NCBI RefSeq assembly: GCF_023015965.1
Contig: NZ_JALKAN010000002.1
Coordinates: forward strand, 434,001 to 498,000
DNA: 64,000 nt
Direction: 5' to 3'
Source of the DNA: Allomuricauda sp. F6463D
GTDB lineage: Bacteria > Bacteroidota > Bacteroidia > Flavobacteriales > Flavobacteriaceae
Translations under genes and position numbers: made by a program
Notes under the pieces: model-generated
Database searches by the model: none
What the model saw: only the letters and a program-made list of their open reading frames with translations
Told to the model about the DNA's origin: nothing
Shown: positions 1 through 64,000 of the stretch, piece by piece
How the letters are laid out: every line of letters begins with the position of its first letter
Numbering within the stretch: the first letter of the stretch is position 1

Positions 1-1
1 C

Positions 2-469
2 GGTGATGAAAACATAGGACCGGATATAGCAAGAACGTTTCTTGAATCAGAAGCTGTGAATGATAAGGTTATCAATCATGTTGTGCTAATCATAAAACAC
101 ATGTCCTTTAAAAATAGTTTGAACAAGAGCGAGGATGCTTTTACCTCCAAAGAGCTTCAAATAGTGCAAGATGCGGACCGTTTGGATGCTATAGGTGCCA
201 TTGGTATTGCTCGCGCTTTCAATTATGGGGGATTTAAGAACAGAGAACTTTACAATCCCAATGTTCCTCCCAATCTTACTATGAGCAAAGAAGAGTATAA
301 AGCTTCCAAGGCGCCCACCATCAACCACTTTTATGAAAAGTTATTGTTGCTGAAAGATAAAATGAACACAACAACTGGGCGCAAAATTGCCGAAGAGCGA
401 CATGAATTTATGTTGCTCTACCTTGATCAGTTTTATAAAGAATGGAATTCGGAACAACCTATTGACTGA
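2..469 (+). CDS. HD-domain phosphohydrolase, YedJ/YpgQ-like (5' truncated by window edge)
   Basis: The reading frame is open from base 2 to a TGA at 467-469, so this is the C-terminal ~155 residues of a gene that starts outside the window. The first GTG at 56 is internal and not a credible start, because upstream codons continue the same protein. The diagnostic stretch is DADRLDAIGAIGIARAF followed by NYGG, which in the YedJ/YpgQ family of metal-dependent HD hydrolases carries the last Asp of the HD metal site. The first HD motif would lie upstream of the edge. Family members hydrolyse phosphate esters such as nucleotides; the physiological substrate here cannot be read from sequence. It converges on the sugar-dehydrogenase gene with 21 bases between them. 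Confidence 0.85.
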   Translation, partial: GDENIGPDIARTFLESEAVNDKVINHVVLIIKHMSFKNSLNKSEDAFTSKELQIVQDADRLDAIGAIGIARAFNYGGFKNRELYNPNVPPNLTMSKEEYKASKAPTINHFYEKLLLLKDKMNTTTGRKIAEERHEFMLLYLDQFYKEWNSEQPID

Positions 470-490
470 CAAATCGATTTAGCAAATCGC

Positions 491-1762
491 CTATAGTCTT
501 TCGGTAACCATTTGTTTAGGAAAAAAGCTCTTTATATCAAAGATTACCGTTTTTGAACTTGCTTTAATTTCCCCTAAGTTTATTTCTTTGAATTTATCGT
601 GACCCACAGCCAAAATTACGGCATCGTAATTCTTGCCCACTTTTGGCGCAAGACTAAGTCCATATTCATCATATACCTCTTCTACATTTGCACAAGGATC
701 GTATACATCCAACTCTACTCCAAAGTTTTTAAACTCACGAATCATATCTATTACCCTGCAGTTTCTAATATCAGGGCAGTTCTCCTTAAATGTTATCCCG
801 AGGACCAGAATCCTCGCCCTTGTCACGGTGAGATTATTTTTTACCATAAGTTTAATTACCCTGTTGGCAATATAAACCCCCATGTTGTCATTGATTCTTC
901 TTCCTGAAAGAATTACTTCGGGGTAATAGCCCAAACTTTGCGCTTTATGGGTTAAATAATAAGGATCTACGCTAATACAATGACCGCCTACCAGACCTGG
1001 CCGAAACGGTAAAAAATTCCATTTTGTTCCCGCTGCCTCCAGCGTTTCTTCGGTATCTATGTTTAATTTATCAAAAATAAGGGCAAACTCATTTACCAAG
1101 GAGATATTGAGGTCCCTTTGGGTATTTTCTATAATTTTTGAAGCTTCGGCTACCTTTATGCTTGAAACTTTGTGTGTGCCCACAGTAATAATTTGATTGT
1201 AGAGCTCGTCTACTATATCTGCTATTTCCGGGGTGCTCCCCGAAGTAACTTTTACGATATTATGGACACGTCTTACCTTGTCTCCGGGATTTATTCTTTC
1301 TGGTGAGTATCCGCAATAAAAATCCTCATTAAAAACCATTCCACTGTATTGTTCCAGCACCGGTACACAATCTTCTTCTGTACAACCTGGATATACCGTG
1401 GATTCGTAAATAACTATATCTCCTTTGCTCAAATTTTTACCAACCATTTTACTGGCTTCTAGAATTGGTTTTAAATTGGGCTGTTTGGAACTGTCAATGG
1501 GTGTAGGAACAGTTACTATATAAACATCAACATTTTTCAAATCACCCTCTTGGTCGGTAAATTGAATTTTTTCCATGGCAGATTTGTCTTCACTGGCCAC
1601 TTCTCCTGTTGCATCTATTCCCTTTTTTAACTCTTGGATTTTTGTTTGATTTATATCAAACCCAATGACCTCAAAACCTTTTTTCACAAATTCCACGGCC
1701 AATGGAATTCCTACGTATCCCAGACCTATGATTGCTAATCTTTTATTTTTTAAATCACTCAT
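491..1762 (-). CDS. Nucleotide-sugar dehydrogenase (UDP-HexNAc/UDP-glucose dehydrogenase family)
   Basis: This 423-residue cytosolic enzyme would oxidise C6 of a UDP-sugar to the uronic acid using two NAD+, making an activated precursor for exopolysaccharide or capsule. The N-terminal Rossmann motif GLGYVG is at residues 13-18. A central segment with K203/K209 and ENTQRD precedes the catalytic Cys262 in GGHCISVDPYYL, and TFKENCPDIRN at ~324-334 is in the C-terminal UDP-binding domain. GGHC.xVDPYYL and the overall length fit the WbpO/TviB/WecC group acting on UDP-GlcNAc or UDP-GalNAc better than classical Ugd, but substrate is inferred only. It lies downstream of the glycosyltransferase on the same strand with a 174-base gap, so the two may be co-transcribed. 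Confidence 0.9.
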   Translation of the reverse strand: MSDLKNKRLAIIGLGYVGIPLAVEFVKKGFEVIGFDINQTKIQELKKGIDATGEVASEDKSAMEKIQFTDQEGDLKNVDVYIVTVPTPIDSSKQPNLKPILEASKMVGKNLSKGDIVIYESTVYPGCTEEDCVPVLEQYSGMVFNEDFYCGYSPERINPGDKVRRVHNIVKVTSGSTPEIADIVDELYNQIITVGTHKVSSIKVAEASKIIENTQRDLNISLVNEFALIFDKLNIDTEETLEAAGTKWNFLPFRPGLVGGHCISVDPYYLTHKAQSLGYYPEVILSGRRINDNMGVYIANRVIKLMVKNNLTVTRARILVLGITFKENCPDIRNCRVIDMIREFKNFGVELDVYDPCANVEEVYDEYGLSLAPKVGKNYDAVILAVGHDKFKEINLGEIKASSKTVIFDIKSFFPKQMVTERL

Positions 1763-1936
1763 CTTATTGTTATAAATCTAATTATAGGTTATTGACCACT
1801 AATCCATTACGTCTAAAACTCGCATGGAACTGCTTATGTCGCCAAAAGTGAAATAAGCGAGGTTGGATAGTTGCCCAACAATCATCTTATAATCCTGACT
1901 GATATAAGTTTTGTTATCCGTGTATTTGGTGGGTTG

Positions 1937-3361
1937 TTATTTTTTTGGCAAAGCTCGTGTCAACCAACCACTTTTATTGGCTGTTGCAATAGCGTATGGT
2001 GTAATCCAAAACAGCCCAAATGTATACAGTATGCTATAGGAGTAGGCCCAAAAAGATTCGGTCAAATTATATCGTTTGGCATAAAATAGTACCGGAAATG
2101 TTGTTAGCACCAATATGCTCACCAAAGTTGTACTTAAAAACAACAAGGGATGTGTAATCACAAAAAATAGCATAAAGACCAAAAATGGATAGCTCATTAC
2201 TATTTTAAAGAACTGGCTTAAAAATAATAGTCTTGTTCCTGTTTTGGGCCCTTTTCTAAAATTCTTAAATATGTATTTAGACATTTCTATGTTCTCCCGC
2301 ACATTGCTCCTGCCCCATCGTATGAACATCTTGTAAAGTCCTTTATATTTCTCTGGAACATTGGTATAAGCATATGCATTTCTTTGGAACAACACTTGAT
2401 AACCTTGTTTTAAAATCATATTGGTCATGGCCCTGTCCTCTCCTATATCCGATGGTTTGCCCATAAATGTTTGATTGATCCATTCTGGCAGGCAGGCATA
2501 TACCGCTTCGCTTCTGTATGCTGCCAAAGCACCCGGGGTACACAAAACAGACTTTAAATTGCTCTCTGCCGACCGTACAAATTCAAAACTTAGTACAAAA
2601 CTTACATCCAACATTTTTGGCAAAAGCTCTTTCTCATTGTTAAGCACACGTATGTTTCCTGCCACCGCGCCACATTTTTCATTGGCAACAAAAGGAGATA
2701 CCAGGTTCCGAAGGGTGTCTTTATCTACTATGGAATCACTGTCCACCGTAACGAAAATTTCTCCATTTCCCTCGTTAAACCCTCTATAAAGCGCGTGACG
2801 TTTTCCTTTGTTTTTGGGCTGTTTGTAAATGGATACAAAATCTCCCAACTCTTTTTTGGCTTCTTTAATCCACTCCCATGTGTCGTCTTGGCTTCCATCG
2901 TCTATAGCGATCAGTTGTAATTTCTCTTTTGGAAAATCGCTTTCGGATAAACTTATTAAGGTGTGGTACACTTGTTTCCCTTCATTATAGGCTGGAACAA
3001 TAACCGTACATGTAGGAAGTTCCTTGTCAGCTACTGAAACAATGGGACGATATCTAAAGTAATTATATATGGTATAAATAAAGAACATCGCCTTGAACAC
3101 GAACAATCCTCCCGCAACATACATAAAGGTAGATCCCAAGATCGTTGTCATTCTTTCTAAATTGAACTGCTCAAAATCATTCTGAAGCACAACTATCAAA
3201 TTTAATGCTCCCAACATCAGAACAAAGGTGCTTCCCATCACAAAAACCCCCCATGCATCTGCGGTTTCAAAAAAGGTTTTAATTACATTATGTTTAAAAA
3301 TGTGTTTGATGCGGCTTATAAAGCCGTCTTTTTTTTCCTGATCGGGTAGTGTGTTCTCCAT
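1937..3361 (-). CDS. Membrane-bound family 2 glycosyltransferase (polysaccharide synthase-like)
   Basis: This 474-residue inner-membrane processive-type glycosyltransferase probably polymerises and extrudes a beta-linked polysaccharide. Two N-terminal membrane segments (~36-60 and ~72-98) precede a cytosolic GT-A domain, followed by three C-terminal membrane segments (~380-404, 406-427, 437-459). The GT2 motifs are in order: DDG at 154-156, the metal-binding DSD at 207-209, an acceptor-site CTPGALAAYR at 274-283, the catalytic-base EDR at 308-310, and RWGRS at 348-352 in place of the QxxRW of cellulose, chitin and hyaluronan synthases. The arrangement is like hyaluronan synthase or NodC. The neighbouring nucleotide-sugar dehydrogenase could supply a uronic acid donor. 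The polymer is unknown. ATG start; it diverges from the Gfo/Idh/MocA gene. Confidence 0.85.
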   Translation of the reverse strand: MENTLPDQEKKDGFISRIKHIFKHNVIKTFFETADAWGVFVMGSTFVLMLGALNLIVVLQNDFEQFNLERMTTILGSTFMYVAGGLFVFKAMFFIYTIYNYFRYRPIVSVADKELPTCTVIVPAYNEGKQVYHTLISLSESDFPKEKLQLIAIDDGSQDDTWEWIKEAKKELGDFVSIYKQPKNKGKRHALYRGFNEGNGEIFVTVDSDSIVDKDTLRNLVSPFVANEKCGAVAGNIRVLNNEKELLPKMLDVSFVLSFEFVRSAESNLKSVLCTPGALAAYRSEAVYACLPEWINQTFMGKPSDIGEDRAMTNMILKQGYQVLFQRNAYAYTNVPEKYKGLYKMFIRWGRSNVRENIEMSKYIFKNFRKGPKTGTRLLFLSQFFKIVMSYPFLVFMLFFVITHPLLFLSTTLVSILVLTTFPVLFYAKRYNLTESFWAYSYSILYTFGLFWITPYAIATANKSGWLTRALPKK

Positions 3362-3605
3362 TTTTTCTTAGTCCTTATTGATAGTGTTCCTGATTTACGT
3401 TTAATACCTCCGTTTAGATGTTCATTATATATTATTTAACCTCTTTAGCCCCATTTTTAGTAAAACTTCGCTATTTGTTAACATTGAGGTGCATTATGTG
3501 CAACTAAGGGATATAGATTACGAAGAATGGATTGGGACGAATAATCACTAGGATTTCTCTTAGCCTTTTTTGTATCTTGAGATCTCCATAAATCAAACTA
3601 ACAAA

Positions 3606-5030
3606 ATGCAAAGAAGAAAGTTTATAAAAAACGCAGCGGCAGCTTCGGCCGCCTTTTCCATTGTTCCAAGTCATGTATTGGGCAAAACCCATATACCTCC
3701 AAGTGACACCCTTTATGTTGCTGGTTTTGGTGTTGGCGGTAGAGGTAACGGGGTTATTAATGGTTTTAATGACACAGGACGTGTGAAATTTGTGGCGTTC
3801 TGTGATGTAGATGACCGCAGGGCAAAACAGACTTACGAAAAATTCCCAGATGTAAAACGATATAAGGATTTTAGAAAAGTTTTTGACACCCATTTAAGTG
3901 ATATTGATGCCATAATGGTGGCTACTCCAGACCATACCCATGCAACCATAGCGCTCCCTTTTATGCGTGAAAAAAAACACGCTTACGTTGAAAAACCACT
4001 TACCCATAACATCCATGAAGCACGCTTAATGACTCAAGTTGCCAAGGAAAACGGTATTGTAACCCAAATGGGAAATCAAGGTGCCTCCAGTGATGATAGC
4101 CGCATTGCACGTGAATGGGTGGAGTCCGGTATTATTGGCAATGTGCACACCATAGATTGCTGGACAAACCGACCTGTATGGCCACAAGGCGTGCCCATGC
4201 CCACTAAAAAAGACCGTATCCCCAAAGAATTAGATTGGGATCTATGGTTAGGACCAGCTGCAATGCGTGATTATAATGATGCCTACCTTCCATTTAAATG
4301 GAGAGGATTTTGGGACTTTGGAACCGGAGCTTTGGGCGATATGGGTTGCCATATTATGGAAACCCCTTTTAGCGTACTCGACCTTGGTTATCCTACTGAA
4401 GCAGAGGCAAGCTGTACCACGGTTTGGGTGGACGATTTTGTAGAGGCCGATTACAGCCACTCCTGCCCTCCTTCCTCCAAAATCCACTTAAAATTTGACC
4501 ACGAAGTACATGGGGATATTGCACTAAATTGGTATGATGGTGGCATAAAACCAAACCTTCCGGATGAGTTAAAAGATGGAGAAACCATTGGGGATACCGG
4601 CGGTGGAACCGTAATTTACGGAGACAAAGGAATATTGGTCTGTGATACCTATTCCAGAAATGCACGTCTGTTGCCTTCTGATATGATGGATCTTTATAAA
4701 TCTCCCGCTCCAAAATACCCAAGAGTGACTGGCGGAATGGATGGACATGTAGCCAATTTTGTGGATGGTTGTCAAAAAGGCACACCAACATCTTCCAATT
4801 TTGAAAAAGCTGGTAAATTGACCGAAACCGTGTTGATGGGTAACTTGGCAGTTAAAGCATATCAATACAAAGAGTTGCAACCCGGTAAAAAACCAACGGA
4901 TTGGAACCCATACAATTCTCCCGGAAGAAGAAAGCTAAAATGGGATGGTGAGAACATGAAGATCACCAATTATGAAAAAGCCAACGAGTGGGTAACCCGT
5001 GAGTATCGCCAAGGTTGGGAGTTGAAATAA
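3606..5030 (+). CDS. Gfo/Idh/MocA-family oxidoreductase with twin-arginine signal
   Basis: This 474-residue NAD(P)-dependent oxidoreductase probably acts on a sugar or sugar derivative outside the cytoplasm. The ATG at 3606 puts MQRRKFIKNAA at the N-terminus, a twin-arginine type signal with an Ala-rich h-region ending near VLGK. The frame extends to a TTG at 3570, but those 12 residues would bury the signal, so 3606 is preferred. A glycine-rich nucleotide-binding turn (GFGVGGRG) follows the signal; ATPDHTHA and EKPLTHNIHEAR (EKP motif) are hallmarks of the family. Members of this Bacteroidetes/Planctomycetes Tat subgroup often sit with sugar-degradation genes. A second paralogue lies at 15470. 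An intrinsic terminator follows the stop codon. Confidence 0.88.
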   Translation: MQRRKFIKNAAAASAAFSIVPSHVLGKTHIPPSDTLYVAGFGVGGRGNGVINGFNDTGRVKFVAFCDVDDRRAKQTYEKFPDVKRYKDFRKVFDTHLSDIDAIMVATPDHTHATIALPFMREKKHAYVEKPLTHNIHEARLMTQVAKENGIVTQMGNQGASSDDSRIAREWVESGIIGNVHTIDCWTNRPVWPQGVPMPTKKDRIPKELDWDLWLGPAAMRDYNDAYLPFKWRGFWDFGTGALGDMGCHIMETPFSVLDLGYPTEAEASCTTVWVDDFVEADYSHSCPPSSKIHLKFDHEVHGDIALNWYDGGIKPNLPDELKDGETIGDTGGGTVIYGDKGILVCDTYSRNARLLPSDMMDLYKSPAPKYPRVTGGMDGHVANFVDGCQKGTPTSSNFEKAGKLTETVLMGNLAVKAYQYKELQPGKKPTDWNPYNSPGRRKLKWDGENMKITNYEKANEWVTREYRQGWELK

Positions 5031-5050
5031 TTCAATTAGTTATTTAATAG

Positions 5051-5080
5051 AAAATGGCCCGTTTTGGGCCATTTTTATTT
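5051..5080 (+). terminator. Intrinsic terminator after the Gfo/Idh/MocA gene
   Basis: A GC-rich hairpin AATGGCCC-gtttt-GGGCCATT is followed by a T-rich run (TTTTATTTT). It lies 20 bases downstream of the stop codon at 5028-5030 and on the same strand. Confidence 0.85.
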
Positions 5081-5137
5081 TGCCCCCTTGTTTGATTGCT
5101 TACTAGACTATCCAACAAATCAACAGATAGGTTCTTT

Positions 5138-5225
5138 GTCATTTCGAACCGAAGGTAGAGCGCGTGAGTAATCTCAGGTAGAATAAATTTCTCAATCGTC
5201 ACATTGTTTCTCATATCGAAATGAC
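5138..5225. repeat. Interspersed palindromic element (GTCATTTCGA ... TCGAAATGAC)
   Basis: A perfect 10-base inverted repeat (GTCATTTCGA at 5138-5147 and its complement at 5216-5225) bounds an 88-base element lying wholly between two convergent genes. Related ends (GTCATTT or GTCATTCTGAG) recur at 23024-23121 and 41158-41168, all intergenic. The form matches short REP/MITE-like intergenic elements common in Bacteroidetes chromosomes. No coding content. Confidence 0.6.
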
Positions 5226-5275
5226 AAATTTGTATTGCTAATTGGAGATTGTTTATTGTTCGTTGAGAACTGTAA

Positions 5276-6349
5276 TTAAAACAATTTCATTTGTCCATCT
5301 TTGTATTGCTCATGAAGTTCCATGTTCAATTTTGGAAAGGTTCTTTCTTTAAAATATCGAAGTCTGGCCAGATTCGCCATTTCATGGATTTGTTCGGCTA
5401 TCTTTCCCTCCCCACGTGATCTTGTACCAAAACGACTATCATTTAGAGATCCTCCATGGCAATCTTGGATTTGGTGCAGCACTTTATCGGCTCTATCTGG
5501 CATTGCTTTTTTTATCCAATCAGAAAATATTTGACCTATTGCCCCATTTAACCGTACCACCGTAAATCCAAATGAAAGAGCTCCATGGTCTGCCACAGCC
5601 TTGGCCATTGGCAATAATTCATGCGAGTTAATCCCTGGTATTATGGGTGCTAACATCGCATTGACAGGGATATTGTTTTCGGATAATATTTGAATAGTTT
5701 TCAATCTTTTTTTGATTGATGCCGTTCTGGGCTCCAATTTCCGTCTCGTTTTTTCCGATAATGAGGTTACTGAAACATTGACCCCCACCAAACGATCTTT
5801 GTTCAATTCCTTTAGAATATCCAAGTCTCGTAAGACCAAAGCATTTTTAGTGATGATGCCTACGGGATGCCGATACTTTAAAAATACTTCAAGGCATTTT
5901 CGGGTTATTTCAAACTTCTGTTCCGCGGGTTGGTAGCAATCCGTATTGCCGGACAATACAATCGTCTGCGCTTTCCACTTTTTGTGCTTTATTTTAGCTT
6001 CCAAAAGCTCTGGAGCCGATTTCTTCACTAATATCTGTCTTTCAAAATCCAGACCTGCGCTATAGCCCCAATACTCGTGTGTGTTTCTGGCATAGCAATA
6101 GATACATCCATGTTCGCAACCTTGGTAAGGATTCATGGAAAACATCATCCCAACATCCGGGCTATCCACTTTGTTCACAATGGTCTTAGGGAAAATGGGA
6201 ATGTATTTTGTTTTGTTACTTTCCGCTACTTCGCCTTCCAATCGGCAAAATTCCAAAAAATCATCCCGCATTTCAAAATCATACTGCAAAAACTTATTGC
6301 CCGTGTTTTTTTGGGCTCCCCTTCCTTTTATATACTTTGCGGATGACAT
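5276..6349 (-). CDS. PA0069-family radical SAM protein
   Basis: This 357-residue cytosolic protein has a radical-SAM cluster motif of the CxxxCxxC form at Cys78, Cys82 and Cys85 (CEHGCIYC), preceded by MNPYQG and followed by YARNTHEYWG. That combination is characteristic of the PA0069/Rv2578c family (related to SplB-like radical SAM proteins). The [4Fe-4S] cluster would cleave S-adenosylmethionine to a 5'-deoxyadenosyl radical. The substrate of the family has not been established to my knowledge. Residues ~124-250 carry the expected barrel strands (VLSGNTDCYQP, GIITKNALV, NAMLAPIIPG). ATG start; a -7-like TATTTTTG lies 16 bases upstream. It ends facing the palindromic repeat rather than a clear terminator. 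Confidence 0.88.
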   Translation of the reverse strand: MSSAKYIKGRGAQKNTGNKFLQYDFEMRDDFLEFCRLEGEVAESNKTKYIPIFPKTIVNKVDSPDVGMMFSMNPYQGCEHGCIYCYARNTHEYWGYSAGLDFERQILVKKSAPELLEAKIKHKKWKAQTIVLSGNTDCYQPAEQKFEITRKCLEVFLKYRHPVGIITKNALVLRDLDILKELNKDRLVGVNVSVTSLSEKTRRKLEPRTASIKKRLKTIQILSENNIPVNAMLAPIIPGINSHELLPMAKAVADHGALSFGFTVVRLNGAIGQIFSDWIKKAMPDRADKVLHQIQDCHGGSLNDSRFGTRSRGEGKIAEQIHEMANLARLRYFKERTFPKLNMELHEQYKDGQMKLF

Positions 6350-6364
6350 TTATAGGATTTGTTC

Positions 6365-6372
6365 CAAAAATA
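6365..6372 (-). promoter_or_regulatory. Candidate -7 element for the PA0069 radical SAM gene
   Basis: On the minus strand the sequence reads TATTTTTG, matching the Bacteroidetes -7 consensus TAnnTTTG, 16 bases upstream of the ATG at 6349. I found no convincing -33 TTG at the expected distance, so the call is weak. Confidence 0.35.
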
Positions 6373-6452
6373 TGGATTATTTCCTTTTTTGCTTGGAGTT
6401 AATAGACAAGTTTTTAATAACAATATAAAAGTTGGTTCTTAATTGACTCCAC

Positions 6453-6480
6453 AAAAAAAGCTGGGCATTGCCCAGCTTTT
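6453..6480 (-). terminator. Intrinsic terminator of the collagen-like lipoprotein gene
   Basis: The hairpin AGCTGGGC-att-GCCCAGCT (6459-6477) is followed, in minus-strand direction, by a seven-T run. It lies 48 bases beyond the stop codon of the gene ending at 6525. Confidence 0.88.
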
Positions 6481-6524
6481 AACTAATGGTTAGGTGCCCC
6501 AAGGGGAAAATATCCTTTACATAT

Positions 6525-7169
6525 TTATTCCAAACCAAAATAATCTGCCACAGCATTGTAATCGCTGGTGTCTACACCGGCTGTTTTTAGTTCGCTCATT
6601 AGGCTTTCTTTGGAGTTTTTATTTGCCTGTGAAAGTTCGACAGCTATAACATAAAAATTTACATAGAGTCCATCCGGAACTACATAAGCTGAATTGTTAT
6701 CAGAGTTCCAAAATGAAACTTCCACTTGAGGAACACTTACGTTTATATAAAGAGTTGTATGTACGAGATTGGATATTAATGAACCTGGTAGTGGGAATAT
6801 ATTACCATTTTCAGATTCTAAATAAAAAAAATAAGCATAATCATTTACCTCTTCTGCTTGAATAGGAAAAGGAAAATCTAATTCTGAATTACTAAATCCA
6901 TTAAGCAACACTGACCATCTTTGTACATTGGCATTACCTGTAACACCTTGTTCTCCTTGACAATCCATTGCATCATAATTTCCATCTTCATTGATATCTT
7001 CATTGGCATCACCAGTTCCATTGCCGTTAAGATCCCAACAGCTTATCCCATCAGTACCAGCATCACCTGCTATTCCTTGTTGACCTTTTTCTCCATCTTC
7101 TCCCGAACAGGAAACCAAAATAACAGCCATGGATACCATGGCCATACATACTAATTTGAAAGATTTCAT
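6525..7169 (-). CDS. Secreted lipoprotein with collagen-like Gly-rich and acidic DxNxDG segments
   Basis: This 214-residue protein starts with a lipoprotein signal (hydrophobic h-region, then ILVSC with lipidated Cys21). Directly after it come Gly-X-X repeats (GEDGEKGQQG, IAGDAGTDG) as in collagen-like bacterial surface proteins. An acidic segment then reads DLNGNGTGDANEDINEDG, resembling EF-hand/dockerin calcium loops, and a second GEQGVTGN repeat follows. The remaining ~130 residues are a predicted beta-rich domain with no motif I recognise. Flavobacterial genomes often encode short collagen-like lipoproteins of this layout whose function is unknown. It is transcribed alone, with a -7-like element upstream and a strong terminator downstream. 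Confidence 0.8.
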   Translation of the reverse strand: MKSFKLVCMAMVSMAVILVSCSGEDGEKGQQGIAGDAGTDGISCWDLNGNGTGDANEDINEDGNYDAMDCQGEQGVTGNANVQRWSVLLNGFSNSELDFPFPIQAEEVNDYAYFFYLESENGNIFPLPGSLISNLVHTTLYINVSVPQVEVSFWNSDNNSAYVVPDGLYVNFYVIAVELSQANKNSKESLMSELKTAGVDTSDYNAVADYFGLE

Positions 7170-7204
7170 AATTTTTTTGTTTTAAAATTGGGTTAATAAT
7201 ACCC

Positions 7205-7212
7205 CAAAAGTA
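7205..7212 (-). promoter_or_regulatory. Candidate -7 element for the collagen-like lipoprotein gene
   Basis: Minus-strand TACTTTTG matches TAnnTTTG and lies 36 bases upstream of the ATG at 7169. No clear -33 TTG is seen at 19-21 bases. Confidence 0.4.
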
Positions 7213-7336
7213 AATGGTATTCATAGGTGCATTTCACCCTAATTAACACAGGCGGTCTACCATTTGATGAATGGCACAAATGAATTGATAGAGATTTAAA
7301 TATGTAGGTTTTTTCTTTCTTATTTGTCGGTTAACT

Positions 7337-7364
7337 ATAAAAAAGCTCCAAATTGGAGCTTTTA
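7337..7364 (-). terminator. Intrinsic terminator of the 516-residue secreted protein gene
   Basis: The hairpin AAAGCTCC-aaatt-GGAGCTTT is followed on the minus strand by a six-T run. It lies 23 bases downstream of the stop codon at 7387. Confidence 0.85.
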
Positions 7365-7386
7365 TTCTTTATTTAAGAAGTAGTTT

Positions 7387-8937
7387 TTATCTAAAATCTA
7401 CCTTAACCAATTGTTTTCTGCTTCCTCTTTTTGCGTAGAAAAGCATTGTATCCTCCATTTCGTCCTTCAATGGCTTGGAGACCATTAGCGGCAACCTGGC
7501 TTCTTGCTGGTCTATGATTTTTTCATAGTCCATAACTCCATTTTTATCCAATGATATCATGAACACATTACGGTTTCTGCTAAATCCTTGCTTAAAGATC
7601 AATCGTTCACTATTGATCAATTGAGGGTTTTCAGCAGCGGTGCAGATAAAAAAATAGGTGTTGCCATCTTTGCAGAACGAACTGTACGAAGCATAGGCTC
7701 CATCGCCCTGGGTCACTTCGGTCTTATTGATATTCCTTGCCCATTCCATAGTTCCGTTCGAATCCAATTTAACGCTTACGATATCATTGTGGTGGTAGCG
7801 TTCAATTTTTACACGTTGTCCTGCCCCAGTGGTTTCCAAACCTGATGAAACAAAATATTCTTCAGCATTAAAGAAAATCTCTTGGTTGTCGGTCACCTCA
7901 ACTCCTTTAAAAATTAGATTTTTGATAACCTGGTCCTCTTCCCTTCCAAACTTATCGTCCATAAACTGTTGTGAGAATGGATTATATTTCTGTGATTGGA
8001 TGGCCAAAGAACTAGGGTTTAGGCCAAAATATGCGATACCATTATATCTATTATTTTTTCTATCCGCATAAAAACCAACACAGACCAACATATTCTTGGT
8101 TAAAACAGGATATAGCGCTTCAGGATATTTACCAGGGTCCACGAATGATTGTATTTGATTTCCAAATTGCGAAACCTTGATCAATTCGTACTGAAACTTT
8201 CTTTCATCCACCCGAAAACGTCTCTTTTTAAAGTAAGCCTTGCTCACAATATAGGCCGATTGTAAGTCAGGTGAAAAAACTACATTCTCGAAAGCATAAT
8301 TTTTTTCCTCAATCTCAGCAGAGAAATCATATTCGAATTTTTTGTTCAAAGCCGTATCAAACATATGGATTATATGCTTGTTGTTCTTTCCTCTTTTGTG
8401 ATGTGTACTGATTACAAAGCCGGTTTTATCTTCATCAAATAGAATAGCAGTGGTGAACCCTCGCGAAAAATCACGGTTATAATAATTCTTGCCAACAGGA
8501 TTTTCCACCTCTTGCGATGCTATGGAAAGTAGTTTTTTAGGTTTAAAGTTGAAATCGATTATGGGACTGCTATGCACCCAATATTCATATTCACCCCTTA
8601 AGTAATTATAATCAAGAAACATAAGGTGCAACTGACCGTTCTTTAGAAATCCATTGATAAAATCCAGTCCCTTTAACTTATAGTTGTACTCGGATACAAG
8701 TTCAAGGTCACTGTTGTATTTTTCAATGAGATAACCCTTGGGTTTAAGAATCAACCCTTGGTAATAAGCACGTACCAAAACATATCCACCAGCGTCATCC
8801 TCTTCTATGGCGACTAAGTTGGAATAACGGTGTTTATCTTTGTATTTTTCCCCAAAATCATAGGAAACGGGCATTTTCTGTGCATTTACCAAAGTGGTAA
8901 GCACAAAACAACATAAAATAAATAAGTTCTTTTTCAT
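7387..8937 (-). CDS. Unrecognised secreted protein, possibly beta-propeller-like
   Basis: I do not recognise this family. The ATG at 8937 gives a clean signal peptide (MKKNLFILCCFVLTTLVNAQ, cleavage after NAQ); the frame runs seven codons further upstream to 8958, but that would add a hydrophilic tail before the signal. The mature ~496 residues are rich in alternating hydrophobic and aromatic strands (for example YVLVRAYYQG, AYIVSKAYF, VFMISLDKNG), which suggests repeated beta-sheet blades. There is no lipobox and no T9SS tail, so it may be periplasmic. The start is 24 bases from the end of the enoyl-CoA hydratase gene on the same strand, suggesting one transcript. Confidence 0.75.
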   Translation of the reverse strand: MKKNLFILCCFVLTTLVNAQKMPVSYDFGEKYKDKHRYSNLVAIEEDDAGGYVLVRAYYQGLILKPKGYLIEKYNSDLELVSEYNYKLKGLDFINGFLKNGQLHLMFLDYNYLRGEYEYWVHSSPIIDFNFKPKKLLSIASQEVENPVGKNYYNRDFSRGFTTAILFDEDKTGFVISTHHKRGKNNKHIIHMFDTALNKKFEYDFSAEIEEKNYAFENVVFSPDLQSAYIVSKAYFKKRRFRVDERKFQYELIKVSQFGNQIQSFVDPGKYPEALYPVLTKNMLVCVGFYADRKNNRYNGIAYFGLNPSSLAIQSQKYNPFSQQFMDDKFGREEDQVIKNLIFKGVEVTDNQEIFFNAEEYFVSSGLETTGAGQRVKIERYHHNDIVSVKLDSNGTMEWARNINKTEVTQGDGAYASYSSFCKDGNTYFFICTAAENPQLINSERLIFKQGFSRNRNVFMISLDKNGVMDYEKIIDQQEARLPLMVSKPLKDEMEDTMLFYAKRGSRKQLVKVDFR

Positions 8938-8961
8938 GGTCTGGCTAGGTTTAGCCAATAG

Positions 8962-9744
8962 TCATGATCCTGGGAAATCTGCTTTGCGTTTTTCCAAAAA
9001 TGCGGAGGTTCCTTCTTTAAAGTCATCCGTTCCAAAGCAATTGCCAAAGGCATCTATTTCCACCGAATAACCATCAGCTTCATACTTAAAACCAGCATTT
9101 ATCGCTTTTATTGCGTGTTTTATGGCAACCATGGAATTATTCGATATCCTGCTCCCAATTTTTACACAAAACGGCAACAACTCTTCGGAAGATACTACAT
9201 GATTGACCAATCCGTAACCAAAAGCTACATCGGAATCGATCATGCCTGCAGTCATGATCATTTCCATGGCCCTTCCTTTTCCAACCAATTGAGGCAATCG
9301 CTGTGTCCCACCATATCCGGGTATAACACCTAATGAAACTTCTGGTAGACCCATTCTGGCATTGCTGCTGGCCACTCTAAAATGACATGCCATGGCCAAC
9401 TCCAAACCACCTCCAAGAGCAAATCCATTGATAGCTGCTATTACAGGGGTTGAAAGATTTTCCACCAAATCGAATAAATTTCGCTGACCGGACGCCGCCA
9501 ACTGACGACCTTCTTTTACCGAAAAATGAGCAAATTCAGAGATATCTGCACCTGCTACAAAAGCTTTTTCTCCCTTTCCAGTAATAATGATCACCTTAAT
9601 ATCTTTATCCTCATCCAGCTCCTTAAACGCCACATGCAGTTCCTCTATAGTTCTTTTATTGAGGGCATTGAGCTTTTTTGGCCTGTTTATGGTTATCGTG
9701 GCCAGATTGTTTTCTTCTTCAATGTAGATGTTTTCGAAATCCAT
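8962..9744 (-). CDS. Enoyl-CoA hydratase/isomerase family (crotonase)
   Basis: This 260-residue cytosolic enzyme hydrates trans-2-enoyl-CoA to 3-hydroxyacyl-CoA, probably in beta-oxidation or amino-acid degradation. The crotonase features are all present: AFVAGADISEF (~61-71) forming part of the CoA/oxyanion site, NGFALGGGLELAMAC with catalytic Glu115, and GLPEVSLGVIPGYGGTQRLP with catalytic Glu135. Both glutamates are 20 residues apart, as in mitochondrial crotonase, so hydratase activity is likely retained. Length is normal. The neighbours are a sensor kinase upstream (46-base gap) and an unknown secreted protein downstream; no other fatty-acid gene is nearby, so its pathway is not shown by context. 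Confidence 0.92.
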   Translation of the reverse strand: MDFENIYIEEENNLATITINRPKKLNALNKRTIEELHVAFKELDEDKDIKVIIITGKGEKAFVAGADISEFAHFSVKEGRQLAASGQRNLFDLVENLSTPVIAAINGFALGGGLELAMACHFRVASSNARMGLPEVSLGVIPGYGGTQRLPQLVGKGRAMEMIMTAGMIDSDVAFGYGLVNHVVSSEELLPFCVKIGSRISNNSMVAIKHAIKAINAGFKYEADGYSVEIDAFGNCFGTDDFKEGTSAFLEKRKADFPGS

Positions 9745-9790
9745 ATGTATACTAATGTTTGAAACGGCTTATAATATTTAACCGAAACTA

Positions 9791-11299
9791 TTATTGTTGT
9801 TCTTTTGGAAATTTGACACAAAAAACCGTCCCTTTACCAACTTTTGAAGTAAAAGTAATGGTTCCTCCATAGTTTTCCACAATGTTCTTTACCATACCCA
9901 AACCGAGTCCGGTTCCACTAGATTTAGTGGTAAACTTAGGTTCAAAAATCTTGTCTTTATACTCATCGGAGATTCCTACCCCATTATCAGCAACAGAAAT
10001 TTTTACTTCTGGGCCATCGGACGCAACGGTGACCAAAATTCGTGGTGAATCTACACCAGGTACTGCTTGTGTCGCATTTTTTACCAAATTCGTAATTACA
10101 CGTATGAGTTGAGTACGATCTAATTTGGCGATAATTTCTTCTTCGTCAGCAATAAAATGAATGTAATCCTCGGTAAAGATCTCCAGGGCCAGCCTTACAA
10201 CTTTAATCACGTTCAAGGTCTCATTTTGTTGGGCAGGCATATCCGCAAAACTTGAAAACGCCGTGGCAATGTTGCTCATGGTGTCAATTTGTTGGATCAA
10301 GGTTTTGGAGAACTCCTTTACCTTTTTATGGATATCAGGGTCATTGGGATCGAACTTAAGCTCAAAACTCTGTACGGAAAGGCGCAAGGGCGTTAACGGG
10401 TTTTTTATTTCGTGAGCCACTTGTTTGGCCATTTCTCGCCAGGCCTGTTCTCGTTCACTTCTGGCCAATTTTACCGCACTTTCCTCCAACTCATCAATCA
10501 TACTATTGTAAGAATCTACCAATTTGCCAATTTCTTCACCCGGACTTTCCAAATAAATTTTTTCGTTCTCTTGGGTCAAGTTGGTGCGGTTCATTTTATC
10601 TGAAACCGCCTGAAGTGACCTTGTGATGTATTTAGAAATGAAATAAGCCAAAACAATGGCAATTATGAGCATTAAAACATACACCATCCCCAACCTGAAG
10701 AGAAATTCACGAAGCTCCATATTATTGAAGGTGTTATCTTCAAAATAAGGAAGGTGCAATATCCCTATAGGTTTAAATTTGAGGTCGTGGATAAAGGTAT
10801 AAGTAGACTGATAATTGTCTCCTGCCGCCCTTTTTACCTCTACAAATCGAGTTTCGCCACTCTCCCTCAAAACATTGAGCACTTCTGCATCAAGACACGC
10901 GGCAATTATATTCGACTCGAAACTTGGCCGTGAATTTTTAACCAGATTGCCCTCCAAATCATAGATGCTGAAATTTACATTTTGAATGTTGGCAATCTTA
11001 TAAATTTCCTCACTAAAAATAAGGTGCAAGTTTTCCGTGGTGACCGGATATGTTGTTTCCTGTAAGGTATAATTGATACTTTTAAGCAGTTGTTCCTCCT
11101 TGCGTTCCAATCTTTCAGTATGGTAGTCGTTCCCTTGTTCTTTATATTGATAGATCGTAACACCAGCAATAAGAACGGAGGCAAGCACCACCAAGGTGAT
11201 CATGGCAACAAATATGCGTGAACGTAAGGAAAGTTTTCTTAACAAGCTCGCTGGATTTGATGTTAAATTTAAGCAATTATCGAGCCAAATATGATTCAA
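9791..11299 (-). CDS. NtrY-like transmembrane sensor histidine kinase
   Basis: This ~500-residue inner-membrane kinase has TM1 at ~29-50, a ~150-residue periplasmic sensor region, and TM2 at ~203-224. A HAMP segment (~222-275) leads to a HisKA domain with HEIKNPLTPLRLS (phospho-His296) and an HATPase domain with N-box NLVKNATQAV (~404-413), DNGVGI (~438) and GTGLGLGMVKNIVE (~462). HEIKNPLTPL is typical of NtrY-type kinases that control sigma54 response regulators. No response regulator is adjacent. The reported frame begins with TTG at 11299; no ATG occurs before the first membrane segment and a TTG at 11245 is an alternative, so the exact start is unresolved. Confidence 0.88.
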   Translation of the reverse strand: MNHIWLDNCLNLTSNPASLLRKLSLRSRIFVAMITLVVLASVLIAGVTIYQYKEQGNDYHTERLERKEEQLLKSINYTLQETTYPVTTENLHLIFSEEIYKIANIQNVNFSIYDLEGNLVKNSRPSFESNIIAACLDAEVLNVLRESGETRFVEVKRAAGDNYQSTYTFIHDLKFKPIGILHLPYFEDNTFNNMELREFLFRLGMVYVLMLIIAIVLAYFISKYITRSLQAVSDKMNRTNLTQENEKIYLESPGEEIGKLVDSYNSMIDELEESAVKLARSEREQAWREMAKQVAHEIKNPLTPLRLSVQSFELKFDPNDPDIHKKVKEFSKTLIQQIDTMSNIATAFSSFADMPAQQNETLNVIKVVRLALEIFTEDYIHFIADEEEIIAKLDRTQLIRVITNLVKNATQAVPGVDSPRILVTVASDGPEVKISVADNGVGISDEYKDKIFEPKFTTKSSGTGLGLGMVKNIVENYGGTITFTSKVGKGTVFCVKFPKEQQ

Positions 11300-11379
11300 G
11301 CGATAAGAGCATGTTTAAATACAAATAAAATGCAACCTATTTTCCCCATCGTAAAAGTTTCGGCTCTGGTTAGGTGACT

Positions 11380-11925
11380 TTACGCATTTGGATTTCTATC
11401 CCGTATTTTCTTATACCATCGAATACCCAACATCAAAAGTATCATAAGCGCAAACATGCCCACTATGCCATAGATCCAATTGAAAGCACTTTTTAAAACT
11501 ACCAAAAAAACAACCGCAAAAAGAATTATTGTGGCCACCTCGTTCCAAATACGCATAAATTTGGATGTGTATTTAACCTCATCTTTTTGTAGTTGCTTAA
11601 ATATCTGATGGCATTTAAAATGATAAGCAAAAAGAAGTCCTACAAACAACAATTTTACATGCATCCATGGTTGTTGTAACCAACCCGGCATCAAAATCAA
11701 TAACCAAATGGCCGTGAGGGTACATAAAATTGCTGATGGCCATGTAATAATATTCCACAGCCGCTTTGTCATCAACTTTAGTTGATCGCTTAGGATTTCT
11801 TTATCCGGTGATGGTTTTTGCCAAGCCTCAATATGGTAAATAAACAATCTTGGAATGTAGAACAAACCTGCAAACCAAGTCACCACAAAGATCAAGTGCA
11901 ACGATTTTATATACGGGTACAACAA
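11380..11925 (-). CDS. hemJ: HemJ-type protoporphyrinogen IX oxidase
   Basis: This 181-residue four-helix membrane protein belongs to the HemJ (UPF0093) family, which oxidises protoporphyrinogen IX to protoporphyrin IX, the penultimate step of heme synthesis. The conserved N-terminal helix LYPYIKSLHLIFVVTWFAGL contains His10, followed by FYIPRLF (Arg26) and YH (His31), and MTKRLWNIITWP near 75. The start is a TTG: a TAA stop lies immediately upstream in frame and no ATG occurs near the conserved N-terminus, so 11925 (or a GTG inside the first helix) must be used. It stands apart from the main heme operon at 31.8-38.6 kb but completes that pathway. Confidence 0.88.
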   Translation of the reverse strand: MLYPYIKSLHLIFVVTWFAGLFYIPRLFIYHIEAWQKPSPDKEILSDQLKLMTKRLWNIITWPSAILCTLTAIWLLILMPGWLQQPWMHVKLLFVGLLFAYHFKCHQIFKQLQKDEVKYTSKFMRIWNEVATIILFAVVFLVVLKSAFNWIYGIVGMFALMILLMLGIRWYKKIRDRNPNA

Positions 11926-12104
11926 TTATCTAGTTTTACGTATTACATTCTGATGGCACCAATGCCATTTGTCCAAAGTTTGGCGTTAAAATTAGGTATT
12001 TCCCTATTCATTAAGGCTCCTGCTCCTTGTTTTAATCCAACCATTGGCAACCAAGGGTTGATTTATATACTTTAAAGGTTAATGTATTGTTCAGATATTT
12101 AAGA

Positions 12105-12141
12105 TAAAACAAAGCCCTCATGAAAAACATAAGGGCTTTGT
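12105..12141 (-). terminator. Intrinsic terminator of the BNR-repeat protein gene
   Basis: The inverted repeat ACAAAGCCCT / AGGGCTTTGT (12109-12118 and 12132-12141) with a 13-base loop is followed on the minus strand by a TTTT run. It begins 5 bases past the stop codon of the gene ending at 12147. Confidence 0.8.
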
Positions 12142-12146
12142 ACCAT

Positions 12147-15100
12147 TTAGTCCTCTATACTCAAATAATCTAATTCGAGTTGATTGAATTCATTATTAAA
12201 TGCTCCAATTTCTTTATCCAAAAGGGTGTCAAAAGTGGTCAACTGTGCATTAATTTTTCTCGAAAGTTCATTTTTAACGGCAATATCCTGGTCTGTAGGT
12301 GGAAAATCATCCCTGGAAACCAAGCTATTTAAGTGCGCCAACTTATTGGTCAGCTTTATCGGGAAATTCAAGGGGTCTTGATTACTTCTATTCTTGGTTT
12401 GATACAGTTCCTTTTCTATAGCTCCAAAATCTTCCTTCATTTTTTTGGCTTTATCCACCAAGGTTTTGGTAACCGCTTCATTTTCATATTTTTTAATGAA
12501 CTCATCCAGCTTACCATTAACACTTCTGATTTTTTTAATGGATTGATGTGCCCTGTCAACAGTTTCGTTCACTTCGGTGATAAAGTCATATTGTTTTTGC
12601 ATATCGGCAACAGAGACTTCAGCTCTTGGGTCGGGAAGAATGGTGAAATTCTCTGTTTGAGCACTTCCATTTACATTTAAACTTACTTTATATGTTCCTG
12701 GTACGGCCTTTGGTCCATTTAGATTAGCTGACCAAAGAATCATCCCCTCCAATCTTTCGGCGCCTTTGCCACGAGTATTCCACACAAATGTGTTCCCTCC
12801 TTTTTTAGCCTCAAGTTTTTTGCCCTTTTCTTTGGCATAGGTACTGTATGTTACCAGCGTATCCCCATTCATTTTGGTAAAGGTCAATGCAACGCTGTCC
12901 TTTTCTGTAAAATCGTTCAAATAAAAATGTGTAATTACACCATTGGCCAAGTTTTCACCTTCGGTCTTGGATGGTTGACTGGCTTTTCTTCCTTTGGTCC
13001 TATAACTATCCCTTGGCTTGTACAAGACTACATCGGCCGATTTCTTTTCATTGTCTAGTTGATGTATTACAGTAAGGTCATCTATAACCCAAACACTCCT
13101 GCCTTGTGTGGCTACGATCAAGTTATCGTCTTTAATGGCTAGGTCTGTTATGGGAACAATAGGAAGGTTCAATTGAAATTTCTCCCATTTTGCACCATCA
13201 TTAAAGGAAATGTACATACCTGTTTCCGTACCTGCGTACAACAATCCTTTTTGCTTTGGATCTTCCCTTACCACACGGGTAAAATGTTCGTTTTCGATAC
13301 CATTGGTGATTTTGGTCCATGTTTTACCATAGTCGGTAGTTTTGTACAGGTATGGAGCAAAGTCTCCTAATTTGTATCGCGTCGCAGCCACGTAGCAAGT
13401 GCCTTCATCAAAATAAGATGGCTCTATACTGTTTATCATGTTCCACTCTGGCATATTCGGAGGCGTAACGTTTTCCCACGTTTGTCCACCATCTTTGGTA
13501 ACATGGATCAAACCGTCGTCACTGCCCACCCAAAGTAATCCTTCTTTTAAAGGACTTTCATTAGCGGCAAAAATGGTGCAATAATACTCTACACTGGTAT
13601 TATCCTGAGTTATGGGGCCACCACTGGAACCAAGTTTGGTAGGGTCGTTACGGGTCAAATCATCACTCAATAACTCCCAGCTCTGGCCCTCATTGGTGGT
13701 CATATGCACGTGATTGGAAAAGGTGTACAATTTTTTAGGGTCGTGCTTACTGAACATTATAGGAAAGTTCCACTGAAAGCGGTACTTCATTCCTTCTGCT
13801 CCATAACCCATAGGGTTATCCGGCCATACATTAATACCTCTTACCGTATTGTTTTTATGGTTTACACGGGTTAAGTACCCACCATAACTTCCACCATAAA
13901 CAATATCGTTATTTGTAGGATCCACCGCAATATGTGCAGATTCACCACCTGCTGTTGGCTCCCAATCATCCTCACCAATAGATCCATCATCACTTCTATA
14001 GTTTATTCTTAACGTTGAATTATCCTGCTGGGCCACATAAATTCGATATGGGAAAGCATTGTCCGTGGTAACTCTATAAAACTGTGCTGTTGGCTGATTG
14101 TGATAAGTGCTCCATGTTTCGCCCCCATCATAGGTGACTTGCGCACCTCCATCATCTGCCATGATCATACGGTTGGAATCCTCTGGAGCAATCCAAAGAT
14201 CATGATGATCACCATGTGGAGCACTGGACGATTCAAAAGTTTTTCCTCCGTCCGTACTTTTATGATAGCTCACATTTAGCACATAAACCACATCTTCATT
14301 ATTGGTATCCGCATACACCCTAGTATAGTACCATGCACGTTGTCTTAGTTTTCGTTCGCTGTTGACAAGGGCCCAAGTTTCACCACCATCTTCCGATCGG
14401 TACAATCCTCCCTTGTCCTTATTTTCCACAATGGCCCAAACCCTGTTACTATTCTGTGGCGAAACGGCTACGCCAATAATTCCCAAAGTGTCCGTTGCGA
14501 AACCTTCATTTTTAGAAATTTCCGTCCAAGTTTCACCGCTATCAGTACTTTTCCAAAGTGCAGACCCTTCGCCTCCACTGCTCAAACTGTAAGGTGTCCG
14601 TTGTACCCTCCATGTCGATGCGTATAAAACGCGAGGATTGTTGGGGTCAAAAATCAAGTCGACCGCTCCAGCCATATCATTGGTATAAAGTACTTTTTTC
14701 CAAGACTCTCCCCCATCTGTACTTTTATAAACCCCACGCTCTGTGGTTGGTTTATACAAATTCCCCATTACAGCTGCATATACAATATTGTGGTCTTTGG
14801 GATGAATTCGCATACGGGATATATGCCTACTTTTATCCAAGCCCAAGGATTTCCATGTTTTTCCTGCATCTTCGGTTTTCCAAACTCCGTAGCCGGAGGA
14901 CACATTGCCTCGAACCGTCTTTTCTCCTCCTCCTACATATATAACATTATGGTCACTTTGGGCCACCTCAACAGCTCCAATACTTCCACCAAAATAACCG
15001 TCGGAAATATTACCCCACGAACGTCCGCCATCGGTAGTTCTCCAAACACCACCTCCTGTGGCTCCAAAATAAAAAAGATTGGGTTCTCCTGGCACACCGG

Positions 15101-15281
15101 TAACAGTTCCGGAACGGCCACCTCGAAAAGGGCCAATCAATCTATATTCCAAGCTAGAGTATAATTTTTCGGGATACTCTGGTGTGCTTTGATTTTTGTT
15201 CCTTCGCTGGGAATGAACAGGGGAAATAAACAATGATACGGTAAGCATGAGCATACCGATTTTGAAAAAGCAAGTCTTCAT
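12147..15281 (-). CDS. Secreted BNR/sortilin-like beta-propeller protein (1044 residues)
   Basis: The protein has a signal peptide (hydrophobic stretch ending PVHSQ near residue 25), then about eleven Asp-box/BNR motifs of the form S/TxDxGxTW: TTDGGRSW, TEDAGKTW, STDGGESW, STDSGETW, SEDGGETW, STDGGKTF, TYDGGETW, TTNEGQSW, TKDGGQTW, TTDYGKTW and NDGAKW. They build two consecutive propellers covering roughly residues 40-760. A C-terminal ~250 residues form a beta-sandwich-like part (ILPDPRAEVS region) followed by a helical tail. Such proteins are widespread in Bacteroidetes and are usually annotated as glycosyl hydrolase or VPS10-like, but catalytic residues have not been shown, so enzymatic activity is not claimed. 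No T9SS tail or lipobox is seen. Confidence 0.85.
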   Translation of the reverse strand: MKTCFFKIGMLMLTVSLFISPVHSQRRNKNQSTPEYPEKLYSSLEYRLIGPFRGGRSGTVTGVPGEPNLFYFGATGGGVWRTTDGGRSWGNISDGYFGGSIGAVEVAQSDHNVIYVGGGEKTVRGNVSSGYGVWKTEDAGKTWKSLGLDKSRHISRMRIHPKDHNIVYAAVMGNLYKPTTERGVYKSTDGGESWKKVLYTNDMAGAVDLIFDPNNPRVLYASTWRVQRTPYSLSSGGEGSALWKSTDSGETWTEISKNEGFATDTLGIIGVAVSPQNSNRVWAIVENKDKGGLYRSEDGGETWALVNSERKLRQRAWYYTRVYADTNNEDVVYVLNVSYHKSTDGGKTFESSSAPHGDHHDLWIAPEDSNRMIMADDGGAQVTYDGGETWSTYHNQPTAQFYRVTTDNAFPYRIYVAQQDNSTLRINYRSDDGSIGEDDWEPTAGGESAHIAVDPTNNDIVYGGSYGGYLTRVNHKNNTVRGINVWPDNPMGYGAEGMKYRFQWNFPIMFSKHDPKKLYTFSNHVHMTTNEGQSWELLSDDLTRNDPTKLGSSGGPITQDNTSVEYYCTIFAANESPLKEGLLWVGSDDGLIHVTKDGGQTWENVTPPNMPEWNMINSIEPSYFDEGTCYVAATRYKLGDFAPYLYKTTDYGKTWTKITNGIENEHFTRVVREDPKQKGLLYAGTETGMYISFNDGAKWEKFQLNLPIVPITDLAIKDDNLIVATQGRSVWVIDDLTVIHQLDNEKKSADVVLYKPRDSYRTKGRKASQPSKTEGENLANGVITHFYLNDFTEKDSVALTFTKMNGDTLVTYSTYAKEKGKKLEAKKGGNTFVWNTRGKGAERLEGMILWSANLNGPKAVPGTYKVSLNVNGSAQTENFTILPDPRAEVSVADMQKQYDFITEVNETVDRAHQSIKKIRSVNGKLDEFIKKYENEAVTKTLVDKAKKMKEDFGAIEKELYQTKNRSNQDPLNFPIKLTNKLAHLNSLVSRDDFPPTDQDIAVKNELSRKINAQLTTFDTLLDKEIGAFNNEFNQLELDYLSIED

Positions 15282-15469
15282 TTTAAATGTGTTGAATTAG
15301 CCAGTTTAAATGTAATAAAAAAGGATCTTGTAATTTGAGTAACAATTAAAAAATCTATGGAAATGGGCAACGCTTTGCATTTTGGAAAATTTAAAAAAAG
15401 CTACATTGCATGGCAAGACTATGCAAATCCTATGTGGTTCAGAAATATAAAAATGCAACCTGCCAAACC

Positions 15470-16894
15470 ATGAACAAAAGAGAATTTATCAAAAAAAGCA
15501 GTGTGGGAGCACTCGGAATTATGTTGGCCCCATCCATTTTAAAAGGAAGACTGCCGAAAGCAAAACTGCGAACGGCCCATATTGGTGTTGGCAACATGGG
15601 GATGGAAGACCTAAAAGCGATTTCGTCACATGCTGCGGTAGACGTTGTTGCCCTCTGTGATGTTGATGCCTTAAATCTATCCGCTGCCCACAAAATGCAT
15701 CCAGGGGCGCGGGTGTTTTTTGATTATCGAGCCATGTTGGAAGAAATGGGCGATGGGATAGATGCGGTTATCGTTTCCACACCGGACCACACCCATGCAC
15801 CGGCCTCACTGATGGCCATGGAAATGGACAAACCCGTATACTGTCAAAAACCATTGACGCACTACGTTTCTGAATCCAGGGAAATGAAAAGATTGGCCGC
15901 TGAAAAAGGATTGGTGACCCAAATGGGCATCCAAGTACATTCTTTTTACGATTATAAACTGGCCACGCTGCTGATCCAATCCGGAATTATTGGAAAGGTA
16001 CACACCGTACACGCTTGGTCCCCAAAAAACTGGGGATATGATGGCCCAATGCCCCAAGGCGAAGATCCCGTTCCAGAACAGTTAGATTGGAACCTTTGGT
16101 TGGGAACTTCCAAAAAACAGCCTTATAAAAAAGATATGTACCATCCTGGAAATTGGCGAAAACTTATGGATTATGGCTGTGGGACTTTAGGTGATATGGG
16201 CGTCCACATTTTTGATACCCCTTACAATGCTTTGCAGTTGGATGTTCCACGAACCATTACGACGGAATGCCGACCATCCAATGGATTTGGTTTCCCAGAA
16301 AAAAACACGGTTACTTATGAATTTCATGGCACTGAATACACCGGGAAATCCCTAAAATGGGTTTGGTACGACGGTCCCAGAGCGCCAGAACTGCACGAAG
16401 ACCTAATGTTACCGGGCATGGAAATGAAAAAAGGCAATAAATCTGCCGATAAAGCTGATGAAAACAGTATTTCCTTGGACGCAGGAGTTGCAGATGAGAA
16501 CGAATTGCCTGAACAAGGTGCCATGTTCGTAGGTGAAAAAGGACGTTTGCTTTTGCCTCACTTTATGCAATTGCCCAAGAAAATACGAAGAGGCAAGTAC
16601 GTGGATATTTCCAAAGAGATTGCAAAGGTTTCCGAAGCACATAATTTGGGTGAACCTATCCGAAATTACGGTACAGAAGGACCCAAGCACTACCACCAGT
16701 TTGTGGATGCCTGTTTGGGCAAGGATACCACTACCGCTCCTTTTGACTATGCGGCACGATTGACCGAAACCATTTTGTTGGGAACCATTGCTGGTCGTTT
16801 TCCGGGTGAGACACTTCATTGGGATGCGGAAACAGCTCAATTTAAAGAAGAAAAAGCCAATCAGTATTTGGCGGGGGATTATCGGAATTTTTAA
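15470..16894 (+). CDS. Gfo/Idh/MocA-family oxidoreductase with Tat-like signal (second paralogue)
   Basis: The ATG at 15470 gives a 474-residue protein beginning MNKREFIKKSSVGALG, a Tat-like signal with KR in place of RR, followed by a hydrophobic segment ending near ILKG. The frame continues upstream to 15410, but the extra 20 residues would precede the signal and are unlikely. The nucleotide-binding turn is GVGNMG; STPDHTHAPA and QKPLTHYVSESR (the QKP variant of EKP) define the family. It resembles the protein at 3606 across its length but carries an insertion rich in Lys, Asp and Glu near residues 340-360. It is followed after 19 bases by the DinB-like gene and then a peptidase gene, so it heads a three-gene operon. 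Substrate unknown. Confidence 0.87.
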   Translation: MNKREFIKKSSVGALGIMLAPSILKGRLPKAKLRTAHIGVGNMGMEDLKAISSHAAVDVVALCDVDALNLSAAHKMHPGARVFFDYRAMLEEMGDGIDAVIVSTPDHTHAPASLMAMEMDKPVYCQKPLTHYVSESREMKRLAAEKGLVTQMGIQVHSFYDYKLATLLIQSGIIGKVHTVHAWSPKNWGYDGPMPQGEDPVPEQLDWNLWLGTSKKQPYKKDMYHPGNWRKLMDYGCGTLGDMGVHIFDTPYNALQLDVPRTITTECRPSNGFGFPEKNTVTYEFHGTEYTGKSLKWVWYDGPRAPELHEDLMLPGMEMKKGNKSADKADENSISLDAGVADENELPEQGAMFVGEKGRLLLPHFMQLPKKIRRGKYVDISKEIAKVSEAHNLGEPIRNYGTEGPKHYHQFVDACLGKDTTTAPFDYAARLTETILLGTIAGRFPGETLHWDAETAQFKEEKANQYLAGDYRNF

Positions 16895-16913
16895 TGATTA
16901 AAACATATTTGTC

Positions 16914-17417
16914 ATGTCAAGAATACAAGAATACTGGCTTAGTGGCCCCATTGCCGGGGTACCTGCACTTTTACAGCCTTCGGCGCATGCCCTGTTACAG
17001 TCCGTTCGCGAGGTAAAGGGCTATTTGGCGGACTTCCCTGAAGAAAAACTTTGGGAACAACCTTTTGGAAGGGCTTCTGTCGGGTTTCATCTGAGGCATT
17101 TTACCGGGGTACTGGACCGATTGATGACCTATGCCAAGGAAGAATCGTTGACGGATGCACAGTTCCAATTCCTAAAAAATGAAGGCAACGGAGAGAATGC
17201 CCCTTCAGCACAAGAAATGATTACGGATTTTGAACAAAAAGTGGACGAAGCTTTGGCCTATTTTAAAACACTGCCGGAATCCGCATTGACCGAAGCCCGG
17301 TTTGTAGGCCGCAAAAAATTGCCCACCACCGTGATCGGATTACTTTTTCATGCCGCCGAGCATAGCCAACGCCATGTAGGACAATTGTTGGTAACGGTGA
17401 GTGCTTTGAAAAATTGA
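16914..17417 (+). CDS. DinB-like metal-dependent protein
   Basis: This 167-residue protein fits the DinB/YfiT four-helix-bundle superfamily. Candidate metal ligands are in two segments: HLRHFTGVLDRL (His59 and His62) and FHAAEHSQRHVGQL (His146, His150, His154). In this superfamily a three-His site binds Zn or Ni; some members are thiol transferases (bacillithiol, mycothiol), most are uncharacterised. There is no signal peptide, so it is cytosolic. It sits 19 bases after the oxidoreductase and 19 bases before the P1 peptidase. Flavobacterial DinB-like proteins of this size are common, and no specific function should be assumed. Confidence 0.8.
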   Translation: MSRIQEYWLSGPIAGVPALLQPSAHALLQSVREVKGYLADFPEEKLWEQPFGRASVGFHLRHFTGVLDRLMTYAKEESLTDAQFQFLKNEGNGENAPSAQEMITDFEQKVDEALAYFKTLPESALTEARFVGRKKLPTTVIGLLFHAAEHSQRHVGQLLVTVSALKN

Positions 17418-17436
17418 ACATTCCAATATAGATAAA

Positions 17437-18552
17437 ATGAATCGTATTAATTATTTATTATTAATATTCCCATTACTGATGCTATCACAAAACCGACTTA
17501 GGGACCATGGAGTTGAAATTGGTGTACTACAACCAGGAACCTACAATGCCATAACCGATGTGCGAGGAGTCCAAATAGGTCATTCCACAGTAGTTAGTGG
17601 CGAAAACATCAGAACCGGGGTTACGGCCATTCTCCCCCATTCAGGAAATATTTTTCAAGAAAAGGTGCCCGCCGCCATATATGTGGGCAACGGTTTTGGC
17701 AAGCTTGCAGGATACACCCAAGTAAAGGAACTGGGCAATCTGGAAACACCCATCATCTTGACCAACACCCTGAGCGTTCCCACCGCAGTAAATGCCGTTA
17801 TTGGCTACACGCTCAACCAACCTGGAAATGAAAATGTCCGTTCGGTCAATGCGGTTGTCGGGGAAACCAATGATGGCTACCTCAACGATATCCGAGGCCG
17901 TCATGTTACCGAAAAACATGTGCTACAAGCCCTAAAAGAAGCAAAATCAGGCCCTGTTACCGAAGGAACTATTGGCGCTGGCACAGGAACCATTTGTTTC
18001 GGGTTCAAGGGAGGCATCGGAACATCATCCAGGGTGCTGCCAAAAAAATCCGGTGGGTATACCGTAGGTGTTCTAGTGCAGACCAACTTTGGTGGCGTTT
18101 TGCAAATAGCTGGTGTGGAGGTAGGCAAAAAATTAGGGCATTATTCCGATAGTTTTAAATATTCCCCCGACGGTTCCTGTATGATGGTGGTGATGACCAA
18201 TGCACCTTTGGATTCCAGAAATTTGGAACGATTGGCGAAACGGGCCATGCTCGGTTTGGCAAAAACAGGTGGCATTGCCAGTAATGGCAGCGGTGATTAT
18301 GTCATTGCCGTTTCCACGGCCGAAGCCTGCCGTATCCCCTATCAAAGTGACAGCCCGATTCAGTCCGTCCCCACCTTGCGTAATGAAGCCATGACCCCAT
18401 TGTTTCTCGCAACCATCGAGGCCACAGAAGAGGCCATTTTGAATTCCCTTTTTGCAGGAGAAACCACTAGCGGACGAGATGGACATCAAATTGAAGCACT
18501 CCCAAAGGAAAAAGTGCTGAACATGTTGAAAGAAGCAGGAAAGATGGATTAA
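17437..18552 (+). CDS. P1-family (DmpA/BapA-type) N-terminal nucleophile peptidase
   Basis: This 371-residue protein matches the P1 peptidase family (DmpA, beta-peptidyl aminopeptidases, 6-aminohexanoate oligomer hydrolase). A short N-terminal signal ends near LMLSQ, so it is probably periplasmic. ITDVRGVQIGHSTV and AIYVGNGFGKL are family landmarks, as is TEGTIGAGTGTICFGFKGGI at ~175-194. The site SPDGSCMM places the autocatalytic cleavage between Gly246 and Ser247, Ser247 becoming the N-terminal nucleophile; MTNAPLDSRNLERLAKRA follows as in DmpA. Family members release N-terminal D-, L- or beta-amino acids from short peptides. It is the last gene of the apparent oxidoreductase-DinB-peptidase operon; no terminator was found after it. 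Confidence 0.88.
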   Translation: MNRINYLLLIFPLLMLSQNRLRDHGVEIGVLQPGTYNAITDVRGVQIGHSTVVSGENIRTGVTAILPHSGNIFQEKVPAAIYVGNGFGKLAGYTQVKELGNLETPIILTNTLSVPTAVNAVIGYTLNQPGNENVRSVNAVVGETNDGYLNDIRGRHVTEKHVLQALKEAKSGPVTEGTIGAGTGTICFGFKGGIGTSSRVLPKKSGGYTVGVLVQTNFGGVLQIAGVEVGKKLGHYSDSFKYSPDGSCMMVVMTNAPLDSRNLERLAKRAMLGLAKTGGIASNGSGDYVIAVSTAEACRIPYQSDSPIQSVPTLRNEAMTPLFLATIEATEEAILNSLFAGETTSGRDGHQIEALPKEKVLNMLKEAGKMD

Positions 18553-18597
18553 ACCACGCTTTTTACAAGGTACGGTATCAACCCTTCTTATTTTAAG

Positions 18598-18760
18598 AGC
18601 GTTTTAAAAGCAATCTCGGCAAATGAACTGATTACTTTATCCGCCTCTGAATAATCTTGGTTTTTGGAATGTGGGCTATCAAAACCCTACACCATAAATC
18701 TCTGCAGCTTTGGCCGCTTTTATTCCGTTGGTGGCATCCTTAATCATACCAATACGATTT
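18598..18760 (-). pseudogene. Decayed C-terminal fragment of a HAD phosphatase (remnant A)
   Basis: Read on the minus strand, this stretch encodes KDATNGIKAAKAA, then, after a frame break at a TGA, DSPHSKNQDYSEADKVI. These match the C-terminal region DSTNGIKAAKAAG and DSPHSKNQVYSEADKVI of the intact HAD phosphatase at 20963-21622. A 30-base run is identical between 18658-18687 and 21042-21071. No start, N-terminal catalytic motif or open frame remains. It lies downstream of the hybrid kinase gene, on the same strand. Confidence 0.72.
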
Positions 18761-18781
18761 TATCTAGTAGTCTTCTAAAAT

Positions 18782-20464
18782 TTAGGACGCTAGCGGTACA
18801 TCCATCACCTCTTCGATTCTAGTATAGAGGTCTTCGGGGTCAAAAGGTTTAAAAACAAAACCGTTCATACCGCTCTGTTCAATCTTACTCTTCACCTCTA
18901 TAAATACCGATGCAGATAGTGCCAAAATAGGCAATGTGGTATTAAACTTTCTAATTTCCATAGCGGAGGCGTACCCATCCATAATGGGCATTTGAATATC
19001 CATAAGAACCGCACAGTAGTCATTTTTTTTGACCATGTTTACCGCCATAAGACCATCAAAGGCAACATCTACTACGAGGTTGGCCTTTTCTAATATCTGT
19101 TTGCCCACCATGATGTTGATCTTATTGTCCTCAACCAGGAGTATTCTTCTGCCGTCTAGATCGCGTTGTTTCTTGCCGCTGCCTTCTATCAATCTTTGTT
19201 TAGAAATAGCCTCTACTTCCAAATCAAAGTAAAAACGACTCCCTTTTTCTAATTCACTTTCTATGTGTACGGTAGATTCCATAGCTTCCACCACACTTTT
19301 TACAATGGGCAGGCCAAGTCCAGTACCACCATACAAGCGATTTGTACTGACGGAAGCCTGGGAAAATGGCAGCCATATTTTTTCTTGTTGTTCTTTAGTA
19401 ATACCAATACCAGTATCTATGATTTCAGTACGCATACGTACCCTACCATTACTGTATTCTTGACTTGTGATTTTTAGCGTCACACTTCCTTTTTTAGTAA
19501 ACTTTATGGCATTGGAAACGAGGTTGTTGATGACCTGATTGAAACGGACAATATCCAAATACATCGTTGGCAATTTTTCGTCGATCTCTAGGTTAAAACC
19601 AATTCCTTTACTTAAACAACCCGGCTCATGAATCTTTTTTATCTGTTGTACAGCCGTCATCACATCCGTCGGAATGGGGTCAAGGGCTATACCGCTGGTT
19701 TCCATTTTACTAAAATCCAACACATTGTTCAGTAAATTCAGCAGTATTTTTCCCGAGTAATTCAATGCCTCTATATTCTCCTCTTGATCCGGTCTTGGAT
19801 TGGTATCTCCTAGAATATGGGAAAGTCCGATAATAGCGTTCATGGGCGTTCGAATTTCATGGCTCATCATGCTTAAAAACCGTGATTTGGCATTGGATGC
19901 TTCAATGGCGTCTTCCCGTTCATCCTGTATGTTCGAATAAAAGCGCGCATTGATCATAGAGAAAAATAGCAATTGGTAGGTTATCAATACCATAGTTGTT
20001 ACAATAGAGACCGGATAAATATAGGTTCCTGCAAGTACGGCATCCATCTTTGTATTGGTGAATAAATTAAAATCCGTAACGTAGAGCAAAAGCCAAAGTG
20101 TTATCGATAACAAAGGAAAAATGACGATATACCCTTTCTCACGCCTAAAAGAGAAAAAAATAAAGGGCAATCCCATGGCAAACATTAAAATAAATTCAAC
20201 ACTACCGGCCTTTCCTATAAAAGAAGCAGTCATGGCAACGCTAATATTAAAGGCCACGAGATACATAAAACGCGCCAGGGTAAGATTTCCTACTTTAGAA
20301 ATAATGGCCGAACCTATAAAAAAGGGTACTGTAGCGCCAATGTACAGGCTCAACTCGTTTAAATTTAAATTTCTTGCAATAAAAAACCATAAAGTCGATA
20401 TGATGATGGTTATAACGGAAAGTATAAATACAAGTTTTATCCTGCGTTGAGAGAATTCAGACAT
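18782..20464 (-). CDS. Hybrid sensor histidine kinase/response regulator
   Basis: This 560-residue membrane protein begins with about six membrane segments between residues 10 and 170 and no large periplasmic domain, so it probably senses something in or at the membrane. A HisKA domain has SHEIRTPMNAIIGLSH (phospho-His202). The HATPase domain shows NLVSNAIKFTKKG (~314), DTGIGI (~350) and GTGLGLPIVKS (~380). A C-terminal receiver domain has acidic pocket Glu445-Asp446, phospho-acceptor Asp489 in LMDIQMPIMDG, and Lys539. There is no output domain, so signal must pass to a separate Hpt or regulator, which is not in the window. It is flanked on both sides by decayed HAD-phosphatase fragments, which suggests insertion or rearrangement. 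Confidence 0.92.
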   Translation of the reverse strand: MSEFSQRRIKLVFILSVITIIISTLWFFIARNLNLNELSLYIGATVPFFIGSAIISKVGNLTLARFMYLVAFNISVAMTASFIGKAGSVEFILMFAMGLPFIFFSFRREKGYIVIFPLLSITLWLLLYVTDFNLFTNTKMDAVLAGTYIYPVSIVTTMVLITYQLLFFSMINARFYSNIQDEREDAIEASNAKSRFLSMMSHEIRTPMNAIIGLSHILGDTNPRPDQEENIEALNYSGKILLNLLNNVLDFSKMETSGIALDPIPTDVMTAVQQIKKIHEPGCLSKGIGFNLEIDEKLPTMYLDIVRFNQVINNLVSNAIKFTKKGSVTLKITSQEYSNGRVRMRTEIIDTGIGITKEQQEKIWLPFSQASVSTNRLYGGTGLGLPIVKSVVEAMESTVHIESELEKGSRFYFDLEVEAISKQRLIEGSGKKQRDLDGRRILLVEDNKINIMVGKQILEKANLVVDVAFDGLMAVNMVKKNDYCAVLMDIQMPIMDGYASAMEIRKFNTTLPILALSASVFIEVKSKIEQSGMNGFVFKPFDPEDLYTRIEEVMDVPLAS

Positions 20465-20620
20465 GTCTTAGATGCATTTAGGTGAAATGGGACTTCATTT
20501 ACATCTTGAAAAGTCCAATATTTGTAGGTGTATTCCTATAATATGTTGTCTAGAGACGTTAATTGCGTGCAAAAGCATGGAAAAGTGAAGTGTCCCTGCT
20601 ACGAAACGACCCCCTCCAAG

Positions 20621-20699
20621 TATCTAAAATCCACACAATAAGCCCAATGCTTGCCGCTTTTATACCTTTGGCAGCATTCCTAATCATACCCAATACGAT
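20621..20699 (-). pseudogene. Decayed HAD phosphatase fragment (remnant B)
   Basis: On the minus strand the sequence directly after the DUF2188 stop reads MIRNAAKGIKAA in the HAD frame and then loses similarity soon after a stretch resembling the CCACACAATAA segment of the intact HAD gene near 21070. It also shares the junction CGTATTGG(G)TATGATTA with remnant A at ~18745-18760. The 3' end of the DUF2188 gene overlaps it by about 20 bases. It is shorter and more diverged than remnant A, so the call is less certain. Confidence 0.45.
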
Positions 20700-20961
20700 C
20701 ACGAATAGTGCCATCTTCTCGATGGATGATCACATCCGCTTTGTGTTTTTTGGCCAGACGTTTAGCAGCATTAATTGCAGTGCTTTGCTTACGGTGTTTT
20801 GAAGTAATTCGTTTATTGCCTTCGCGGCGTACGGCCCAATCATCTTTATAAGGCACAACGTGTTGGTGCCATGTGCGTTTTTTGTCCGCAGTACGAGAGG
20901 CATTAAAAAAGGCTTCCAATAATTCTATAACTGTGCGCAACCAAGATGTTTTTGCTGCCAT
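20680..20961 (-). CDS. DUF2188-domain protein
   Basis: This 93-residue cytosolic protein has a C-terminal DUF2188 domain: WHQHVVPYKDDWAVRREGN, then a helix with NAAKRLAKKHKADVIIH and the ending REDGTIRDRIGYD, all typical of the family. The first ~35 residues (WLRTVIELLEAFFNAS) are an amphipathic helical extension. Start at 20961 is chosen because it lies one base after the stop of the HAD gene, an arrangement for translational coupling; the longer frame from 21012 only overlaps that gene. Function of DUF2188 is unknown. The last codons coincide with remnant B, but the protein end still looks like a normal family C-terminus. Confidence 0.8.
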   Translation of the reverse strand: MAAKTSWLRTVIELLEAFFNASRTADKKRTWHQHVVPYKDDWAVRREGNKRITSKHRKQSTAINAAKRLAKKHKADVIIHREDGTIRDRIGYD

Positions 20962-20962
20962 T

Positions 20963-21622
20963 TTATTTGATACGTTTAGAAAGTTTAGCGTAGGTAATCT
21001 CCCCAAACTCACGTATCACCTTATCCGCCTCTGAATAAACCTGGTTTTTGGAATGTGGGCTATCAAAACCCACACAATAAATCCCTGCCGCTTTGGCTGC
21101 TTTGATCCCATTCGTGGAATCCTCGATTACCATACAGTGCTCCCTTGCATGCCCAGAGGCTTCAGCCGCTTTTACAAAAATTTCTGGGTGGGGCTTGGAT
21201 GCCGCTAAATCGGCACCACTCAATTTGGCCACAAAATATTGGTCAAGATCAAACCGTTTGAACACATTATTGATGTTCAGCATGGAAGCTGAACTTGCCA
21301 AAACAAGTGTAAGTCCGTTGGCGTGGTAATCCTGTATGCATTCCAAGACCCCATCTATGAGTTGTAGCCCATTATCATTTACAAACAGTTCCTTAAAATG
21401 CTTGCGTTTGCCAGCCACCAATTCCTCGGCAGTTTTGTTCAGCTTAAAGTGGTCTACCAGCACTTGGCAAATGGGCAAGGTGGCCATACCGGTAAAACTT
21501 TCATAAAGTGCTGGGGTCACGTTAATGCCCACCTCATCAAACATGGCATGGTAAGCTTTATAATGTAGGGGTTCAGAATCTATGATCACCCCATCCATAT
21601 CAAACAAAACAGCTTTTATCAT
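20963..21622 (-). CDS. HAD-superfamily phosphatase, beta-phosphoglucomutase-like
   Basis: This 219-residue cytosolic enzyme has the HAD motifs in order: LFDMDGVIIDSEP with nucleophile Asp8 and acid/base Asp10, a helical cap domain (~15-85), LVLASSASMLNI (motif II Ser near 110), Lys in ASKPHPEIF (motif III), and VIEDSTNGIKAAKAAG (motif IV). This subfamily dephosphorylates or isomerises small phosphosugars; the substrate cannot be told from sequence. The DUF2188 gene starts one base after its stop codon. Two decayed partial copies of its C-terminal coding region occur at 18.6 and 20.6 kb on the same strand. A -7-like TATTTTTG lies 16 bases upstream of the ATG. Confidence 0.9.
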   Translation of the reverse strand: MIKAVLFDMDGVIIDSEPLHYKAYHAMFDEVGINVTPALYESFTGMATLPICQVLVDHFKLNKTAEELVAGKRKHFKELFVNDNGLQLIDGVLECIQDYHANGLTLVLASSASMLNINNVFKRFDLDQYFVAKLSGADLAASKPHPEIFVKAAEASGHAREHCMVIEDSTNGIKAAKAAGIYCVGFDSPHSKNQVYSEADKVIREFGEITYAKLSKRIK

Positions 21623-21637
21623 CTACCTAATTTGCCC

Positions 21638-21645
21638 CAAAAATA
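21638..21645 (-). promoter_or_regulatory. Candidate -7 element for the HAD phosphatase gene
   Basis: Minus-strand TATTTTTG matches TAnnTTTG and is 16 bases upstream of the ATG at 21622. No -33 TTG is visible at the expected spacing. Confidence 0.35.
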
Positions 21646-21859
21646 AGGGCTTATCGGCAATAAGCGAGCTTATCCCCCAATAATAAAGGATTTTCTAGCT
21701 ACATAAACGCCAAAAACAACCTATTCAATAATTGTAATGATATTAAATTGGTGCCTGTAAAGATTCTTTTGTAACAATCTAAGCGCATTTTACACTAACC
21801 TAATGGATACAATCTAGTTTTTTCATAAATTAAGCAGCAATTAAACTAAAAACACTACC

Positions 21860-22999
21860 ATGGACATTTTTGGAAAGATCAAAGAAAAGCTCAGTAATGA
21901 ATTTATTGATATTATTGAGTGGCTCGACTATACGGATGACACCATTGCTCACCGTTTTGAACGCTATCAAAATGAAATAAAAAACGGCGCTAAACTGATT
22001 GTTCGCGAAGGCCAGACCGCTGTTTTTATCAACGAAGGCCAATTGGCCGATGTATTTGGTCCGGGCACTTACGATCTGACCACACAAAACTTGCCTATTT
22101 TAACCACCCTGAAGGGTTGGAAATATGGATTCAACTCACCTTTTAAAGCTGAAGTCTACTTTGTGAACACCCACTTGTTCACCGATGAAAAATGGGGTAC
22201 CAAAAGTCCCATTACTTTAAGTGATGATCGTTTTGGTTTGGTAGAGATAAGAGCCTTCGGCACCTATACTTTCAAAATTTCCAATGCTGGAACGTTTATC
22301 AAGGATATTGTTGGAACGGACAGCAACTTTACCAATTTTGAAATCAATGAACATTTAAAAAGTTTGATCGCCACCCGATTCACCGATACTGTGGGCGAAG
22401 CCAATCTTCCCATTGAGCTATACGCAGCCAACACGTCGGAATTATCCGAAACCTGCCAGGAAGTTATGGCTCCAGAGTTTGAAACGGTCGGTATTTCTTT
22501 GGAGAGGTTCTACATTGAAAATGTATCGATGCCCGAAGATCTTAAAAAAGAAATCTTTGAGTATAGCCGTATTGATAAATTGGACCTTGACAAGTTGACC
22601 AAATTCAAGACTGCCAAGGCCATTGAAGCTGCCGCACAAAATGAAGGGGGCACCGCAGGAGCCGGAATGGGCATGGGCATGGGATTTGTACTTGCCCAAC
22701 AGATGGGTGGTATGATGGGTGGAAACATGCAGGCCGCTCCGCAAAGAGCAGCCCAACCAGCGGCTGGGGCCGTTCCTCCTCCTATGCCAACACAAACCAT
22801 GTACTATTATGCCACGAACGGCATACAGCATGGTCCGGCGAGCTTTGAACAAATGCAATCTCTTTTTGCATCTAGGGCCATTAATCGTGATAGTTTGGTT
22901 TGGAAGCAGGGTATGTCCGCATGGACCGCGTTAAAAGATGTGGAAGAGTTAAAATCGTTTTTGGGCGGTAATACACCTCCTCCATTGCCAACGGAGTAA
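21860..22999 (+). CDS. SPFH-domain protein with C-terminal GYF_2 domain (YdjI/virion-core-like)
   Basis: This 379-residue protein begins with FGKIKEKLSNEFIDIIEW and VREGQTAVFINEGQLADVFGPGTYDL, typical of the SPFH subgroup called virion-core-like, to which Bacillus YdjI belongs. The SPFH domain spans ~20-235. A Gly/Met-rich linker (GAGMGMGMGF, QQMGGMMGG, ~262-290) and an Ala/Pro-rich stretch lead to a GYF_2 (DUF4339) domain at ~314-365 (YYYATNGIQHGPASFEQM, then WKQGMSAWTAL), ending in PPPLP. There is no membrane segment, so attachment must be through a partner; YdjI is held at the membrane by zinc-ribbon membrane proteins, and one such gene follows here. It probably scaffolds membrane microdomains or senses envelope stress; this is inference. 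Confidence 0.85.
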   Translation: MDIFGKIKEKLSNEFIDIIEWLDYTDDTIAHRFERYQNEIKNGAKLIVREGQTAVFINEGQLADVFGPGTYDLTTQNLPILTTLKGWKYGFNSPFKAEVYFVNTHLFTDEKWGTKSPITLSDDRFGLVEIRAFGTYTFKISNAGTFIKDIVGTDSNFTNFEINEHLKSLIATRFTDTVGEANLPIELYAANTSELSETCQEVMAPEFETVGISLERFYIENVSMPEDLKKEIFEYSRIDKLDLDKLTKFKTAKAIEAAAQNEGGTAGAGMGMGMGFVLAQQMGGMMGGNMQAAPQRAAQPAAGAVPPPMPTQTMYYYATNGIQHGPASFEQMQSLFASRAINRDSLVWKQGMSAWTALKDVEELKSFLGGNTPPPLPTE

Positions 23000-23023
23000 T
23001 AATACCTATTGTTATGCTGATCT

Positions 23024-23121
23024 GTCATTTCTAGCACAGTCTAGAAATCCATGAAGCATCACTGGTAAATACCCTTTTTTAATCGTACATGAGTGAGATT
23101 CTTCGTTTCACTCAGAATGAC
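23024..23121. repeat. Interspersed palindromic element, diverged copy (GTCATTTCTAG ... CTCAGAATGAC)
   Basis: Imperfect inverted ends GTCATTTCTAG and CTCAGAATGAC bound ~98 bases lying between the SPFH gene and the zinc-ribbon gene. The ends and spacing resemble the element at 5138-5225. It ends 12 bases before the start of the zinc-ribbon gene and could form a hairpin in a shared transcript. Confidence 0.5.
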
Positions 23122-23132
23122 AAAACAAGCCA

Positions 23133-24224
23133 TTGGAAGACCAAAAAATTCAAAAAACTGAACTCAAAAAAGCCTGTGTAAATTGTGGTGCAGAGCTTAC
23201 CTATAAACCTGGCACCACAAGTATCAGTTGTGAATATTGTGGGCACGAGGAAACCATCGATGTTGACAAAAATGGCTTTGAGGAGCTGGAGCTTTATCCT
23301 TTCCTTAAGGAAATGGGCAGCCAAAGGCACAGCGAGGAAATCTCCATGCTACATTGCAAAAATTGTGGTGCGGACCAGCATGTGGAGGAAAACTACAAAT
23401 CGCTCCATTGTGTGTATTGCGGCCAGCCCTTGGTCCTTGAAGATGCGTATAAAGAAAATTGGATCTTACCGGGTGCGGTATTGCCTTTTCAAATTGATAA
23501 AAACCAATCTTTTACCATTTTTAAAAAATGGGTGAAAGGACTATGGTTTGCTCCGAACAACTTAAAAAAAGCAGCCCTAGACCCTCAGTTTACCAAAGGC
23601 CTCTATCTGCCCTATTGGACTTTTGACGCACAGTTATATGCTTCCTATACGGGTCAACGAGGCGAATATTATTATGTAACCAAAAGAGTGCGAAATTCCA
23701 ATGGCAAAATGGTGACCAAAAGAGTTAGGAAAACAAGGTGGTATCCGGCCTCGGGGGAAGTATCTGGGTTTGTGGACGACACTTTGATTAAAGCCTCCCA
23801 TCAAAAAACGGGACGGATTCCGGGTAAAATTGCCTCATGGGATTTGAAAAAGCTCCAACCGTTCAATACTGGGTTCCTTTCCGGGTTTGTCACCGAAAAA
23901 TATACCATTCCACTCAAAGATGGCCATCTCCATTCCAAAGAAGCAGCGAAAGGCATCGCCAACACATGGTGCAGACGCGACATTGGCGGTGATACCCAAC
24001 GTGTACTCTCCATGAACATGAAACTATCCGAAGAGACCTTTAAGCACGTCCTGTTGCCCGTTTATGTGAGTGCTTATCGCTACAATGGCAAGGAATACAA
24101 CTTTTATATCAATGGAGAAAATGGTCGAATATCAGGCACCCGACCCTATAGTTTTTGGAAGATATTTTTTACGGTTTTAGCGGTACTTGTAGCAATCGGG
24201 GTGATTGTTGTTCTATCCAAGTAA
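23133..24224 (+). CDS. Double zinc-ribbon membrane protein (YdjG-like)
   Basis: This 363-residue protein has two N-terminal zinc ribbons: CVNC...CEYC (Cys15, 18, 33, 36) and CKNC...CVYC (Cys75, 78, 93, 96). A ~240-residue central region rich in Tyr and Trp (LYLPYWTFDAQLYASYTGQ, LLPVYVSAYRYNGKEYNFY) leads to a single C-terminal membrane helix (~340-360). Homologues are often mislabelled as helicase or primosomal protein because of the ribbons. The layout is like B. subtilis YdjG, which with YdjH recruits the SPFH protein YdjI and PspA to the membrane. The start is TTG at 23133; a TGA lies in frame at 23118 and no ATG precedes the first ribbon. It follows the SPFH gene by 133 bases containing a palindromic repeat. 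Confidence 0.82.
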   Translation: MEDQKIQKTELKKACVNCGAELTYKPGTTSISCEYCGHEETIDVDKNGFEELELYPFLKEMGSQRHSEEISMLHCKNCGADQHVEENYKSLHCVYCGQPLVLEDAYKENWILPGAVLPFQIDKNQSFTIFKKWVKGLWFAPNNLKKAALDPQFTKGLYLPYWTFDAQLYASYTGQRGEYYYVTKRVRNSNGKMVTKRVRKTRWYPASGEVSGFVDDTLIKASHQKTGRIPGKIASWDLKKLQPFNTGFLSGFVTEKYTIPLKDGHLHSKEAAKGIANTWCRRDIGGDTQRVLSMNMKLSEETFKHVLLPVYVSAYRYNGKEYNFYINGENGRISGTRPYSFWKIFFTVLAVLVAIGVIVVLSK

Positions 24225-24229
24225 TAGGA

Positions 24230-24961
24230 TTAAAAACCAATGCCCACAATTAAATCAAAAGGTACTTTTTCTGTTTGCACAGATTTGGTCTGAACTTTAA
24301 TTTTAATCTTTTCAGGTGCTTCCTTGAACACAACGGTATTCTCTTCCAGACCAAGTCCCATGTTTCTATATTCCTCGCTATCATCACCACCTATCACTTC
24401 GATATTGCCAATAGGAGTTTCTGTATCCAGAGTATACAAATGGTATTCTGTACCGTCCTGCAACGTAGCTCCCCCCATATCTAAAATAGCTATCTTTCCT
24501 ATTTCAGAATCAATTGAGGACTGAATGTTTTCTTTAAAAGAGAATTCCAATGTATTTTCCTCAGAAGTATCCCCAACATAATTGATCAAGAAGGATCCTT
24601 TCATATCGAATGTTGTAGCTCCTTTTTGTGGTACTCCGTCAATCTCTACCTGTAAATCGTAATAAGAACCATCGGAGCTTACATTACCGTATGTATTTTC
24701 CACAATCAGGCCTTGTCCGTTTTTCAAAAAATCAAACCCCGTATTGTCGGTAATCTGAGTTACTTCAGATTTGTTAATGTCCAAATTATAGAATTGCTTT
24801 TCAGCATCCAACGGCAACCTAAGCTTAAGTGTGGTTCTATAATTACCTTCGTACTCTTTGTTGATGCAAATACTTATAGTGCTCATCTGAGCCTGCAATA
24901 GGCAAAATGGACATAGGGCAATGAAGACTTTTAGAAAAATTTTGAGGTCAAATGTTCTCAT
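24230..24961 (-). CDS. Unrecognised secreted protein
   Basis: I do not recognise this family. Starting at the ATG at 24961, the protein has 243 residues and a signal peptide ending FCLLQAQ near residue 25. The frame extends ten codons further to 24991, which would only lengthen the n-region. The mature part is probably all-beta, with several acidic stretches (GDTSEENTLEF, GGDDSEEYRN), and has no lipobox or T9SS tail. Residues near the C-terminus (EKIKIKVQTKSVQTEKVPFD) alternate in a strand-like way. It is convergent with the zinc-ribbon gene, with only 5 bases between the stop codons. Confidence 0.65.
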   Translation of the reverse strand: MRTFDLKIFLKVFIALCPFCLLQAQMSTISICINKEYEGNYRTTLKLRLPLDAEKQFYNLDINKSEVTQITDNTGFDFLKNGQGLIVENTYGNVSSDGSYYDLQVEIDGVPQKGATTFDMKGSFLINYVGDTSEENTLEFSFKENIQSSIDSEIGKIAILDMGGATLQDGTEYHLYTLDTETPIGNIEVIGGDDSEEYRNMGLGLEENTVVFKEAPEKIKIKVQTKSVQTEKVPFDLIVGIGF

Positions 24962-25078
24962 GCTGTAGTTTCTCTTAAAAGTATGGAACAAACCATTTTA
25001 AAATCAAAAATTTGTGCGAATGGCATGATTTCGTACACAACCTTCAATAATTATTTGATTTCAATGAATTATATGATT

Positions 25079-26173
25079 TTAAAAAACCAAACAAACAGGA
25101 TTCGGAAGATCCGCTTCGCTTAAAAATGTAAGGGTTCCATTTTCTACATCTCTTTTAAAAACTGAAATGTTGCTGCTTTTCTGGTTTGCCACCAATAAAA
25201 ATTCACCTGTTGGGTCCATAGTGAAATTTCGGGGCCAATCTCCATGTACGGACTCCCTGCCAACCAGTTCCAATTTTCCTGAAATTGCATCCACAGCAAA
25301 AATCACAATGGTGTTCTCCCCACGGTTGGAACCATACAAAAACTTGCCGTCCGTTGACAAATGAAGGTCTGCACAGGAATTTTTTCCTTGATATGTACTA
25401 TCTAAAGTCGGAACTACTTGTGTTTCTAAATAATTACCATTTTCATCCTTTTCAAAAACCGAAACAGTACTATTCAGTTCATTGATCACATATAGCATTT
25501 TTCTATTATTACCAAAGGTAAAATGGCGAGGCCCTGCCCCATCTTCAAAAGCTATGGTAGCTTGTTGGGCAGGCACAAACTTGTCCGCCTTTAAATTGTA
25601 TCTTTTAACGGCGTCAAGTCCTAAATTAGTGACCATCAACCCATCGGTATTGAATTGGGCCATGTGGGCATGTGAGGTTTTTACAGTATCCAAAGCATTA
25701 TGGTCAATTATCTGTGGGTCATCAGCCAAAGCACCATCATCCACTAATGAAAATATGGAGAAATTACCTCCCGAATAGTTGGCTGCTGCCAAATAGCCAG
25801 TACCAGAAAGTGAGACGTGGCATGGATTGACACCTTGCGTTCCTTTACTGTTTAGGAGCTCCAAAACATCCCCTTTCAATCGAAAGGAAGAAACACCACC
25901 GCCCAAACTATCAAAATCAGCTGTTTCTTGGACTGCGTAGAGATTCTTTTTGTCTTCCGAAATGGCTAAATAGGATGGATTGGTGATTTTAGCCGCCAGT
26001 TTTTGACTGGACAATTCTCCAGTATTGGCATCAAAAGTGTAGGTATAAATACCTTCGCTATCTCCATTGGTATAGGTTCCAACAAATAGGGTGTACATGG
26101 GTTTTTCTTCGGGTTTTTCAGCACAGGCAATTACCAAAACTGCAATAAGTCCTGCTAGAATAGCTTTTTTCAT
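25079..26173 (-). CDS. Lactonase-family beta-propeller lipoprotein (Pgl-like)
   Basis: This 364-residue protein has a lipoprotein signal (MKKAILAGLIAVLVIAC, lipidated Cys17) and then the seven-bladed propeller of the 6-phosphogluconolactonase/muconate cycloisomerase-like family. Landmarks are LFVGTYTNGDSEGIYTY, NPSYLAISEDKKNLYAV, GVNPCHVSLS, GPRHFTFGNN, LHLSTDGKFLYGSNRGENTI, and WPRNFTMDPTGEFLLVANQ. The lipid anchor places it at the periplasmic face of a membrane, so it is unlikely to serve the cytosolic pentose phosphate pathway directly; a role in hydrolysing extracytoplasmic sugar lactones would fit the exported Gfo/Idh/MocA oxidoreductases in the same window, but that link is speculative. 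Confidence 0.85.
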   Translation of the reverse strand: MKKAILAGLIAVLVIACAEKPEEKPMYTLFVGTYTNGDSEGIYTYTFDANTGELSSQKLAAKITNPSYLAISEDKKNLYAVQETADFDSLGGGVSSFRLKGDVLELLNSKGTQGVNPCHVSLSGTGYLAAANYSGGNFSIFSLVDDGALADDPQIIDHNALDTVKTSHAHMAQFNTDGLMVTNLGLDAVKRYNLKADKFVPAQQATIAFEDGAGPRHFTFGNNRKMLYVINELNSTVSVFEKDENGNYLETQVVPTLDSTYQGKNSCADLHLSTDGKFLYGSNRGENTIVIFAVDAISGKLELVGRESVHGDWPRNFTMDPTGEFLLVANQKSSNISVFKRDVENGTLTFLSEADLPNPVCLVF

Positions 26174-26226
26174 GAATATTTAATTATTGCTTCCAAAGTA
26201 ATCATTCTAGATGAAAAAATCGATAC

Positions 26227-27603
26227 TTAGGATAAGTCGGATTTGATTTCCCTGTGTAGAAAAATACCAGTTACGATAGTGGCAAGTATATCGGCAGTAC
26301 AAAAAGAGAGCCATACCCCTATTTCTCCCATTTTATTAGGCAAAATCAAAATCAAAGGAATAAAAAAGAACCCTTGTCGCGTTAAGGTCAACAACAGGGC
26401 AGGAATAGCTTTTCCTATTGCCTGAAAATAAGCGGCACCTATTAATTGTATGGCAATGATTGGAGTTGCGGCGAAAACCAGTCGCATGGCCAAGGGCATG
26501 TGTTGGAGCACAAAGTTGTTGGTTTCAATTTCTTCGGCTGATAATTCGGGCCGACTACTCAAAAACAAAGAGGCGATTTCGGCTGGAAAAACCATAAGCA
26601 CCACAAAAACCAAAGACGCAATCAAGGCTGCATATTTGATTGCCGTATAGATGGATTCCTTGACACGATCATACTTTACTGCACCATAATTGTACCCAGC
26701 TATCGGCAAGAATCCTTGGGTTACACCAAAAACAGGGAACAGGGCAAACATTAACATTCTAGCAATAATCGCATATACTGCCACCATGGCCTCACCACCC
26801 AAATTGAACAATATATTGTTCATTAATAAATACGTAATACTTGTTACAGCCTGCCTTGCCAAGGTCACAAAACCCAATGAACCTATTTCACGTAGTATTG
26901 GGCGATCTAGTCCAAAATGGGATATATCAATTTTCAACTCCGAGTTATTCGAAAGGAAAAAATAGAGCACGTACAAAAAGCAAAGCAAATAACCTATCGT
27001 GGTTGCCCAAGCTGCTCCGTGCATTCCCCAGTCAAAAACATAAATGAAAACATAGTCCATAAGCAGGTTCCCAATGGATGGAATAATCATGGCCACCATG
27101 GCGAACCGTGGCTTTCCCTCGGCTCTTATTACGGTGTTTCCCATCATACAAAGTGCCAAAAAAGGAACCCCATATAAAATAATGGTGTAGTAAATCTTTG
27201 CAGGGTCGAAAATGGAACCTTTACCGCCAAATGCAGGAATCAATATGTCCACATAATAAAGACCAAGTGCCACCATGGTTATAGTGACCAACAACGTCAA
27301 CGTAATTTGGTTACCGAACGTTTTAAGTGCCTTTTTCTTATTATTGGCACCAAGTGCCCGGGATATTATACTAGATCCTCCTATGCCAATGGCCATTCCC
27401 AAGGCGGCAATAAAAAAGGAAACCGGCAGTACCACATTGATGGCTGCAATGGCAATGGAACCTATCCAATTTCCAACAAAGATGGAATCGACAAGCACGT
27501 TCAAGGACATCACCAATATACCTATAGAAGCGGGTACGGCCTGTTTGATCAATAATTTTCCTATGGGTTCTTCCCCGAGATCATTGGAGGTTATTTTGGC
27601 CAT
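26227..27603 (-). CDS. MATE-family multidrug/Na+ antiporter
   Basis: This 458-residue polytopic inner-membrane protein has about twelve hydrophobic segments arranged in two similar halves, as in the MATE family. It begins EPIGKLLIKQAVPASIGILVMSLNVLVDSIFVGNWIG, which contains the typical first helix and the VDSIFVG turn. The second half shows GFLPIAGYNYGAVKYDRVKE, the conserved GYNYGA motif of MATE/DinF proteins. Family members export cationic drugs or metabolites using Na+ or H+ gradients; the substrate is unknown. It is transcribed toward the lactonase gene (53-base gap) and diverges from nothing, the ferrochelatase gene lying upstream on the same strand. Confidence 0.9.
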   Translation of the reverse strand: MAKITSNDLGEEPIGKLLIKQAVPASIGILVMSLNVLVDSIFVGNWIGSIAIAAINVVLPVSFFIAALGMAIGIGGSSIISRALGANNKKKALKTFGNQITLTLLVTITMVALGLYYVDILIPAFGGKGSIFDPAKIYYTIILYGVPFLALCMMGNTVIRAEGKPRFAMVAMIIPSIGNLLMDYVFIYVFDWGMHGAAWATTIGYLLCFLYVLYFFLSNNSELKIDISHFGLDRPILREIGSLGFVTLARQAVTSITYLLMNNILFNLGGEAMVAVYAIIARMLMFALFPVFGVTQGFLPIAGYNYGAVKYDRVKESIYTAIKYAALIASLVFVVLMVFPAEIASLFLSSRPELSAEEIETNNFVLQHMPLAMRLVFAATPIIAIQLIGAAYFQAIGKAIPALLLTLTRQGFFFIPLILILPNKMGEIGVWLSFCTADILATIVTGIFLHREIKSDLS

Positions 27604-27637
27604 TCCGGAAATAAAATTTAAAAGTAATTGTGCTGTT

Positions 27638-27645
27638 CAAATCTA
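27638..27645 (-). promoter_or_regulatory. Candidate -7 element for the MATE gene
   Basis: Minus-strand TAGATTTG matches TAnnTTTG, 34 bases upstream of the ATG at 27603, in the short gap after the ferrochelatase gene. No -33 TTG at 19-21 bases. Confidence 0.35.
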
Positions 27646-27694
27646 CAATACGCATACCAATCTACCTTCATTCAACGCTGGCAATTGGCAATCT

Positions 27695-28741
27695 TTAACT
27701 AATATTGTATTCGGGCAAAACATCCTTTTCCGCCCATTCATTTACCCATTTGGCCATAAGTTCGGCCCAATCTTCACGATCGTTCAAACATGGAATATGG
27801 ATGTAATCTCCACCTCCTGCTTCTTGGAATTGTTCTTTGCCTTCCATGGCAATTTCTTCGAGGGTTTCCAAACAATCACTAACAAATGCCGGAGTAATCA
27901 CGGCCAAGTTTTTTATGCCCTCTTTGGGAAAGCGTTCAAACTCCTTATCTGTGAAGGGCTGTAACCATGGGTCGCTGCCCAATCTGGATTGGAAAGAGGA
28001 ACTCACTTTATCCTCGGGCAGATCAAGTTGTTTTTTAATTAGTTCCGTTGTATCATAACATTGGTGTCTATAACAGGTATGGTGGGCAACCGAATTGGTG
28101 CTGCAGCATTCCTTGTTCAATTGGCAATGGAACTTGGTAGGATCGGATTTTTTAATGTGTCGTTCTGGAATCCCGTGATAAGAGAAAAGAATATGGTCAT
28201 AATCAAAACCCTTTAGACCTTCGGCTATACTCTTTGATAATATTGAGATGTAATCCGGATTACTGTAAAACGCGGGTAAGGTGGTCAAGCGCATTTCCGG
28301 AAAATGTTCTGTTTGCTCTTCCATGGCCTTCACAACTACAGTTTCGTAGGATGACATGGCGTAGTGCGGGTACAAGGGAACCAAAAACACCTCATCAACC
28401 CCTTTGGCTTTTAATTCCTGTAATCCTTCTTTTATGGACATGGAGCCATATCGCATACCCAAAGCCACTGGTAAATCCGTATGCTTTTGCACTTTTTCTG
28501 CAAATCTTTCGGAGATAATTATCAAAGGGGATCCCTCTTCCCACCAAATTTTGGAATAGGCCTCTGCAGATTGCTTGGGCCGAGTATTTAAAATGATTCC
28601 GCGAACTACGATGTTTCTGAGTATCGGGTTTACATCGATGACACGTTCGTCCATTAAAAACTCATCCAAATACGGTTTCACATCTTTCGCAGTAGGGCTA
28701 TTGGGAGACCCCAAATTGACCAATAAAACTCCTTTTTTCAC
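27695..28741 (-). CDS. hemH: Ferrochelatase
   Basis: This 348-residue enzyme inserts Fe2+ into protoporphyrin IX, the last step of heme synthesis. Start is set at the GTG at 28741 because it gives the family N-terminus VKKGVLLVNLGSP and has GGAG just upstream; no ATG is available and the frame extends only to a GTG at 28774. Catalytic His189 (SYHGIPERH) and Glu292 (TPAFVSDCLETLEEI) are present. Between them is a Cys-rich segment with Cys206, Cys212, Cys213, Cys223 and Cys228, which could hold the [2Fe-2S] cluster known in some bacterial ferrochelatases. It lies ~3 kb from the heme operon, on the opposite strand. Confidence 0.93.
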   Translation of the reverse strand: MKKGVLLVNLGSPNSPTAKDVKPYLDEFLMDERVIDVNPILRNIVVRGIILNTRPKQSAEAYSKIWWEEGSPLIIISERFAEKVQKHTDLPVALGMRYGSMSIKEGLQELKAKGVDEVFLVPLYPHYAMSSYETVVVKAMEEQTEHFPEMRLTTLPAFYSNPDYISILSKSIAEGLKGFDYDHILFSYHGIPERHIKKSDPTKFHCQLNKECCSTNSVAHHTCYRHQCYDTTELIKKQLDLPEDKVSSSFQSRLGSDPWLQPFTDKEFERFPKEGIKNLAVITPAFVSDCLETLEEIAMEGKEQFQEAGGGDYIHIPCLNDREDWAELMAKWVNEWAEKDVLPEYNIS

Positions 28742-29104
28742 AACTCTCCAATTTAAGCCGCTAAAATACAACACGGGACGGACTTGACCTTTTTCCCATC
28801 CAAATACTTTCTTATGGTAAAATAATGATTATCGATTTTGTTTAAGCTTTCCGCCCATGGTAGACTTTTCTAGCTATTTTTGTTGAAATGGGGTCTACCT
28901 ATGACATGGTATCCCAAGAATCCCTCATTTAGTTGACATAGGCCTTCTCGTTTTTGTTGTACTGTGTTCAATTACTTCGGCACTCATGAAAGGTTTGGGA
29001 TTTTAGAGTCCACTTGAAAGAGGAATTTATAGTTCATTCAAAAATAATATCTAGAAATTATTACAAAAACCACTAGGTTGACCGTTGAACAAAAAATATA
29101 AGCA
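28742..29104. other. Intergenic region without recognisable gene
   Basis: These 363 bases separate the divergent ferrochelatase and DUF1460 genes and must contain both promoters. I found no open frame worth reporting, no TAnnTTTG with a matching TTG, no terminator-like hairpin and no RNA gene. Confidence 0.6.
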
Positions 29105-29959
29105 ATGATGAAGTATAAATTGTCCGCTCTATTTTTGATGTTGGGAACTTTTATATACGCCCAGCAGATTACTTGCTCCCCGAAGGACAAGTCGCTTTTT
29201 GAAATTAAAATCTCCGATTTGGAGAAAACAAAAGCCTCCAATTTGGGAGACACCATTGTTTTGGTAGGTCAATCTTTTTTGGGGACACCTTATGTTGAAA
29301 AAACGTTGGAGATAGGAGACACCGAAACCCTTGTGGTGAACTTTGGGGGACTGGACTGCACAACCTTTGTTGAAAATGTATTGGCATTTGGATTGATGCT
29401 CAAAAATCAACAAAGAGATTTTGAAAATTTCACCAATAATTTAGAGACCGTTCGGTATAGGAATGGGTCTTTGAACGGTTACCCCTCTCGATTACATTAT
29501 TTTACCGAATGGATTAGGAACAATGAACAAAAAGGTTTGATAAAAGAGATAACGTCAGAATTGGGAGGTGTGGAAATTACCAAACCCATCAATTTTATGG
29601 GAACACATCGTAATTTGTATCCATTTTTGGCAAGCGATGAAAACTTTGAAGCCATGTTGGCAGTGGAAAAAGAAATTGCCAAAGAAGAACTTTGTTATTT
29701 ACCAAAAGATCAAATTAAAAGCAAAGAACATCTGATTAAATCAGGTGACATTCTAGCTTTGGCGACTTCGATAAAGGGGTTGGATGTGACCCACACAGGT
29801 ATAGCAATCCACCAACCCGATGGCAGGTTACACTTGTTGCACGCCTCGAGCAAAAATGGTGAAGTGGAAATTTCTGAACTACCTTTGGCCGATTATCTCA
29901 AAAACATCAAAAGCAACATTGGGATTATCGTGGCAAGGCCTATTTTACTTCCTTTTTAG
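29105..29959 (+). CDS. DUF1460-domain secreted amidase-like protein
   Basis: This 284-residue protein has a signal peptide ending FIYAQQ near residue 20. The DUF1460 domain is related to NlpC/P60 cysteine peptidases: the likely nucleophile is Cys85 in GGLDCTTFVENVLAFG, and the likely His is in THTGIAIH about 245. Segments SRLHYFTEWI and NFMGTHRNLYPFL are typical of the family. Characterised relatives act as N-acetylmuramoyl-L-alanine amidases on peptidoglycan fragments in the periplasm. Two ATG codons in tandem (29105, 29108) are equally possible starts. Its 3' end overlaps the convergent ThuA gene by 15 bases. Confidence 0.85.
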   Translation: MMKYKLSALFLMLGTFIYAQQITCSPKDKSLFEIKISDLEKTKASNLGDTIVLVGQSFLGTPYVEKTLEIGDTETLVVNFGGLDCTTFVENVLAFGLMLKNQQRDFENFTNNLETVRYRNGSLNGYPSRLHYFTEWIRNNEQKGLIKEITSELGGVEITKPINFMGTHRNLYPFLASDENFEAMLAVEKEIAKEELCYLPKDQIKSKEHLIKSGDILALATSIKGLDVTHTGIAIHQPDGRLHLLHASSKNGEVEISELPLADYLKNIKSNIGIIVARPILLPF

Positions 29960-30703
29960 GCACCACTCAATTGCTCCTAAAAGATGTTGGCGAAAATCTG
30001 GCTCATCAAATGAAGCATCCGTATGGCCGCCACCTGTATAAAAAGCTCTTCCTCCATCAAACTCATGATACCATGCTATGGGATGGTTAGTACCGTTGGT
30101 TCCCCCTTTGTAACTACTCTCGTCCAAATTGAGCACAATATTGATGTTAGGGCTTAAGTCCTTATAGTTGTACCACTCATCTGTCCTTGTCCACGAATCC
30201 TGTAAATGTTCTGTCGATGGATGGTCTTTGCTTACCACATCAATTTTTGCCCTTCTAACATTGGGGTCACTGGGATGACTGTCAAAATAGGCGCCCACCA
30301 ATTGTCCATACCAGTCCCAATCATATTCTGTGTCGGTCGCGGCATGGATTCCCAAGAAAGCACCACCTCCTTTGATATAAGATTCAAAAGCACGTTGCTG
30401 TGCATCGTCCAACACATCCATTGTCGTGTTTAAAAAAACCACGAGTTTATAATTGTTCAGGTTTTGAACATTAAAATCATTCCCAGAATCCGTTTGCAAT
30501 GCAATAAAACCATTTTGACGACCAAGCTCTCTTAAGGTTTGTGCGCCTTTTTCTATGGATTTATGTCTATATCCATCGGTTTTGGTATAGACCATTACCA
30601 ATTCCGGCATTTTTACTGCTGCTTTACCGGATACTGTATCGTTTTGTGCAAAAAACTGTAATACACTAAAGCAGGCAACAACGGATAATACGATATTTTT
30701 CAT
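29945..30703 (-). CDS. ThuA-like domain secreted protein
   Basis: From the ATG at 30703 this 252-residue protein starts with the signal peptide MKNIVLSVVACFSVLQFFAQ. An earlier ATG at 30721 adds six residues and overlaps the AraC gene. The ThuA domain shows LVMVYTKTDGYRHKSIEKG, LNTTMDVLDDAQQRAFESYI, GIHAATDTEYDWDWYGQL, and the C-terminal HEFDGGRAFYTGGGHTDASF. ThuA-like proteins have a class-I glutamine-amidotransferase-like fold and often accompany Gfo/Idh/MocA oxidoreductases and sugar degradation; the reaction is unknown. It follows the AraC regulator gene by 10 bases, so the two are co-transcribed. The 3' end overlaps the DUF1460 gene. Confidence 0.85.
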   Translation of the reverse strand: MKNIVLSVVACFSVLQFFAQNDTVSGKAAVKMPELVMVYTKTDGYRHKSIEKGAQTLRELGRQNGFIALQTDSGNDFNVQNLNNYKLVVFLNTTMDVLDDAQQRAFESYIKGGGAFLGIHAATDTEYDWDWYGQLVGAYFDSHPSDPNVRRAKIDVVSKDHPSTEHLQDSWTRTDEWYNYKDLSPNINIVLNLDESSYKGGTNGTNHPIAWYHEFDGGRAFYTGGGHTDASFDEPDFRQHLLGAIEWCLKRK

Positions 30704-30713
30704 TTTATACTTT

Positions 30714-31604
30714 TTATGCATTTGAAGTTAAGTACTTTTTTGGAGTAGTCCCAAACTTCTTTTTAAATGACGCAATAAAATGGCTCGCGGTACTGTACCC
30801 TACTTTTAAGCCTACCTCGTTTACATTGTGTTTGCCAGTTTCCAACATTTTACGGGCGTATTCCATTTTATAATCGAACAAAAAGCCAAATACGGAATCA
30901 CCATAGATCTGCTTAAATCCTTCTTTTAATTTTTTTAGGCTCAACCCAACTTCTTGGGAAAGCTCGGCCAAGGTAGGTGGTTCGGCCATACGGGAAATCA
31001 TAATCTCTTTGGCCATTCGAATTCTTCGCACATTGTCCTCATCTGCCAAGTAAGGGCATTGCTCCAGATCGGCATCCTCAGTTTTGTTGAAATAAAGGGA
31101 AATCAGTTCATATACTTTTCCTTTTAAATATAGTTTCTTGATGGATGGATGAAGGTTAAAATTCATTAATTGACTCAATACCACAGCTGTTGCTGGGGAG
31201 ACCATTTCCTGCGAATAATATTTCTTTTCCTTGTTCTCATCACTCAAGAATGGTATGTAGTCCGCTTCGTTGGAAAAGAGAGAATGAAATGTTCTAATGG
31301 TCATAACAACAGAAAGCAGCCACGAATTGGGAGAAACGACTAGGTCTAAAGGCAAATCCTTTTGAGTATTATATAGGAGTAAGGAATTTTCCTCGTTCAC
31401 CTCCAGATAATAATTGCCTTCGTTAAAATTAAACTTTGACTTTCCTTTTAAACAAAAATGAAACTGGATGTAAGAACTATCAATGTCCCGCTCTATAAGT
31501 TTGGGTTCTTGACTGTCATTCTGTATTTTAAGAATATAAATTCCGTTTTCCACCAAAGTTTCATCATACGAACCTCTAGCGATGTTTTTTATGTTATTTT
31601 TCAA
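30714..31604 (-). CDS. AraC-family transcriptional regulator
   Basis: This 296-residue DNA-binding protein has an N-terminal ~180-residue sensor part with cupin-like strands and a C-terminal AraC domain with two helix-turn-helix motifs: TLAELSQEVGLSLKKLKEGF (HTH1) and HNVNEVGLKVGYSTASHFIASFKKKFGTTPKKYL region (HTH2, from ~260). Such regulators bind small ligands and activate nearby promoters. It is divergent from hemA with ~200 bases between the starts and co-directional with ThuA, so it could control the heme operon, ThuA, itself, or several of these. A perfect 12-base palindrome near its own predicted transcription start is a candidate operator. The ligand is unknown. Confidence 0.9.
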   Translation of the reverse strand: MKNNIKNIARGSYDETLVENGIYILKIQNDSQEPKLIERDIDSSYIQFHFCLKGKSKFNFNEGNYYLEVNEENSLLLYNTQKDLPLDLVVSPNSWLLSVVMTIRTFHSLFSNEADYIPFLSDENKEKKYYSQEMVSPATAVVLSQLMNFNLHPSIKKLYLKGKVYELISLYFNKTEDADLEQCPYLADEDNVRRIRMAKEIMISRMAEPPTLAELSQEVGLSLKKLKEGFKQIYGDSVFGFLFDYKMEYARKMLETGKHNVNEVGLKVGYSTASHFIASFKKKFGTTPKKYLTSNA

Positions 31605-31646
31605 TTTGATTTACCGTTTTTATTAATTTAGAATGTCTCTAAATTG

Positions 31647-31658
31647 AGATGTACATCT
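31647..31658. promoter_or_regulatory. Candidate operator palindrome in the AraC-hemA intergenic region
   Basis: AGATGTACATCT is a perfect 12-base palindrome. It lies just downstream of the -7-like element for the AraC gene, near its expected transcription start, and 11 bases before it (31636-31649) is a second imperfect dyad TCTC-taaatt-GAGA. Binding by the AraC protein is inferred from position only. Confidence 0.35.
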
Positions 31659-31659
31659 T

Positions 31660-31667
31660 CAAATTTA
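31660..31667 (-). promoter_or_regulatory. Candidate -7 element for the AraC gene
   Basis: Minus-strand TAAATTTG matches TAnnTTTG, 56 bases upstream of the ATG at 31604. A TTG is found 23 bases further upstream (31691-31693), slightly longer than the usual spacing. Confidence 0.4.
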
Positions 31668-31757
31668 TCAATAAAATCAATACAATACATCAATCTCATA
31701 ATAAATATTATCTAAAATAAATGGCTTGGATAATTATAGTTCCGCTAGCGTTATTTT

Positions 31758-31782
31758 TTGACATACAACCCTGTTATTTTTG
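31758..31782 (+). promoter_or_regulatory. Candidate promoter of the heme operon
   Basis: TTGAC at 31758-31762 is followed by TATTTTTG at 31775-31782, matching the Bacteroidetes -33 TTG and -7 TAnnTTTG. The spacer is 14 bases, shorter than the usual ~19. The ATG of hemA at 31803 is 20 bases further on. That the -33 triplet coincides with the first possible TTG start codon of the frame argues for the ATG at 31803. Confidence 0.45.
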
Positions 31783-31802
31783 TACTGCGATTTATATCCT
31801 TT

Positions 31803-33059
31803 ATGAGGAACTACCATATTTCAAAACACAATTCCTTCTACGCCATTGGGTTGAGTTATAAGAAGGCGGATGCAGAGGTGAGAGGAAAGTTCAGTCTGGA
31901 TGTTCCTTCCATTGATCATATCTTGGGCAAGGCCAAAGAAATTGGTGTTGATGGTCTTTTGGCAATATCTACGTGCAACAGGACTGAGCTTTATGGTTTT
32001 GCACAGCATCCTTATCAACTCATCAAACTACTTTGCGATCAAACCAACGGCACGGTCGAAGAATTCCAAGAGGTGGCTTACGTATACAAAAACCACGATG
32101 CCATATCGCATATGTTCAAAGTAGGTACCGGTCTTGACAGTCAAATTTTAGGAGATTTTGAAATCATCAGCCAGATAAAACAAGGTTTTTATCGTTCCAA
32201 AAAGCTTGAGATGGCCAATCCGTTTTTGGAGCGCTTATGCAATTCGGTGATTCAGGCTAGCAAGCGTATTAAAAACGAAACGGAATTGTCTTCCGGAGCC
32301 ACATCGGTGGCATTTGCTTCAGTAAAATATATTTTGGACAATGTAGAAGACATTTCCAGCAAGAACATTTTATTGTTTGGAACGGGAAAAATAGGAAGAA
32401 ATACCTGCAAAAATTTGGTGAAACACTCCAATAATTCCCATATTACCTTGATAAACAGAACGCGGGAAAAAGCAGAAGATATTGCGGACAAGTTCCAGTT
32501 GACCGTTAAGGACTATGGCGATCTACAGACTGAAATACGAAAAGCCGATATTCTTGTTGTGGCTACCGGGGCACAACTACCCACCGTTTCCAAAGCTTTG
32601 ATTTATCCAAAAAAACCACTGTTGGTCCTTGATTTATCCGTTCCGAAAAACGTCTCGGACGATGTGAAAGACTTGAACAATGTAACCTTGGTGCATTTAG
32701 ATCAGTTATCCCAGATTACAGATGAGACTTTGACCAAAAGGAAAGAGTTTATTCCCAAAGCAGAAATTATTATTGATAAAGTAAAAAAGGATTTCCTAAA
32801 ATGGTTGGAAACCCGAAAATTTGCTCCAGTAATCAATGCATTGAAGGATAAGCTGAACACCATGAAGACAGAGGAAATTGATTTTCAAACTAAAAAGATT
32901 CAAGGGTTCGACCAAAATCAAGCAGAAATTATCTCGGATAGGATCATCCAAAAAATCACCAAACAATTTGCCAACCACCTTAAGAGCAACGAGATTGATA
33001 CTGAAGACAGTTTAGAACTTATACAAAAAGTCTTTCAGCTAGAACTACATTCCAAATGA
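31803..33059 (+). CDS. hemA: Glutamyl-tRNA reductase
   Basis: This 418-residue enzyme reduces glutamyl-tRNA(Glu) to glutamate-1-semialdehyde with NADPH, the first committed step of C5-pathway heme synthesis. The catalytic Cys58 is in LLAISTCNRTELYG, and the NADPH site is LLFGTGKIGRNTCKNL. A C-terminal dimerisation helix ends the protein. The ATG at 31803 is chosen over an upstream TTG at 31758 because the promoter-like signals fall between them and the family N-terminus begins here. It is the first gene of the heme operon; its TGA overlaps the ATG of hemC (ATGA). The partner aminotransferase gene hemL is not in the window. Confidence 0.95.
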   Translation: MRNYHISKHNSFYAIGLSYKKADAEVRGKFSLDVPSIDHILGKAKEIGVDGLLAISTCNRTELYGFAQHPYQLIKLLCDQTNGTVEEFQEVAYVYKNHDAISHMFKVGTGLDSQILGDFEIISQIKQGFYRSKKLEMANPFLERLCNSVIQASKRIKNETELSSGATSVAFASVKYILDNVEDISSKNILLFGTGKIGRNTCKNLVKHSNNSHITLINRTREKAEDIADKFQLTVKDYGDLQTEIRKADILVVATGAQLPTVSKALIYPKKPLLVLDLSVPKNVSDDVKDLNNVTLVHLDQLSQITDETLTKRKEFIPKAEIIIDKVKKDFLKWLETRKFAPVINALKDKLNTMKTEEIDFQTKKIQGFDQNQAEIISDRIIQKITKQFANHLKSNEIDTEDSLELIQKVFQLELHSK

Positions 33060-33982
33060 GCAAAATAATCCGCATTGGAACCCGCGACAGCGAACTGGCG
33101 CTGTGGCAAGCAACCACCGTACAAAAAAAGCTGGAAGCGTTAGGGTACGACACCATTTTGGTACCTACCAAATCTTTGGGAGATCAAGTATTGGACAAAC
33201 CTCTTTATGAACTTGGTATAACCGGGATCTTTACAAAAACTTTGGATGTTGCACTACTTAAAGGTGATATAGACATTGCTGTGCACTCCATGAAAGATGT
33301 TCCTACCCAACTGCCAATAGGAATTGTTCAGGTTGCCGTATTGGAACGGGCTATAAGCCGTGATATTTTGGTACACAAGGGTTCAGGGTTTTTGGATACA
33401 GACCAAGCTGCGACCATTGCAACAGGTAGCCTGCGTCGTAAAGCGCAATGGTTGAACAAATACCCTAACCACAACGTAGTGGATTTAAGGGGTAATGTAA
33501 ACACGAGACTCTTAAAGTTAATAGAAAATGATTGGCAAGGCGCCATTTTTGCCCAGGCAGGATTGGAGCGCATCAAACTACTGCCAAAAGATGCCATTCA
33601 ATTGGACTGGATGGTTCCCGCTCCCGCTCAAGGAGCCATGTTGGTCGTTACCAAGGAAGAAGATGAATTTACACAAGAGGCCGTGGCAAAACTCAATCAT
33701 TCTGAAACGGAAATATGCACCACCATCGAACGTGAATTTTTACGGACCTTGGAAGGTGGTTGTACCGCGCCTATCGGTGCTTTGGTTCAAATAAAAGACC
33801 AAACGGTTTATTTTGAGGGCGTTGTATTCTCTTTGGATGGAAAACAAAAAATAGACATCCAAAAAGAGATAAAACTTGCTGATTCCAAAGGATTGGGAAA
33901 AGCTTGTGCTTTAGAGGTGTTGCAAAAAGGAGGTGATAAATTGATGCAGGAAATACGGAATGAAAACAGTGCTGTCCACTAA
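33056..33982 (+). CDS. hemC: Hydroxymethylbilane synthase (porphobilinogen deaminase)
   Basis: This 308-residue cytosolic enzyme condenses four porphobilinogens into hydroxymethylbilane. It starts IIRIGTRDSELALWQA; the catalytic Asp81 is in HSMKDVP; the conserved arginines are in ATGSLRRKAQW and DLRGNVNTRL; and the dipyrromethane cofactor is attached to Cys236 in EGGCTAPIGA. Length is typical. It overlaps hemA by 4 bases and hemD by 23 bases, so translation of the three is coupled. Confidence 0.96.
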   Translation: MSKIIRIGTRDSELALWQATTVQKKLEALGYDTILVPTKSLGDQVLDKPLYELGITGIFTKTLDVALLKGDIDIAVHSMKDVPTQLPIGIVQVAVLERAISRDILVHKGSGFLDTDQAATIATGSLRRKAQWLNKYPNHNVVDLRGNVNTRLLKLIENDWQGAIFAQAGLERIKLLPKDAIQLDWMVPAPAQGAMLVVTKEEDEFTQEAVAKLNHSETEICTTIEREFLRTLEGGCTAPIGALVQIKDQTVYFEGVVFSLDGKQKIDIQKEIKLADSKGLGKACALEVLQKGGDKLMQEIRNENSAVH

Positions 33983-34622
33983 AATATTAGAACCTTCCCA
34001 AAAAGAACTGTTTCTAAATTCAGGTTTGAGCTTGGTGGAATATGACGCCATCAAAATTGAATTTTTGGATACCAAGATTCCTTTCGAATACCAAAATTAC
34101 ATCTTCACCAGTAAGAATGCGGTAAAGGTGTTTTTACGTCAAATAAATGAATCACAAAAGAAAAAAATCCAAACCTTTTGTGTTGGTGAAAAAACCAAAG
34201 CATTGCTGGAAGACAATGGCCTAAATGTAGTTGAGACAGCTGAATACGCTACAGCATTAGCCGCTATTATCGTAAAAAACTATAAAGAAGAAACTTTTTT
34301 GTTTCTCTGTGGCAACAAAAGAAGGGATGTCCTTCCTATAGCCATGACTGAAAATAACATACAGTTCAAAGAATTGAACGTGTATATGACCATTTTGAAT
34401 CCCAAAGCATTTCATCGGAATTTTGACGGGATTCTGTTCTTTAGTCCAAGTGGAATCCAAAGCTATCTTTTGGAAAACACGACTGGAAACAGCATTCTGT
34501 TCTGTATCGGGGAGACCACAGCGACCGAAGCTCAAAAACACTCAAAAAATATAATTGTAGCCAACAAACCAACTGTGGAAAATGTGTTGGTACAGGCAAT
34601 AAATCATTTTAGACACTTATGA
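33960..34622 (+). CDS. hemD: Uroporphyrinogen-III synthase
   Basis: This 220-residue enzyme closes hydroxymethylbilane into uroporphyrinogen III. As usual for HemD, sequence conservation is low; the recognisable parts are [11 protein letters not shown] in the first domain, [14 protein letters not shown], and [12 protein letters not shown] with [13 protein letters not shown] in the second. Identity rests on these motifs plus its place between hemC and hemE. It overlaps hemC by 23 bases and shares ATGA with hemE. Somewhat short (family about 240-260 residues) but no domain is missing. Confidence 0.92.
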
Positions 34623-35644
34623 TAAAAAACGACTTGTTCCTAAAAGCTTTAAAAGGTGAAACCGTTGAACGTCCACCCGTATGGATGATGCGACAAGCAG
34701 GGCGCTATTTGCCGGAGTTTATGGAACTGAAAAATAAATATGACTTCTTCACTCGATGTCAGACGCCGGAATTGGCCTCCGAAATCACGGTGCAACCGAT
34801 CCGCCGATATGGCATGGACGCCGCCATTTTGTTCAGTGATATTTTAGTGATTCCACAGGCTATGGACATTGAGGTGCAAATGAAACCAAACTTTGGCCCG
34901 TATTTGCCAAATCCAATACGTTCTCAGGCCGATTTGGACAAGGTTATTGTTCCAGATATCCAAGATACGCTTGGCTATGTGATGGATGCCATTACCATGA
35001 CCAAAGAAAAATTGGATGACGAAGTACCCTTGATTGGTTTTGCAGGTTCTCCTTGGACAATATTATGCTATTGCGTGGAAGGGCAGGGAAGTAAAAGCTT
35101 TGACAAAGCAAGAGGATTTTGTTTTACCCAGCCCAAGGCTGCACACGAATTGCTTCAAAAAATTACTGACACTACCATTGCCTACCTCAAAGCCAAGGTT
35201 AAAGCCGGTGTCAATGCTGTTCAGGTATTTGATTCATGGGGAGGCATGCTTTCCCCAAAAGATTATCAGGAATTTTCATGGAAATATATTCAGCAGATCG
35301 TTGATGCTTTAAAGGATGAAGCCCCAGTAATTGTTTTTGGAAAAGGATGCTGGTTCGCACTCAAAGAAATGGCAAATTCAGGTGCCTCGGCCGTTGGAGT
35401 GGATTGGACCTGTTCCCCTCAAAATGCAAGATATTTGACAGGAGGTAATATTACCCTGCAAGGCAATTTTGATCCTGCCCGGTTACTTTCGCCTCCAGAA
35501 ACAATAAAGGAAATGGTTACACAAATGATCCGCGATTTTGGAAAAGATAAGTATGTGGTCAACCTAGGGCATGGTATATTGCCACATATTCCTGTAGAAA
35601 ATGCCAAAGCATTTATTGATGCCGTAAAAGAATACAAGGAGTGA
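34619..35644 (+). CDS. hemE: Uroporphyrinogen decarboxylase
   Basis: This 341-residue cytosolic enzyme removes four acetate carboxyls from uroporphyrinogen III to give coproporphyrinogen III. The signature [17 protein letters not shown] is at ~19-35, the catalytic Asp in [13 protein letters not shown], and [26 protein letters not shown] and [15 protein letters not shown] are all present. Length is typical. It overlaps hemD by 4 bases (ATGA), and its TGA overlaps the GTG start of the following DUF6973 gene. Confidence 0.96.
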
Positions 35645-36126
35645 ACCTTTTTGGCCTACTGAAACGGGTAAGTTTTAAACACCTGATCAAAGGTGTTGCC
35701 TTAGGATTGAAAAATCCTTTGTTCATCTTTCCCACAATCAAGGCGACAAAGGATTGCATCCGTGTTTCAACCGCCAATTATGGCAAGCAGCATCATAAAA
35801 ATGGTCCAGCGAATGCATTTAGACATGCTTTTTGGAATTATTTGATTGCAAAAAGATGCCTGATGTGGAGCAAAAACAAAGAAACTGTTGTTGCATGGGC
35901 CAAAAAGGTAACCGATTGGCACGAAGCTTCGTTCCCAAACAAAAACATTGCCAAATGCATGGATTTGCACAACAATGAAGTAGGCCGATTCATTTTTAAG
36001 CTAAACGACCATAAATCCGAAGATGAAGTTATTGAACTGTTGAAGCAAATGGTTATGAAATCAAATAAGATTGATGATATTTCAGTTCTTTCTGAACATA
36101 AAAACCAAATGGTACATATTCTTTGA
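35641..36126 (+). CDS. DUF6973-like protein inside the heme operon
   Basis: This 161-residue protein starts with a GTG that overlaps the hemE stop (GTGA), so it is translationally coupled to the heme genes. The central segment [20 protein letters not shown] and [24 protein letters not shown] resemble the DUF6973 family, with several His (HH, RHAFW, WHE, DLHNN) placed as if in a helical metal- or heme-binding bundle. There is no signal peptide or membrane segment. Its function is unknown; placement between hemE and hemF suggests a role linked to heme or its precursors, but that is inference. Confidence 0.72.
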
Positions 36127-36143
36127 AAAAAATCAAAAAGTAA

Positions 36144-36671
36144 ATGTCCGAAGCCATTAAAATAAACTATCTCAATAAAACTGATGCTGAATCGCTATTT
36201 CTTATGATGAACTCCAATACGGACATATTCAAACGTTTTTTTCCAAAAACATTGGAACAAAACCACTCCATTGAAGCCTCTCATATCTATATTTCCAAAA
36301 AAAGCGAAGAAATAAAATCCCAATCTGAATTCACCTTTGCCATTAGAAATAACTTGAACATTGTTATAGGCCTTGTAATTTTAAAAGATATAAAGAAGGA
36401 TATAGGTGAAGGAGAATTGGCCTATTGTCTGGATAAAAATGTACATGGAAAGGGAATCGCCACCAAATGTGTGAAGCATATTGCAACACTAGCTTTTAAA
36501 GAATTAAACCTCAAAAAACTTAAAATTCATGTCCACAAAAGTAATTTGGCAAGTATTAAAGTTGCTGAAAAAATTGGTTTTCGATGGGCTCAAACATTAT
36601 TAAAATCATATCAACCTCCTGGTGAGCCCTATCTTGATATGGAACTTTACGAATTAGATTATGAAAAATAA
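36144..36671 (+). CDS. GNAT-family N-acetyltransferase (RimJ/RimL-like)
   Basis: This 175-residue cytosolic protein has the GNAT fold: strand FAIRNNLNIVIGLVIL, then GEGELAYCLDKNVHGKGIATKCVKHIATLAF containing the acetyl-CoA pyrophosphate loop (HGKGIAT), then LKKLKIHVHKSNLASIKVAEKIGF. The pattern is that of RimJ/RimL-type enzymes acetylating protein N-termini or small amines; the substrate is unknown. It lies 17 bases after the DUF6973 gene and overlaps the start of hemF by 11 bases, so it is expressed with the heme operon. Confidence 0.87.
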   Translation: MSEAIKINYLNKTDAESLFLMMNSNTDIFKRFFPKTLEQNHSIEASHIYISKKSEEIKSQSEFTFAIRNNLNIVIGLVILKDIKKDIGEGELAYCLDKNVHGKGIATKCVKHIATLAFKELNLKKLKIHVHKSNLASIKVAEKIGFRWAQTLLKSYQPPGEPYLDMELYELDYEK

Positions 36672-37563
36672 ATTTTATAAATACATTCAACAACTACAGG
36701 ACACCATCACCTCAAAACTGGAAGAACTGGATGGTACAGCCAAATTTCAGCAAGATTTTTGGGAACGAGAAGAAGGTGGTGGAGGTAGAACCCGTGTTAT
36801 TGAAAACGGAGCCGTTTTTGAAAAAGGGGGTGTAAATATTTCCAAAGTCCATGGACCGTTGCCCAAAAGCATGCAAAACTATTTTGGGGTGGAAGATGTT
36901 GATTTCTTTGCCTGTGGCCTCAGTTTGGTGATTCACCCAAAAAGCCCAATGGTGCCCACGGTACATGCCAACTGGCGCTATTTTGAAATGTACGATAAAC
37001 AAGGTAACATTGTGGATCAATGGTTTGGAGGCGGACAGGACCTTACCCCCTATTATTTGTTCGAAGAAGATGCAATACATTTTCACACAACCTGCAAAAA
37101 AGCCTGCGATGCCCATAACCCAGAGTTTTACCCTGCCCACAAAAAAAAATGCGACGACTATTTCTGGAATACCCACCGGAATGAAGCACGTGGGATAGGC
37201 GGATTGTTCTTCGATTACTGCAAAGCCACCGAAGAAACAAGTATGGAAGATTGGTACAATTTTGTAACCGAGGTCGGAGATAGCTTCTTGGAAGCCTACG
37301 CTCCCATTGTGGAGAAAAGAAAGGACCTCCACTACTCTCCAGGGCAACGCGATTGGCAAGAAATAAGACGGGGACGCTACGTAGAATTCAATCTGGTGCA
37401 CGATAAAGGCACCCTTTTTGGTCTGCGAACCAATGGCCGTATTGAAAGTATTTTGATGAGCTTGCCCCCACACGTGCAATGGCGGTACGACCATCATCCC
37501 GAAAAAGGAAGTGAGGAAGAAAAGTTGTTAGAAGTACTGAAAAAACCTAAAAATTGGGTCTAA
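36661..37563 (+). CDS. hemF: Oxygen-dependent coproporphyrinogen-III oxidase
   Basis: This 300-residue cytosolic enzyme oxidatively decarboxylates coproporphyrinogen III to protoporphyrinogen IX using O2. Family motifs are present: GGGGRTRVIENGAVFEKGGVN at the start, VHANWRYFEM, WFGGGQDLTPYYLFEEDAIHFH, and YVEFNLVHDKGTLFGLRTNGR. Length is typical. Its ATG overlaps the GNAT gene by 11 bases. The presence of HemF, HemJ and HemH means the classical protoporphyrin branch rather than the coproporphyrin branch of Gram-positives. Confidence 0.96.
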   Translation: MKNKFYKYIQQLQDTITSKLEELDGTAKFQQDFWEREEGGGGRTRVIENGAVFEKGGVNISKVHGPLPKSMQNYFGVEDVDFFACGLSLVIHPKSPMVPTVHANWRYFEMYDKQGNIVDQWFGGGQDLTPYYLFEEDAIHFHTTCKKACDAHNPEFYPAHKKKCDDYFWNTHRNEARGIGGLFFDYCKATEETSMEDWYNFVTEVGDSFLEAYAPIVEKRKDLHYSPGQRDWQEIRRGRYVEFNLVHDKGTLFGLRTNGRIESILMSLPPHVQWRYDHHPEKGSEEEKLLEVLKKPKNWV

Positions 37564-37608
37564 TCCCAGTTTTATTGAAAAAATTCAAATTATATAAAAA
37601 TTACCCAT

Positions 37609-38598
37609 ATGTATCCATTAATAAGACCCCGAAGACTCCGCGCATCCGAATCTGTTAGAAAATTGGTTCGTGAAACCATTGTTACGCCAGATGATTTTTT
37701 AGTGCCACTTTTTGTGACCGAAGGGAAAGGTGTAAAAAAGGAAATTCCATCCATGCCCAACTATTTCAATTTGAGTTTGGACATGCTCGAGAAAGAGGTC
37801 AAGGAACTCTGGAAAATGGGACTTTGCTCCGTATTGCTTTTTGCCAAAGTGGAAGATCATTTAAAAGACAACAAAGGTACCGAAGCTCTAAACCCCGATG
37901 GGTTAATGCAACGCGCCATAAAAACGGTAAAAAATGCCTGTCCTCAAATGTTGGTGATGACTGATGTAGCCATGGACCCATTTTCATCCTATGGTCACGA
38001 TGGTATTGTGGCCGAAGGACAGATTCTCAACGATGAATCCGCCGAGGTACTGGCAGAAATGAGTGTATCCCACGCCAAGGCAGGAGCGGATTTTGTGGCA
38101 CCAAGCGACATGATGGACGGTAGAATCCTGACCATTCGCGAAGCATTGGAGGACGAAGGTTTCACCAACACTGGGATTATGGCCTATTCCGCAAAATATG
38201 CCAGCGCTTTTTATGGCCCGTTCCGAGATGCTTTGGATTCAGCCCCCGCGGATATTGCCAACGTACCCAAGGACAAAAAAACTTATCAAATGGATTATGC
38301 CAATCGGTATGAAGCCATTAAAGAAACTCAAATGGATATTGACGAAGGAGCCGATATTGCGATGGTAAAACCCGGATTGTGCTATTTGGACATTGTGCGA
38401 GAAATTAGAAATGAAGTAGATGTCCCTGTTGCCGTATATCAAGTTTCCGGGGAGTATGCCATGGTAAAAGCAGCAGCCGAAAAAGGCTGGTTGGACCACG
38501 ATGCCGTGATGTTGGAACAATTAACCGCCATTAAAAGGGCCGGCGCCAACATCATTGCCAGTTATTTTGCAAAGGATTTTATCCGAACTTTGGGATAA
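37609..38598 (+). CDS. hemB: Delta-aminolevulinic acid dehydratase (porphobilinogen synthase)
   Basis: This 329-residue enzyme condenses two 5-aminolevulinates to porphobilinogen. The Schiff-base lysines are Lys196 (MAYSAKYASAFYGPF) and Lys254 (MVKPGLCYLD). The metal region reads DVAMDPFSSYGHDG at 119-132 and has Ala/Asp where zinc enzymes have three Cys, so this is the Cys-free, probably Mg-dependent class like that of Pseudomonas. It follows hemF after 45 bases. Last heme gene of the operon; no clear terminator follows. Confidence 0.96.
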   Translation: MYPLIRPRRLRASESVRKLVRETIVTPDDFLVPLFVTEGKGVKKEIPSMPNYFNLSLDMLEKEVKELWKMGLCSVLLFAKVEDHLKDNKGTEALNPDGLMQRAIKTVKNACPQMLVMTDVAMDPFSSYGHDGIVAEGQILNDESAEVLAEMSVSHAKAGADFVAPSDMMDGRILTIREALEDEGFTNTGIMAYSAKYASAFYGPFRDALDSAPADIANVPKDKKTYQMDYANRYEAIKETQMDIDEGADIAMVKPGLCYLDIVREIRNEVDVPVAVYQVSGEYAMVKAAAEKGWLDHDAVMLEQLTAIKRAGANIIASYFAKDFIRTLG

Positions 38599-38817
38599 TA
38601 CTCAAGTGAATGAAAAAATAGCAGTTTTGCTTTTATTTATCATTGTAATTGGGCGTTTTGGATTTGCCAAAAAATAGTTTGTGCATACCTACTATTCCAA
38701 ATTGGTCTTTGCTGAGTATTTCAGCAACCAAATAAAAGTTTACATAACCGAATTGAGAATTAAACATTCAAAATTAATTCCTATTCCCTATCTTGGTACT
38801 AAAGATTTTACCTTTCT

Positions 38818-39939
38818 ATGGGACTACTAATATTTTATGCCCTTATTTCCATCTTCTTTTCCTTTCTATGCTCCATTTTGGAGGCGGTATTGTTGAGCAT
38901 AACACCCACTTTTATCAATTTAAAAAAGCAGGAGGGAAAAGAGTATGCAATCACTTTGGAAGCTCTTAAAAAAGATGTGGACAAACCACTGATCGCCATT
39001 CTTACTTTAAATACCATTGCGCATACCGTTGGTGCCATTTTGGTGGGTGTACAGGCCAAAGTCGCCTATGTTGAAATGTATGGGTCCACGGAACGTAGCG
39101 TTTTTGGAATAACATTTACCGAAGAGCTTATGGTCGGAGTTGTTTCCACTATCATGACCATTTTAATTTTAGTTGCTTCAGAAATCATTCCTAAGACCAT
39201 AGGAGCCACTTTCTGGAAGCAATTGGCCAACTTTACCAGTAAGGCATTAAACATTATGGTATTTGGCTTAAAATGGACAGGATTGCTATGGGTGCTACAG
39301 CTCTTTACAAAGCTAGTGGGTGCAAAAGGGGAACATGGAAGTGTATTGAGTCGTGAGGATTTTAGTGCAATGACTGAAATCGCCCATGAAGAGGGGGTTT
39401 TTAAAGAATCTGAATCCACGATGATAAAAAACCTCCTATATTTTGATGAGATATTGGCGCGCGATGTAATGACTCCGAGAACAGTTATGAAAGTTGCATC
39501 TGAGGATATTTCCATTAAAGAGTTTTTTGAAAAAAACAGACCCTTGCGTTTTTCAAGAATTCCATTGTACAAGGATCGCATGGACAACATCACAGGTTTC
39601 TTTTTAAAAGATGAACTGTTGGAAGCCATCATCAATAAAAAAGGAAATGAAAAACTGGAAACCATAAAACGAGAACTGTTGGTTACCAACCGTGGAAAAT
39701 CAATCAATGATCTTTTTAAAACGTTTGTTAAGAAAAGAGAGCATATTACTTTGGTAGTGGACGAGTATGGTTCGGTAAGTGGATTGGTTACCATGGAAGA
39801 TGTCATCGAAACCTTGCTCGGATTTGAGATCATGGACGAAAGTGACAACGTGGAAGACCTACAAAAGCTTGCCAGAAAGAACTGGCATTTACGCGCACAA
39901 CGACTTGGAATAATTGAAGGTGAAGATGAAGTAAATTAA
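38818..39939 (+). CDS. CNNM/CorC-type membrane protein with CBS pair
   Basis: This 373-residue protein begins with a DUF21/CNNM transmembrane domain (~residues 1-170 with about four hydrophobic segments, including FLCSILEAVLLSITPTFI and LILVASEIIPKTIGATFW). Two CBS motifs follow at ~200-320 (ARDVMTPRTVMK and RSINDLF-like, then VVDEYGSVSGLVTMEDVIE). A short C-terminus without the full CorC_HlyC domain ends the protein. Members export or take up Mg2+ or Co2+; old labels such as hemolysin are misleading. Its TAA overlaps the ATG of the following methyltransferase gene (TAATG). Confidence 0.88.
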   Translation: MGLLIFYALISIFFSFLCSILEAVLLSITPTFINLKKQEGKEYAITLEALKKDVDKPLIAILTLNTIAHTVGAILVGVQAKVAYVEMYGSTERSVFGITFTEELMVGVVSTIMTILILVASEIIPKTIGATFWKQLANFTSKALNIMVFGLKWTGLLWVLQLFTKLVGAKGEHGSVLSREDFSAMTEIAHEEGVFKESESTMIKNLLYFDEILARDVMTPRTVMKVASEDISIKEFFEKNRPLRFSRIPLYKDRMDNITGFFLKDELLEAIINKKGNEKLETIKRELLVTNRGKSINDLFKTFVKKREHITLVVDEYGSVSGLVTMEDVIETLLGFEIMDESDNVEDLQKLARKNWHLRAQRLGIIEGEDEVN

Positions 39940-40409
39940 TGGAAACTGCTTATATTCAAACACCTATTGGAACAGCAGAATTAAAAGGTGATGAAAATGG
40001 CCTTGCCTCCATCACTGTTTTGGACAATAAAATACCCAGTGGTACATTACCAGAAGTTTTAAAAGATGCCGCACAACAATTTCAAGAGTATTTTAATGGA
40101 GACCGAACGGTATTTGAACTAAATTTGAATCCATCTGGCACCGATTTTCAAAAAAAGGTTTGGGAAGCTCTTTTAAAAATTCCTTTTGGAAAAACCATTT
40201 CTTATTTGGAACTTTCCAAACAACTAGGCGATGTAAAAGCCATTCGTGCAGTAGCCTCGGCCAATGGCAAAAATCCACTTTGGATTGTGGTTCCCTGTCA
40301 TCGTGTAATTGGAACCAACGGAAACCTCACAGGATATGCAGGTGGACTGCATAGAAAAAAATGGTTATTGGAACACGAGAGCCCTGCAAAGCAGACGACT
40401 CTTTTTTAA
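39939..40409 (+). CDS. ogt: Methylated-DNA--[protein]-cysteine S-methyltransferase
   Basis: This 156-residue DNA-repair protein transfers the methyl group from O6-methylguanine to its own Cys120, in the signature IVVPCHRVIG. The helix-turn-helix part has FQKKVWEALLKIPFGKTISYLELSKQLGDVKAIRAVASANGKN region (~70-112) with the base-flipping Arg near 103. The N-terminal domain is short and lacks an Ada regulatory part, so this is the Ogt/MGMT form. It is translationally coupled to the CNNM gene upstream and is followed after 9 bases by an exonuclease gene, both on the same strand. Confidence 0.94.
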   Translation: METAYIQTPIGTAELKGDENGLASITVLDNKIPSGTLPEVLKDAAQQFQEYFNGDRTVFELNLNPSGTDFQKKVWEALLKIPFGKTISYLELSKQLGDVKAIRAVASANGKNPLWIVVPCHRVIGTNGNLTGYAGGLHRKKWLLEHESPAKQTTLF

Positions 40410-40418
40410 TTTACTGCC

Positions 40419-41132
40419 ATGCTTTATAAACTTAACCTGGAACATATCCTTTTTTTGGATATTGAAACCGTACCCCAAAAACAACATTTCACCGATTTGG
40501 ATGAAACTTCCCAACTTTTATGGGAACAAAAAACGCAATACCAACGCAAGGACGAATTCACCGCAGAGGAATTTTATGACCGTGCCGGCATTTGGGCCGA
40601 GTTCGGAAAAATTGTCTGCATATCCGTTGGGTATTTCACTTTTAAAGGTGAAAATCGGAACTTGAGGGTCACTTCTTTTTATGGTGACGAGGCCAAGATT
40701 TTAAAAGATTTCAAACAGCTGCTCAAAGATCATTTTAGCCAAGTTAAGCATCTTTTGTGCGCGCATAATGGCAAGGAGTTCGATTTCCCCTATATCGCCC
40801 GTAGAATGGTGATAAATGGCATCAATTTGCCTTACAAACTAGATTTGTTTGGAAAAAAGCCATGGGAAATACCGCATTTGGATACCATGGAACTATGGAA
40901 ATTTGGGGATTATAAACATTATACATCCCTAAAATTGTTGGCCCACATACTTGGAATCCCCTCTCCTAAGGATGATATGGATGGTAGTATGGTAAAAGAT
41001 GTGTTCTATAAAAAAAATGATGTTGATAGAATCGTCACCTACTGCGAATTGGATGTGGTGACCACTGCACAGGTGTTCTTGCGACTGCGCAATGAGGATC
41101 TTTTGAAAGATGAGGAGATCAAAAAGGTTTGA
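40419..41132 (+). CDS. PolB-like 3'-5' exonuclease (DEDD superfamily)
   Basis: This 237-residue cytosolic nuclease has the DEDDy motifs: Exo I with Asp14 and Glu16 in FLDIETVPQ, Exo II in LLCAHNGKEFDFPYIARRM, and Exo III in YCELDVVTTAQVFLRL. The family (predicted 3'-5' exonuclease related to the PolB proofreading domain) is common in Bacteroidetes as a stand-alone protein. It follows the alkyltransferase by 9 bases, so a DNA-repair role is plausible. No polymerase domain is attached. Confidence 0.88.
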   Translation: MLYKLNLEHILFLDIETVPQKQHFTDLDETSQLLWEQKTQYQRKDEFTAEEFYDRAGIWAEFGKIVCISVGYFTFKGENRNLRVTSFYGDEAKILKDFKQLLKDHFSQVKHLLCAHNGKEFDFPYIARRMVINGINLPYKLDLFGKKPWEIPHLDTMELWKFGDYKHYTSLKLLAHILGIPSPKDDMDGSMVKDVFYKKNDVDRIVTYCELDVVTTAQVFLRLRNEDLLKDEEIKKV

Positions 41133-41157
41133 AATTAGATGTCAGAACCAAAACAAT

Positions 41158-41168
41158 GTCATTCTGAG
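41158..41168. repeat. Half-copy of the interspersed palindromic element
   Basis: GTCATTCTGAG matches the ends of the elements at 5138 and 23024 and lies in the 81-base gap between two convergent genes. The other end is not recognisable. Confidence 0.35.
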
Positions 41169-41213
41169 TTATATTGTTGATTGTTTATTGGTCTCTGTAA
41201 ATTGAAGCAACAA

Positions 41214-43409
41214 CTAGTTTTTATAAAATTTTGTACTCTTGATGCCTGCATAATCCTGAATTACCAATACGTAGAGTCCAGATGACAAAGAAGACACGTT
41301 GATAGAACCGTCGGTCTTGCCATTTTTAATCATATTTCCCGAAGTGGTTATGATAGAAAATTCAGCATCCTTGGACAACTCAGCATTTACATTTAAATAA
41401 TCCACGGTAGGATTCGGATAAACGGAAATATTCAATTCTTGAGGGATAAACATAACCGTGTTCTGTATCAATTCTGTCTCTTCTCCATTAAACTCAAATT
41501 CCACAGTATCTGAAAATTCCGAAACAGCGTTTTCGGTACAAATGGACCTCACACGAACTTCATATACATTACCCGCTTCCAATTGGGTAAGCTCAAAGCT
41601 GTTTTCCCAAATCAACTCGCTGTTCCAATTGTTCGTGTCCACACTTTTATATTGTACTTCGAACAAGGTTTCATCCGCTTCGTTCCAAAAAAGGGTTGTG
41701 CCATCTTCCGTAGAGTCTTGCACATCTATATCAGTAGGTATCTCAATGGAGCAGTTGGAAACCTGTGCTCCTGAAACAATCAAAGTATAATCTTGAACAC
41801 CATTTTTTAAAGTACCCTTATGCGAAATAGTTATAGTATAGCTACCAGATGCATTCTCTACTTCCACACGTTCAAAAGGGTCTACCTTATTGTCCCCTTT
41901 TGTAGCTGCATTGCTTGCTTTGGATGGATTCAATTTCCATGGCATGAAAGATTCGTTGTTCTTGGTAACTCTGATATCTAAATCGTTTACCAATGCAGGA
42001 GTCGTACTGTTTAGTTCTCCACTGTTAATGTTTTCGGCTTCTGGATCTGTCCAAGAAATAGAGGCAATCAAAGCTTGACCCTCAATTGCGGTCACTGTTA
42101 TGGAATAAGTATCACCATCCACCAAATTCTCTTCGTTGACCAGTGTGCTATAATCTTTATTTTGAATTACTTCTGCTGCAGATTTAGCATTTATTATGCC
42201 CCAACCCATTTTATAATCTGGTCCTTTGGCATCCACATCATCGGCAGTGTGAAGCGCAAGTCCCTTTAAGGTTGCTGCTTTCATATAATTGCCAAAAAGT
42301 TCTTCGTGATATTGTTGCAACAATAAAAGAGAACCAGTAACACCCGGCGCTGCCATAGAAGTTCCAGCAGAAACTTGATAACTACTGTTTGTAGTGGAAC
42401 TTGTAGAAAGTATGTTACCACCGTCTCCTGCAAGATCAGGTTTTACACGACCATCATCCACAGGTCCAAAGCTGCTATAACTTGCGATTGAAGCATTTTT
42501 TAAATTTCCTTTATCATCTATTTCCGTATTGGCGCCCGCAACCGTCAATCCATTTTTTGTGGTTGTAAAGCCCAATAATAAATCAAACCCATCCGTGGTC
42601 TTGCCATAAATTGGAGCTTCATTATCATTAGATTTTTGTGCGTTACCTGCGGCGGTCACCATTAAATAATAAGGTGCATTGTACATTATCTTGTCCCAAT
42701 CCTGAGTCACTTTTATATAAGCTCCAAAATACCAATCAGGGACTCTGTCCGATAAAATTCCATAGGAATGGTTACTCAATAAAAGACCATTGGCAGCAGC
42801 TTCTGCCACCTCAATTTTATCGCGGGTCCAATCATGTGTTAAGGCTTGCGCGCCATACGCAACTCCCTTTGCATTTGGCTGAACGCCAGCGGAAATAAGA
42901 TTTCCAGTAACCAAAGTAGCGTGCAGACTTACTTCGTCTGCATTATCGTTGTTTTTAGCTCGTTCGTCAAACTCTTGGTGCGAAGTCAGAGCTACACCGG
43001 AATCCCAAACCCCAACTTCCATACCGGAACCCGTTAATCCTAAATTCAACAGCCCCTTATCATAAAGTGTATGTGCCCTGGAAGTTTGTGTAGTAGGATC
43101 GTTAAGGGTAGTATAGTAAAGTGGAGTTCCATCTGTACCTATGTCCTTCAATGCAATCTGGACACTATCACTGTTTTTTTCTGAAGCTCTTAATCCTTTG
43201 GATTTTAGTAGTTGACCTATTTTCTCCTGTTTGGCCACATACTCTGTTTCCATATTGGAAATAATAGCGGACATTACTCCTTGATCATTTGTAAGACGTA
43301 TTTGCTCCTTTGCACTTTTAGATTGGGAAAAGACGGAAACCGTACTGAAAACGGAAAATATAATGGAGAAGATCGCTCCCTGTCCCTTTAAAGGAAATCT
43401 GTAGTCCAT
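41214..43409 (-). CDS. S8 subtilase with T9SS sorting domain
   Basis: This 731-residue exported serine protease has a signal-like N-terminus (FSIIFSVFSTVSVFSQ) and a catalytic domain with Asp136 (VGVWDSG), His163 (LHATLVTG) and Ser351 (GTSMAAPGV). A fibronectin-III-like segment follows at ~570-650. The last ~75 residues are a type A T9SS C-terminal signal (ISVYPNPTVDYLNV, then SLSSGLYVLVI, ending TKFYKN), so the protein would be secreted across the outer membrane and anchored at the surface. The motif around His is LHATLV rather than HGTHVAG, as in several flavobacterial subtilases. It converges with the exonuclease gene. Confidence 0.93.
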   Translation of the reverse strand: MDYRFPLKGQGAIFSIIFSVFSTVSVFSQSKSAKEQIRLTNDQGVMSAIISNMETEYVAKQEKIGQLLKSKGLRASEKNSDSVQIALKDIGTDGTPLYYTTLNDPTTQTSRAHTLYDKGLLNLGLTGSGMEVGVWDSGVALTSHQEFDERAKNNDNADEVSLHATLVTGNLISAGVQPNAKGVAYGAQALTHDWTRDKIEVAEAAANGLLLSNHSYGILSDRVPDWYFGAYIKVTQDWDKIMYNAPYYLMVTAAGNAQKSNDNEAPIYGKTTDGFDLLLGFTTTKNGLTVAGANTEIDDKGNLKNASIASYSSFGPVDDGRVKPDLAGDGGNILSTSSTTNSSYQVSAGTSMAAPGVTGSLLLLQQYHEELFGNYMKAATLKGLALHTADDVDAKGPDYKMGWGIINAKSAAEVIQNKDYSTLVNEENLVDGDTYSITVTAIEGQALIASISWTDPEAENINSGELNSTTPALVNDLDIRVTKNNESFMPWKLNPSKASNAATKGDNKVDPFERVEVENASGSYTITISHKGTLKNGVQDYTLIVSGAQVSNCSIEIPTDIDVQDSTEDGTTLFWNEADETLFEVQYKSVDTNNWNSELIWENSFELTQLEAGNVYEVRVRSICTENAVSEFSDTVEFEFNGEETELIQNTVMFIPQELNISVYPNPTVDYLNVNAELSKDAEFSIITTSGNMIKNGKTDGSINVSSLSSGLYVLVIQDYAGIKSTKFYKN

Positions 43410-43566
43410 AATTAAGTTTAGGTAAGATTTGGACTACGAATATATTTTAACAAATCACATTTGCCGATAAAAACATCGCTTTATTCGACAAAATGCATAG
43501 TTTTTTACTTCTTTGTGTTGTGAAAATTAACTTTTATGTTGTGTAGAAATTTTCTTACTTACTATT

Positions 43567-44511
43567 TTAATGTTCTTCCAGTACAATGTAAACGGGAAAA
43601 TGGTCACTATAACCTCCCAAATAGTTCTTGCCCCCAAATGTCCTAAATGGATTTCCTTTGTATTTACCCTTCCATTCTTTTAAAAACTTAGGTGCAAATA
43701 TTTGAGCCTTTACAAAGCTATGGGTTTTAGATTCAAAATTTAAAAAACTATGTGATAACAATATTTGGTCAAAAAGACTCCATTTACCTTTATAATTGGC
43801 GCTCCCGGATTTTGGGGACAATAATTTCTTCATTGGGTTGATAAAGTTTCCGGTTTGCATAAGGGTTTGAATGCTCTGGGAATTTGGGTCATCATTGAAA
43901 TCTCCCATAATGATGATATTTGGAAAATCTCCTTCTATTGTTTCAATCTTTTTAATAATCGTCTCGGCGGCCTTGATTCTTTTGTAATCGGTTTTTTCAG
44001 GACCTACTCTGCGGGAAGGCCAGTGGTTCACAAAAACATGGATTTCTTCCTGATGGAGATTTCCTCGAACGTAAAGAATATCACGGGTGTAATCCCTATC
44101 GCCATTTGTATTTTGTACAATTAGTGGAATTGTCTCAGCTTCCAACACCTCGAAATGGTTTTTATCAAACACCAGTGCCGTATCAATACCTCGTTCATCA
44201 GGGGAATCAAAATGGATCACGTCATAGTCAATGTCCTTGAATTTTTTGGATTGCAACAAGGTTTGGACTACCCCTTTGTTCTCCACTTCGGCCATCCCTA
44301 TCAAGATAGGAGGTATGTCACTATCTTCCAACCCAATTGTTGAGATTGCCTTTGCTATCTTTTTTACCTTTCTACCAAATTTATAATCATCCCAATTTCG
44401 AAAACCCTTCGGAGTGAAATCATCATCCAATAAATAAGGGTCATCCTTGGTGTCGAAAAAATTTTCGAGGTTATAAAATGCTATGGTGTACCTGTTCTCT
44501 TGTTTCCGCAA
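43567..44511 (-). CDS. Endonuclease/exonuclease/phosphatase-family protein
   Basis: This 314-residue protein has the EEP fold: IAFYNLENFFDTKDDP (metal-binding Asn/Glu), PPILIGMAEVEN, VNHWPSRRVG, IIIMGDFNDDPNSQS, and the C-terminal YSDHFPVYIVLE. Members are Mg-dependent phosphodiesterases or nucleases. No signal peptide. The start at 44511 is TTG (LRKQENRYTIAFYN); the stop of the M14 gene 15 bases upstream is in the same frame, so no upstream start exists. The neighbouring secreted protease suggests nothing specific about its substrate. Confidence 0.85.
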   Translation of the reverse strand: MRKQENRYTIAFYNLENFFDTKDDPYLLDDDFTPKGFRNWDDYKFGRKVKKIAKAISTIGLEDSDIPPILIGMAEVENKGVVQTLLQSKKFKDIDYDVIHFDSPDERGIDTALVFDKNHFEVLEAETIPLIVQNTNGDRDYTRDILYVRGNLHQEEIHVFVNHWPSRRVGPEKTDYKRIKAAETIIKKIETIEGDFPNIIIMGDFNDDPNSQSIQTLMQTGNFINPMKKLLSPKSGSANYKGKWSLFDQILLSHSFLNFESKTHSFVKAQIFAPKFLKEWKGKYKGNPFRTFGGKNYLGGYSDHFPVYIVLEEH

Positions 44512-44526
44512 GCTTATAAGTTTAAT

Positions 44527-47268
44527 TTAATCCTGACTATTTGATTTTTCTTCGATAGGTTCAGGGATCATAGATTGCCAATCTTTTGAAACTTCACGTT
44601 CGGCTTTGGGCAAATCCTTGGCATATAACAATGCATTAAACAACGTTCTGTAGGTTCCCATGGGCTGTCCTCGCCATTGGGGCTGATACCCGAAGAGCAA
44701 CACATGGCCCTTGCCGTGCTCAACATCCAAAGCCACGGCCTTTCCATTCATATATTCTTCTCCTACCAAGAATCCTGACATCAATGGAGAACCCTTTTTC
44801 TGATATTTGGCCAATATCTCTCCTTCAAAACCGTCAAGAACCTCAAAAACCGGACTATTATAAACAAAAACGTTTGCCTTGTCCTGCATTCCTGCCATAA
44901 CTGGGTGATTTGGATTGGTTTCCACCTGCATAATGGAACCTCCAGTAAAGAATTTGGCCCTATTCACCTTGTCCACAACATTTTTTACGGGAAGATGCAA
45001 AGCATTGATGGCAAAATTGGAACTTTGGTTCAATGTGATCAATGTTCCGCCTTGTTCTACAAAAGTGTTTAGGTTTTTTATGCCCAGCTCACCCAAACCT
45101 CCCGCATATTGCGGTGGGGCGGACCCAGCTTGCAATCCATTTTCAATGGTTCCATTTCTTTCAGAAGCCATTACAATCACATCAAAACGGTCTATTAAAT
45201 TATTGGACATAAAATCTGAGTTTCTCACGGAGGTATAGGGCAAACCAAAATTATCCAATAACCAACGGGTCCAACCCATATCCATACTAGCTGTCCAAGG
45301 TCGGTATACCGCTATTCTTGATTTTACAGTGGCATCACCACTGCCCGAACCCAATCTCGCATTAATGGCATATTCCCTCACCCATTGGTTGATTCTGGAG
45401 CGACTGGCTCCCCTAACACCATAGTTGCGCGTATCCACATCGAAACTGATAGATAAACCATCTTCCATGGCCTCGCCCAAAACACGGAAAATATTGTTTT
45501 CCATTGGATCTAACCACAAAGTGGTCCCACTTCCTCGAAGCGTTCCGGGCAATGGTTTAATACCCGCAGCAACTTCATCAGTATCAAACCCGACACCTGG
45601 TGCAAAGTCTGATTTAACCAAGTCTGTTTCTTCATCATCCGTAGTTTCCAATGGAGTACCTTCCACAGGTTTCAATGCTTCCTTAAATGCATCCGTCAAA
45701 GGAACGGTTCCAGTCACCACATCAACCTCCATTTGAAAAGGAAGGGTCCATCCGGCCGCGTCATACGGTTGTTCTAACGGACCATCGGGAGAATCACGTA
45801 AATCCGGATATACTTGCACATCCAAAACCTGACGTACCATTTCCGCGAATTCTTGATTCATGGGAATTACCCAAGTTCCTTTAGGGTAGGTAACGCCAGA
45901 ATACTCCATTGGTTGATCTAACTGCGAAATTTTAACTCCATTGAATGCCAAACGTTTCAACAATTCCACGGGACGGGAAGGATCTCGCTGTTTTTGTGGT
46001 ATGATATAGGCATAGGGAGGTTCATTTTTATATTTTTCGATGGTCGTAACCGCAGCCTGATACTTATTAAAAAGTAAGGTTTCCTTGTATTTAGAAGCAT
46101 AGTCCAATACAGCAATGGAGGCTGTTTGCATATATTGCATGGCATCGCTCATGCGCCACCAACCGCCCTTCCATGGACTATTGTACAACGATTCTACTCT
46201 TAGGTCCTTTCTGTTTTCGGGAAAATCCTGAATCGTATAAAAGTATGGGGTGGCATATCGGTACAATGCGGTTTCCGTCCAGAAAGATGGTATGTTTTGC
46301 ATAACAGGCATATAATCTATGTACCCCGGATACCAGGCATCAAAACCTTTGCCCATGTGTACCGCTCCCGGCAACCCTTCGGTTTCCAATTCTTGGGCCA
46401 TGGCCATCCCGATCATGTTTACTTCTCTTGCTACAATAGGCGGTGTTTGGGGCGCGATCGGTTCTGCAAACGGGGGAAGCCAAATTCGGGTAGGAAATGG
46501 CGATGATTGATGATGCACATGGATTATATTGGGCTCCCATTCCCTCCATGTTCTGCCCACAACACGAGATTCCAACATATTGAGCATATAAGCATCCCTA
46601 TTGTTATCGTGTCCCACATATTTTTGATAGAGCCAAGGTGTTCTTGCCGTTTCATAAGGTGTTCCCACGTTAGACATGTACCAATTGGCGATAATATCCT
46701 GGCCATCCGGGTTTAATGATGGCCACAAAACCAATATTACATCATCTAAAATGGGTTTGAATTTTTTAGTATCTGCCTCACTAACAATTTGGTGTGCCAA
46801 TGTAATAATATGTTGCGCACCTGCAACTTCCGAAGCATGCAATCCACCACTGATATCTACAATAGCCTTGCCTTCTTCTGCAAGCTTTAGCGCTTCTTCC
46901 TTTGATAGATCCTCGGGGTGCGCCAATTTTTGGGAAATAGCCTTGTAATGATCGATTTTGGCCAAGTTTTCTTTTGAAGAAATCAAGACATAATGCCAAG
47001 TACGCCCTTCGGAGGTTTTTCCGGTTTCCCGTATTTCCACCAATTCACTTGTGGCCGCGAGTTTTTGAAAGTATGCAATAGATTGTTCGTAAGTAGCCAA
47101 ATGAAAATCCGATCCCACTTTGAATCCAATTTCATCATCAGGATTTGGAATGGTCGAACTTTGAGCATTGCTACCCAATGGAAGCAAAATTAAAAGCAAT
47201 AAAAAACTAGTGAAAAGCTGTAAAAAACGATTGTGTTTTGGGTTGAAGGACGATTGAATGCTAAACAT
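44527..47268 (-). CDS. Secreted M14-family metallocarboxypeptidase
   Basis: This 913-residue protein has a signal peptide (hydrophobic segment ~20-34, ending GSNAQ) and an M14 domain. Zn ligands His144 and Glu147 are in GGLHASEVAGAQH (HxxE); the third His is in IIHVHHQSSPF, and the catalytic Glu is probably in SFWTETALYRYAT. The C-terminal ~300 residues carry a glutamine-amidotransferase-like fold (VIVMASERNG, GTLITLNQSSNFAINAL, LLFGYQPQWRGQPMGTYR). This M14 plus GATase-like layout is frequent in marine Bacteroidetes and acts on peptides outside the cell. It lies upstream of the EEP gene with 15 bases between them. ATG at 47268. Confidence 0.88.
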   Translation of the reverse strand: MFSIQSSFNPKHNRFLQLFTSFLLLLILLPLGSNAQSSTIPNPDDEIGFKVGSDFHLATYEQSIAYFQKLAATSELVEIRETGKTSEGRTWHYVLISSKENLAKIDHYKAISQKLAHPEDLSKEEALKLAEEGKAIVDISGGLHASEVAGAQHIITLAHQIVSEADTKKFKPILDDVILVLWPSLNPDGQDIIANWYMSNVGTPYETARTPWLYQKYVGHDNNRDAYMLNMLESRVVGRTWREWEPNIIHVHHQSSPFPTRIWLPPFAEPIAPQTPPIVAREVNMIGMAMAQELETEGLPGAVHMGKGFDAWYPGYIDYMPVMQNIPSFWTETALYRYATPYFYTIQDFPENRKDLRVESLYNSPWKGGWWRMSDAMQYMQTASIAVLDYASKYKETLLFNKYQAAVTTIEKYKNEPPYAYIIPQKQRDPSRPVELLKRLAFNGVKISQLDQPMEYSGVTYPKGTWVIPMNQEFAEMVRQVLDVQVYPDLRDSPDGPLEQPYDAAGWTLPFQMEVDVVTGTVPLTDAFKEALKPVEGTPLETTDDEETDLVKSDFAPGVGFDTDEVAAGIKPLPGTLRGSGTTLWLDPMENNIFRVLGEAMEDGLSISFDVDTRNYGVRGASRSRINQWVREYAINARLGSGSGDATVKSRIAVYRPWTASMDMGWTRWLLDNFGLPYTSVRNSDFMSNNLIDRFDVIVMASERNGTIENGLQAGSAPPQYAGGLGELGIKNLNTFVEQGGTLITLNQSSNFAINALHLPVKNVVDKVNRAKFFTGGSIMQVETNPNHPVMAGMQDKANVFVYNSPVFEVLDGFEGEILAKYQKKGSPLMSGFLVGEEYMNGKAVALDVEHGKGHVLLFGYQPQWRGQPMGTYRTLFNALLYAKDLPKAEREVSKDWQSMIPEPIEEKSNSQD

Positions 47269-47390
47269 TGTACTGAGTTAGGATGGTTTAGGGCTTCAAG
47301 ATAGGGAACAATCCAATTAAATAATAGGTTTTTCCCCTGTTCATCTGCCCTTAAAAGGTATAAAGAACATATTAGCTTCCAAACATTGTG

Positions 47391-47398
47391 TAGATTTG
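47391..47398 (+). promoter_or_regulatory. Candidate -7 element for hflX
   Basis: TAGATTTG matches TAnnTTTG, 17 bases before the ATG at 47416. No -33 TTG at the expected distance. Confidence 0.4.
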
Positions 47399-47415
47399 TA
47401 TTCTAAACCCATTTA

Positions 47416-48627
47416 ATGCTAGAAAAAAAGTCAATCGAATATGAAAAGGCCGTTCTCATAGGTGTTATGAACCAATACCAGAATGAGGACAAGGTAAAGG
47501 AGTACTTGGATGAACTTGAATTTTTGACCTATACTGCAGGAGGCGAGGTTGAAAAGAGATTTGTGCAACGGATTGATGTGCCCAATCCCAAAACATATAT
47601 CGGGAGTGGGAAAATGGAAGAGGTGCGTCAATTTGTAAAAGAAAACGAAATTGGCTCTGTAATTTTTGATGATGAACTATCTCCTGCACAACAAAATAAT
47701 ATTGAAAAATTACTGCGCTGCAAAGTTCTGGACAGGACCAGCTTGATTTTGGACATTTTTGCCCAAAGAGCAAAAACAAGTTACGCGAGAACGCAAGTAG
47801 AGTTAGCGCAGTACGAATATTTATTGCCACGTTTAACCGGTCTTTGGACCCACTTGGAACGCCAGCGTGGTGGTATTGGTATGCGAGGACCCGGTGAAAC
47901 CGAAATTGAAACGGATAGACGTATTGTTCGTGACCGAATAGCACTTCTCAAAAAGAAACTTGCCAAAATAGACCGCCAAATGGAAACACAACGGGGCAAT
48001 CGTGGTTCCTTGGTCAGGGTTGCGCTTGTGGGATACACCAATGTTGGTAAATCCACCTTGATGAACGTGATAAGCAAAAGTGATGTGTTTGCAGAAAACA
48101 AACTTTTTGCCACGTTGGACACCACTGTTAGAAAAGTGGTTTTAGGAAACCTTCCCTTTTTGCTGAGCGATACCGTTGGATTTATAAGAAAACTGCCCAC
48201 CCAACTCGTGGAAAGTTTCAAAAGTACCTTGGACGAGGTCCGAGAAGCAGATTTATTACTGCACGTTGTAGATATTTCGCATCCTAATTTTGAGGAGCAT
48301 ATTGATTCGGTAAACAAAATTTTGGACGAAATAGACAGTTCGGACAAGCCCAGCATCATGGTTTTTAATAAAATAGACCAGTATACCCCTGAAACTATTG
48401 ATGAAGACGATTTAGTGACCGAACGCACCACCGCACATTTTACGTTGGATGAATGGAAAAAAACATATTTCAATAAACTTGGGGACAAGGCATTGTTTAT
48501 TTCCGCGCTAAACAAGGAAAATATTGACGAATTTAGAAAGCGTGTTTACGATGCTGTCCGCGATATCCATGTAACCCGATTTCCCTACAATAACTTTTTG
48601 TACCCAGAACATTTGGACGAGTATTAA
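47416..48627 (+). CDS. hflX: Ribosome-associated GTPase HflX
   Basis: This 403-residue GTPase binds ribosomes and splits stalled 70S particles under stress. The N-terminal HflX domain includes GSGKMEEVRQFVKE and LIFDDELSPAQQNNIEK-like IFDDELSPAQQ, RTSLILDIFAQRAKT, and the linker QRGGIGMRGPGETEIETDRR. The G domain has G1 GYTNVGKST, G2 FATLDTT, G3 DTVGFI, and G4 NKID. All guanine-nucleotide motifs are intact. ATG start. It is a single-gene unit; an inverted repeat ~220 bases downstream can terminate it. Confidence 0.96.
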   Translation: MLEKKSIEYEKAVLIGVMNQYQNEDKVKEYLDELEFLTYTAGGEVEKRFVQRIDVPNPKTYIGSGKMEEVRQFVKENEIGSVIFDDELSPAQQNNIEKLLRCKVLDRTSLILDIFAQRAKTSYARTQVELAQYEYLLPRLTGLWTHLERQRGGIGMRGPGETEIETDRRIVRDRIALLKKKLAKIDRQMETQRGNRGSLVRVALVGYTNVGKSTLMNVISKSDVFAENKLFATLDTTVRKVVLGNLPFLLSDTVGFIRKLPTQLVESFKSTLDEVREADLLLHVVDISHPNFEEHIDSVNKILDEIDSSDKPSIMVFNKIDQYTPETIDEDDLVTERTTAHFTLDEWKKTYFNKLGDKALFISALNKENIDEFRKRVYDAVRDIHVTRFPYNNFLYPEHLDEY

Positions 48628-48842
48628 TCCTATGAAGGTTTAATAGCTAACTTCTTCGGTGAACTGCAAAGCACAAATCGATTCACAACAATTTTTTGGG
48701 CATTCACAACAAAAATTTAGAAGCTGACAACCATCGGCATACTTTCACATTGTTTTTAAGTCATTTAGTGTCACAAGCAGATCTTATGGATCTTAACCTA
48801 CTTAGACCATGGTCTTAAAAACACAAAAACATTTTTCACCCC

Positions 48843-48876
48843 ACAAAAAAAGCCCTCTTGATCGAGGGCTTTTTTA
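48843..48876. terminator. Bidirectional intrinsic terminator
   Basis: AAAAAAGCCCTC-ttgatc-GAGGGCTTTTTT forms a strong hairpin with an A-run on the left and a T-run on the right. It lies between hflX (plus strand) and the DUF3078 gene (minus strand) and can serve both. Confidence 0.9.
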
Positions 48877-48893
48877 GTTGCACTTTGCTATTA

Positions 48894-49826
48894 TTAAAAC
48901 TTATAACTAAGTCCTAGAGTCCAATAGGTTTGTAGTTCGTTGTCAATACTGTCAAATGTAGTACCGGGGTCGGGAGTTGGAGCATTGTTCACAAGGTAGT
49001 TCAAAGTCTCTTGTTTGTTGTTTCTCAATCCAAAATCGAACCCAACACCAATCATTTTCCATAACGTATAGCTAAAGGAATTTGTCCAGGTCCAGTTGCT
49101 CAAATCACTGCTTTTATAACTTTGGAACAGTGACAGGTTACTCTTAAAACTAACAGCACCAATTTGTTTGGTATAGTCTGCTACGATTTTTGCACCCAAG
49201 GACGATTCAAAAATTGTATCCTCACTGCTGAACACAAAATTGTAGTTGAGTGGATGCATTACAACAACCAAATCTGGGATTGGGGTCCATGTAGCACCAA
49301 TACCAAAATCCAGATAACCAGGATCGTTAAAGTTGCTCAATATTGTTGTTCGATATTCCGCCAAAGCAGAAATGGCAAATTTTTCGCTCAGTTTTCTACC
49401 GTACAATGATGAGATATTGAACACATCAGTAGCTTGACGAAAACTATCATCATCTGTGGGGTCGTCTTTATCATCAAATTTTACCCAAGACAAGTTGAGA
49501 TTGGCGGCATTTCTCCAAAAGAACTTTTCCTCTTGAAGGTTCGCAAAAGCGTTCACTGTAAACCCAATATTTCCTGTTGAGTTGTTGGGAATACCTTGTG
49601 CAAACCAGTTATTGAATTCGGAAATACTACCCCCAATAGTTCCGAACGCTCCGACTTTCCAGCCTGGAAGGGCATCCAATTGTGATTGTAGAGCATTCAC
49701 ACGAGCTTGAATAGCTGCAATAGAATCCTTTTTAGGGGCCATCTGAGCTTTGAGTTCTTCCTCGGTCTGAGCTTGCGCGGAGACTGTAAAAAGCAATCCC
49801 ACGGCAACATAAAGCAATTTTTTCAT
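48894..49826 (-). CDS. DUF3078 outer-membrane protein
   Basis: This 310-residue protein has a signal peptide ending TVSAQAQ near residue 20, a short coiled-coil-like helix (KDSIAAIQARVNALQSQLDAL), and then a DUF3078 beta-barrel: WKVGAFGTIGGSISEFNNWFAQGI, LNLSWVKFDD, alternating strands, and the C-terminal YWTLGLSYKF with terminal Phe typical of outer-membrane barrels. Function is unknown; the family is restricted to Bacteroidetes. It is monocistronic, with a -7-like element upstream and the shared terminator downstream, although it is co-directional with the SUF operon 200 bases upstream. Confidence 0.85.
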   Translation of the reverse strand: MKKLLYVAVGLLFTVSAQAQTEEELKAQMAPKKDSIAAIQARVNALQSQLDALPGWKVGAFGTIGGSISEFNNWFAQGIPNNSTGNIGFTVNAFANLQEEKFFWRNAANLNLSWVKFDDKDDPTDDDSFRQATDVFNISSLYGRKLSEKFAISALAEYRTTILSNFNDPGYLDFGIGATWTPIPDLVVVMHPLNYNFVFSSEDTIFESSLGAKIVADYTKQIGAVSFKSNLSLFQSYKSSDLSNWTWTNSFSYTLWKMIGVGFDFGLRNNKQETLNYLVNNAPTPDPGTTFDSIDNELQTYWTLGLSYKF

Positions 49827-49852
49827 AGTATGGAGTTTTTTATTTAGAACCG

Positions 49853-49860
49853 CAAAAATA
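49853..49860 (-). promoter_or_regulatory. Candidate -7 element for the DUF3078 gene
   Basis: Minus-strand TATTTTTG matches TAnnTTTG, 27 bases upstream of the ATG at 49826. No -33 TTG is seen at the expected spacing. Confidence 0.4.
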
Positions 49861-50045
49861 AGAAAAGTGATACCCTTTTCCTCACTATTTTTTACTGGTC
49901 GTTTTTTATAACCTTACGGTCATTTAAATATGGTATACGGTGCTTTAATCTAAAGATATCCTACGCTATATTTAACAGTATCTCATCTTCACTTAGACTC
50001 TACTCAAATTGGCGTACTAAATGGTAGACATTAGAGAAATAAAAA

Positions 50046-50552
50046 TTATTGTTTCTTCTTAAACAATGGTACCGAAGAACAGGCCTCACCATACATCACA
50101 CTTTTGGCGACCTCTTGAATTTTAGAAACGGCGCCAATGTAAGCGTTTTCGGGAACGGGCTTATTGGAACATCCTTTTATGATTACGGGTTTATCCGTAA
50201 ACTCAGTTACATCCAATTGTTCCAAAATAGTTTGGTAAAGTGCAGTTTCAAGATTTTCCAACGAACCGACCACTACTTTTTTTGCGTAGGGCTGTAGTTT
50301 GGAAGCTATCAACATAAACGCCCATCCCGGCACTATGGCTTCAGAAGAACATTGTAACGCTACGTAAGCACCTTGGTAAGCAGTCCAATCGTATTCTTCC
50401 AAATGTGCACGGAACTCTTTTTCACGCAAAATAAAGCCTTCGTACAACCAATCTTTAATATCCAACACCACACGTTCCCCTTTGGGATAATAATCCTCCA
50501 GGTTGAATGTAATCAACTTGCTTTGGGCTACTCTATTTACTATTTCGCTCAT
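50046..50552 (-). CDS. DUF2480 protein at the end of the SUF operon
   Basis: This 168-residue cytosolic protein begins EIVNRVAQSKLITFNLEDYYP, the N-terminal signature of DUF2480, a family found in Bacteroidetes and usually next to suf genes. Residues ~60-110 include VALQCSSEAIVPGWAFMLIASKL and a C-terminal Cys pair (KGCSNKPVP and GEACSSVPLF). No catalytic motif can be assigned. It is the last gene of the SUF operon, 65 bases after the SufT-like gene, and the gap holds short AGATTTGAGTATT repeats. A role in Fe-S assembly is suggested by conserved context only. Confidence 0.82.
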   Translation of the reverse strand: MSEIVNRVAQSKLITFNLEDYYPKGERVVLDIKDWLYEGFILREKEFRAHLEEYDWTAYQGAYVALQCSSEAIVPGWAFMLIASKLQPYAKKVVVGSLENLETALYQTILEQLDVTEFTDKPVIIKGCSNKPVPENAYIGAVSKIQEVAKSVMYGEACSSVPLFKKKQ

Positions 50553-50553
50553 T

Positions 50554-50588
50554 AGATTTGAGTATTAAGATTTGAGTATTGAGATTTT
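50554..50588. repeat. Short tandem repeat, 14-base unit
   Basis: About two and a half copies of AGATTTGAGTATT(A/G) occupy 50554-50588 in the gap between the DUF2480 and SufT-like genes. No function seen. Confidence 0.55.
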
Positions 50589-50617
50589 TAAGTTCTCATT
50601 ACTAAACTCTAACATCT

Positions 50618-50947
50618 TTATAGAAGTCCTAACTCCAATTTCGCTTCTTCGCTCATCAGTTCTTGGGTCCAAGGAGGATCAAAAGTGATTTCCACTTCTA
50701 CGTCCTTCAGTACATCTATGGATTTTACCTTTTCTTCTACCTCAACAGGTAAAGTTTCAGCAACGGGGCAATTCGGCGATGTAAGTGTCATCAGGATCTT
50801 CACTTCATATTCCTCATTGACAAATACGTCGTAAATCAATCCCAGTTCGTAAATATCCACAGGGATTTCCGGATCATAAATCGTTTTGAGAACTTTTACG
50901 ATTTTTTCGCCCAGTTCTTGTGTATCTATGGTGGTTTCTTCGCTCAT
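50618..50947 (-). CDS. SufT-like DUF59/MIP18-family Fe-S assembly protein
   Basis: This 109-residue protein is of the DUF59 (MIP18/PaaD-like) family that helps mature Fe-S proteins. Landmarks are VLKTIYDPEIPVDIYELGLIYDV, ILMTLTSPNCPVAE with conserved Cys near 70, and EITFDPPWTQELMSEEAKLELG at the end. SufT genes accompany suf operons in many bacteria and support maturation under high Fe-S demand. It starts 7 bases after the SufE gene. The usual annotation in Flavobacteriia is SUF system Fe-S assembly protein. Confidence 0.9.
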   Translation of the reverse strand: MSEETTIDTQELGEKIVKVLKTIYDPEIPVDIYELGLIYDVFVNEEYEVKILMTLTSPNCPVAETLPVEVEEKVKSIDVLKDVEVEITFDPPWTQELMSEEAKLELGLL

Positions 50948-50954
50948 CTTAATC

Positions 50955-51377
50955 TTATTTTAACTGTGTTTGATAGGCAACGGCGTACAATTTTAGTTGC
51001 TTGATCATGCTTACCAATCCATTGGCCCTTGTTGGCGACAAATGTTCCTTGAGACCGATTTCATCGATAAATTGGGTGTCGGCATCTATAATGTCCTGTG
51101 GCCTTTGGTTACTGAATGCCCTGATCAATATAGCAATAATGCCCTTAGTGATAATGGCATCACTATCGGCAGTAAAAACCAATTTGTCTGCATCCAGTTC
51201 GGCATGTACCCATACCTTACTTTGGCAACCTTTAATCAGGTTATCATCTGTTTTGTACTGTTCGGCTATCAACGGAAGGGATTTTCCGAGTTCAATCATA
51301 TATTCATACCGTTGCATCCAGTCGTCGAACATGGAAAACTCGTCTATTATCTCTTCCTGTATTTCTTTTATGGTCAT
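50955..51377 (-). CDS. sufE: Sulfur acceptor SufE
   Basis: From the ATG at 51377 this 140-residue protein accepts the persulfide sulfur from SufS. Active Cys51 is in LIKGCQSKVWV, the same position as in E. coli SufE, which supports the chosen start; the frame extends 15 codons further to 51422 without conserved sequence. The helical N-terminus has EIIDEFSMFDDWMQRYEYMIELGK, typical of the family. It is 72 bases after sufS and 7 bases before the SufT-like gene. Confidence 0.93.
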   Translation of the reverse strand: MTIKEIQEEIIDEFSMFDDWMQRYEYMIELGKSLPLIAEQYKTDDNLIKGCQSKVWVHAELDADKLVFTADSDAIITKGIIAILIRAFSNQRPQDIIDADTQFIDEIGLKEHLSPTRANGLVSMIKQLKLYAVAYQTQLK

Positions 51378-51449
51378 GCTGTGGTTTTGTTCAAAAGTAC
51401 AATTCGGCAAGTTGCAATTCAAGTCTTTAAGATAAAGATAACTGTTGGA

Positions 51450-52676
51450 CTACAGCAACATGTTTTTGGCCCGATTTACGCCTTCAACCAATTTGTCTAC
51501 TTCTTCCATAGTATTGTAAAAACTAAAACTGGCCCTTACCGTTCCCGGTATCTTGTAAAAATCCATGATAGGTTGTGCACAATGATGCCCCGTGCGGACG
51601 GCGATGCCCAATTTATCCACAATAGTGCCAATATCGTACGGGTGAATCCCATCAATATTGAAGGATATCACCGAAGTTTTGTTCGCTGCAGTTCCATAGA
51701 TTTTTAAACCCTCAATGGTAAGCAATTGTTCGGTAGCATATTGCACCAATTCATCTTCATATTGGGCAATGACTTCAAAACCGATACTGTTCATGTAATC
51801 CAAAGCTGCACCAAAGGCTATTCCTCCACAAATGTTTGGGGTTCCTGCCTCAAATTTGTGGGGCAAACCGGCATAGGTAGTTTTTTCAAACGTAACCTCT
51901 GCGATCATTTCGCCACCACCTTGGTATGGTGGTAATTTTTTGAGCCACTCCTCTTTGCCGTACAAGATTCCAACTCCTGTGGGTCCGCACATTTTATGGG
52001 CAGAAACGGTATAAAAATCGACATCGAGTGCCTGTAGATCGGTTTTTATATGGGCAGCTGCCTGTGCTCCATCAACCAGAACTGCCGCTCCCACTGTATG
52101 GGCTGCATCAACAATTTCTTTTACTGGGTTGATGGTTCCCAACGCATTGGAAACATGGTTAAAGAATACCAACTTGGTCTTTTCGGACAACAATTTGTGG
52201 TATTCTTCCATTATCAACTCCCCTTCCAGGTTCATTGGAATCACCTTAAGAACTGCTCCTGTCCGTTCACAAAGCATTTGCCAAGGCACAATATTTGAAT
52301 GATGTTCCATGGCAGATACCAAAATCTCATCATTCTTTTTTAAGAACGAGCTAAATCCGTTCGCCACCAAATTGATGCTATCTGTAGTTCCAGAGGTCAT
52401 GATCACCTCATGGGAATGGGCAATATTAAAATGTTTCTGGATTTTTTGCCTTGCTGCTTCGTAGGCATCGGTGGCTTCTTGTGACAAGGTATGTACGCCA
52501 CGATGGATGTTGGCATTATAGCGGTGGTAATAATCAACAATGGCATCAATTACCTGCTGTGGTGTCTGGGAGGTAGCAGCATTGTCCAAATACACGAGAG
52601 GCTTCCCGTTCACCTCTCTTTGGAGGATTGGAAAGTCTTTTCTAATGGCCTGTATGTCCAACGTAGTCTCTATCAT
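51450..52676 (-). CDS. sufS: Cysteine desulfurase SufS
   Basis: This 408-residue PLP enzyme removes sulfur from L-cysteine and forms a persulfide on Cys366 (RTGHHCAQP), which passes it to SufE. The PLP lysine is Lys228 in TVSAHKMCGPTGVG, and YLDNAATSQTP and SAMEHHSNIVPWQ are class-V aminotransferase landmarks of group II (SufS) enzymes. Cytosolic. It follows sufD by 25 bases. Confidence 0.96.
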   Translation of the reverse strand: MIETTLDIQAIRKDFPILQREVNGKPLVYLDNAATSQTPQQVIDAIVDYYHRYNANIHRGVHTLSQEATDAYEAARQKIQKHFNIAHSHEVIMTSGTTDSINLVANGFSSFLKKNDEILVSAMEHHSNIVPWQMLCERTGAVLKVIPMNLEGELIMEEYHKLLSEKTKLVFFNHVSNALGTINPVKEIVDAAHTVGAAVLVDGAQAAAHIKTDLQALDVDFYTVSAHKMCGPTGVGILYGKEEWLKKLPPYQGGGEMIAEVTFEKTTYAGLPHKFEAGTPNICGGIAFGAALDYMNSIGFEVIAQYEDELVQYATEQLLTIEGLKIYGTAANKTSVISFNIDGIHPYDIGTIVDKLGIAVRTGHHCAQPIMDFYKIPGTVRASFSFYNTMEEVDKLVEGVNRAKNMLL

Positions 52677-52701
52677 TCAAATACTGCTATGAAATACTAT
52701 A

Positions 52702-54018
52702 TTATAGATCAAAACCCATACGCACACCTAACTTATCGGCAATAATCTTGTTGATACGTGCCTTTAGCTCAGGAATTCGAACACTTTCCAAAACATTATT
52801 GGTAAAAGCATACATCAACAGGGCCTTGGCCTCTTTCTTGGGTATTCCTCTTGAACGCAGATAGAAAAGTGCTTCTTCGTTCAACTGGCCAATGGTACAT
52901 CCATGTGAACATTTTACGTCATCCGCAAAAATTTCCAATTGAGGTTTTGAGTTGATGGTTGACTTATCGCTCAACAAAACATTATTGTTCTGCTGAAAGG
53001 CATCTGTTTTTTGGGCAATTTTATCCACTATTATCTTCCCATTGAAAACTCCTGTAGAACTATCTCCAAATATTCCTTTGTAATCTTGATGGCTCTCACA
53101 ATTCGGTTGTGCATGGTGTACCAACGTGTGATGGTCTACATGCTGTTTATCTCCTAGAATGGTAATTCCTTTCAATGTAGAATCGATACGTTCCCCGTTT
53201 TGATAAAAATTGAGGTTATTACGAATCAATTTTCCACCCAACGAAAAGGTATGTACCCTTACCACGCTGCTATTCTTTTGGGAAATATAGGTGTTGTCCA
53301 CCAAAGATGCTGTGGAAGCATCGTTCTGAACCTTGTAATAATCGACAATAGCATCCTTCCCTGCGAAAATTTCAGTCACAGAGTTAGTGAACACTTCATT
53401 GTCGGTTAAACTTTGATGACGTTCCATAATTTGAACCTCGGCATTATCCTCAGCAACAATCAAGTTTCTGGGCTGTAACATCAAAGCCGCTTCATTACCC
53501 GTGGCCAGATGCAAAATCTGGATAGGTTTTTTTGGCATTTTGTTCTTTGGGATGTAGATATACGCACCCTCTTTACTGAATGCCGTGTTCAATGAGGTCA
53601 AAGATTCATCCTTAGATGCCGCCTTATTAAAATAAACTTCAATCACCTGTTTGAACATAGGTTTGTTGAATGCAGAACTCATCAGACAGATATCTACACC
53701 ATCGTGGGTAGTTTCAGATAGATAGGAACTATAAACTCCATCTACAAACACTATTTTATATGTGTCTATCTCATGTAAAAAATACTTTTTTACATCTTTG
53801 TATTCCAATGAAGTTTCCTGCTTTGGAAAAATGCTGAAATCTATCTTTTGCAAGCCTCTCAACGAGGTGTATTTCCAAGCTTCATCTTTTTTTGAAGGAA
53901 ACCCTTTGGTTTCGAAGTTCTTAATGGCGTTAGATCTTTCTTCATGAACCGGATGGTCCAAATCGATGCCATCTTCAAAAGCCAAAAAAGAGGATACTAA
54001 TTTTTCTTTTAAATCCAT
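52702..54018 (-). CDS. sufD: SUF scaffold subunit SufD
   Basis: This 438-residue protein forms the SufBC2D scaffold with SufB. Landmarks are GFPSKKDEAWKYTSL at the start, the right-handed beta-helix core, and the C-terminal KCSHGCTIGQLNEEALFYLRSRGI, which carries the conserved His/Cys region contacting SufC. Length is typical. It follows sufC by 80 bases holding degenerate CAGTTNT repeats. Confidence 0.95.
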   Translation of the reverse strand: MDLKEKLVSSFLAFEDGIDLDHPVHEERSNAIKNFETKGFPSKKDEAWKYTSLRGLQKIDFSIFPKQETSLEYKDVKKYFLHEIDTYKIVFVDGVYSSYLSETTHDGVDICLMSSAFNKPMFKQVIEVYFNKAASKDESLTSLNTAFSKEGAYIYIPKNKMPKKPIQILHLATGNEAALMLQPRNLIVAEDNAEVQIMERHQSLTDNEVFTNSVTEIFAGKDAIVDYYKVQNDASTASLVDNTYISQKNSSVVRVHTFSLGGKLIRNNLNFYQNGERIDSTLKGITILGDKQHVDHHTLVHHAQPNCESHQDYKGIFGDSSTGVFNGKIIVDKIAQKTDAFQQNNNVLLSDKSTINSKPQLEIFADDVKCSHGCTIGQLNEEALFYLRSRGIPKKEAKALLMYAFTNNVLESVRIPELKARINKIIADKLGVRMGFDL

Positions 54019-54026
54019 ATTTTTTT

Positions 54027-54092
54027 CAGTTATCAGTTGTCAGTTTTCAGCTATAAATTATCTGAAATCTGATGTCTGAAATCTTACATCTG
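54027..54092. repeat. Short degenerate repeats in the sufC-sufD gap
   Basis: CAGTTAT-CAGTTGT-CAGTTTT-CAG at 54027-54050 is followed by two copies of TCTGAAATCT(G/T) at ~54061-54083. Both are low-complexity intergenic repeats common in Flavobacteriia; no function is visible. Confidence 0.5.
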
Positions 54093-54098
54093 TTATTT

Positions 54099-54851
54099 TT
54101 AAACCGCAGCTTCTTCCTTTAACCAATCATATCCTTTTTCTTCCAACTCCAAAGCCAATTCCTTGGTACCGGATTTTACAATTTTTCCGTTGGAAAGCAC
54201 ATGAACAAAATCAGGAACGATATACTCTAACAATCTTTGGTAGTGTGTGATCACGATAATGGCATTATCCTTGCCGCGCAATTTGTTAACCCCGTTGGCA
54301 ACGATTCGAAGTGCATCAATATCCAATCCTGAATCGGTTTCGTCCAAAATGGCCAACTTAGGTTCCATCATAGCCATTTGAAAGATTTCGTTTCGCTTTT
54401 TTTCACCGCCGGAAAACCCTTCGTTCAAGGAACGGGAAAGAAATTTTCTGTCAATTTCCAGCATTTCGGATTTCTCACGAATCTTCTTCAGCATTTCTTT
54501 GGCAGGCATATCCTCCAAACCTTGCGCTTTTCTTGATTCATTAATAGCCGTCTTCATAAAATTGGTTACCGATACCCCAGGAATCTCAACAGGGTATTGG
54601 AACGAAAGAAAAACCCCTTTATGAGCTCTCTCCTCTGGAGAAAGTTCCTCCAGATCCTCTCCTTCCAACATAATACTACCCTCTCCAACTACAAATTCTT
54701 CTTGGCCCGCTATTACTTCGGCCAAGGTACTTTTACCTGAGCCATTAGGGCCCATTATGGCATGTACTTCTCCTGCGTTCACCTTTAGGTTGATTCCTTT
54801 AAGGATTTCTTTATCTTCTACGCTTGCGTGTAAATTTTTGATTTCTAGCAT
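54099..54851 (-). CDS. sufC: SUF ATPase SufC
   Basis: This 250-residue ABC-type ATPase drives conformational changes of the SufBCD scaffold. Start is the ATG at 54851 (MLEIKNLHASVEDKEILKG); the TTG at 54866 adds only five residues. Walker A is GPNGSGKST, the ABC signature is NEGFSGGEKKRNEIFQM, and Walker B is KLAILDETDSGLDIDALR, all as in SufC. The MBL lipoprotein gene ends 17 bases upstream on the same strand. Confidence 0.96.
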   Translation of the reverse strand: MLEIKNLHASVEDKEILKGINLKVNAGEVHAIMGPNGSGKSTLAEVIAGQEEFVVGEGSIMLEGEDLEELSPEERAHKGVFLSFQYPVEIPGVSVTNFMKTAINESRKAQGLEDMPAKEMLKKIREKSEMLEIDRKFLSRSLNEGFSGGEKKRNEIFQMAMMEPKLAILDETDSGLDIDALRIVANGVNKLRGKDNAIIVITHYQRLLEYIVPDFVHVLSNGKIVKSGTKELALELEEKGYDWLKEEAAV

Positions 54852-54868
54852 GCTATTCTTTTTCAATA

Positions 54869-55750
54869 TTATTTTAAATAATTGGGTGCCTTAGGCAATT
54901 TTTCAAAATCTTGTTTGGAGTGCTGCAAATAAACTTGTGCTCCTTTTTCTTCGGCAAATTTTTCAAAAGCTGCCATACTTTCTTTGGTCTGCGCCACATC
55001 AAAATTGAAAATTGGGACTCTTTTAAATTCCCTATTTTCATAAAAATGATACATGTCACCGGACAGTAAAAGTGGCCCATGCTCTGTTAAGTCCACAAAA
55101 AGCACTTGATGGCCCGGCGTATGACCTGGCATAAATTTTATTACAACGGTTCCGTCACCAAATACATCATAATCGGTATTGGCGATTTTTTTGATTTTGG
55201 TCAGGTCCTTAATTGCATTATAAATATCAGGATTGCTCTTTTGGTTTTCCTCGCTGGTCACAAAATCATATTCCTTTTCTTGTACCAACCAAGTTGATTT
55301 GGTAAAAGCATTGGCATGGCCGACATGATCGAAATGTGTATGTGAAAAAGCAATGAAATCGATGTCCTCTGGAGTCATTTCTATGGTTGCCAATTGATTG
55401 GCTACAGAATCTTTTCTTGAAACGGTAAAAGCTCCATCGGGCGAGGTAAAGGGTTCTTCCATACCCACTAAACTTTCCGGTAATCCGCCATCCCACAACA
55501 AGGTTCCCTTTGGATGAACAATTACGTAAAAAGCATCAGCAAATTCTTTGGATTGCCCTGTATAGGTAGTGTCCTGTGAAAACAGCTCCAACATATTGGC
55601 GTTCACAGTACCTCCATTAAATGCATATAGTTTCACTTCGGGTGGTGCCATTGACTCCTTTTCGGTTTCCGCTGTTATGGCGGTCTCCTTTTTGACCTGT
55701 TTACAAGCAAAAGCACTAACAATCAAAAGTGATAAGAATACTTTTTTCAT
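54869..55750 (-). CDS. MBL-fold lipoprotein inside the SUF operon (AHL-lactonase-like)
   Basis: This 293-residue protein has a lipoprotein signal (SLLIVSAFAC, lipidated Cys16) and a metallo-beta-lactamase domain with the Zn motif SHTHFDHVGH, then His in MPGHTPGHQV, Asp in LLLSGDMYHF, and His near the C-terminus (LQHSKQDFEK). The order and spacing resemble N-acyl-homoserine-lactonase-type enzymes, but the substrate is unknown. It is between sufB (12-base gap) and sufC (17-base gap), so it shares their transcript although it acts outside the cytoplasm, where the SUF machinery is not. It may be a recent insertion into the operon. Confidence 0.85.
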   Translation of the reverse strand: MKKVFLSLLIVSAFACKQVKKETAITAETEKESMAPPEVKLYAFNGGTVNANMLELFSQDTTYTGQSKEFADAFYVIVHPKGTLLWDGGLPESLVGMEEPFTSPDGAFTVSRKDSVANQLATIEMTPEDIDFIAFSHTHFDHVGHANAFTKSTWLVQEKEYDFVTSEENQKSNPDIYNAIKDLTKIKKIANTDYDVFGDGTVVIKFMPGHTPGHQVLFVDLTEHGPLLLSGDMYHFYENREFKRVPIFNFDVAQTKESMAAFEKFAEEKGAQVYLQHSKQDFEKLPKAPNYLK

Positions 55751-55762
55751 GATTTTTCCCTT

Positions 55763-57208
55763 TTATCCTACAGAGCCTTCTAAACTTATTTCCAATAGTT
55801 TTTGAGCTTCAACCGCAAACTCCATTGGTAGTTTGTTCAACACTTCTTTACTAAATCCATTTACGATCAAGGCAATGGCTTTTTCTGTGTCTATTCCCCT
55901 TTGGTTACAATAGAAAATTTGATCCTCTCCAATTTTACTTGTCGTGGCCTCATGTTCTATCTGTGCCGATTTGTTTTTCACTTCAATATACGGGAAGGTA
56001 TGAGCTCCACAACGGTTGCCCATCAACAATGAATCACATTGCGAGAAGTTCCTGGCATTTTCTGCCCTACTGTTCACTTGCACTAATCCTCTATAACTAT
56101 TTTGTGATTGACCAGCGGAAATACCTTTGGAAATAATGGTGCTTTTGGTGTTTTTACCCAAATGAACCATTTTGGTTCCGGTATCTGCTTGTTGAAAATT
56201 GTTGGTTACGGCAATGGAATAAAACTCTCCTATGGAATTATCTCCTTTTAAGATGCAAGATGGATACTTCCAAGTTACAGCGGATCCTGTTTCCACTTGT
56301 GTCCAAGAGATTTTTGCGTTCTTTTCGCAAAGTCCACGTTTGGTCACAAAGTTGAAAACACCACCTTTTCCTTCATTGTTCCCTGGGTACCAGTTCTGAA
56401 CCGTGGAATATTTGATTTCTGCATTGTCCAAGGCAATTAACTCCACTACGGCTGCATGCAATTGATTTTCGTCTCGGGATGGCGCAGTACACCCTTCCAA
56501 ATAACTTACGTAGCTACCTTCTTCGGCAATTACCAAGGTTCTTTCGAACTGACCTGTTCCAGCTTGGTTAATTCGGAAATATGTTGATAGTTCCATTGGG
56601 CATCTTACCCCTTTTGGAATGTAACAGAAAGACCCGTCCGAGAAAACAGCGGAGTTCAATGCTGCGTAAAAATTGTCTTTTCGTGGCACAACGGTTCCTA
56701 GATATTTCTTTACCAATTCCGAATGTTCCTTGATAGCTTCGGAAATGGAACAAAATATAATTCCTTTTTCGGCCAATGTTTTTTTGAAAGTGGTGGCTAC
56801 GGAAACGGAATCCATAACAATATCTACTGCAACCCCGGCCAATTTTTTCTGCTCATCAACCGAGATTCCCAATTTTTTGAACGTGTCCAAAAGTTCTGGG
56901 TCCACCTCATCCAAACTGTCATACTTGGGTTTTTTGTTGGGTGCTGAATAATAGGAAATATCTTGGAAATTGGGTTTTTGGTACGTCACGTTAGCCCATT
57001 CCGGTTCTTCCATTTCTTTCCATGCACGAAAAGCTTCCAAACGCCATTCCGTCATCCAGTCCGGCTCTTCTTTCTTTTTGGAAATGGCAATTACGATGTC
57101 CTCGTTCAACCCTTTTGGCAGCGTATCGGAATCGATATCCGTGTAGAAGCCGTACTCGTACTCTTTGGTTTCCAGTTCCTTTTTTAATTCTTCCTCTGTG
57201 TAAGCCAT
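55763..57208 (-). CDS. sufB: SUF scaffold subunit SufB
   Basis: This 481-residue protein is the main Fe-S assembly scaffold. Landmarks are [71 protein letters not shown], and the C-terminal [30 protein letters not shown] region. Catalytic Cys and Glu residues of SufB are at the expected places. Length is typical. It follows the SufA-like gene by 39 bases. Confidence 0.96.
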
Positions 57209-57247
57209 ATATCCTTAAATTAGCCAATTACAGGCTTTTAATCAATT

Positions 57248-57577
57248 TTAAAGTGAAAAACTTTCTCCACATCCGCAGGTTCTTTGGGCATTGGGGTTGT
57301 TAAAAACAAAGCCCTTGCCGTTTAAACCTCCTGAATACTCCAAAGTGGTGCCGACCAAATACAAAAAACTCTTTTTATCAACGATGATGCGCACATCATT
57401 ATCTTCAAAAACCTTATCTGTATCTGCTGCGGATTTGTCAAAGTCTAGCTCATAAGACAATCCACTACAACCTCCACTTTTTACTCCAACACGGACAAAA
57501 TCAGTAGCTGCATCAAAACCTCCCTCGGTCATGAGCGACACTACTTTATGTCTGGCTGATTCTGAAACCTTAATCAT
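57248..57577 (-). CDS. SufA/IscA-type Fe-S carrier
   Basis: From the ATG at 57577 this 109-residue A-type carrier has the three conserved cysteines: Cys37 in SGGCSGLSY and Cys101 and Cys103 in RTCGCGESF. It transfers Fe-S clusters from the SUF scaffold to target proteins. The longer frame from 57811 adds 78 residues with no family similarity and overlaps the -7 element, so it is rejected. It is the first gene of the SUF operon. Sequence does not clearly separate SufA from IscA or ErpA, so no symbol is assigned. Confidence 0.92.
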   Translation of the reverse strand: MIKVSESARHKVVSLMTEGGFDAATDFVRVGVKSGGCSGLSYELDFDKSAADTDKVFEDNDVRIIVDKKSFLYLVGTTLEYSGGLNGKGFVFNNPNAQRTCGCGESFSL

Positions 57578-57605
57578 CTTACTTGTATTTATTCTAAATA
57601 GCTTA

Positions 57606-57613
57606 CAAATATA
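57606..57613 (-). promoter_or_regulatory. Candidate -7 element of the SUF operon
   Basis: Minus-strand TATATTTG matches TAnnTTTG exactly and lies 28 bases upstream of the ATG at 57577. The expected -33 position has TGG rather than TTG. No obvious IscR-like or Fur-like box was found next to it. Confidence 0.5.
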
Positions 57614-57811
57614 CTGTTTAAGGAGGGTTTTACCATAGCATCTAACATTATTATAACGAATGATTCCATAGGGAATTCCTATGAAAACGGTGATTGATTT
57701 GCCAATAGCGGGTGTCCGCTTATTTTCCCATAGTTTCTTTTTTAATATGGATTGTTTCCGAAGTAAAAATTTTAAGTTCCTTTCTACACCGCTATTTACA
57801 ATTATCCTCAT

Positions 57812-57819
57812 TATTTTTG
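57812..57819 (+). promoter_or_regulatory. Candidate -7 element very close to thiL
   Basis: TATTTTTG matches TAnnTTTG but ends 4 bases before the ATG at 57824, so transcription from it would begin at or just inside the start codon. Either it is used for leaderless mRNA or it is a chance match. No -33 TTG. Confidence 0.25.
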
Positions 57820-57823
57820 CAAA

Positions 57824-58870
57824 ATGCTAGAAGACAAGAATCAAGAACGTACTTCGTTGGAAAAATTGGGCGAGTTTGGCCTAATAGAACACCTTACCAA
57901 AAACTTTGAACTGAAGCAAGCGTCATCCATGATCGGGATTGGGGATGATGCCGCTGTAATGGATCATAATGGAAAAAAAACCGTCATTTCCACCGATATG
58001 CTGGTGGAAGGTGTTCATTTTGATTTAAGCTACATGCCGCTAAAGCATTTGGGCTACAAATCGGTAATGGTGAACCTTTCCGATATTTATGCGATGAACG
58101 CCATGGCCACACAAGTAACAATATCCTTGGCCATTTCCAATAGATTTCCTTTGGAGGCGCTAGAAGAATTTTATGAAGGAGTTGCCTTGGCCTGCAAGTT
58201 GTACAATGTGGATTTGGTTGGTGGAGACACAACTTCGTCAACACGGGGAATGATTATCAGCGTTACTGCCATTGGGATCGCAGATGAAAATGAAATTGTG
58301 TATCGAAGCGGCAGTAAACCCAATGATTTGTTAGTGGTAACGGGTGACATTGGTGGCGCATACTTGGGACTACAAGTATTGGAACGAGAAAAAGAAGTCT
58401 TTAAAGTGAACCCAAACAATCAACCCGATCTTGAACCCTATTCATATATTGTTGAACGTCAATTAAAGCCTGAAGCTCGTAAAGATGTCATAGAACTGTT
58501 ACAAAAATTGGAGGTACAGCCAACTTCCATGATCGATATTAGTGATGGTCTTTCTTCCGAAGTAATGCATTTGTGCAAACACAGTGATTTGGGCTGTAAT
58601 GTTTTTGAAGATAAGATTCCATTGGATCCCACGGTGATTGCTGCCTCGGAAGAATTTAAAATGGACAGTACCATGATAGCATTGAGCGGCGGAGAAGATT
58701 ATGAACTGTTGTTCACCATTGACCAGTCCGATTTTCCAAAAATAAAAGCGAACCCAAACCTAACGGTGATAGGTCACATGACTGAAAAGAGTGAAGGTGT
58801 TCATTTGATTACAAGGGCAGAAACTAAAATTCCAATCACTGCACAGGGCTGGAACTCATTCAACAAATAA
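57824..58870 (+). CDS. thiL: Thiamine-monophosphate kinase
   Basis: This 348-residue enzyme phosphorylates thiamine monophosphate to the diphosphate cofactor. It starts with RTSLEKLGEFGLIEHLT and has the Mg/ATP motif GIGDDAAVM, STDMLVEGVHFDLSYMPLKHLGYKSVMVNLSD region, LVGGDTTSS, VVTGDIGGAYLG, and MIDISDGLSSEVMHLCKHSDLG. Length is typical. Cytosolic. It is divergent from the SUF operon; no other thiamine gene is in the window. Confidence 0.95.
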   Translation: MLEDKNQERTSLEKLGEFGLIEHLTKNFELKQASSMIGIGDDAAVMDHNGKKTVISTDMLVEGVHFDLSYMPLKHLGYKSVMVNLSDIYAMNAMATQVTISLAISNRFPLEALEEFYEGVALACKLYNVDLVGGDTTSSTRGMIISVTAIGIADENEIVYRSGSKPNDLLVVTGDIGGAYLGLQVLEREKEVFKVNPNNQPDLEPYSYIVERQLKPEARKDVIELLQKLEVQPTSMIDISDGLSSEVMHLCKHSDLGCNVFEDKIPLDPTVIAASEEFKMDSTMIALSGGEDYELLFTIDQSDFPKIKANPNLTVIGHMTEKSEGVHLITRAETKIPITAQGWNSFNK

Positions 58871-58990
58871 AAAAATCCCGAAAATCAAGGGCTTCCCTAC
58901 AACATGGTATTGGGGCACGCAACCATTAGCAGCAGGTAATTACTTAAGTTTCCGGGATAAGATTTGGGCTTTTTCTAAAAGAAAAAAGGG

Positions 58991-59245
58991 TTATGCCACT
59001 TGGTGCACCACCCTACTTTTTCGTTTTCTGTACATATCTTCCAACGTACTGTTTATTTCTTGCATTTGAGGAGTCAGAGTAGATAGTTTTCCACTAACAT
59101 CCGTTGTAACCTCTTTTTGGCAGTGCACACATTTGTATTCTTTGATGTGCTCCGTCACTTTTTTGGAAACCACATAATGGTGCCCGAACAAACTACAGAA
59201 GAAGGAAGAAAATAAGTTGCCATGTTGCGTAGTAGATGTTTTCAT
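58991..59245 (-). CDS. Small protein with a CxxC motif, function unknown
   Basis: From the ATG at 59245 this 84-residue protein has FCSLFGHHYVVSKKV, then EYKCVHCQKEVTTD, a CxxC that with the upstream Cys/His (CSLFGHH) could bind zinc, and a basic C-terminal helix (YRKRKSRVVHQ). Nothing else is recognised. It converges on thiL with ~120 bases between, containing only weak complementary segments (TCCCGAAAA / TTTCCGGGA). Confidence 0.6.
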   Translation of the reverse strand: MKTSTTQHGNLFSSFFCSLFGHHYVVSKKVTEHIKEYKCVHCQKEVTTDVSGKLSTLTPQMQEINSTLEDMYRKRKSRVVHQVA

Positions 59246-59487
59246 AAGCTGGTTTTGTTTGTAGAAAAGCAATGATTTACGAAATGGGGCTTCGAAAAAT
59301 GCTTACATTGGTTAATTGTAATTGTTTGTTATATAAATAATATTTGAAGTTTCTCTTTTACCGAAACGAATGTTGATAACTTTTTATTTTACGATTACGC
59401 TGATAAAATATTTTTTTCGATGAAATGCAAGTAAATCGATAAAACGTCAACTTTTTCCGCCTAAAAACACCTTTGTAATATATAACA

Positions 59488-60783
59488 TTGAAAACTAATT
59501 ATCAACAACACTTAGACAAAAAATCGGTAATTGTAACTGCTTTTGCTCTTTTTTCTCTCTTTTTTGGAGCAGGAAATCTTGTTTTGCCCCCATTATTAGG
59601 TTTTAAGTCCGGTATTCTTTGGTGGTTGGTGGCTGTTGGGTTTTGTGTTTCGGGGGTTCTTATACCCATTATGGGAATTATGGCCTATGCCAGACTGCAA
59701 GGCACTCTATTCGATTTCGCCAAAAAAGTATCCCCCTTGTTCAGTGTGGTATACTGCTATTTAATATACGCGATTGCAATTGCACTGCCTTCGCCCAGGA
59801 CGGCTTCCGTTACGCATGAAATGGCCATACAGCCTTTTTGGAATTCTTCCTCGTTACTTACCAGCTTAATCTATTTTATATTGGTATTTGTATTTGTCAT
59901 TAATCGTTCCAGAGTTTTAAATGTTGTGGGCAAAGTGTTGACTCCGGGGATCCTAATTATTTTATGTGCACTTATAGCCACTGCTGTTTTTAACTTGGAC
60001 TTTGACTTTTCACCCACAGAAATGAATCAACCGTTTAGTTCAGGAATTCTAGAGGGCTACCAAACTTTTGACGCCATTGGATCTGTCGTAGTTGGCGCTG
60101 TGATCATCATATCTATCAATCTAAAAGAAAAGACAGCTTCGTTCAAAGAAAAAAGGAGACTTATCCAAAGAGCTGGTCTTTTGGCTGGAACAGGACTGTT
60201 TTTGGTTTATGGAGGCCTCATTTTTACAGGGGCTTTGTTTGGCGACTCATTTGATCCAGAAATCTCTAGAACAGCCCTTTTGCGCGGTATTAGCACAGCG
60301 ACCTTGGGAAAAACAGCAAATTTACTCCTTAGTATTTTAGTGAGTCTGGCCTGCTTTACAACCGCAGTGGGTATTGTAACCGGAACCTCCGATTTTATAA
60401 AAGAGCGTTTCAACGGTTCTATTTTAGCTTATCGAAGCACCGCTTTTTTAGGTTGTATTTTGGGTATTTTGATTGGTCAGTTTGATGTGGCCTATATAAT
60501 TACCGTAGCCGTTCCTTCTTTAATGTTTATTTACCCTATTACCATCATTTTAATTTTACTCAACGTAGTCCCTGAAAAATGGGGGTCCTCTATGGTATTC
60601 AAATGGGTAGTGAGCACAACTATTGTATTCAGTGTTCCGGATTTTTTGGGAAGTATTGGGCTGGGTGAGCATATTTCTCCCTATGTTGATTGGATTCCAC
60701 TGAGCCAACATCATATGGGATGGGTATTTCCTGCGTTGATTGTATTTATTCTTTCGAATGTAAATATCCAAAAAAGGGCCTAA
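59488..60783 (+). CDS. brnQ: Branched-chain amino-acid transporter BrnQ (LIVCS family)
   Basis: This 431-residue polytopic inner-membrane protein is a Na+-coupled carrier for Leu, Ile and Val. It begins with VIVTAFALFSLFFGAGNLVLPPLLG, the signature first helix of the family, and has about twelve membrane segments. AIALPSPRTASVTHEMAI resembles the conserved GPARTATV segment. The start is TTG at 59488: a TAA is in frame at 59476 and no ATG occurs before the first helix. Monocistronic. Confidence 0.92.
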   Translation: MKTNYQQHLDKKSVIVTAFALFSLFFGAGNLVLPPLLGFKSGILWWLVAVGFCVSGVLIPIMGIMAYARLQGTLFDFAKKVSPLFSVVYCYLIYAIAIALPSPRTASVTHEMAIQPFWNSSSLLTSLIYFILVFVFVINRSRVLNVVGKVLTPGILIILCALIATAVFNLDFDFSPTEMNQPFSSGILEGYQTFDAIGSVVVGAVIIISINLKEKTASFKEKRRLIQRAGLLAGTGLFLVYGGLIFTGALFGDSFDPEISRTALLRGISTATLGKTANLLLSILVSLACFTTAVGIVTGTSDFIKERFNGSILAYRSTAFLGCILGILIGQFDVAYIITVAVPSLMFIYPITIILILLNVVPEKWGSSMVFKWVVSTTIVFSVPDFLGSIGLGEHISPYVDWIPLSQHHMGWVFPALIVFILSNVNIQKRA

Positions 60784-60871
60784 GTTGCCAGGTTAAGCTT
60801 GTTTTCTTTATAACTGCAAAAGAATAATTCTACTCACCCCTAAAGCACAATGATTAAAGTTTGGCTGCGTG

Positions 60872-61543
60872 TTAGTCGCAACAATGGAAGTGGTTGCTCC
60901 TAGCCTTTTCAAAACATTCCTTCCCTTCCGAAAAAGCAAAGTACGCCAATCCTAAAGTGCCCAGGCTATCAACATAGGGAATCTCGAATAGAGCATAAAT
61001 TCCACTGCTTACCAATAAAATAATGGACATATACACACAAACCAATGTGCAATTGGCATCGGCCAAAATTGGTTTGGAATTTAATTGACGACCAACTTTT
61101 CTTTTCCACCATACCAAAATCCACATGATCAATATGGAAATAGTTGATATGACCACTCCCCAAAAAGTGGTCAGTGGCTTATGCCCGGTCCATATATTAT
61201 ACACGCTGGAAACAACCAACCCCACGACCAAAAGATAAAAAGCAACTCCCGTAACCCTTAGTGCTGTTCTCTCAAAACGATCACGGTTACTATCCGGGCT
61301 TTTTTGGATACGTAAAACCATATGTGCAATGCCAAGTCCAGAAATTACCTCAATAAAACTATCCGTGCCAAAACCAAACAGAGCTAGACTTTCATCTTCA
61401 AAACCCAAATATGTAGCAATTAGTCCCTCGGCAATGTTGTATATTACGGTAAACATGGCCAGAGCAAATGCAATTCGATATAGTTTATCCTGATTCTCCA
61501 AAATGCTACGATTATATTTATCTGAAGTTAATCGATCAAGCAT
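60872..61543 (-). CDS. Cation-efflux (CDF-like) transporter
   Basis: From the ATG at 61543 this 223-residue protein has about five or six membrane helices and NIAEGLIATYLGFEDESLALFGFGTDSFIEVISGLGIAHMVLRI, similar to the first half of CDF-family proteins that use the FGTDS/FDS motif; a second acidic site is in ILADANCTLVCVYMS. Members export divalent cations. A longer frame to 61630 would overlap the small ORF at 61581-61757 and adds a Trp-rich non-conserved tail, so 61543 is preferred. It follows the small membrane protein after 37 bases. The cytosolic C-terminal domain of typical CDF proteins is missing. Confidence 0.82.
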   Translation of the reverse strand: MLDRLTSDKYNRSILENQDKLYRIAFALAMFTVIYNIAEGLIATYLGFEDESLALFGFGTDSFIEVISGLGIAHMVLRIQKSPDSNRDRFERTALRVTGVAFYLLVVGLVVSSVYNIWTGHKPLTTFWGVVISTISILIMWILVWWKRKVGRQLNSKPILADANCTLVCVYMSIILLVSSGIYALFEIPYVDSLGTLGLAYFAFSEGKECFEKARSNHFHCCD

Positions 61544-61580
61544 TGAATCCCAAATTTGCCAAAACCACTTGGCGATACAA

Positions 61581-61757
61581 CTATTCCGAGCCCCGGTTCT
61601 TTTTATTGTATAAGTAAATGGCATAGGCAATCCCCGCCAAGATTACAAAAGGTAGATAACTCCCGATAACAACTCCTATTTCGTAAGCACTGTCCGGAGC
61701 TTCCTTCATCTTTTTTTCAATATCGGTTTGCTGTATTAATAATAGTATAAACTTCAT
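61581..61757 (-). CDS. Small single-pass membrane protein (58 residues)
   Basis: An ATG at 61757, 7 bases after the Xaa-Pro aminopeptidase stop, opens a 58-codon frame. It reads MKFILLLIQQTDIEKKMKEAP, then a hydrophobic helix YEIGVVIGSYLPFVILAGIA (~25-44) continuing YAIYLY, and ends NKKNRGSE with a positive-inside tail. The spacing from the peptidase and the distance to the transporter start at 61543 fit a three-gene operon. Function unknown. Confidence 0.65.
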   Translation of the reverse strand: MKFILLLIQQTDIEKKMKEAPDSAYEIGVVIGSYLPFVILAGIAYAIYLYNKKNRGSE

Positions 61758-61764
61758 TTTTGGG

Positions 61765-63057
61765 TTACTTGTTCATCAATTCCTCTATTTCACCTATCTC
61801 AATGGGAATATTGCGCATTAAATTAAATGGTTCTCCTTTTTCCCGAATGACCACATCATCTTCTAAACGAATCCCCATTCCTTCGTCTGGTATGTAAATT
61901 CCGGGTTCTACCGTAAATACCATATTGGCCTTCATTGGTTTTTTTAACTCGCCATAATCGTGCGTGTTCAATCCAATATGATGACTCGTTCCATGCATAA
62001 AGTATTTTTTGTATGCGGGCCAATCCGGGTTTTCATTCTGTACATCCGCACTATCCAACAAGCCCAAACCGATTAACTCGGAGGTCATAAGTTTTCCTAC
62101 TTCTTTGTGATATTCTGCCCACAGCGTTCCTGGTACCAACATTTTGGTGGCTTCATTTTTAACCCGTAGTACAGCGTTGTACACTTCTTTTTGTCTTGCT
62201 GTAAATTTTCCGTTTGTTGGAATGGTGCGGGTCATATCACTGGAATAATTTGCATACTCTGCAGCAAGATCCATTAAAATCAATTCACCATCTTTCACCT
62301 GCCGGTTGTTCTCTACATAATGGAGCACATTGGCATTTGCTCCGGCCGCAATAATGGGGGTATAGGCAAAACCCTTTGAGCGGTTCCTAATAAACTCGTG
62401 CAAAAATTCAGCCTCGATCTCATATTCCCAAACACCAGGTTTTACAAAACCTAATATCCTCCTAAATCCTTGTTCGGTGATATCGCATGCCCTTTGTATC
62501 AATTCAATTTCCTCTTGCTCCTTAACTCCACGAATATTTTGTAAAATAGAATTGCTCTTTGCCCACTGATGCGCCGGATATTCCTTTTTACATTTTTCTA
62601 TAAACCGATCTTCGCGTGTTTGTGTCTCCACGGCTTGGCGATAATGTTCGTTGGTGTTAAAATATATCGTATCAGCTTCTGTCATCAAATCAAAGAAAAC
62701 TTTATCAAAATCTGTCAACCAATAAATGGTTTCTATCCCCGAAACCTCCGTTGCTTTATTTTTGGTCAGTTTAGCACCTTCCCACACGGCAATGTGATCA
62801 TTGGTTTCCCTAACAAACAAGACTTCCCTGTGTTTGGGGTCCATGGCATCTGGAAAAAGCAATAAAATAGTTTCTTCTTGATCTGCTCCGCTCAAATAGA
62901 AAATATCCCGATCCTGTTCAAAAGGCAAAGTACTGTCCGCTCCAATGGGATAGATGTCGTTAGAGTTGAACACTGCTATGCTTTTCGGCTTCATTTGAGC
63001 CATGAATTTTTTACGGTTCTTTACAAAAAGATTGTGGTCTATTTGAGCGTATTTCAT
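61765..63057 (-). CDS. Xaa-Pro aminopeptidase (M24 family)
   Basis: From the ATG at 63057 this 430-residue cytosolic enzyme removes N-terminal residues preceding proline. The N-terminal creatinase-like domain (KYAQIDHNLFVKNRKKF, FYLSGADQEETILLLFPD) is followed by the M24 pita-bread fold with metal ligands in LMDLAAEYANYSSDMTRT (two Asp), HGTSHHIGLNTHD (His) and VEPGIYIPDEGMGIRLEDD (two Glu). The upstream extension of the frame to 63105 coincides with the promoter and is rejected. It heads an operon with the small membrane protein and the transporter. Confidence 0.93.
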   Translation of the reverse strand: MKYAQIDHNLFVKNRKKFMAQMKPKSIAVFNSNDIYPIGADSTLPFEQDRDIFYLSGADQEETILLLFPDAMDPKHREVLFVRETNDHIAVWEGAKLTKNKATEVSGIETIYWLTDFDKVFFDLMTEADTIYFNTNEHYRQAVETQTREDRFIEKCKKEYPAHQWAKSNSILQNIRGVKEQEEIELIQRACDITEQGFRRILGFVKPGVWEYEIEAEFLHEFIRNRSKGFAYTPIIAAGANANVLHYVENNRQVKDGELILMDLAAEYANYSSDMTRTIPTNGKFTARQKEVYNAVLRVKNEATKMLVPGTLWAEYHKEVGKLMTSELIGLGLLDSADVQNENPDWPAYKKYFMHGTSHHIGLNTHDYGELKKPMKANMVFTVEPGIYIPDEGMGIRLEDDVVIREKGEPFNLMRNIPIEIGEIEELMNK

Positions 63058-63074
63058 ATAAAATAAGATTTTCC

Positions 63075-63105
63075 CAAATGTAGGTAATTGCGTTACCGAA
63101 GACAA
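63075..63105 (-). promoter_or_regulatory. Promoter of the Xaa-Pro aminopeptidase operon
   Basis: On the minus strand TTG (63105-63103), 20 bases, then TACATTTG (63082-63075) match the Bacteroidetes -33/-7 consensus TTG-N19/20-TAnnTTTG. It is 17 bases upstream of the ATG at 63057. This is the best promoter match I see in the window. Confidence 0.7.
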
Positions 63106-63134
63106 ATTCTTACCTTCCAGATCAAATTGAAACC

Positions 63135-63524
63135 ATGCAGCTTAATCTAAGTATTCCAGCCCTTCTTTTTCCTGCCATTTCTTTGACAATGTTGGCTTAC
63201 AACGCCCGTTATTTGGCTATTGCGGCATTGATCAGACAATTGCACAAACAATTTGAACAAACCTCTGCCCAACCTTTAAAACAACAAATTAATCAATTGC
63301 GTGCCCGCTTGGGCATTATCAAAAATATGCAGGCTTCTGCAATCATCAGTTTTTTATTGGCCGCCGTAACCATGTTCTTGATTTATGTGGAAATGCATGT
63401 TTGGGCAAATATAATTTTTGGCATAAGTCTGATTTTTTTGATGATTTCTTTGATCCTCTCGCTTTTAGAGGTGCAACTTTCTACTAAAGCCTTGGGCATT
63501 CAATTAAAAAACATGGAGAAATAA
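63135..63524 (+). CDS. DUF2721 membrane protein
   Basis: This 129-residue inner-membrane protein has three hydrophobic segments: IPALLFPAISLTMLAYNARYLAIAA (~8-32), SAIISFLLAAVTMFLIYVEM (~73-92) and ANIIFGISLIFLMISLILSL (~95-114), with a charged loop between the first two. The length and pattern fit DUF2721, whose function is unknown. It is divergent from the aminopeptidase operon. Confidence 0.8.
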   Translation: MQLNLSIPALLFPAISLTMLAYNARYLAIAALIRQLHKQFEQTSAQPLKQQINQLRARLGIIKNMQASAIISFLLAAVTMFLIYVEMHVWANIIFGISLIFLMISLILSLLEVQLSTKALGIQLKNMEK

Positions 63525-63692
63525 TCAGTTAATTAAACAACCTCTGTAGGAAATGTTCATATCGATTTAACCACATCTGACGGTCCATCAATTGAAACGT
63601 CCTTTGCGCCAATTCTCAAGGCGCATTGGTAAAAGCAACTCAAATATAACTCCAGCGTACATTTAATTTTGATGATAAATTGACTCATCAAA

Positions 63693-64000
63693 ATGAAAGG
63701 ACATATGCAGAGCGTTAAGGATTTAGCGTTTTTTAAAAATATAAGGGAAATAAGGGAGTACGAGTTTGGAGTTTTCTATTTTTTTGATGGGTTGGTGATC
63801 TCGGAAATGAATGAAGGTGAAACTTTTGATTGGCCAAGTGCCAAAAAAATCGTGAATGTTGCTTACGAAATCTTGAGTAAGGACAAACCCATTGCCTACA
63901 TCAGTAATCGAATTAATAACTATTCCGTTGTACCTACGGATTGGCTAAAATTTTATAAGCATCGACACCAACTGGAATTTTATAGCGTAGTCGCCTACAA
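63693..64000 (+). CDS. Unknown protein, STAS/SpoIIAA-like, cut by the right edge
   Basis: An ATG at 63693 (or an internal one at 63705) opens a frame that runs to the window end without a stop, 102 codons. It contains FFKNIREIREYEFGVFYFFDGLVISEMNEGETFDW and IVNVAYEILSKDKPIAYISN region, alternating strands and helices reminiscent of small flavobacterial proteins of ~130 residues related to SpoIIAA/STAS folds. The family is not firmly recognised; the 3' end is missing. Confidence 0.6.
   Translation, partial: MKGHMQSVKDLAFFKNIREIREYEFGVFYFFDGLVISEMNEGETFDWPSAKKIVNVAYEILSKDKPIAYISNRINNYSVVPTDWLKFYKHRHQLEFYSVVAY

Follow-up and report, generated by a model that had tools for sequence, protein, structure and literature searches.

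An SPFH–GYF protein and a double zinc-ribbon membrane protein encoded side by side without PspA: candidate core of a YdjI–YdjG type membrane complex

Bacterial SPFH proteins of the YdjI type and their zinc-ribbon membrane partners have been regarded as helpers of PspA. The locus considered here raises the question of whether such a pair can stand on its own, as the window (the whole 64-kb stretch of DNA that was analysed) carries an SPFH gene and a double zinc-ribbon (ZnR) gene in tandem on the + strand, with no pspA gene beside them. We favor, at a probability of about 0.6, the view that the pair constitutes the PspA-independent core of a membrane complex of the YdjI–YdjG type, in which the ZnR protein anchors an SPFH scaffold and the tail of the scaffold selects its partners.

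The first gene (positions 21860–22999, ATG start) encodes a protein of 379 residues. Its Band_7_1 domain (PF13421; residues 31–238, positions 21950–22573, +) scores 328.5 bits against a Pfam cut-off of 24, and a hydropathy scan found no membrane helix, as is also the case for 60 of 63 linked SPFH relatives. The assignment to the YdjI type, made in a first-pass annotation, is borne out by alignment of the family with the SPFH protein of a PspA-ZnR-TPM-SPFH operon of Bacilli (hhalign E 9.3e-29, 262 columns). This operon, all four genes of which were identified by Pfam or hhalign, has the gene order of pspA-ydjGHI and served as the reference for YdjI and YdjG homology in place of the B. subtilis sequences. 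On structure comparison, the SPFH part has the fold of prohibitin, stomatin, HflKC, and flotillin (for prohibitin, Z 12.6, rmsd 5.0–5.3, 176–188 residues aligned). Because these are formers of rings or cages, a similar assembly is probable here, and the modeled protein is probably a soluble, ring-forming scaffold. At the C terminus, the zinc ribbon of YdjI is absent and, as the same annotation had recognized, its place is taken by a GYF_2 domain (PF14237; residues 315–364, positions 22802–22951, +; 68.9 bits, cut-off 25.8), the sole GYF_2 found in the genome. It lies between two proline motifs, PPPMP (residues 306–310, positions 22775–22789, +) and PPPLP (residues 373–377, positions 22976–22990, +); P306, P307, and P310 of the former and P373, P374, P375, and P377 of the latter are invariant in all 37 sequences of alignment A2.

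The second gene (positions 23133–24224, +, TTG start) encodes 363 residues. Two ribbons, each a pair of CxxC motifs, occupy residues 15–36 (C15, C18, C33, C36; positions 23175–23240, +) and 75–96 (C75, C78, C93, C96; positions 23355–23420, +), and none of the eight cysteines varies among the 78 sequences of alignment A4, which omits L102, L123, and L165 of the 80 cross-phylum loci described below. A hydrophobic stretch at residues 344–362 (positions 24162–24218, +) is single and C-terminal in 37/37 family members, and the AlphaFold2 model (pLDDT averaging 90.2 over the full chain) places a helix at 341–362. The likeness to YdjG proposed at first pass holds over nearly the full length of the protein: the family aligns with the ZnR protein of the reference operon at E 1.7e-33 over 306 columns with 26% identity (hhalign). 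Between the ribbons and the helix is a conserved β-rich domain (about residues 105–335, positions 23445–24137, +) with PYWTFD and NGxxGxxxG motifs, to which no Pfam family matches above cut-off. Indeed, no Pfam family passes its cut-off anywhere in the protein, PepSY at 309–335 being a weak match (12.7 bits, E 0.16), and NCBIfam likewise gives nothing above a cut-off. Foldseek returned no match of the model to the PDB at E 0.001; staphylococcal pore-forming proteins (best E 1.4e-3, TM 0.13, rmsd 19.6–25.1) were rejected as probable long-hairpin look-alikes. The top VIA row for the central domain, for which a PepSY/YpeB-like fold was considered, is 4exr (63 residues aligned, rmsd 3.2), and with a Z of 3.4 at best, the model demonstrates neither a new fold nor an old one.

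The ZnR gene begins 133 bp downstream of the SPFH gene. The intervening stretch (positions 23000–23132, +) folds into hairpins, and it was considered as a dispersed palindrome of the flavobacterial kind, a reading that we dropped because it turned up just once in the genome. Among 149 genomes of the Flavobacteriaceae, the ZnR gene and a close SPFH orthologue co-occur in the same 41 (Fisher p 1.5e-33), and in all 41 holders the two genes are adjacent, the conservation on which the first-pass proposal hinged; together, these observations argue against a chance pairing. Ribbon-only matches of 18.7–27.4 bits, found in 19/33 genomes in open frames of 597–958 aa, and similar weak ones in 14/54 genomes of a further scan were not counted as family members; their size suggests large zinc-ribbon proteins of the PriA kind. 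As much of the flavobacterial neighborhood is syntenic, one might suppose that an unrelated zinc-ribbon protein is a neighbor merely by synteny. This we regard as ruled out for practical purposes: the pair is retained where the flanks differ (the window, L032, L051, L053, and L067), it spans phyla, SPFH tails match their ZnR partners even when the genes are unlinked, and the second protein is homologous to YdjG-type proteins. No constant third gene accompanies the pair among the flavobacterial loci compared, and no gliding protein was found by Pfam among the four neighboring proteins scanned.

Beyond this family, we considered 80 ZnR relatives from many phyla; among at least 585, these rank highest in similarity to an Enterococcus protein, and they are hence not an even sample. 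An SPFH gene lies within 6 kb of the ZnR gene in 63 of these 80, and the other 17 have a Band_7_1 gene elsewhere in the genome. Pairs with the GYF tail occur also in Alpha- and Gammaproteobacteria, Actinomycetota (Tsukamurella), Spirochaetota, and Planctomycetes. One locus, L141, is filed as Enemella, which we take to belong to the Actinomycetota, but groups with Roseivivax; it may be mislabeled or a transferred copy and was therefore not relied upon. Given the YdjI and YdjG homologues in Bacilli and the ZnR–SPFH relatives in many phyla, the pair is no flavobacterial peculiarity, and the suggestion of a reduced module peculiar to Flavobacteriia is not supported.

The breadth of this association also bears on the idea that the ribbons bind nucleic acid, in which case the pair would regulate transcription or RNA while tethered to the membrane. 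Automatic annotation calls a Comamonas homologue 'TFIIB-type zinc ribbon', 59/78 members match TFIIB-like ribbons of Pfam weakly (E 0.01 or better), and one of 49 SPFH proteins scanned has an HTH_17 domain. The ribbons match many other ribbon families as well, however, such ribbon-to-ribbon matches being generic; each of the 80 top-ranked relatives (of at least 585) has a Band_7_1 SPFH gene, at the locus or elsewhere in its genome, and the studied relatives found, YdjI and YdjG, work at the membrane according to the accessible text of PMC8581546. We consider a regulatory role highly improbable.

The SPFH proteins end in interchangeable tails, which may be a zinc ribbon, GYF, SHOCT, or HTH (classed by custom HMMs and CxxC counts, with comparison to Pfam for 49 proteins; the SHOCT tails of L079, L080, L087, and L090 were called by eye). 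Tail type tracks the tree of the ZnR partner, with 3 changes for 4 types. Where the SPFH gene is unlinked, 16/16 readable tails are of the type of the clade to which the ZnR partner belongs, and second copies alter nothing. The tree is unrooted, has 106 rows, and was built by a quick method (LG+G4, SH-aLRT only) without L102, nine Rhodobacterales-type GYF loci removed by thinning, and nine of 40 Bacilli regions; it carries warnings for long branches (L094, L156) and for the letter make-up of nine rows. Alignment A5 comprises 48 of the 63 SPFH neighbors and the window. The matching of tail and partner could be a matter of joint inheritance without contact.

GYF domains bind proline-rich peptides, and an interaction of this kind, as envisaged at first pass, is possible. 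What changes is its interpretation as the replacement of a partner, since the protein supplies PPPxP motifs on both sides of its GYF domain and its nearest candidate ligand is therefore itself or its neighbor in an oligomer. A polyproline C terminus is found in 25/26 GYF tails, which come from several phyla, and in 0/37 other SPFH tails, and PPP flanks the domain on both sides in 10/10 SPFH–GYF proteins vs 0/20 other GYF_2 proteins examined (30 of 36 matches, with at least one row, L279, possibly in the wrong frame). The domain might instead recruit a separate proline-rich client, with the flanking motifs as spacers or autoinhibitory elements. Besides the known preference of GYF domains, this tentative alternative draws on the occurrence of PPP after GYF_2 in 6/20 of the other proteins and on the single-chain AlphaFold2 model, in which residues 370–373 have pLDDT <50 and docking of the proline tail is unsupported. 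Yet the near-constancy of the polyproline terminus in GYF tails exceeds what a spacer needs, and the client would have no constant third gene beside the pair.

Is the pair, then, what remains of a phage-shock module? PspA (PF04012) is absent not only from the window, as noted at first pass, but from the whole source genome (0/1; 99.98% complete) in a search whose control was positive in 9/14 known genomes, and two TPM (YdjH) profiles have no match in any frame of the 64-kb window. PspA is near the ZnR gene in 2 of the 80 top-ranked cross-phylum loci (from at least 585). It occurs somewhere in 21/49 of the pair genomes checked (50 of the 63 pair loci were asked for, and L172 was left out), with none over cut-off in 28/49. 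Unlinked PspA is commoner in the Flavobacteriaceae that hold the ZnR gene (8/41) than in the others (6/108; p 0.023); from this and the 21/49 genomes, a loose link of the pair with unlinked PspA is possible. Band 7 genes adjoining pspA in Bacteroidota and other phyla are reported in the part of Popp et al. (2022; PMC9239133) available to us.

The 40 Bacilli regions show a range of arrangements, with the full PspA-ZnR-TPM-SPFH operon in 20, SPFH-ZnR-TPM in 7, ZnR-TPM-SPFH in 3, PspA-ZnR-SPFH and ZnR-TPM in 1 each, and the bare SPFH-ZnR pair in 8, alongside full PspA operons in Bacilli. (Five of the 21 PspA genes were checked by Pfam, four being over cut-off; the region of L235 ends 842 bp upstream of the ZnR gene, and that of L243 has no SPFH gene within it.) The full operon and its shorter forms, together with the somewhat greater frequency of PspA in pair-holding Flavobacteriaceae, are what one would expect if an ancestral pspA-ydjG-ydjH-ydjI cluster had lost pspA and ydjH in the source lineage. 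We consider this unlikely, as PspA is so rarely near the gene across phyla, more than half of the pair genomes checked have none over cut-off, and linkage to PspA appears at two separate places in the unrooted tree, once with TPM and once without it, requiring at least four changes. With the same pair in other phyla and the bare pair in Bacilli, the lack of a PspA neighbor is the common state of the pair outside Bacilli.

The preferred reading, that of a PspA-independent core, can be set out as follows. The SPFH protein would form a ring or cage at the cytoplasmic face, and the ZnR protein would be fixed in the membrane through its C-terminal helix, its cytoplasmic ribbons and β-domain retaining the scaffold there. 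The swappable tail may set the binding partner, a role for zinc ribbons in the PspA-linked versions; in the GYF proteins, the likeliest ligand would be the PPPxP of the same or an adjoining subunit, so that the tail picks or locks partners. The complex might thereby organize or stabilize a stressed membrane with no need for PspA. Of these elements, the homology, gene linkage, co-inheritance, and sequence features are established, and the oligomer, its orientation and anchoring, the GYF ligand, and the role under stress are inferred. According to the accessible text of PMC8581546, YdjI of B. subtilis has no membrane anchor and requires YdjG and YdjH, its foci persist after deletion of pspA under conditions where YdjI was also overexpressed, and two-hybrid contacts link YdjG with YdjH and YdjH with YdjI, YdjH being named the likely anchor. 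The requirement for YdjH speaks against the preferred reading, since the pair has no TPM neighbor in the window. More speculatively, SPFH–ZnR may be an old and general bacterial membrane scaffold with PspA as an optional client and the tail as a partner code passed on together with the ZnR protein; subunits of the GYF lineage, carrying both receptor (GYF) and ligand (PPPxP), would then zip themselves into a cage that is opened or competed for by stress or another proline-rich protein.

As the core usually has no adjoining PspA, and often none in the genome, SPFH-based membrane protection could be studied in Bacteroidota and Proteobacteria independently of the phage-shock response. Of further interest are the conserved domain of the ZnR protein, which lacks a Pfam family, and the pairing of GYF and PPPxP, which offers a simple mutational handle on SPFH cage assembly.

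Of the known systems, the closest is pspA-ydjGHI of B. subtilis, part of the sigma-W regulon, which shares with the pair a Band_7_1 protein without a membrane helix and the double zinc-ribbon membrane protein. The pair differs in having neither pspA nor a ydjH/TPM neighbor, in an SPFH protein that ends in GYF and PPPLP, and in having the SPFH gene first. Coupling of YdjG (two ribbons, a YpeB/NTF2-like domain, and a membrane segment) to a band-7-ZnR protein was described by Ravi et al. (2024; PMC11237479) for Firmicutes, with pspA; the portion of that paper available does not describe GYF-tailed, PspA-free pairs across phyla. Our literature search, outside of which many journals fell, found no account of a PspA-free SPFH–ZnR pair. 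Myxococcus GltJ/AgmX resembles the first protein in its GYF part alone (NCBIfam GltJ model, residues 309–371, 32.2 bits, far below the cut-off of 450; PDB 7z3c, residues 315–375, E 1.2e-4), and the SPFH–GYF protein is no GltJ equivalent. The SPFH–NfeD (QmcA–YbbJ), HflK/C, prohibitin, and flotillin assemblies have the SPFH fold in common with it, but these have membrane anchors of their own and NfeD or FtsH as partners, whereas the partner here is a zinc-ribbon membrane protein.

The two adjacent genes are a version of the YdjI-YdjG core known from Bacillus that is independent of PspA and has a GYF tail. This version is widespread; limited literature searches found no study of it. The first-pass annotation had described an SPFH-GYF protein followed by a double zinc-ribbon membrane protein (ZnR), and both are confirmed. 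The SPFH gene (21860-22999, plus strand) encodes 379 residues, in which a Band_7_1 domain (residues 31-238, 328.5 bits in Pfam) is followed by a Gly/Met-rich linker, PPPMP, a GYF_2 domain (residues 315-364, 68.9 bits in Pfam) and PPPLP (residues 373-377). The ZnR gene (23133-24224, plus strand) lies head to tail with it after 133 bp and begins with TTG; across 36 orthologues, the first start codon of the frame is ATG in 32, TTG in 2 and GTG in 2. Its product has two CxxC-CxxC ribbons, a domain of ~230 residues that matches no Pfam family above cut-off, and, right at the C terminus, a single membrane helix. Hairpins occupy the gap between the genes (23000-23132), and the single copy of this stretch found in the genome rules it out here as a dispersed repeat. 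A converging gene (24230-24991, minus strand) encodes a 253-residue product that looks secreted by eye and matches nothing in Pfam or NCBIfam.

The genome contains a single GYF_2 domain, and the lack of PspA remarked on for the window extends to a search of the whole genome, which found none. A second Band_7_1 protein, a distant relative encoded ~92 kb away, has a SHOCT-like tail (21.9 bits, below the cut-off of 27). Its locus (L031, G000:C19:542000-560000, 8114-11120, minus strand) also encodes a DUF6620 protein (366 residues) and a protein that has a single CxxC-CxxC ribbon but matches no Pfam family. A DUF6620 protein (L062, by Pfam) or a relative of one (L063, by eye) is likewise found near such Band_7_1 proteins at two further loci, and these are perhaps a separate SPFH system.

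Adjacency is conserved. The ZnR protein is present in 41 of 149 Flavobacteriaceae genomes (56-76% identity to the window protein in the aligned set), and the same 41 hold the close SPFH orthologues; some SPFH match occurs in 44, the remaining three being distant or GYF only. The genes adjoin in 41/41 holders, as judged from 37 regions read and from coordinates in the other 4, one SPFH gene of which is cut by a contig end. In all 37, the SPFH gene comes first on the same strand, with a gap of 18-224 bp. A gene for a calcineurin-like metallophosphatase (for example at L033, 8435-9163; one such gene was checked by Pfam) stands near the pair in 31 of 40 Flavobacteriaceae regions, mostly directly downstream, and is absent from the window; the window's flanks differ from those of other regions, and the pair is kept where flanks change. 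A full-length ZnR relative is encoded in 14 of 395 Bacteroidota genomes, one of these relatives being truncated by contig ends. Each of the 14 genomes also has a strong Band_7_1 gene, located beside the ZnR gene in 11 and on another contig in 3, which belong to one genus. Two of the 11 adjacent genes encode a SHOCT-like tail (by eye) in place of GYF. At L090 (Bacteroidota genome G213, 2655-6155, minus strand), a gene for an SPFH protein whose tail looks SHOCT-like by eye precedes one for a single-ribbon protein of 526 residues, which seems to have membrane helices and is prolonged at its C terminus by a long additional part; scoring 71 bits against the ZnR profile, it may be a longer version of the ZnR partner. 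At L087 (genome G413, 4171-7333, minus strand), such an SPFH gene precedes two for single-ribbon proteins of 361 and 266 residues, which have no Pfam family and whose matches to the ZnR profile are weak (33 and 22 bits), as if the partner had been duplicated or split.

On a wider scale, we considered the best 80 of at least 585 ZnR relatives from a scan of GTDB genomes, which by their titles include Clostridia, Bacilli, Bacteroidota, Alphaproteobacteria, Spirochaetota, Planctomycetes, Verrucomicrobia, and others. In 63 of these best 80, the ZnR gene has an SPFH gene no more than 6 kb away (hereafter, linked); the SPFH gene comes first in 58, and the distance is within 250 bp in 57. In all 17 genomes with no SPFH neighbor, Band_7_1 is above cut-off elsewhere, the weakest match (28.6 bits) being at a contig end. 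The SPFH gene also adjoins in 12 of 12 plasmid records with a ZnR relative (by coordinates or annotation), from Vibrio, Paracoccus, Pseudorhodobacter, Comamonas, Tsukamurella, and Enterococcus gallinarum, in the last of which a gene for a YdjH-type protein (TPM) stands third after the pair. The earlier proposal of a YdjI/YdjG-related module in Flavobacteriia is partly supported: the kinship holds and the restriction to Flavobacteriia does not, as the pair spans many phyla. On the Paracoccus ferrooxidans plasmid pFER4 (L092, 3554-8272), upstream genes annotated as toxic anion resistance protein and DUF2927 are possible further partners. The pair on an Enemella evansiae TN21-6 contig (L141, 3740-7062) groups closely with Roseivivax on the ZnR tree, which is unexpected if the source is an actinobacterium and would point to either transfer or a mislabeled assembly.

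The tail of the SPFH protein follows its ZnR partner. The 63 linked proteins among the best 80 of at least 585 carry zinc ribbons (31), GYF (26), SHOCT (4), or HTH-like (2) tails, and Pfam agrees for 49 SPFH proteins including that of the window (GYF_2 25, SHOCT 4, HTH_17 1, and various ribbons). On the ZnR tree, which is unrooted and was made by a quick method, these four types require 3 changes; with unlinked rows as a fifth label there are 10, against a shuffled mean of 40.4, and 0 of 200 shuffles is as low. Three loci with no SPFH neighbor (L137, L148, and L168) fall inside the GYF clade (SH-aLRT 95), and the prediction that this makes was tested on the 17 unlinked genomes, taking from each its best Band_7_1 gene away from the ZnR locus. 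Tails are GYF in the genomes of L137, L148, and L168 (3/3) and zinc ribbons in 13 outside the clade, with one further tail cut by a contig end, so that 16 of 16 readable tails match the partner's clade. Second Band_7_1 copies above cut-off, present in 4 of the 17, have zinc ribbons in 3 and are cut by a contig end in 1. The match does not simply reflect phylum, because Bacteroidota alone hold three tail types, each with its own ZnR clade. This pattern shows the two proteins to be inherited as a matched set, and we infer a contact between them.

The fold modeled for the SPFH protein (pLDDT 73) matches those of prohibitin, SPFH-NfeD, flotillin, HflK/C, and stomatin (Z from about 10 to 12.6, rmsd 2.0-6.6), all of them families of oligomeric membrane scaffolds, and its GYF part matches plant TIC complex chain 8z9y_E (Z 8.9, 59 aligned, rmsd 2.0). 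Confidence is high for the ZnR model (pLDDT 90.2, pTM 0.83), which shows strands of ~30 residues; compared with the PDB, it gave no match at E 0.001 and Z 3.4 at best. According to Ravi et al. 2024 (PMC11237479), the domain of YdjG is related to YpeB; our matches for ZnR (PepSY, E 0.16; 4exr, Z 3.4) are both too weak to confirm this.

A C-terminal polyproline motif, defined by our own pattern, ends 25 of 26 linked GYF tails and 0 of 37 other tails among the best 80 of at least 585. The exception (L117) ends in PPPIQ. The pattern also fits two of the three GYF tails that are unlinked, the third ending in PPPIA. In a GYF_2 survey of 247 Bacteroidota genomes (36 matches, 30 examined), PPP lies on both sides of GYF in 10/10 SPFH-GYF proteins and in 0/20 others, which comprise 6 with PPP downstream only and 14 without any. 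PPP after GYF_2 is by itself not rare, and it is the two flanking motifs that are particular to the SPFH form. GYF domains bind proline-rich peptides, and the simplest reading is self-association between SPFH subunits. Docking of the proline tail is not supported by the AlphaFold2 single chain, in which residues 370-373 are under pLDDT 50. SHOCT was once suggested as an oligomerization domain, and a first experiment, as described in PMC3581485, gave no support.

PspA is optional for the pair. It is encoded near ZnR in 2 of the best 80 of at least 585 loci, and among 49 pair genomes drawn from the 63 linked loci of that sample, 21 have PspA above cut-off somewhere and 28 have none. In Flavobacteriaceae, it occurs in 8 of 41 pair genomes versus 6 of 108 others (p 0.023), and by coordinates, it is never beside the pair in those 8. 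Linkage to PspA occurs at two places on the unrooted ZnR tree, one with TPM and one without, and requires at least 4 changes. Popp et al. 2022 (PMC9239133) report band 7 genes adjoining pspA in Bacteroidota among other phyla, which would speak against this if those genes belong to the same family.

A full-length ZnR relative occurs in 40 of 200 Bacilli genomes. Reading every one of the 40 regions gave these gene orders: PspA-ZnR-TPM-SPFH (20), PspA-ZnR-SPFH (1), ZnR-TPM-SPFH (3), SPFH-ZnR-TPM (7), SPFH-ZnR (8), and ZnR-TPM (1). Pfam confirmed TPM in 2/2 genes tested and placed 4/5 PspA proteins above cut-off, the fifth being a short frame. The zinc-ribbon tail is found in all 38 complete SPFH genes of the 39 regions with one. 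Outside Bacilli, PspA-ZnR-SPFH occurs at two loci, L156 and L174. The most frequent order is that of B. subtilis pspA-ydjG-ydjH-ydjI as given in PMC8581546, and proteins of such an operon match the window's ZnR family (E 1.7e-33, over nearly the whole length) and SPFH family (E 9.3e-29). On this comparison, made with a Bacilli protein of the same gene order, the window ZnR protein is taken as YdjG-type by descent.

B. subtilis YdjI is described in PMC8581546 as soluble, with membrane foci that require YdjG and YdjH and persist in a pspA deletion, where YdjI was also overexpressed; its loss lowers membrane fluidity. Because of its homology to this system, the window ZnR protein would probably form all or part of the membrane anchor. 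Its ribbons would probably be cytoplasmic, on the model of a tail-anchored protein, with the SPFH protein probably serving as the scaffold. A direct copy of the B. subtilis scheme is disfavored, because the two-hybrid contacts reported there (PMC8581546) run through YdjH, whereas the window pair has no TPM neighbor.
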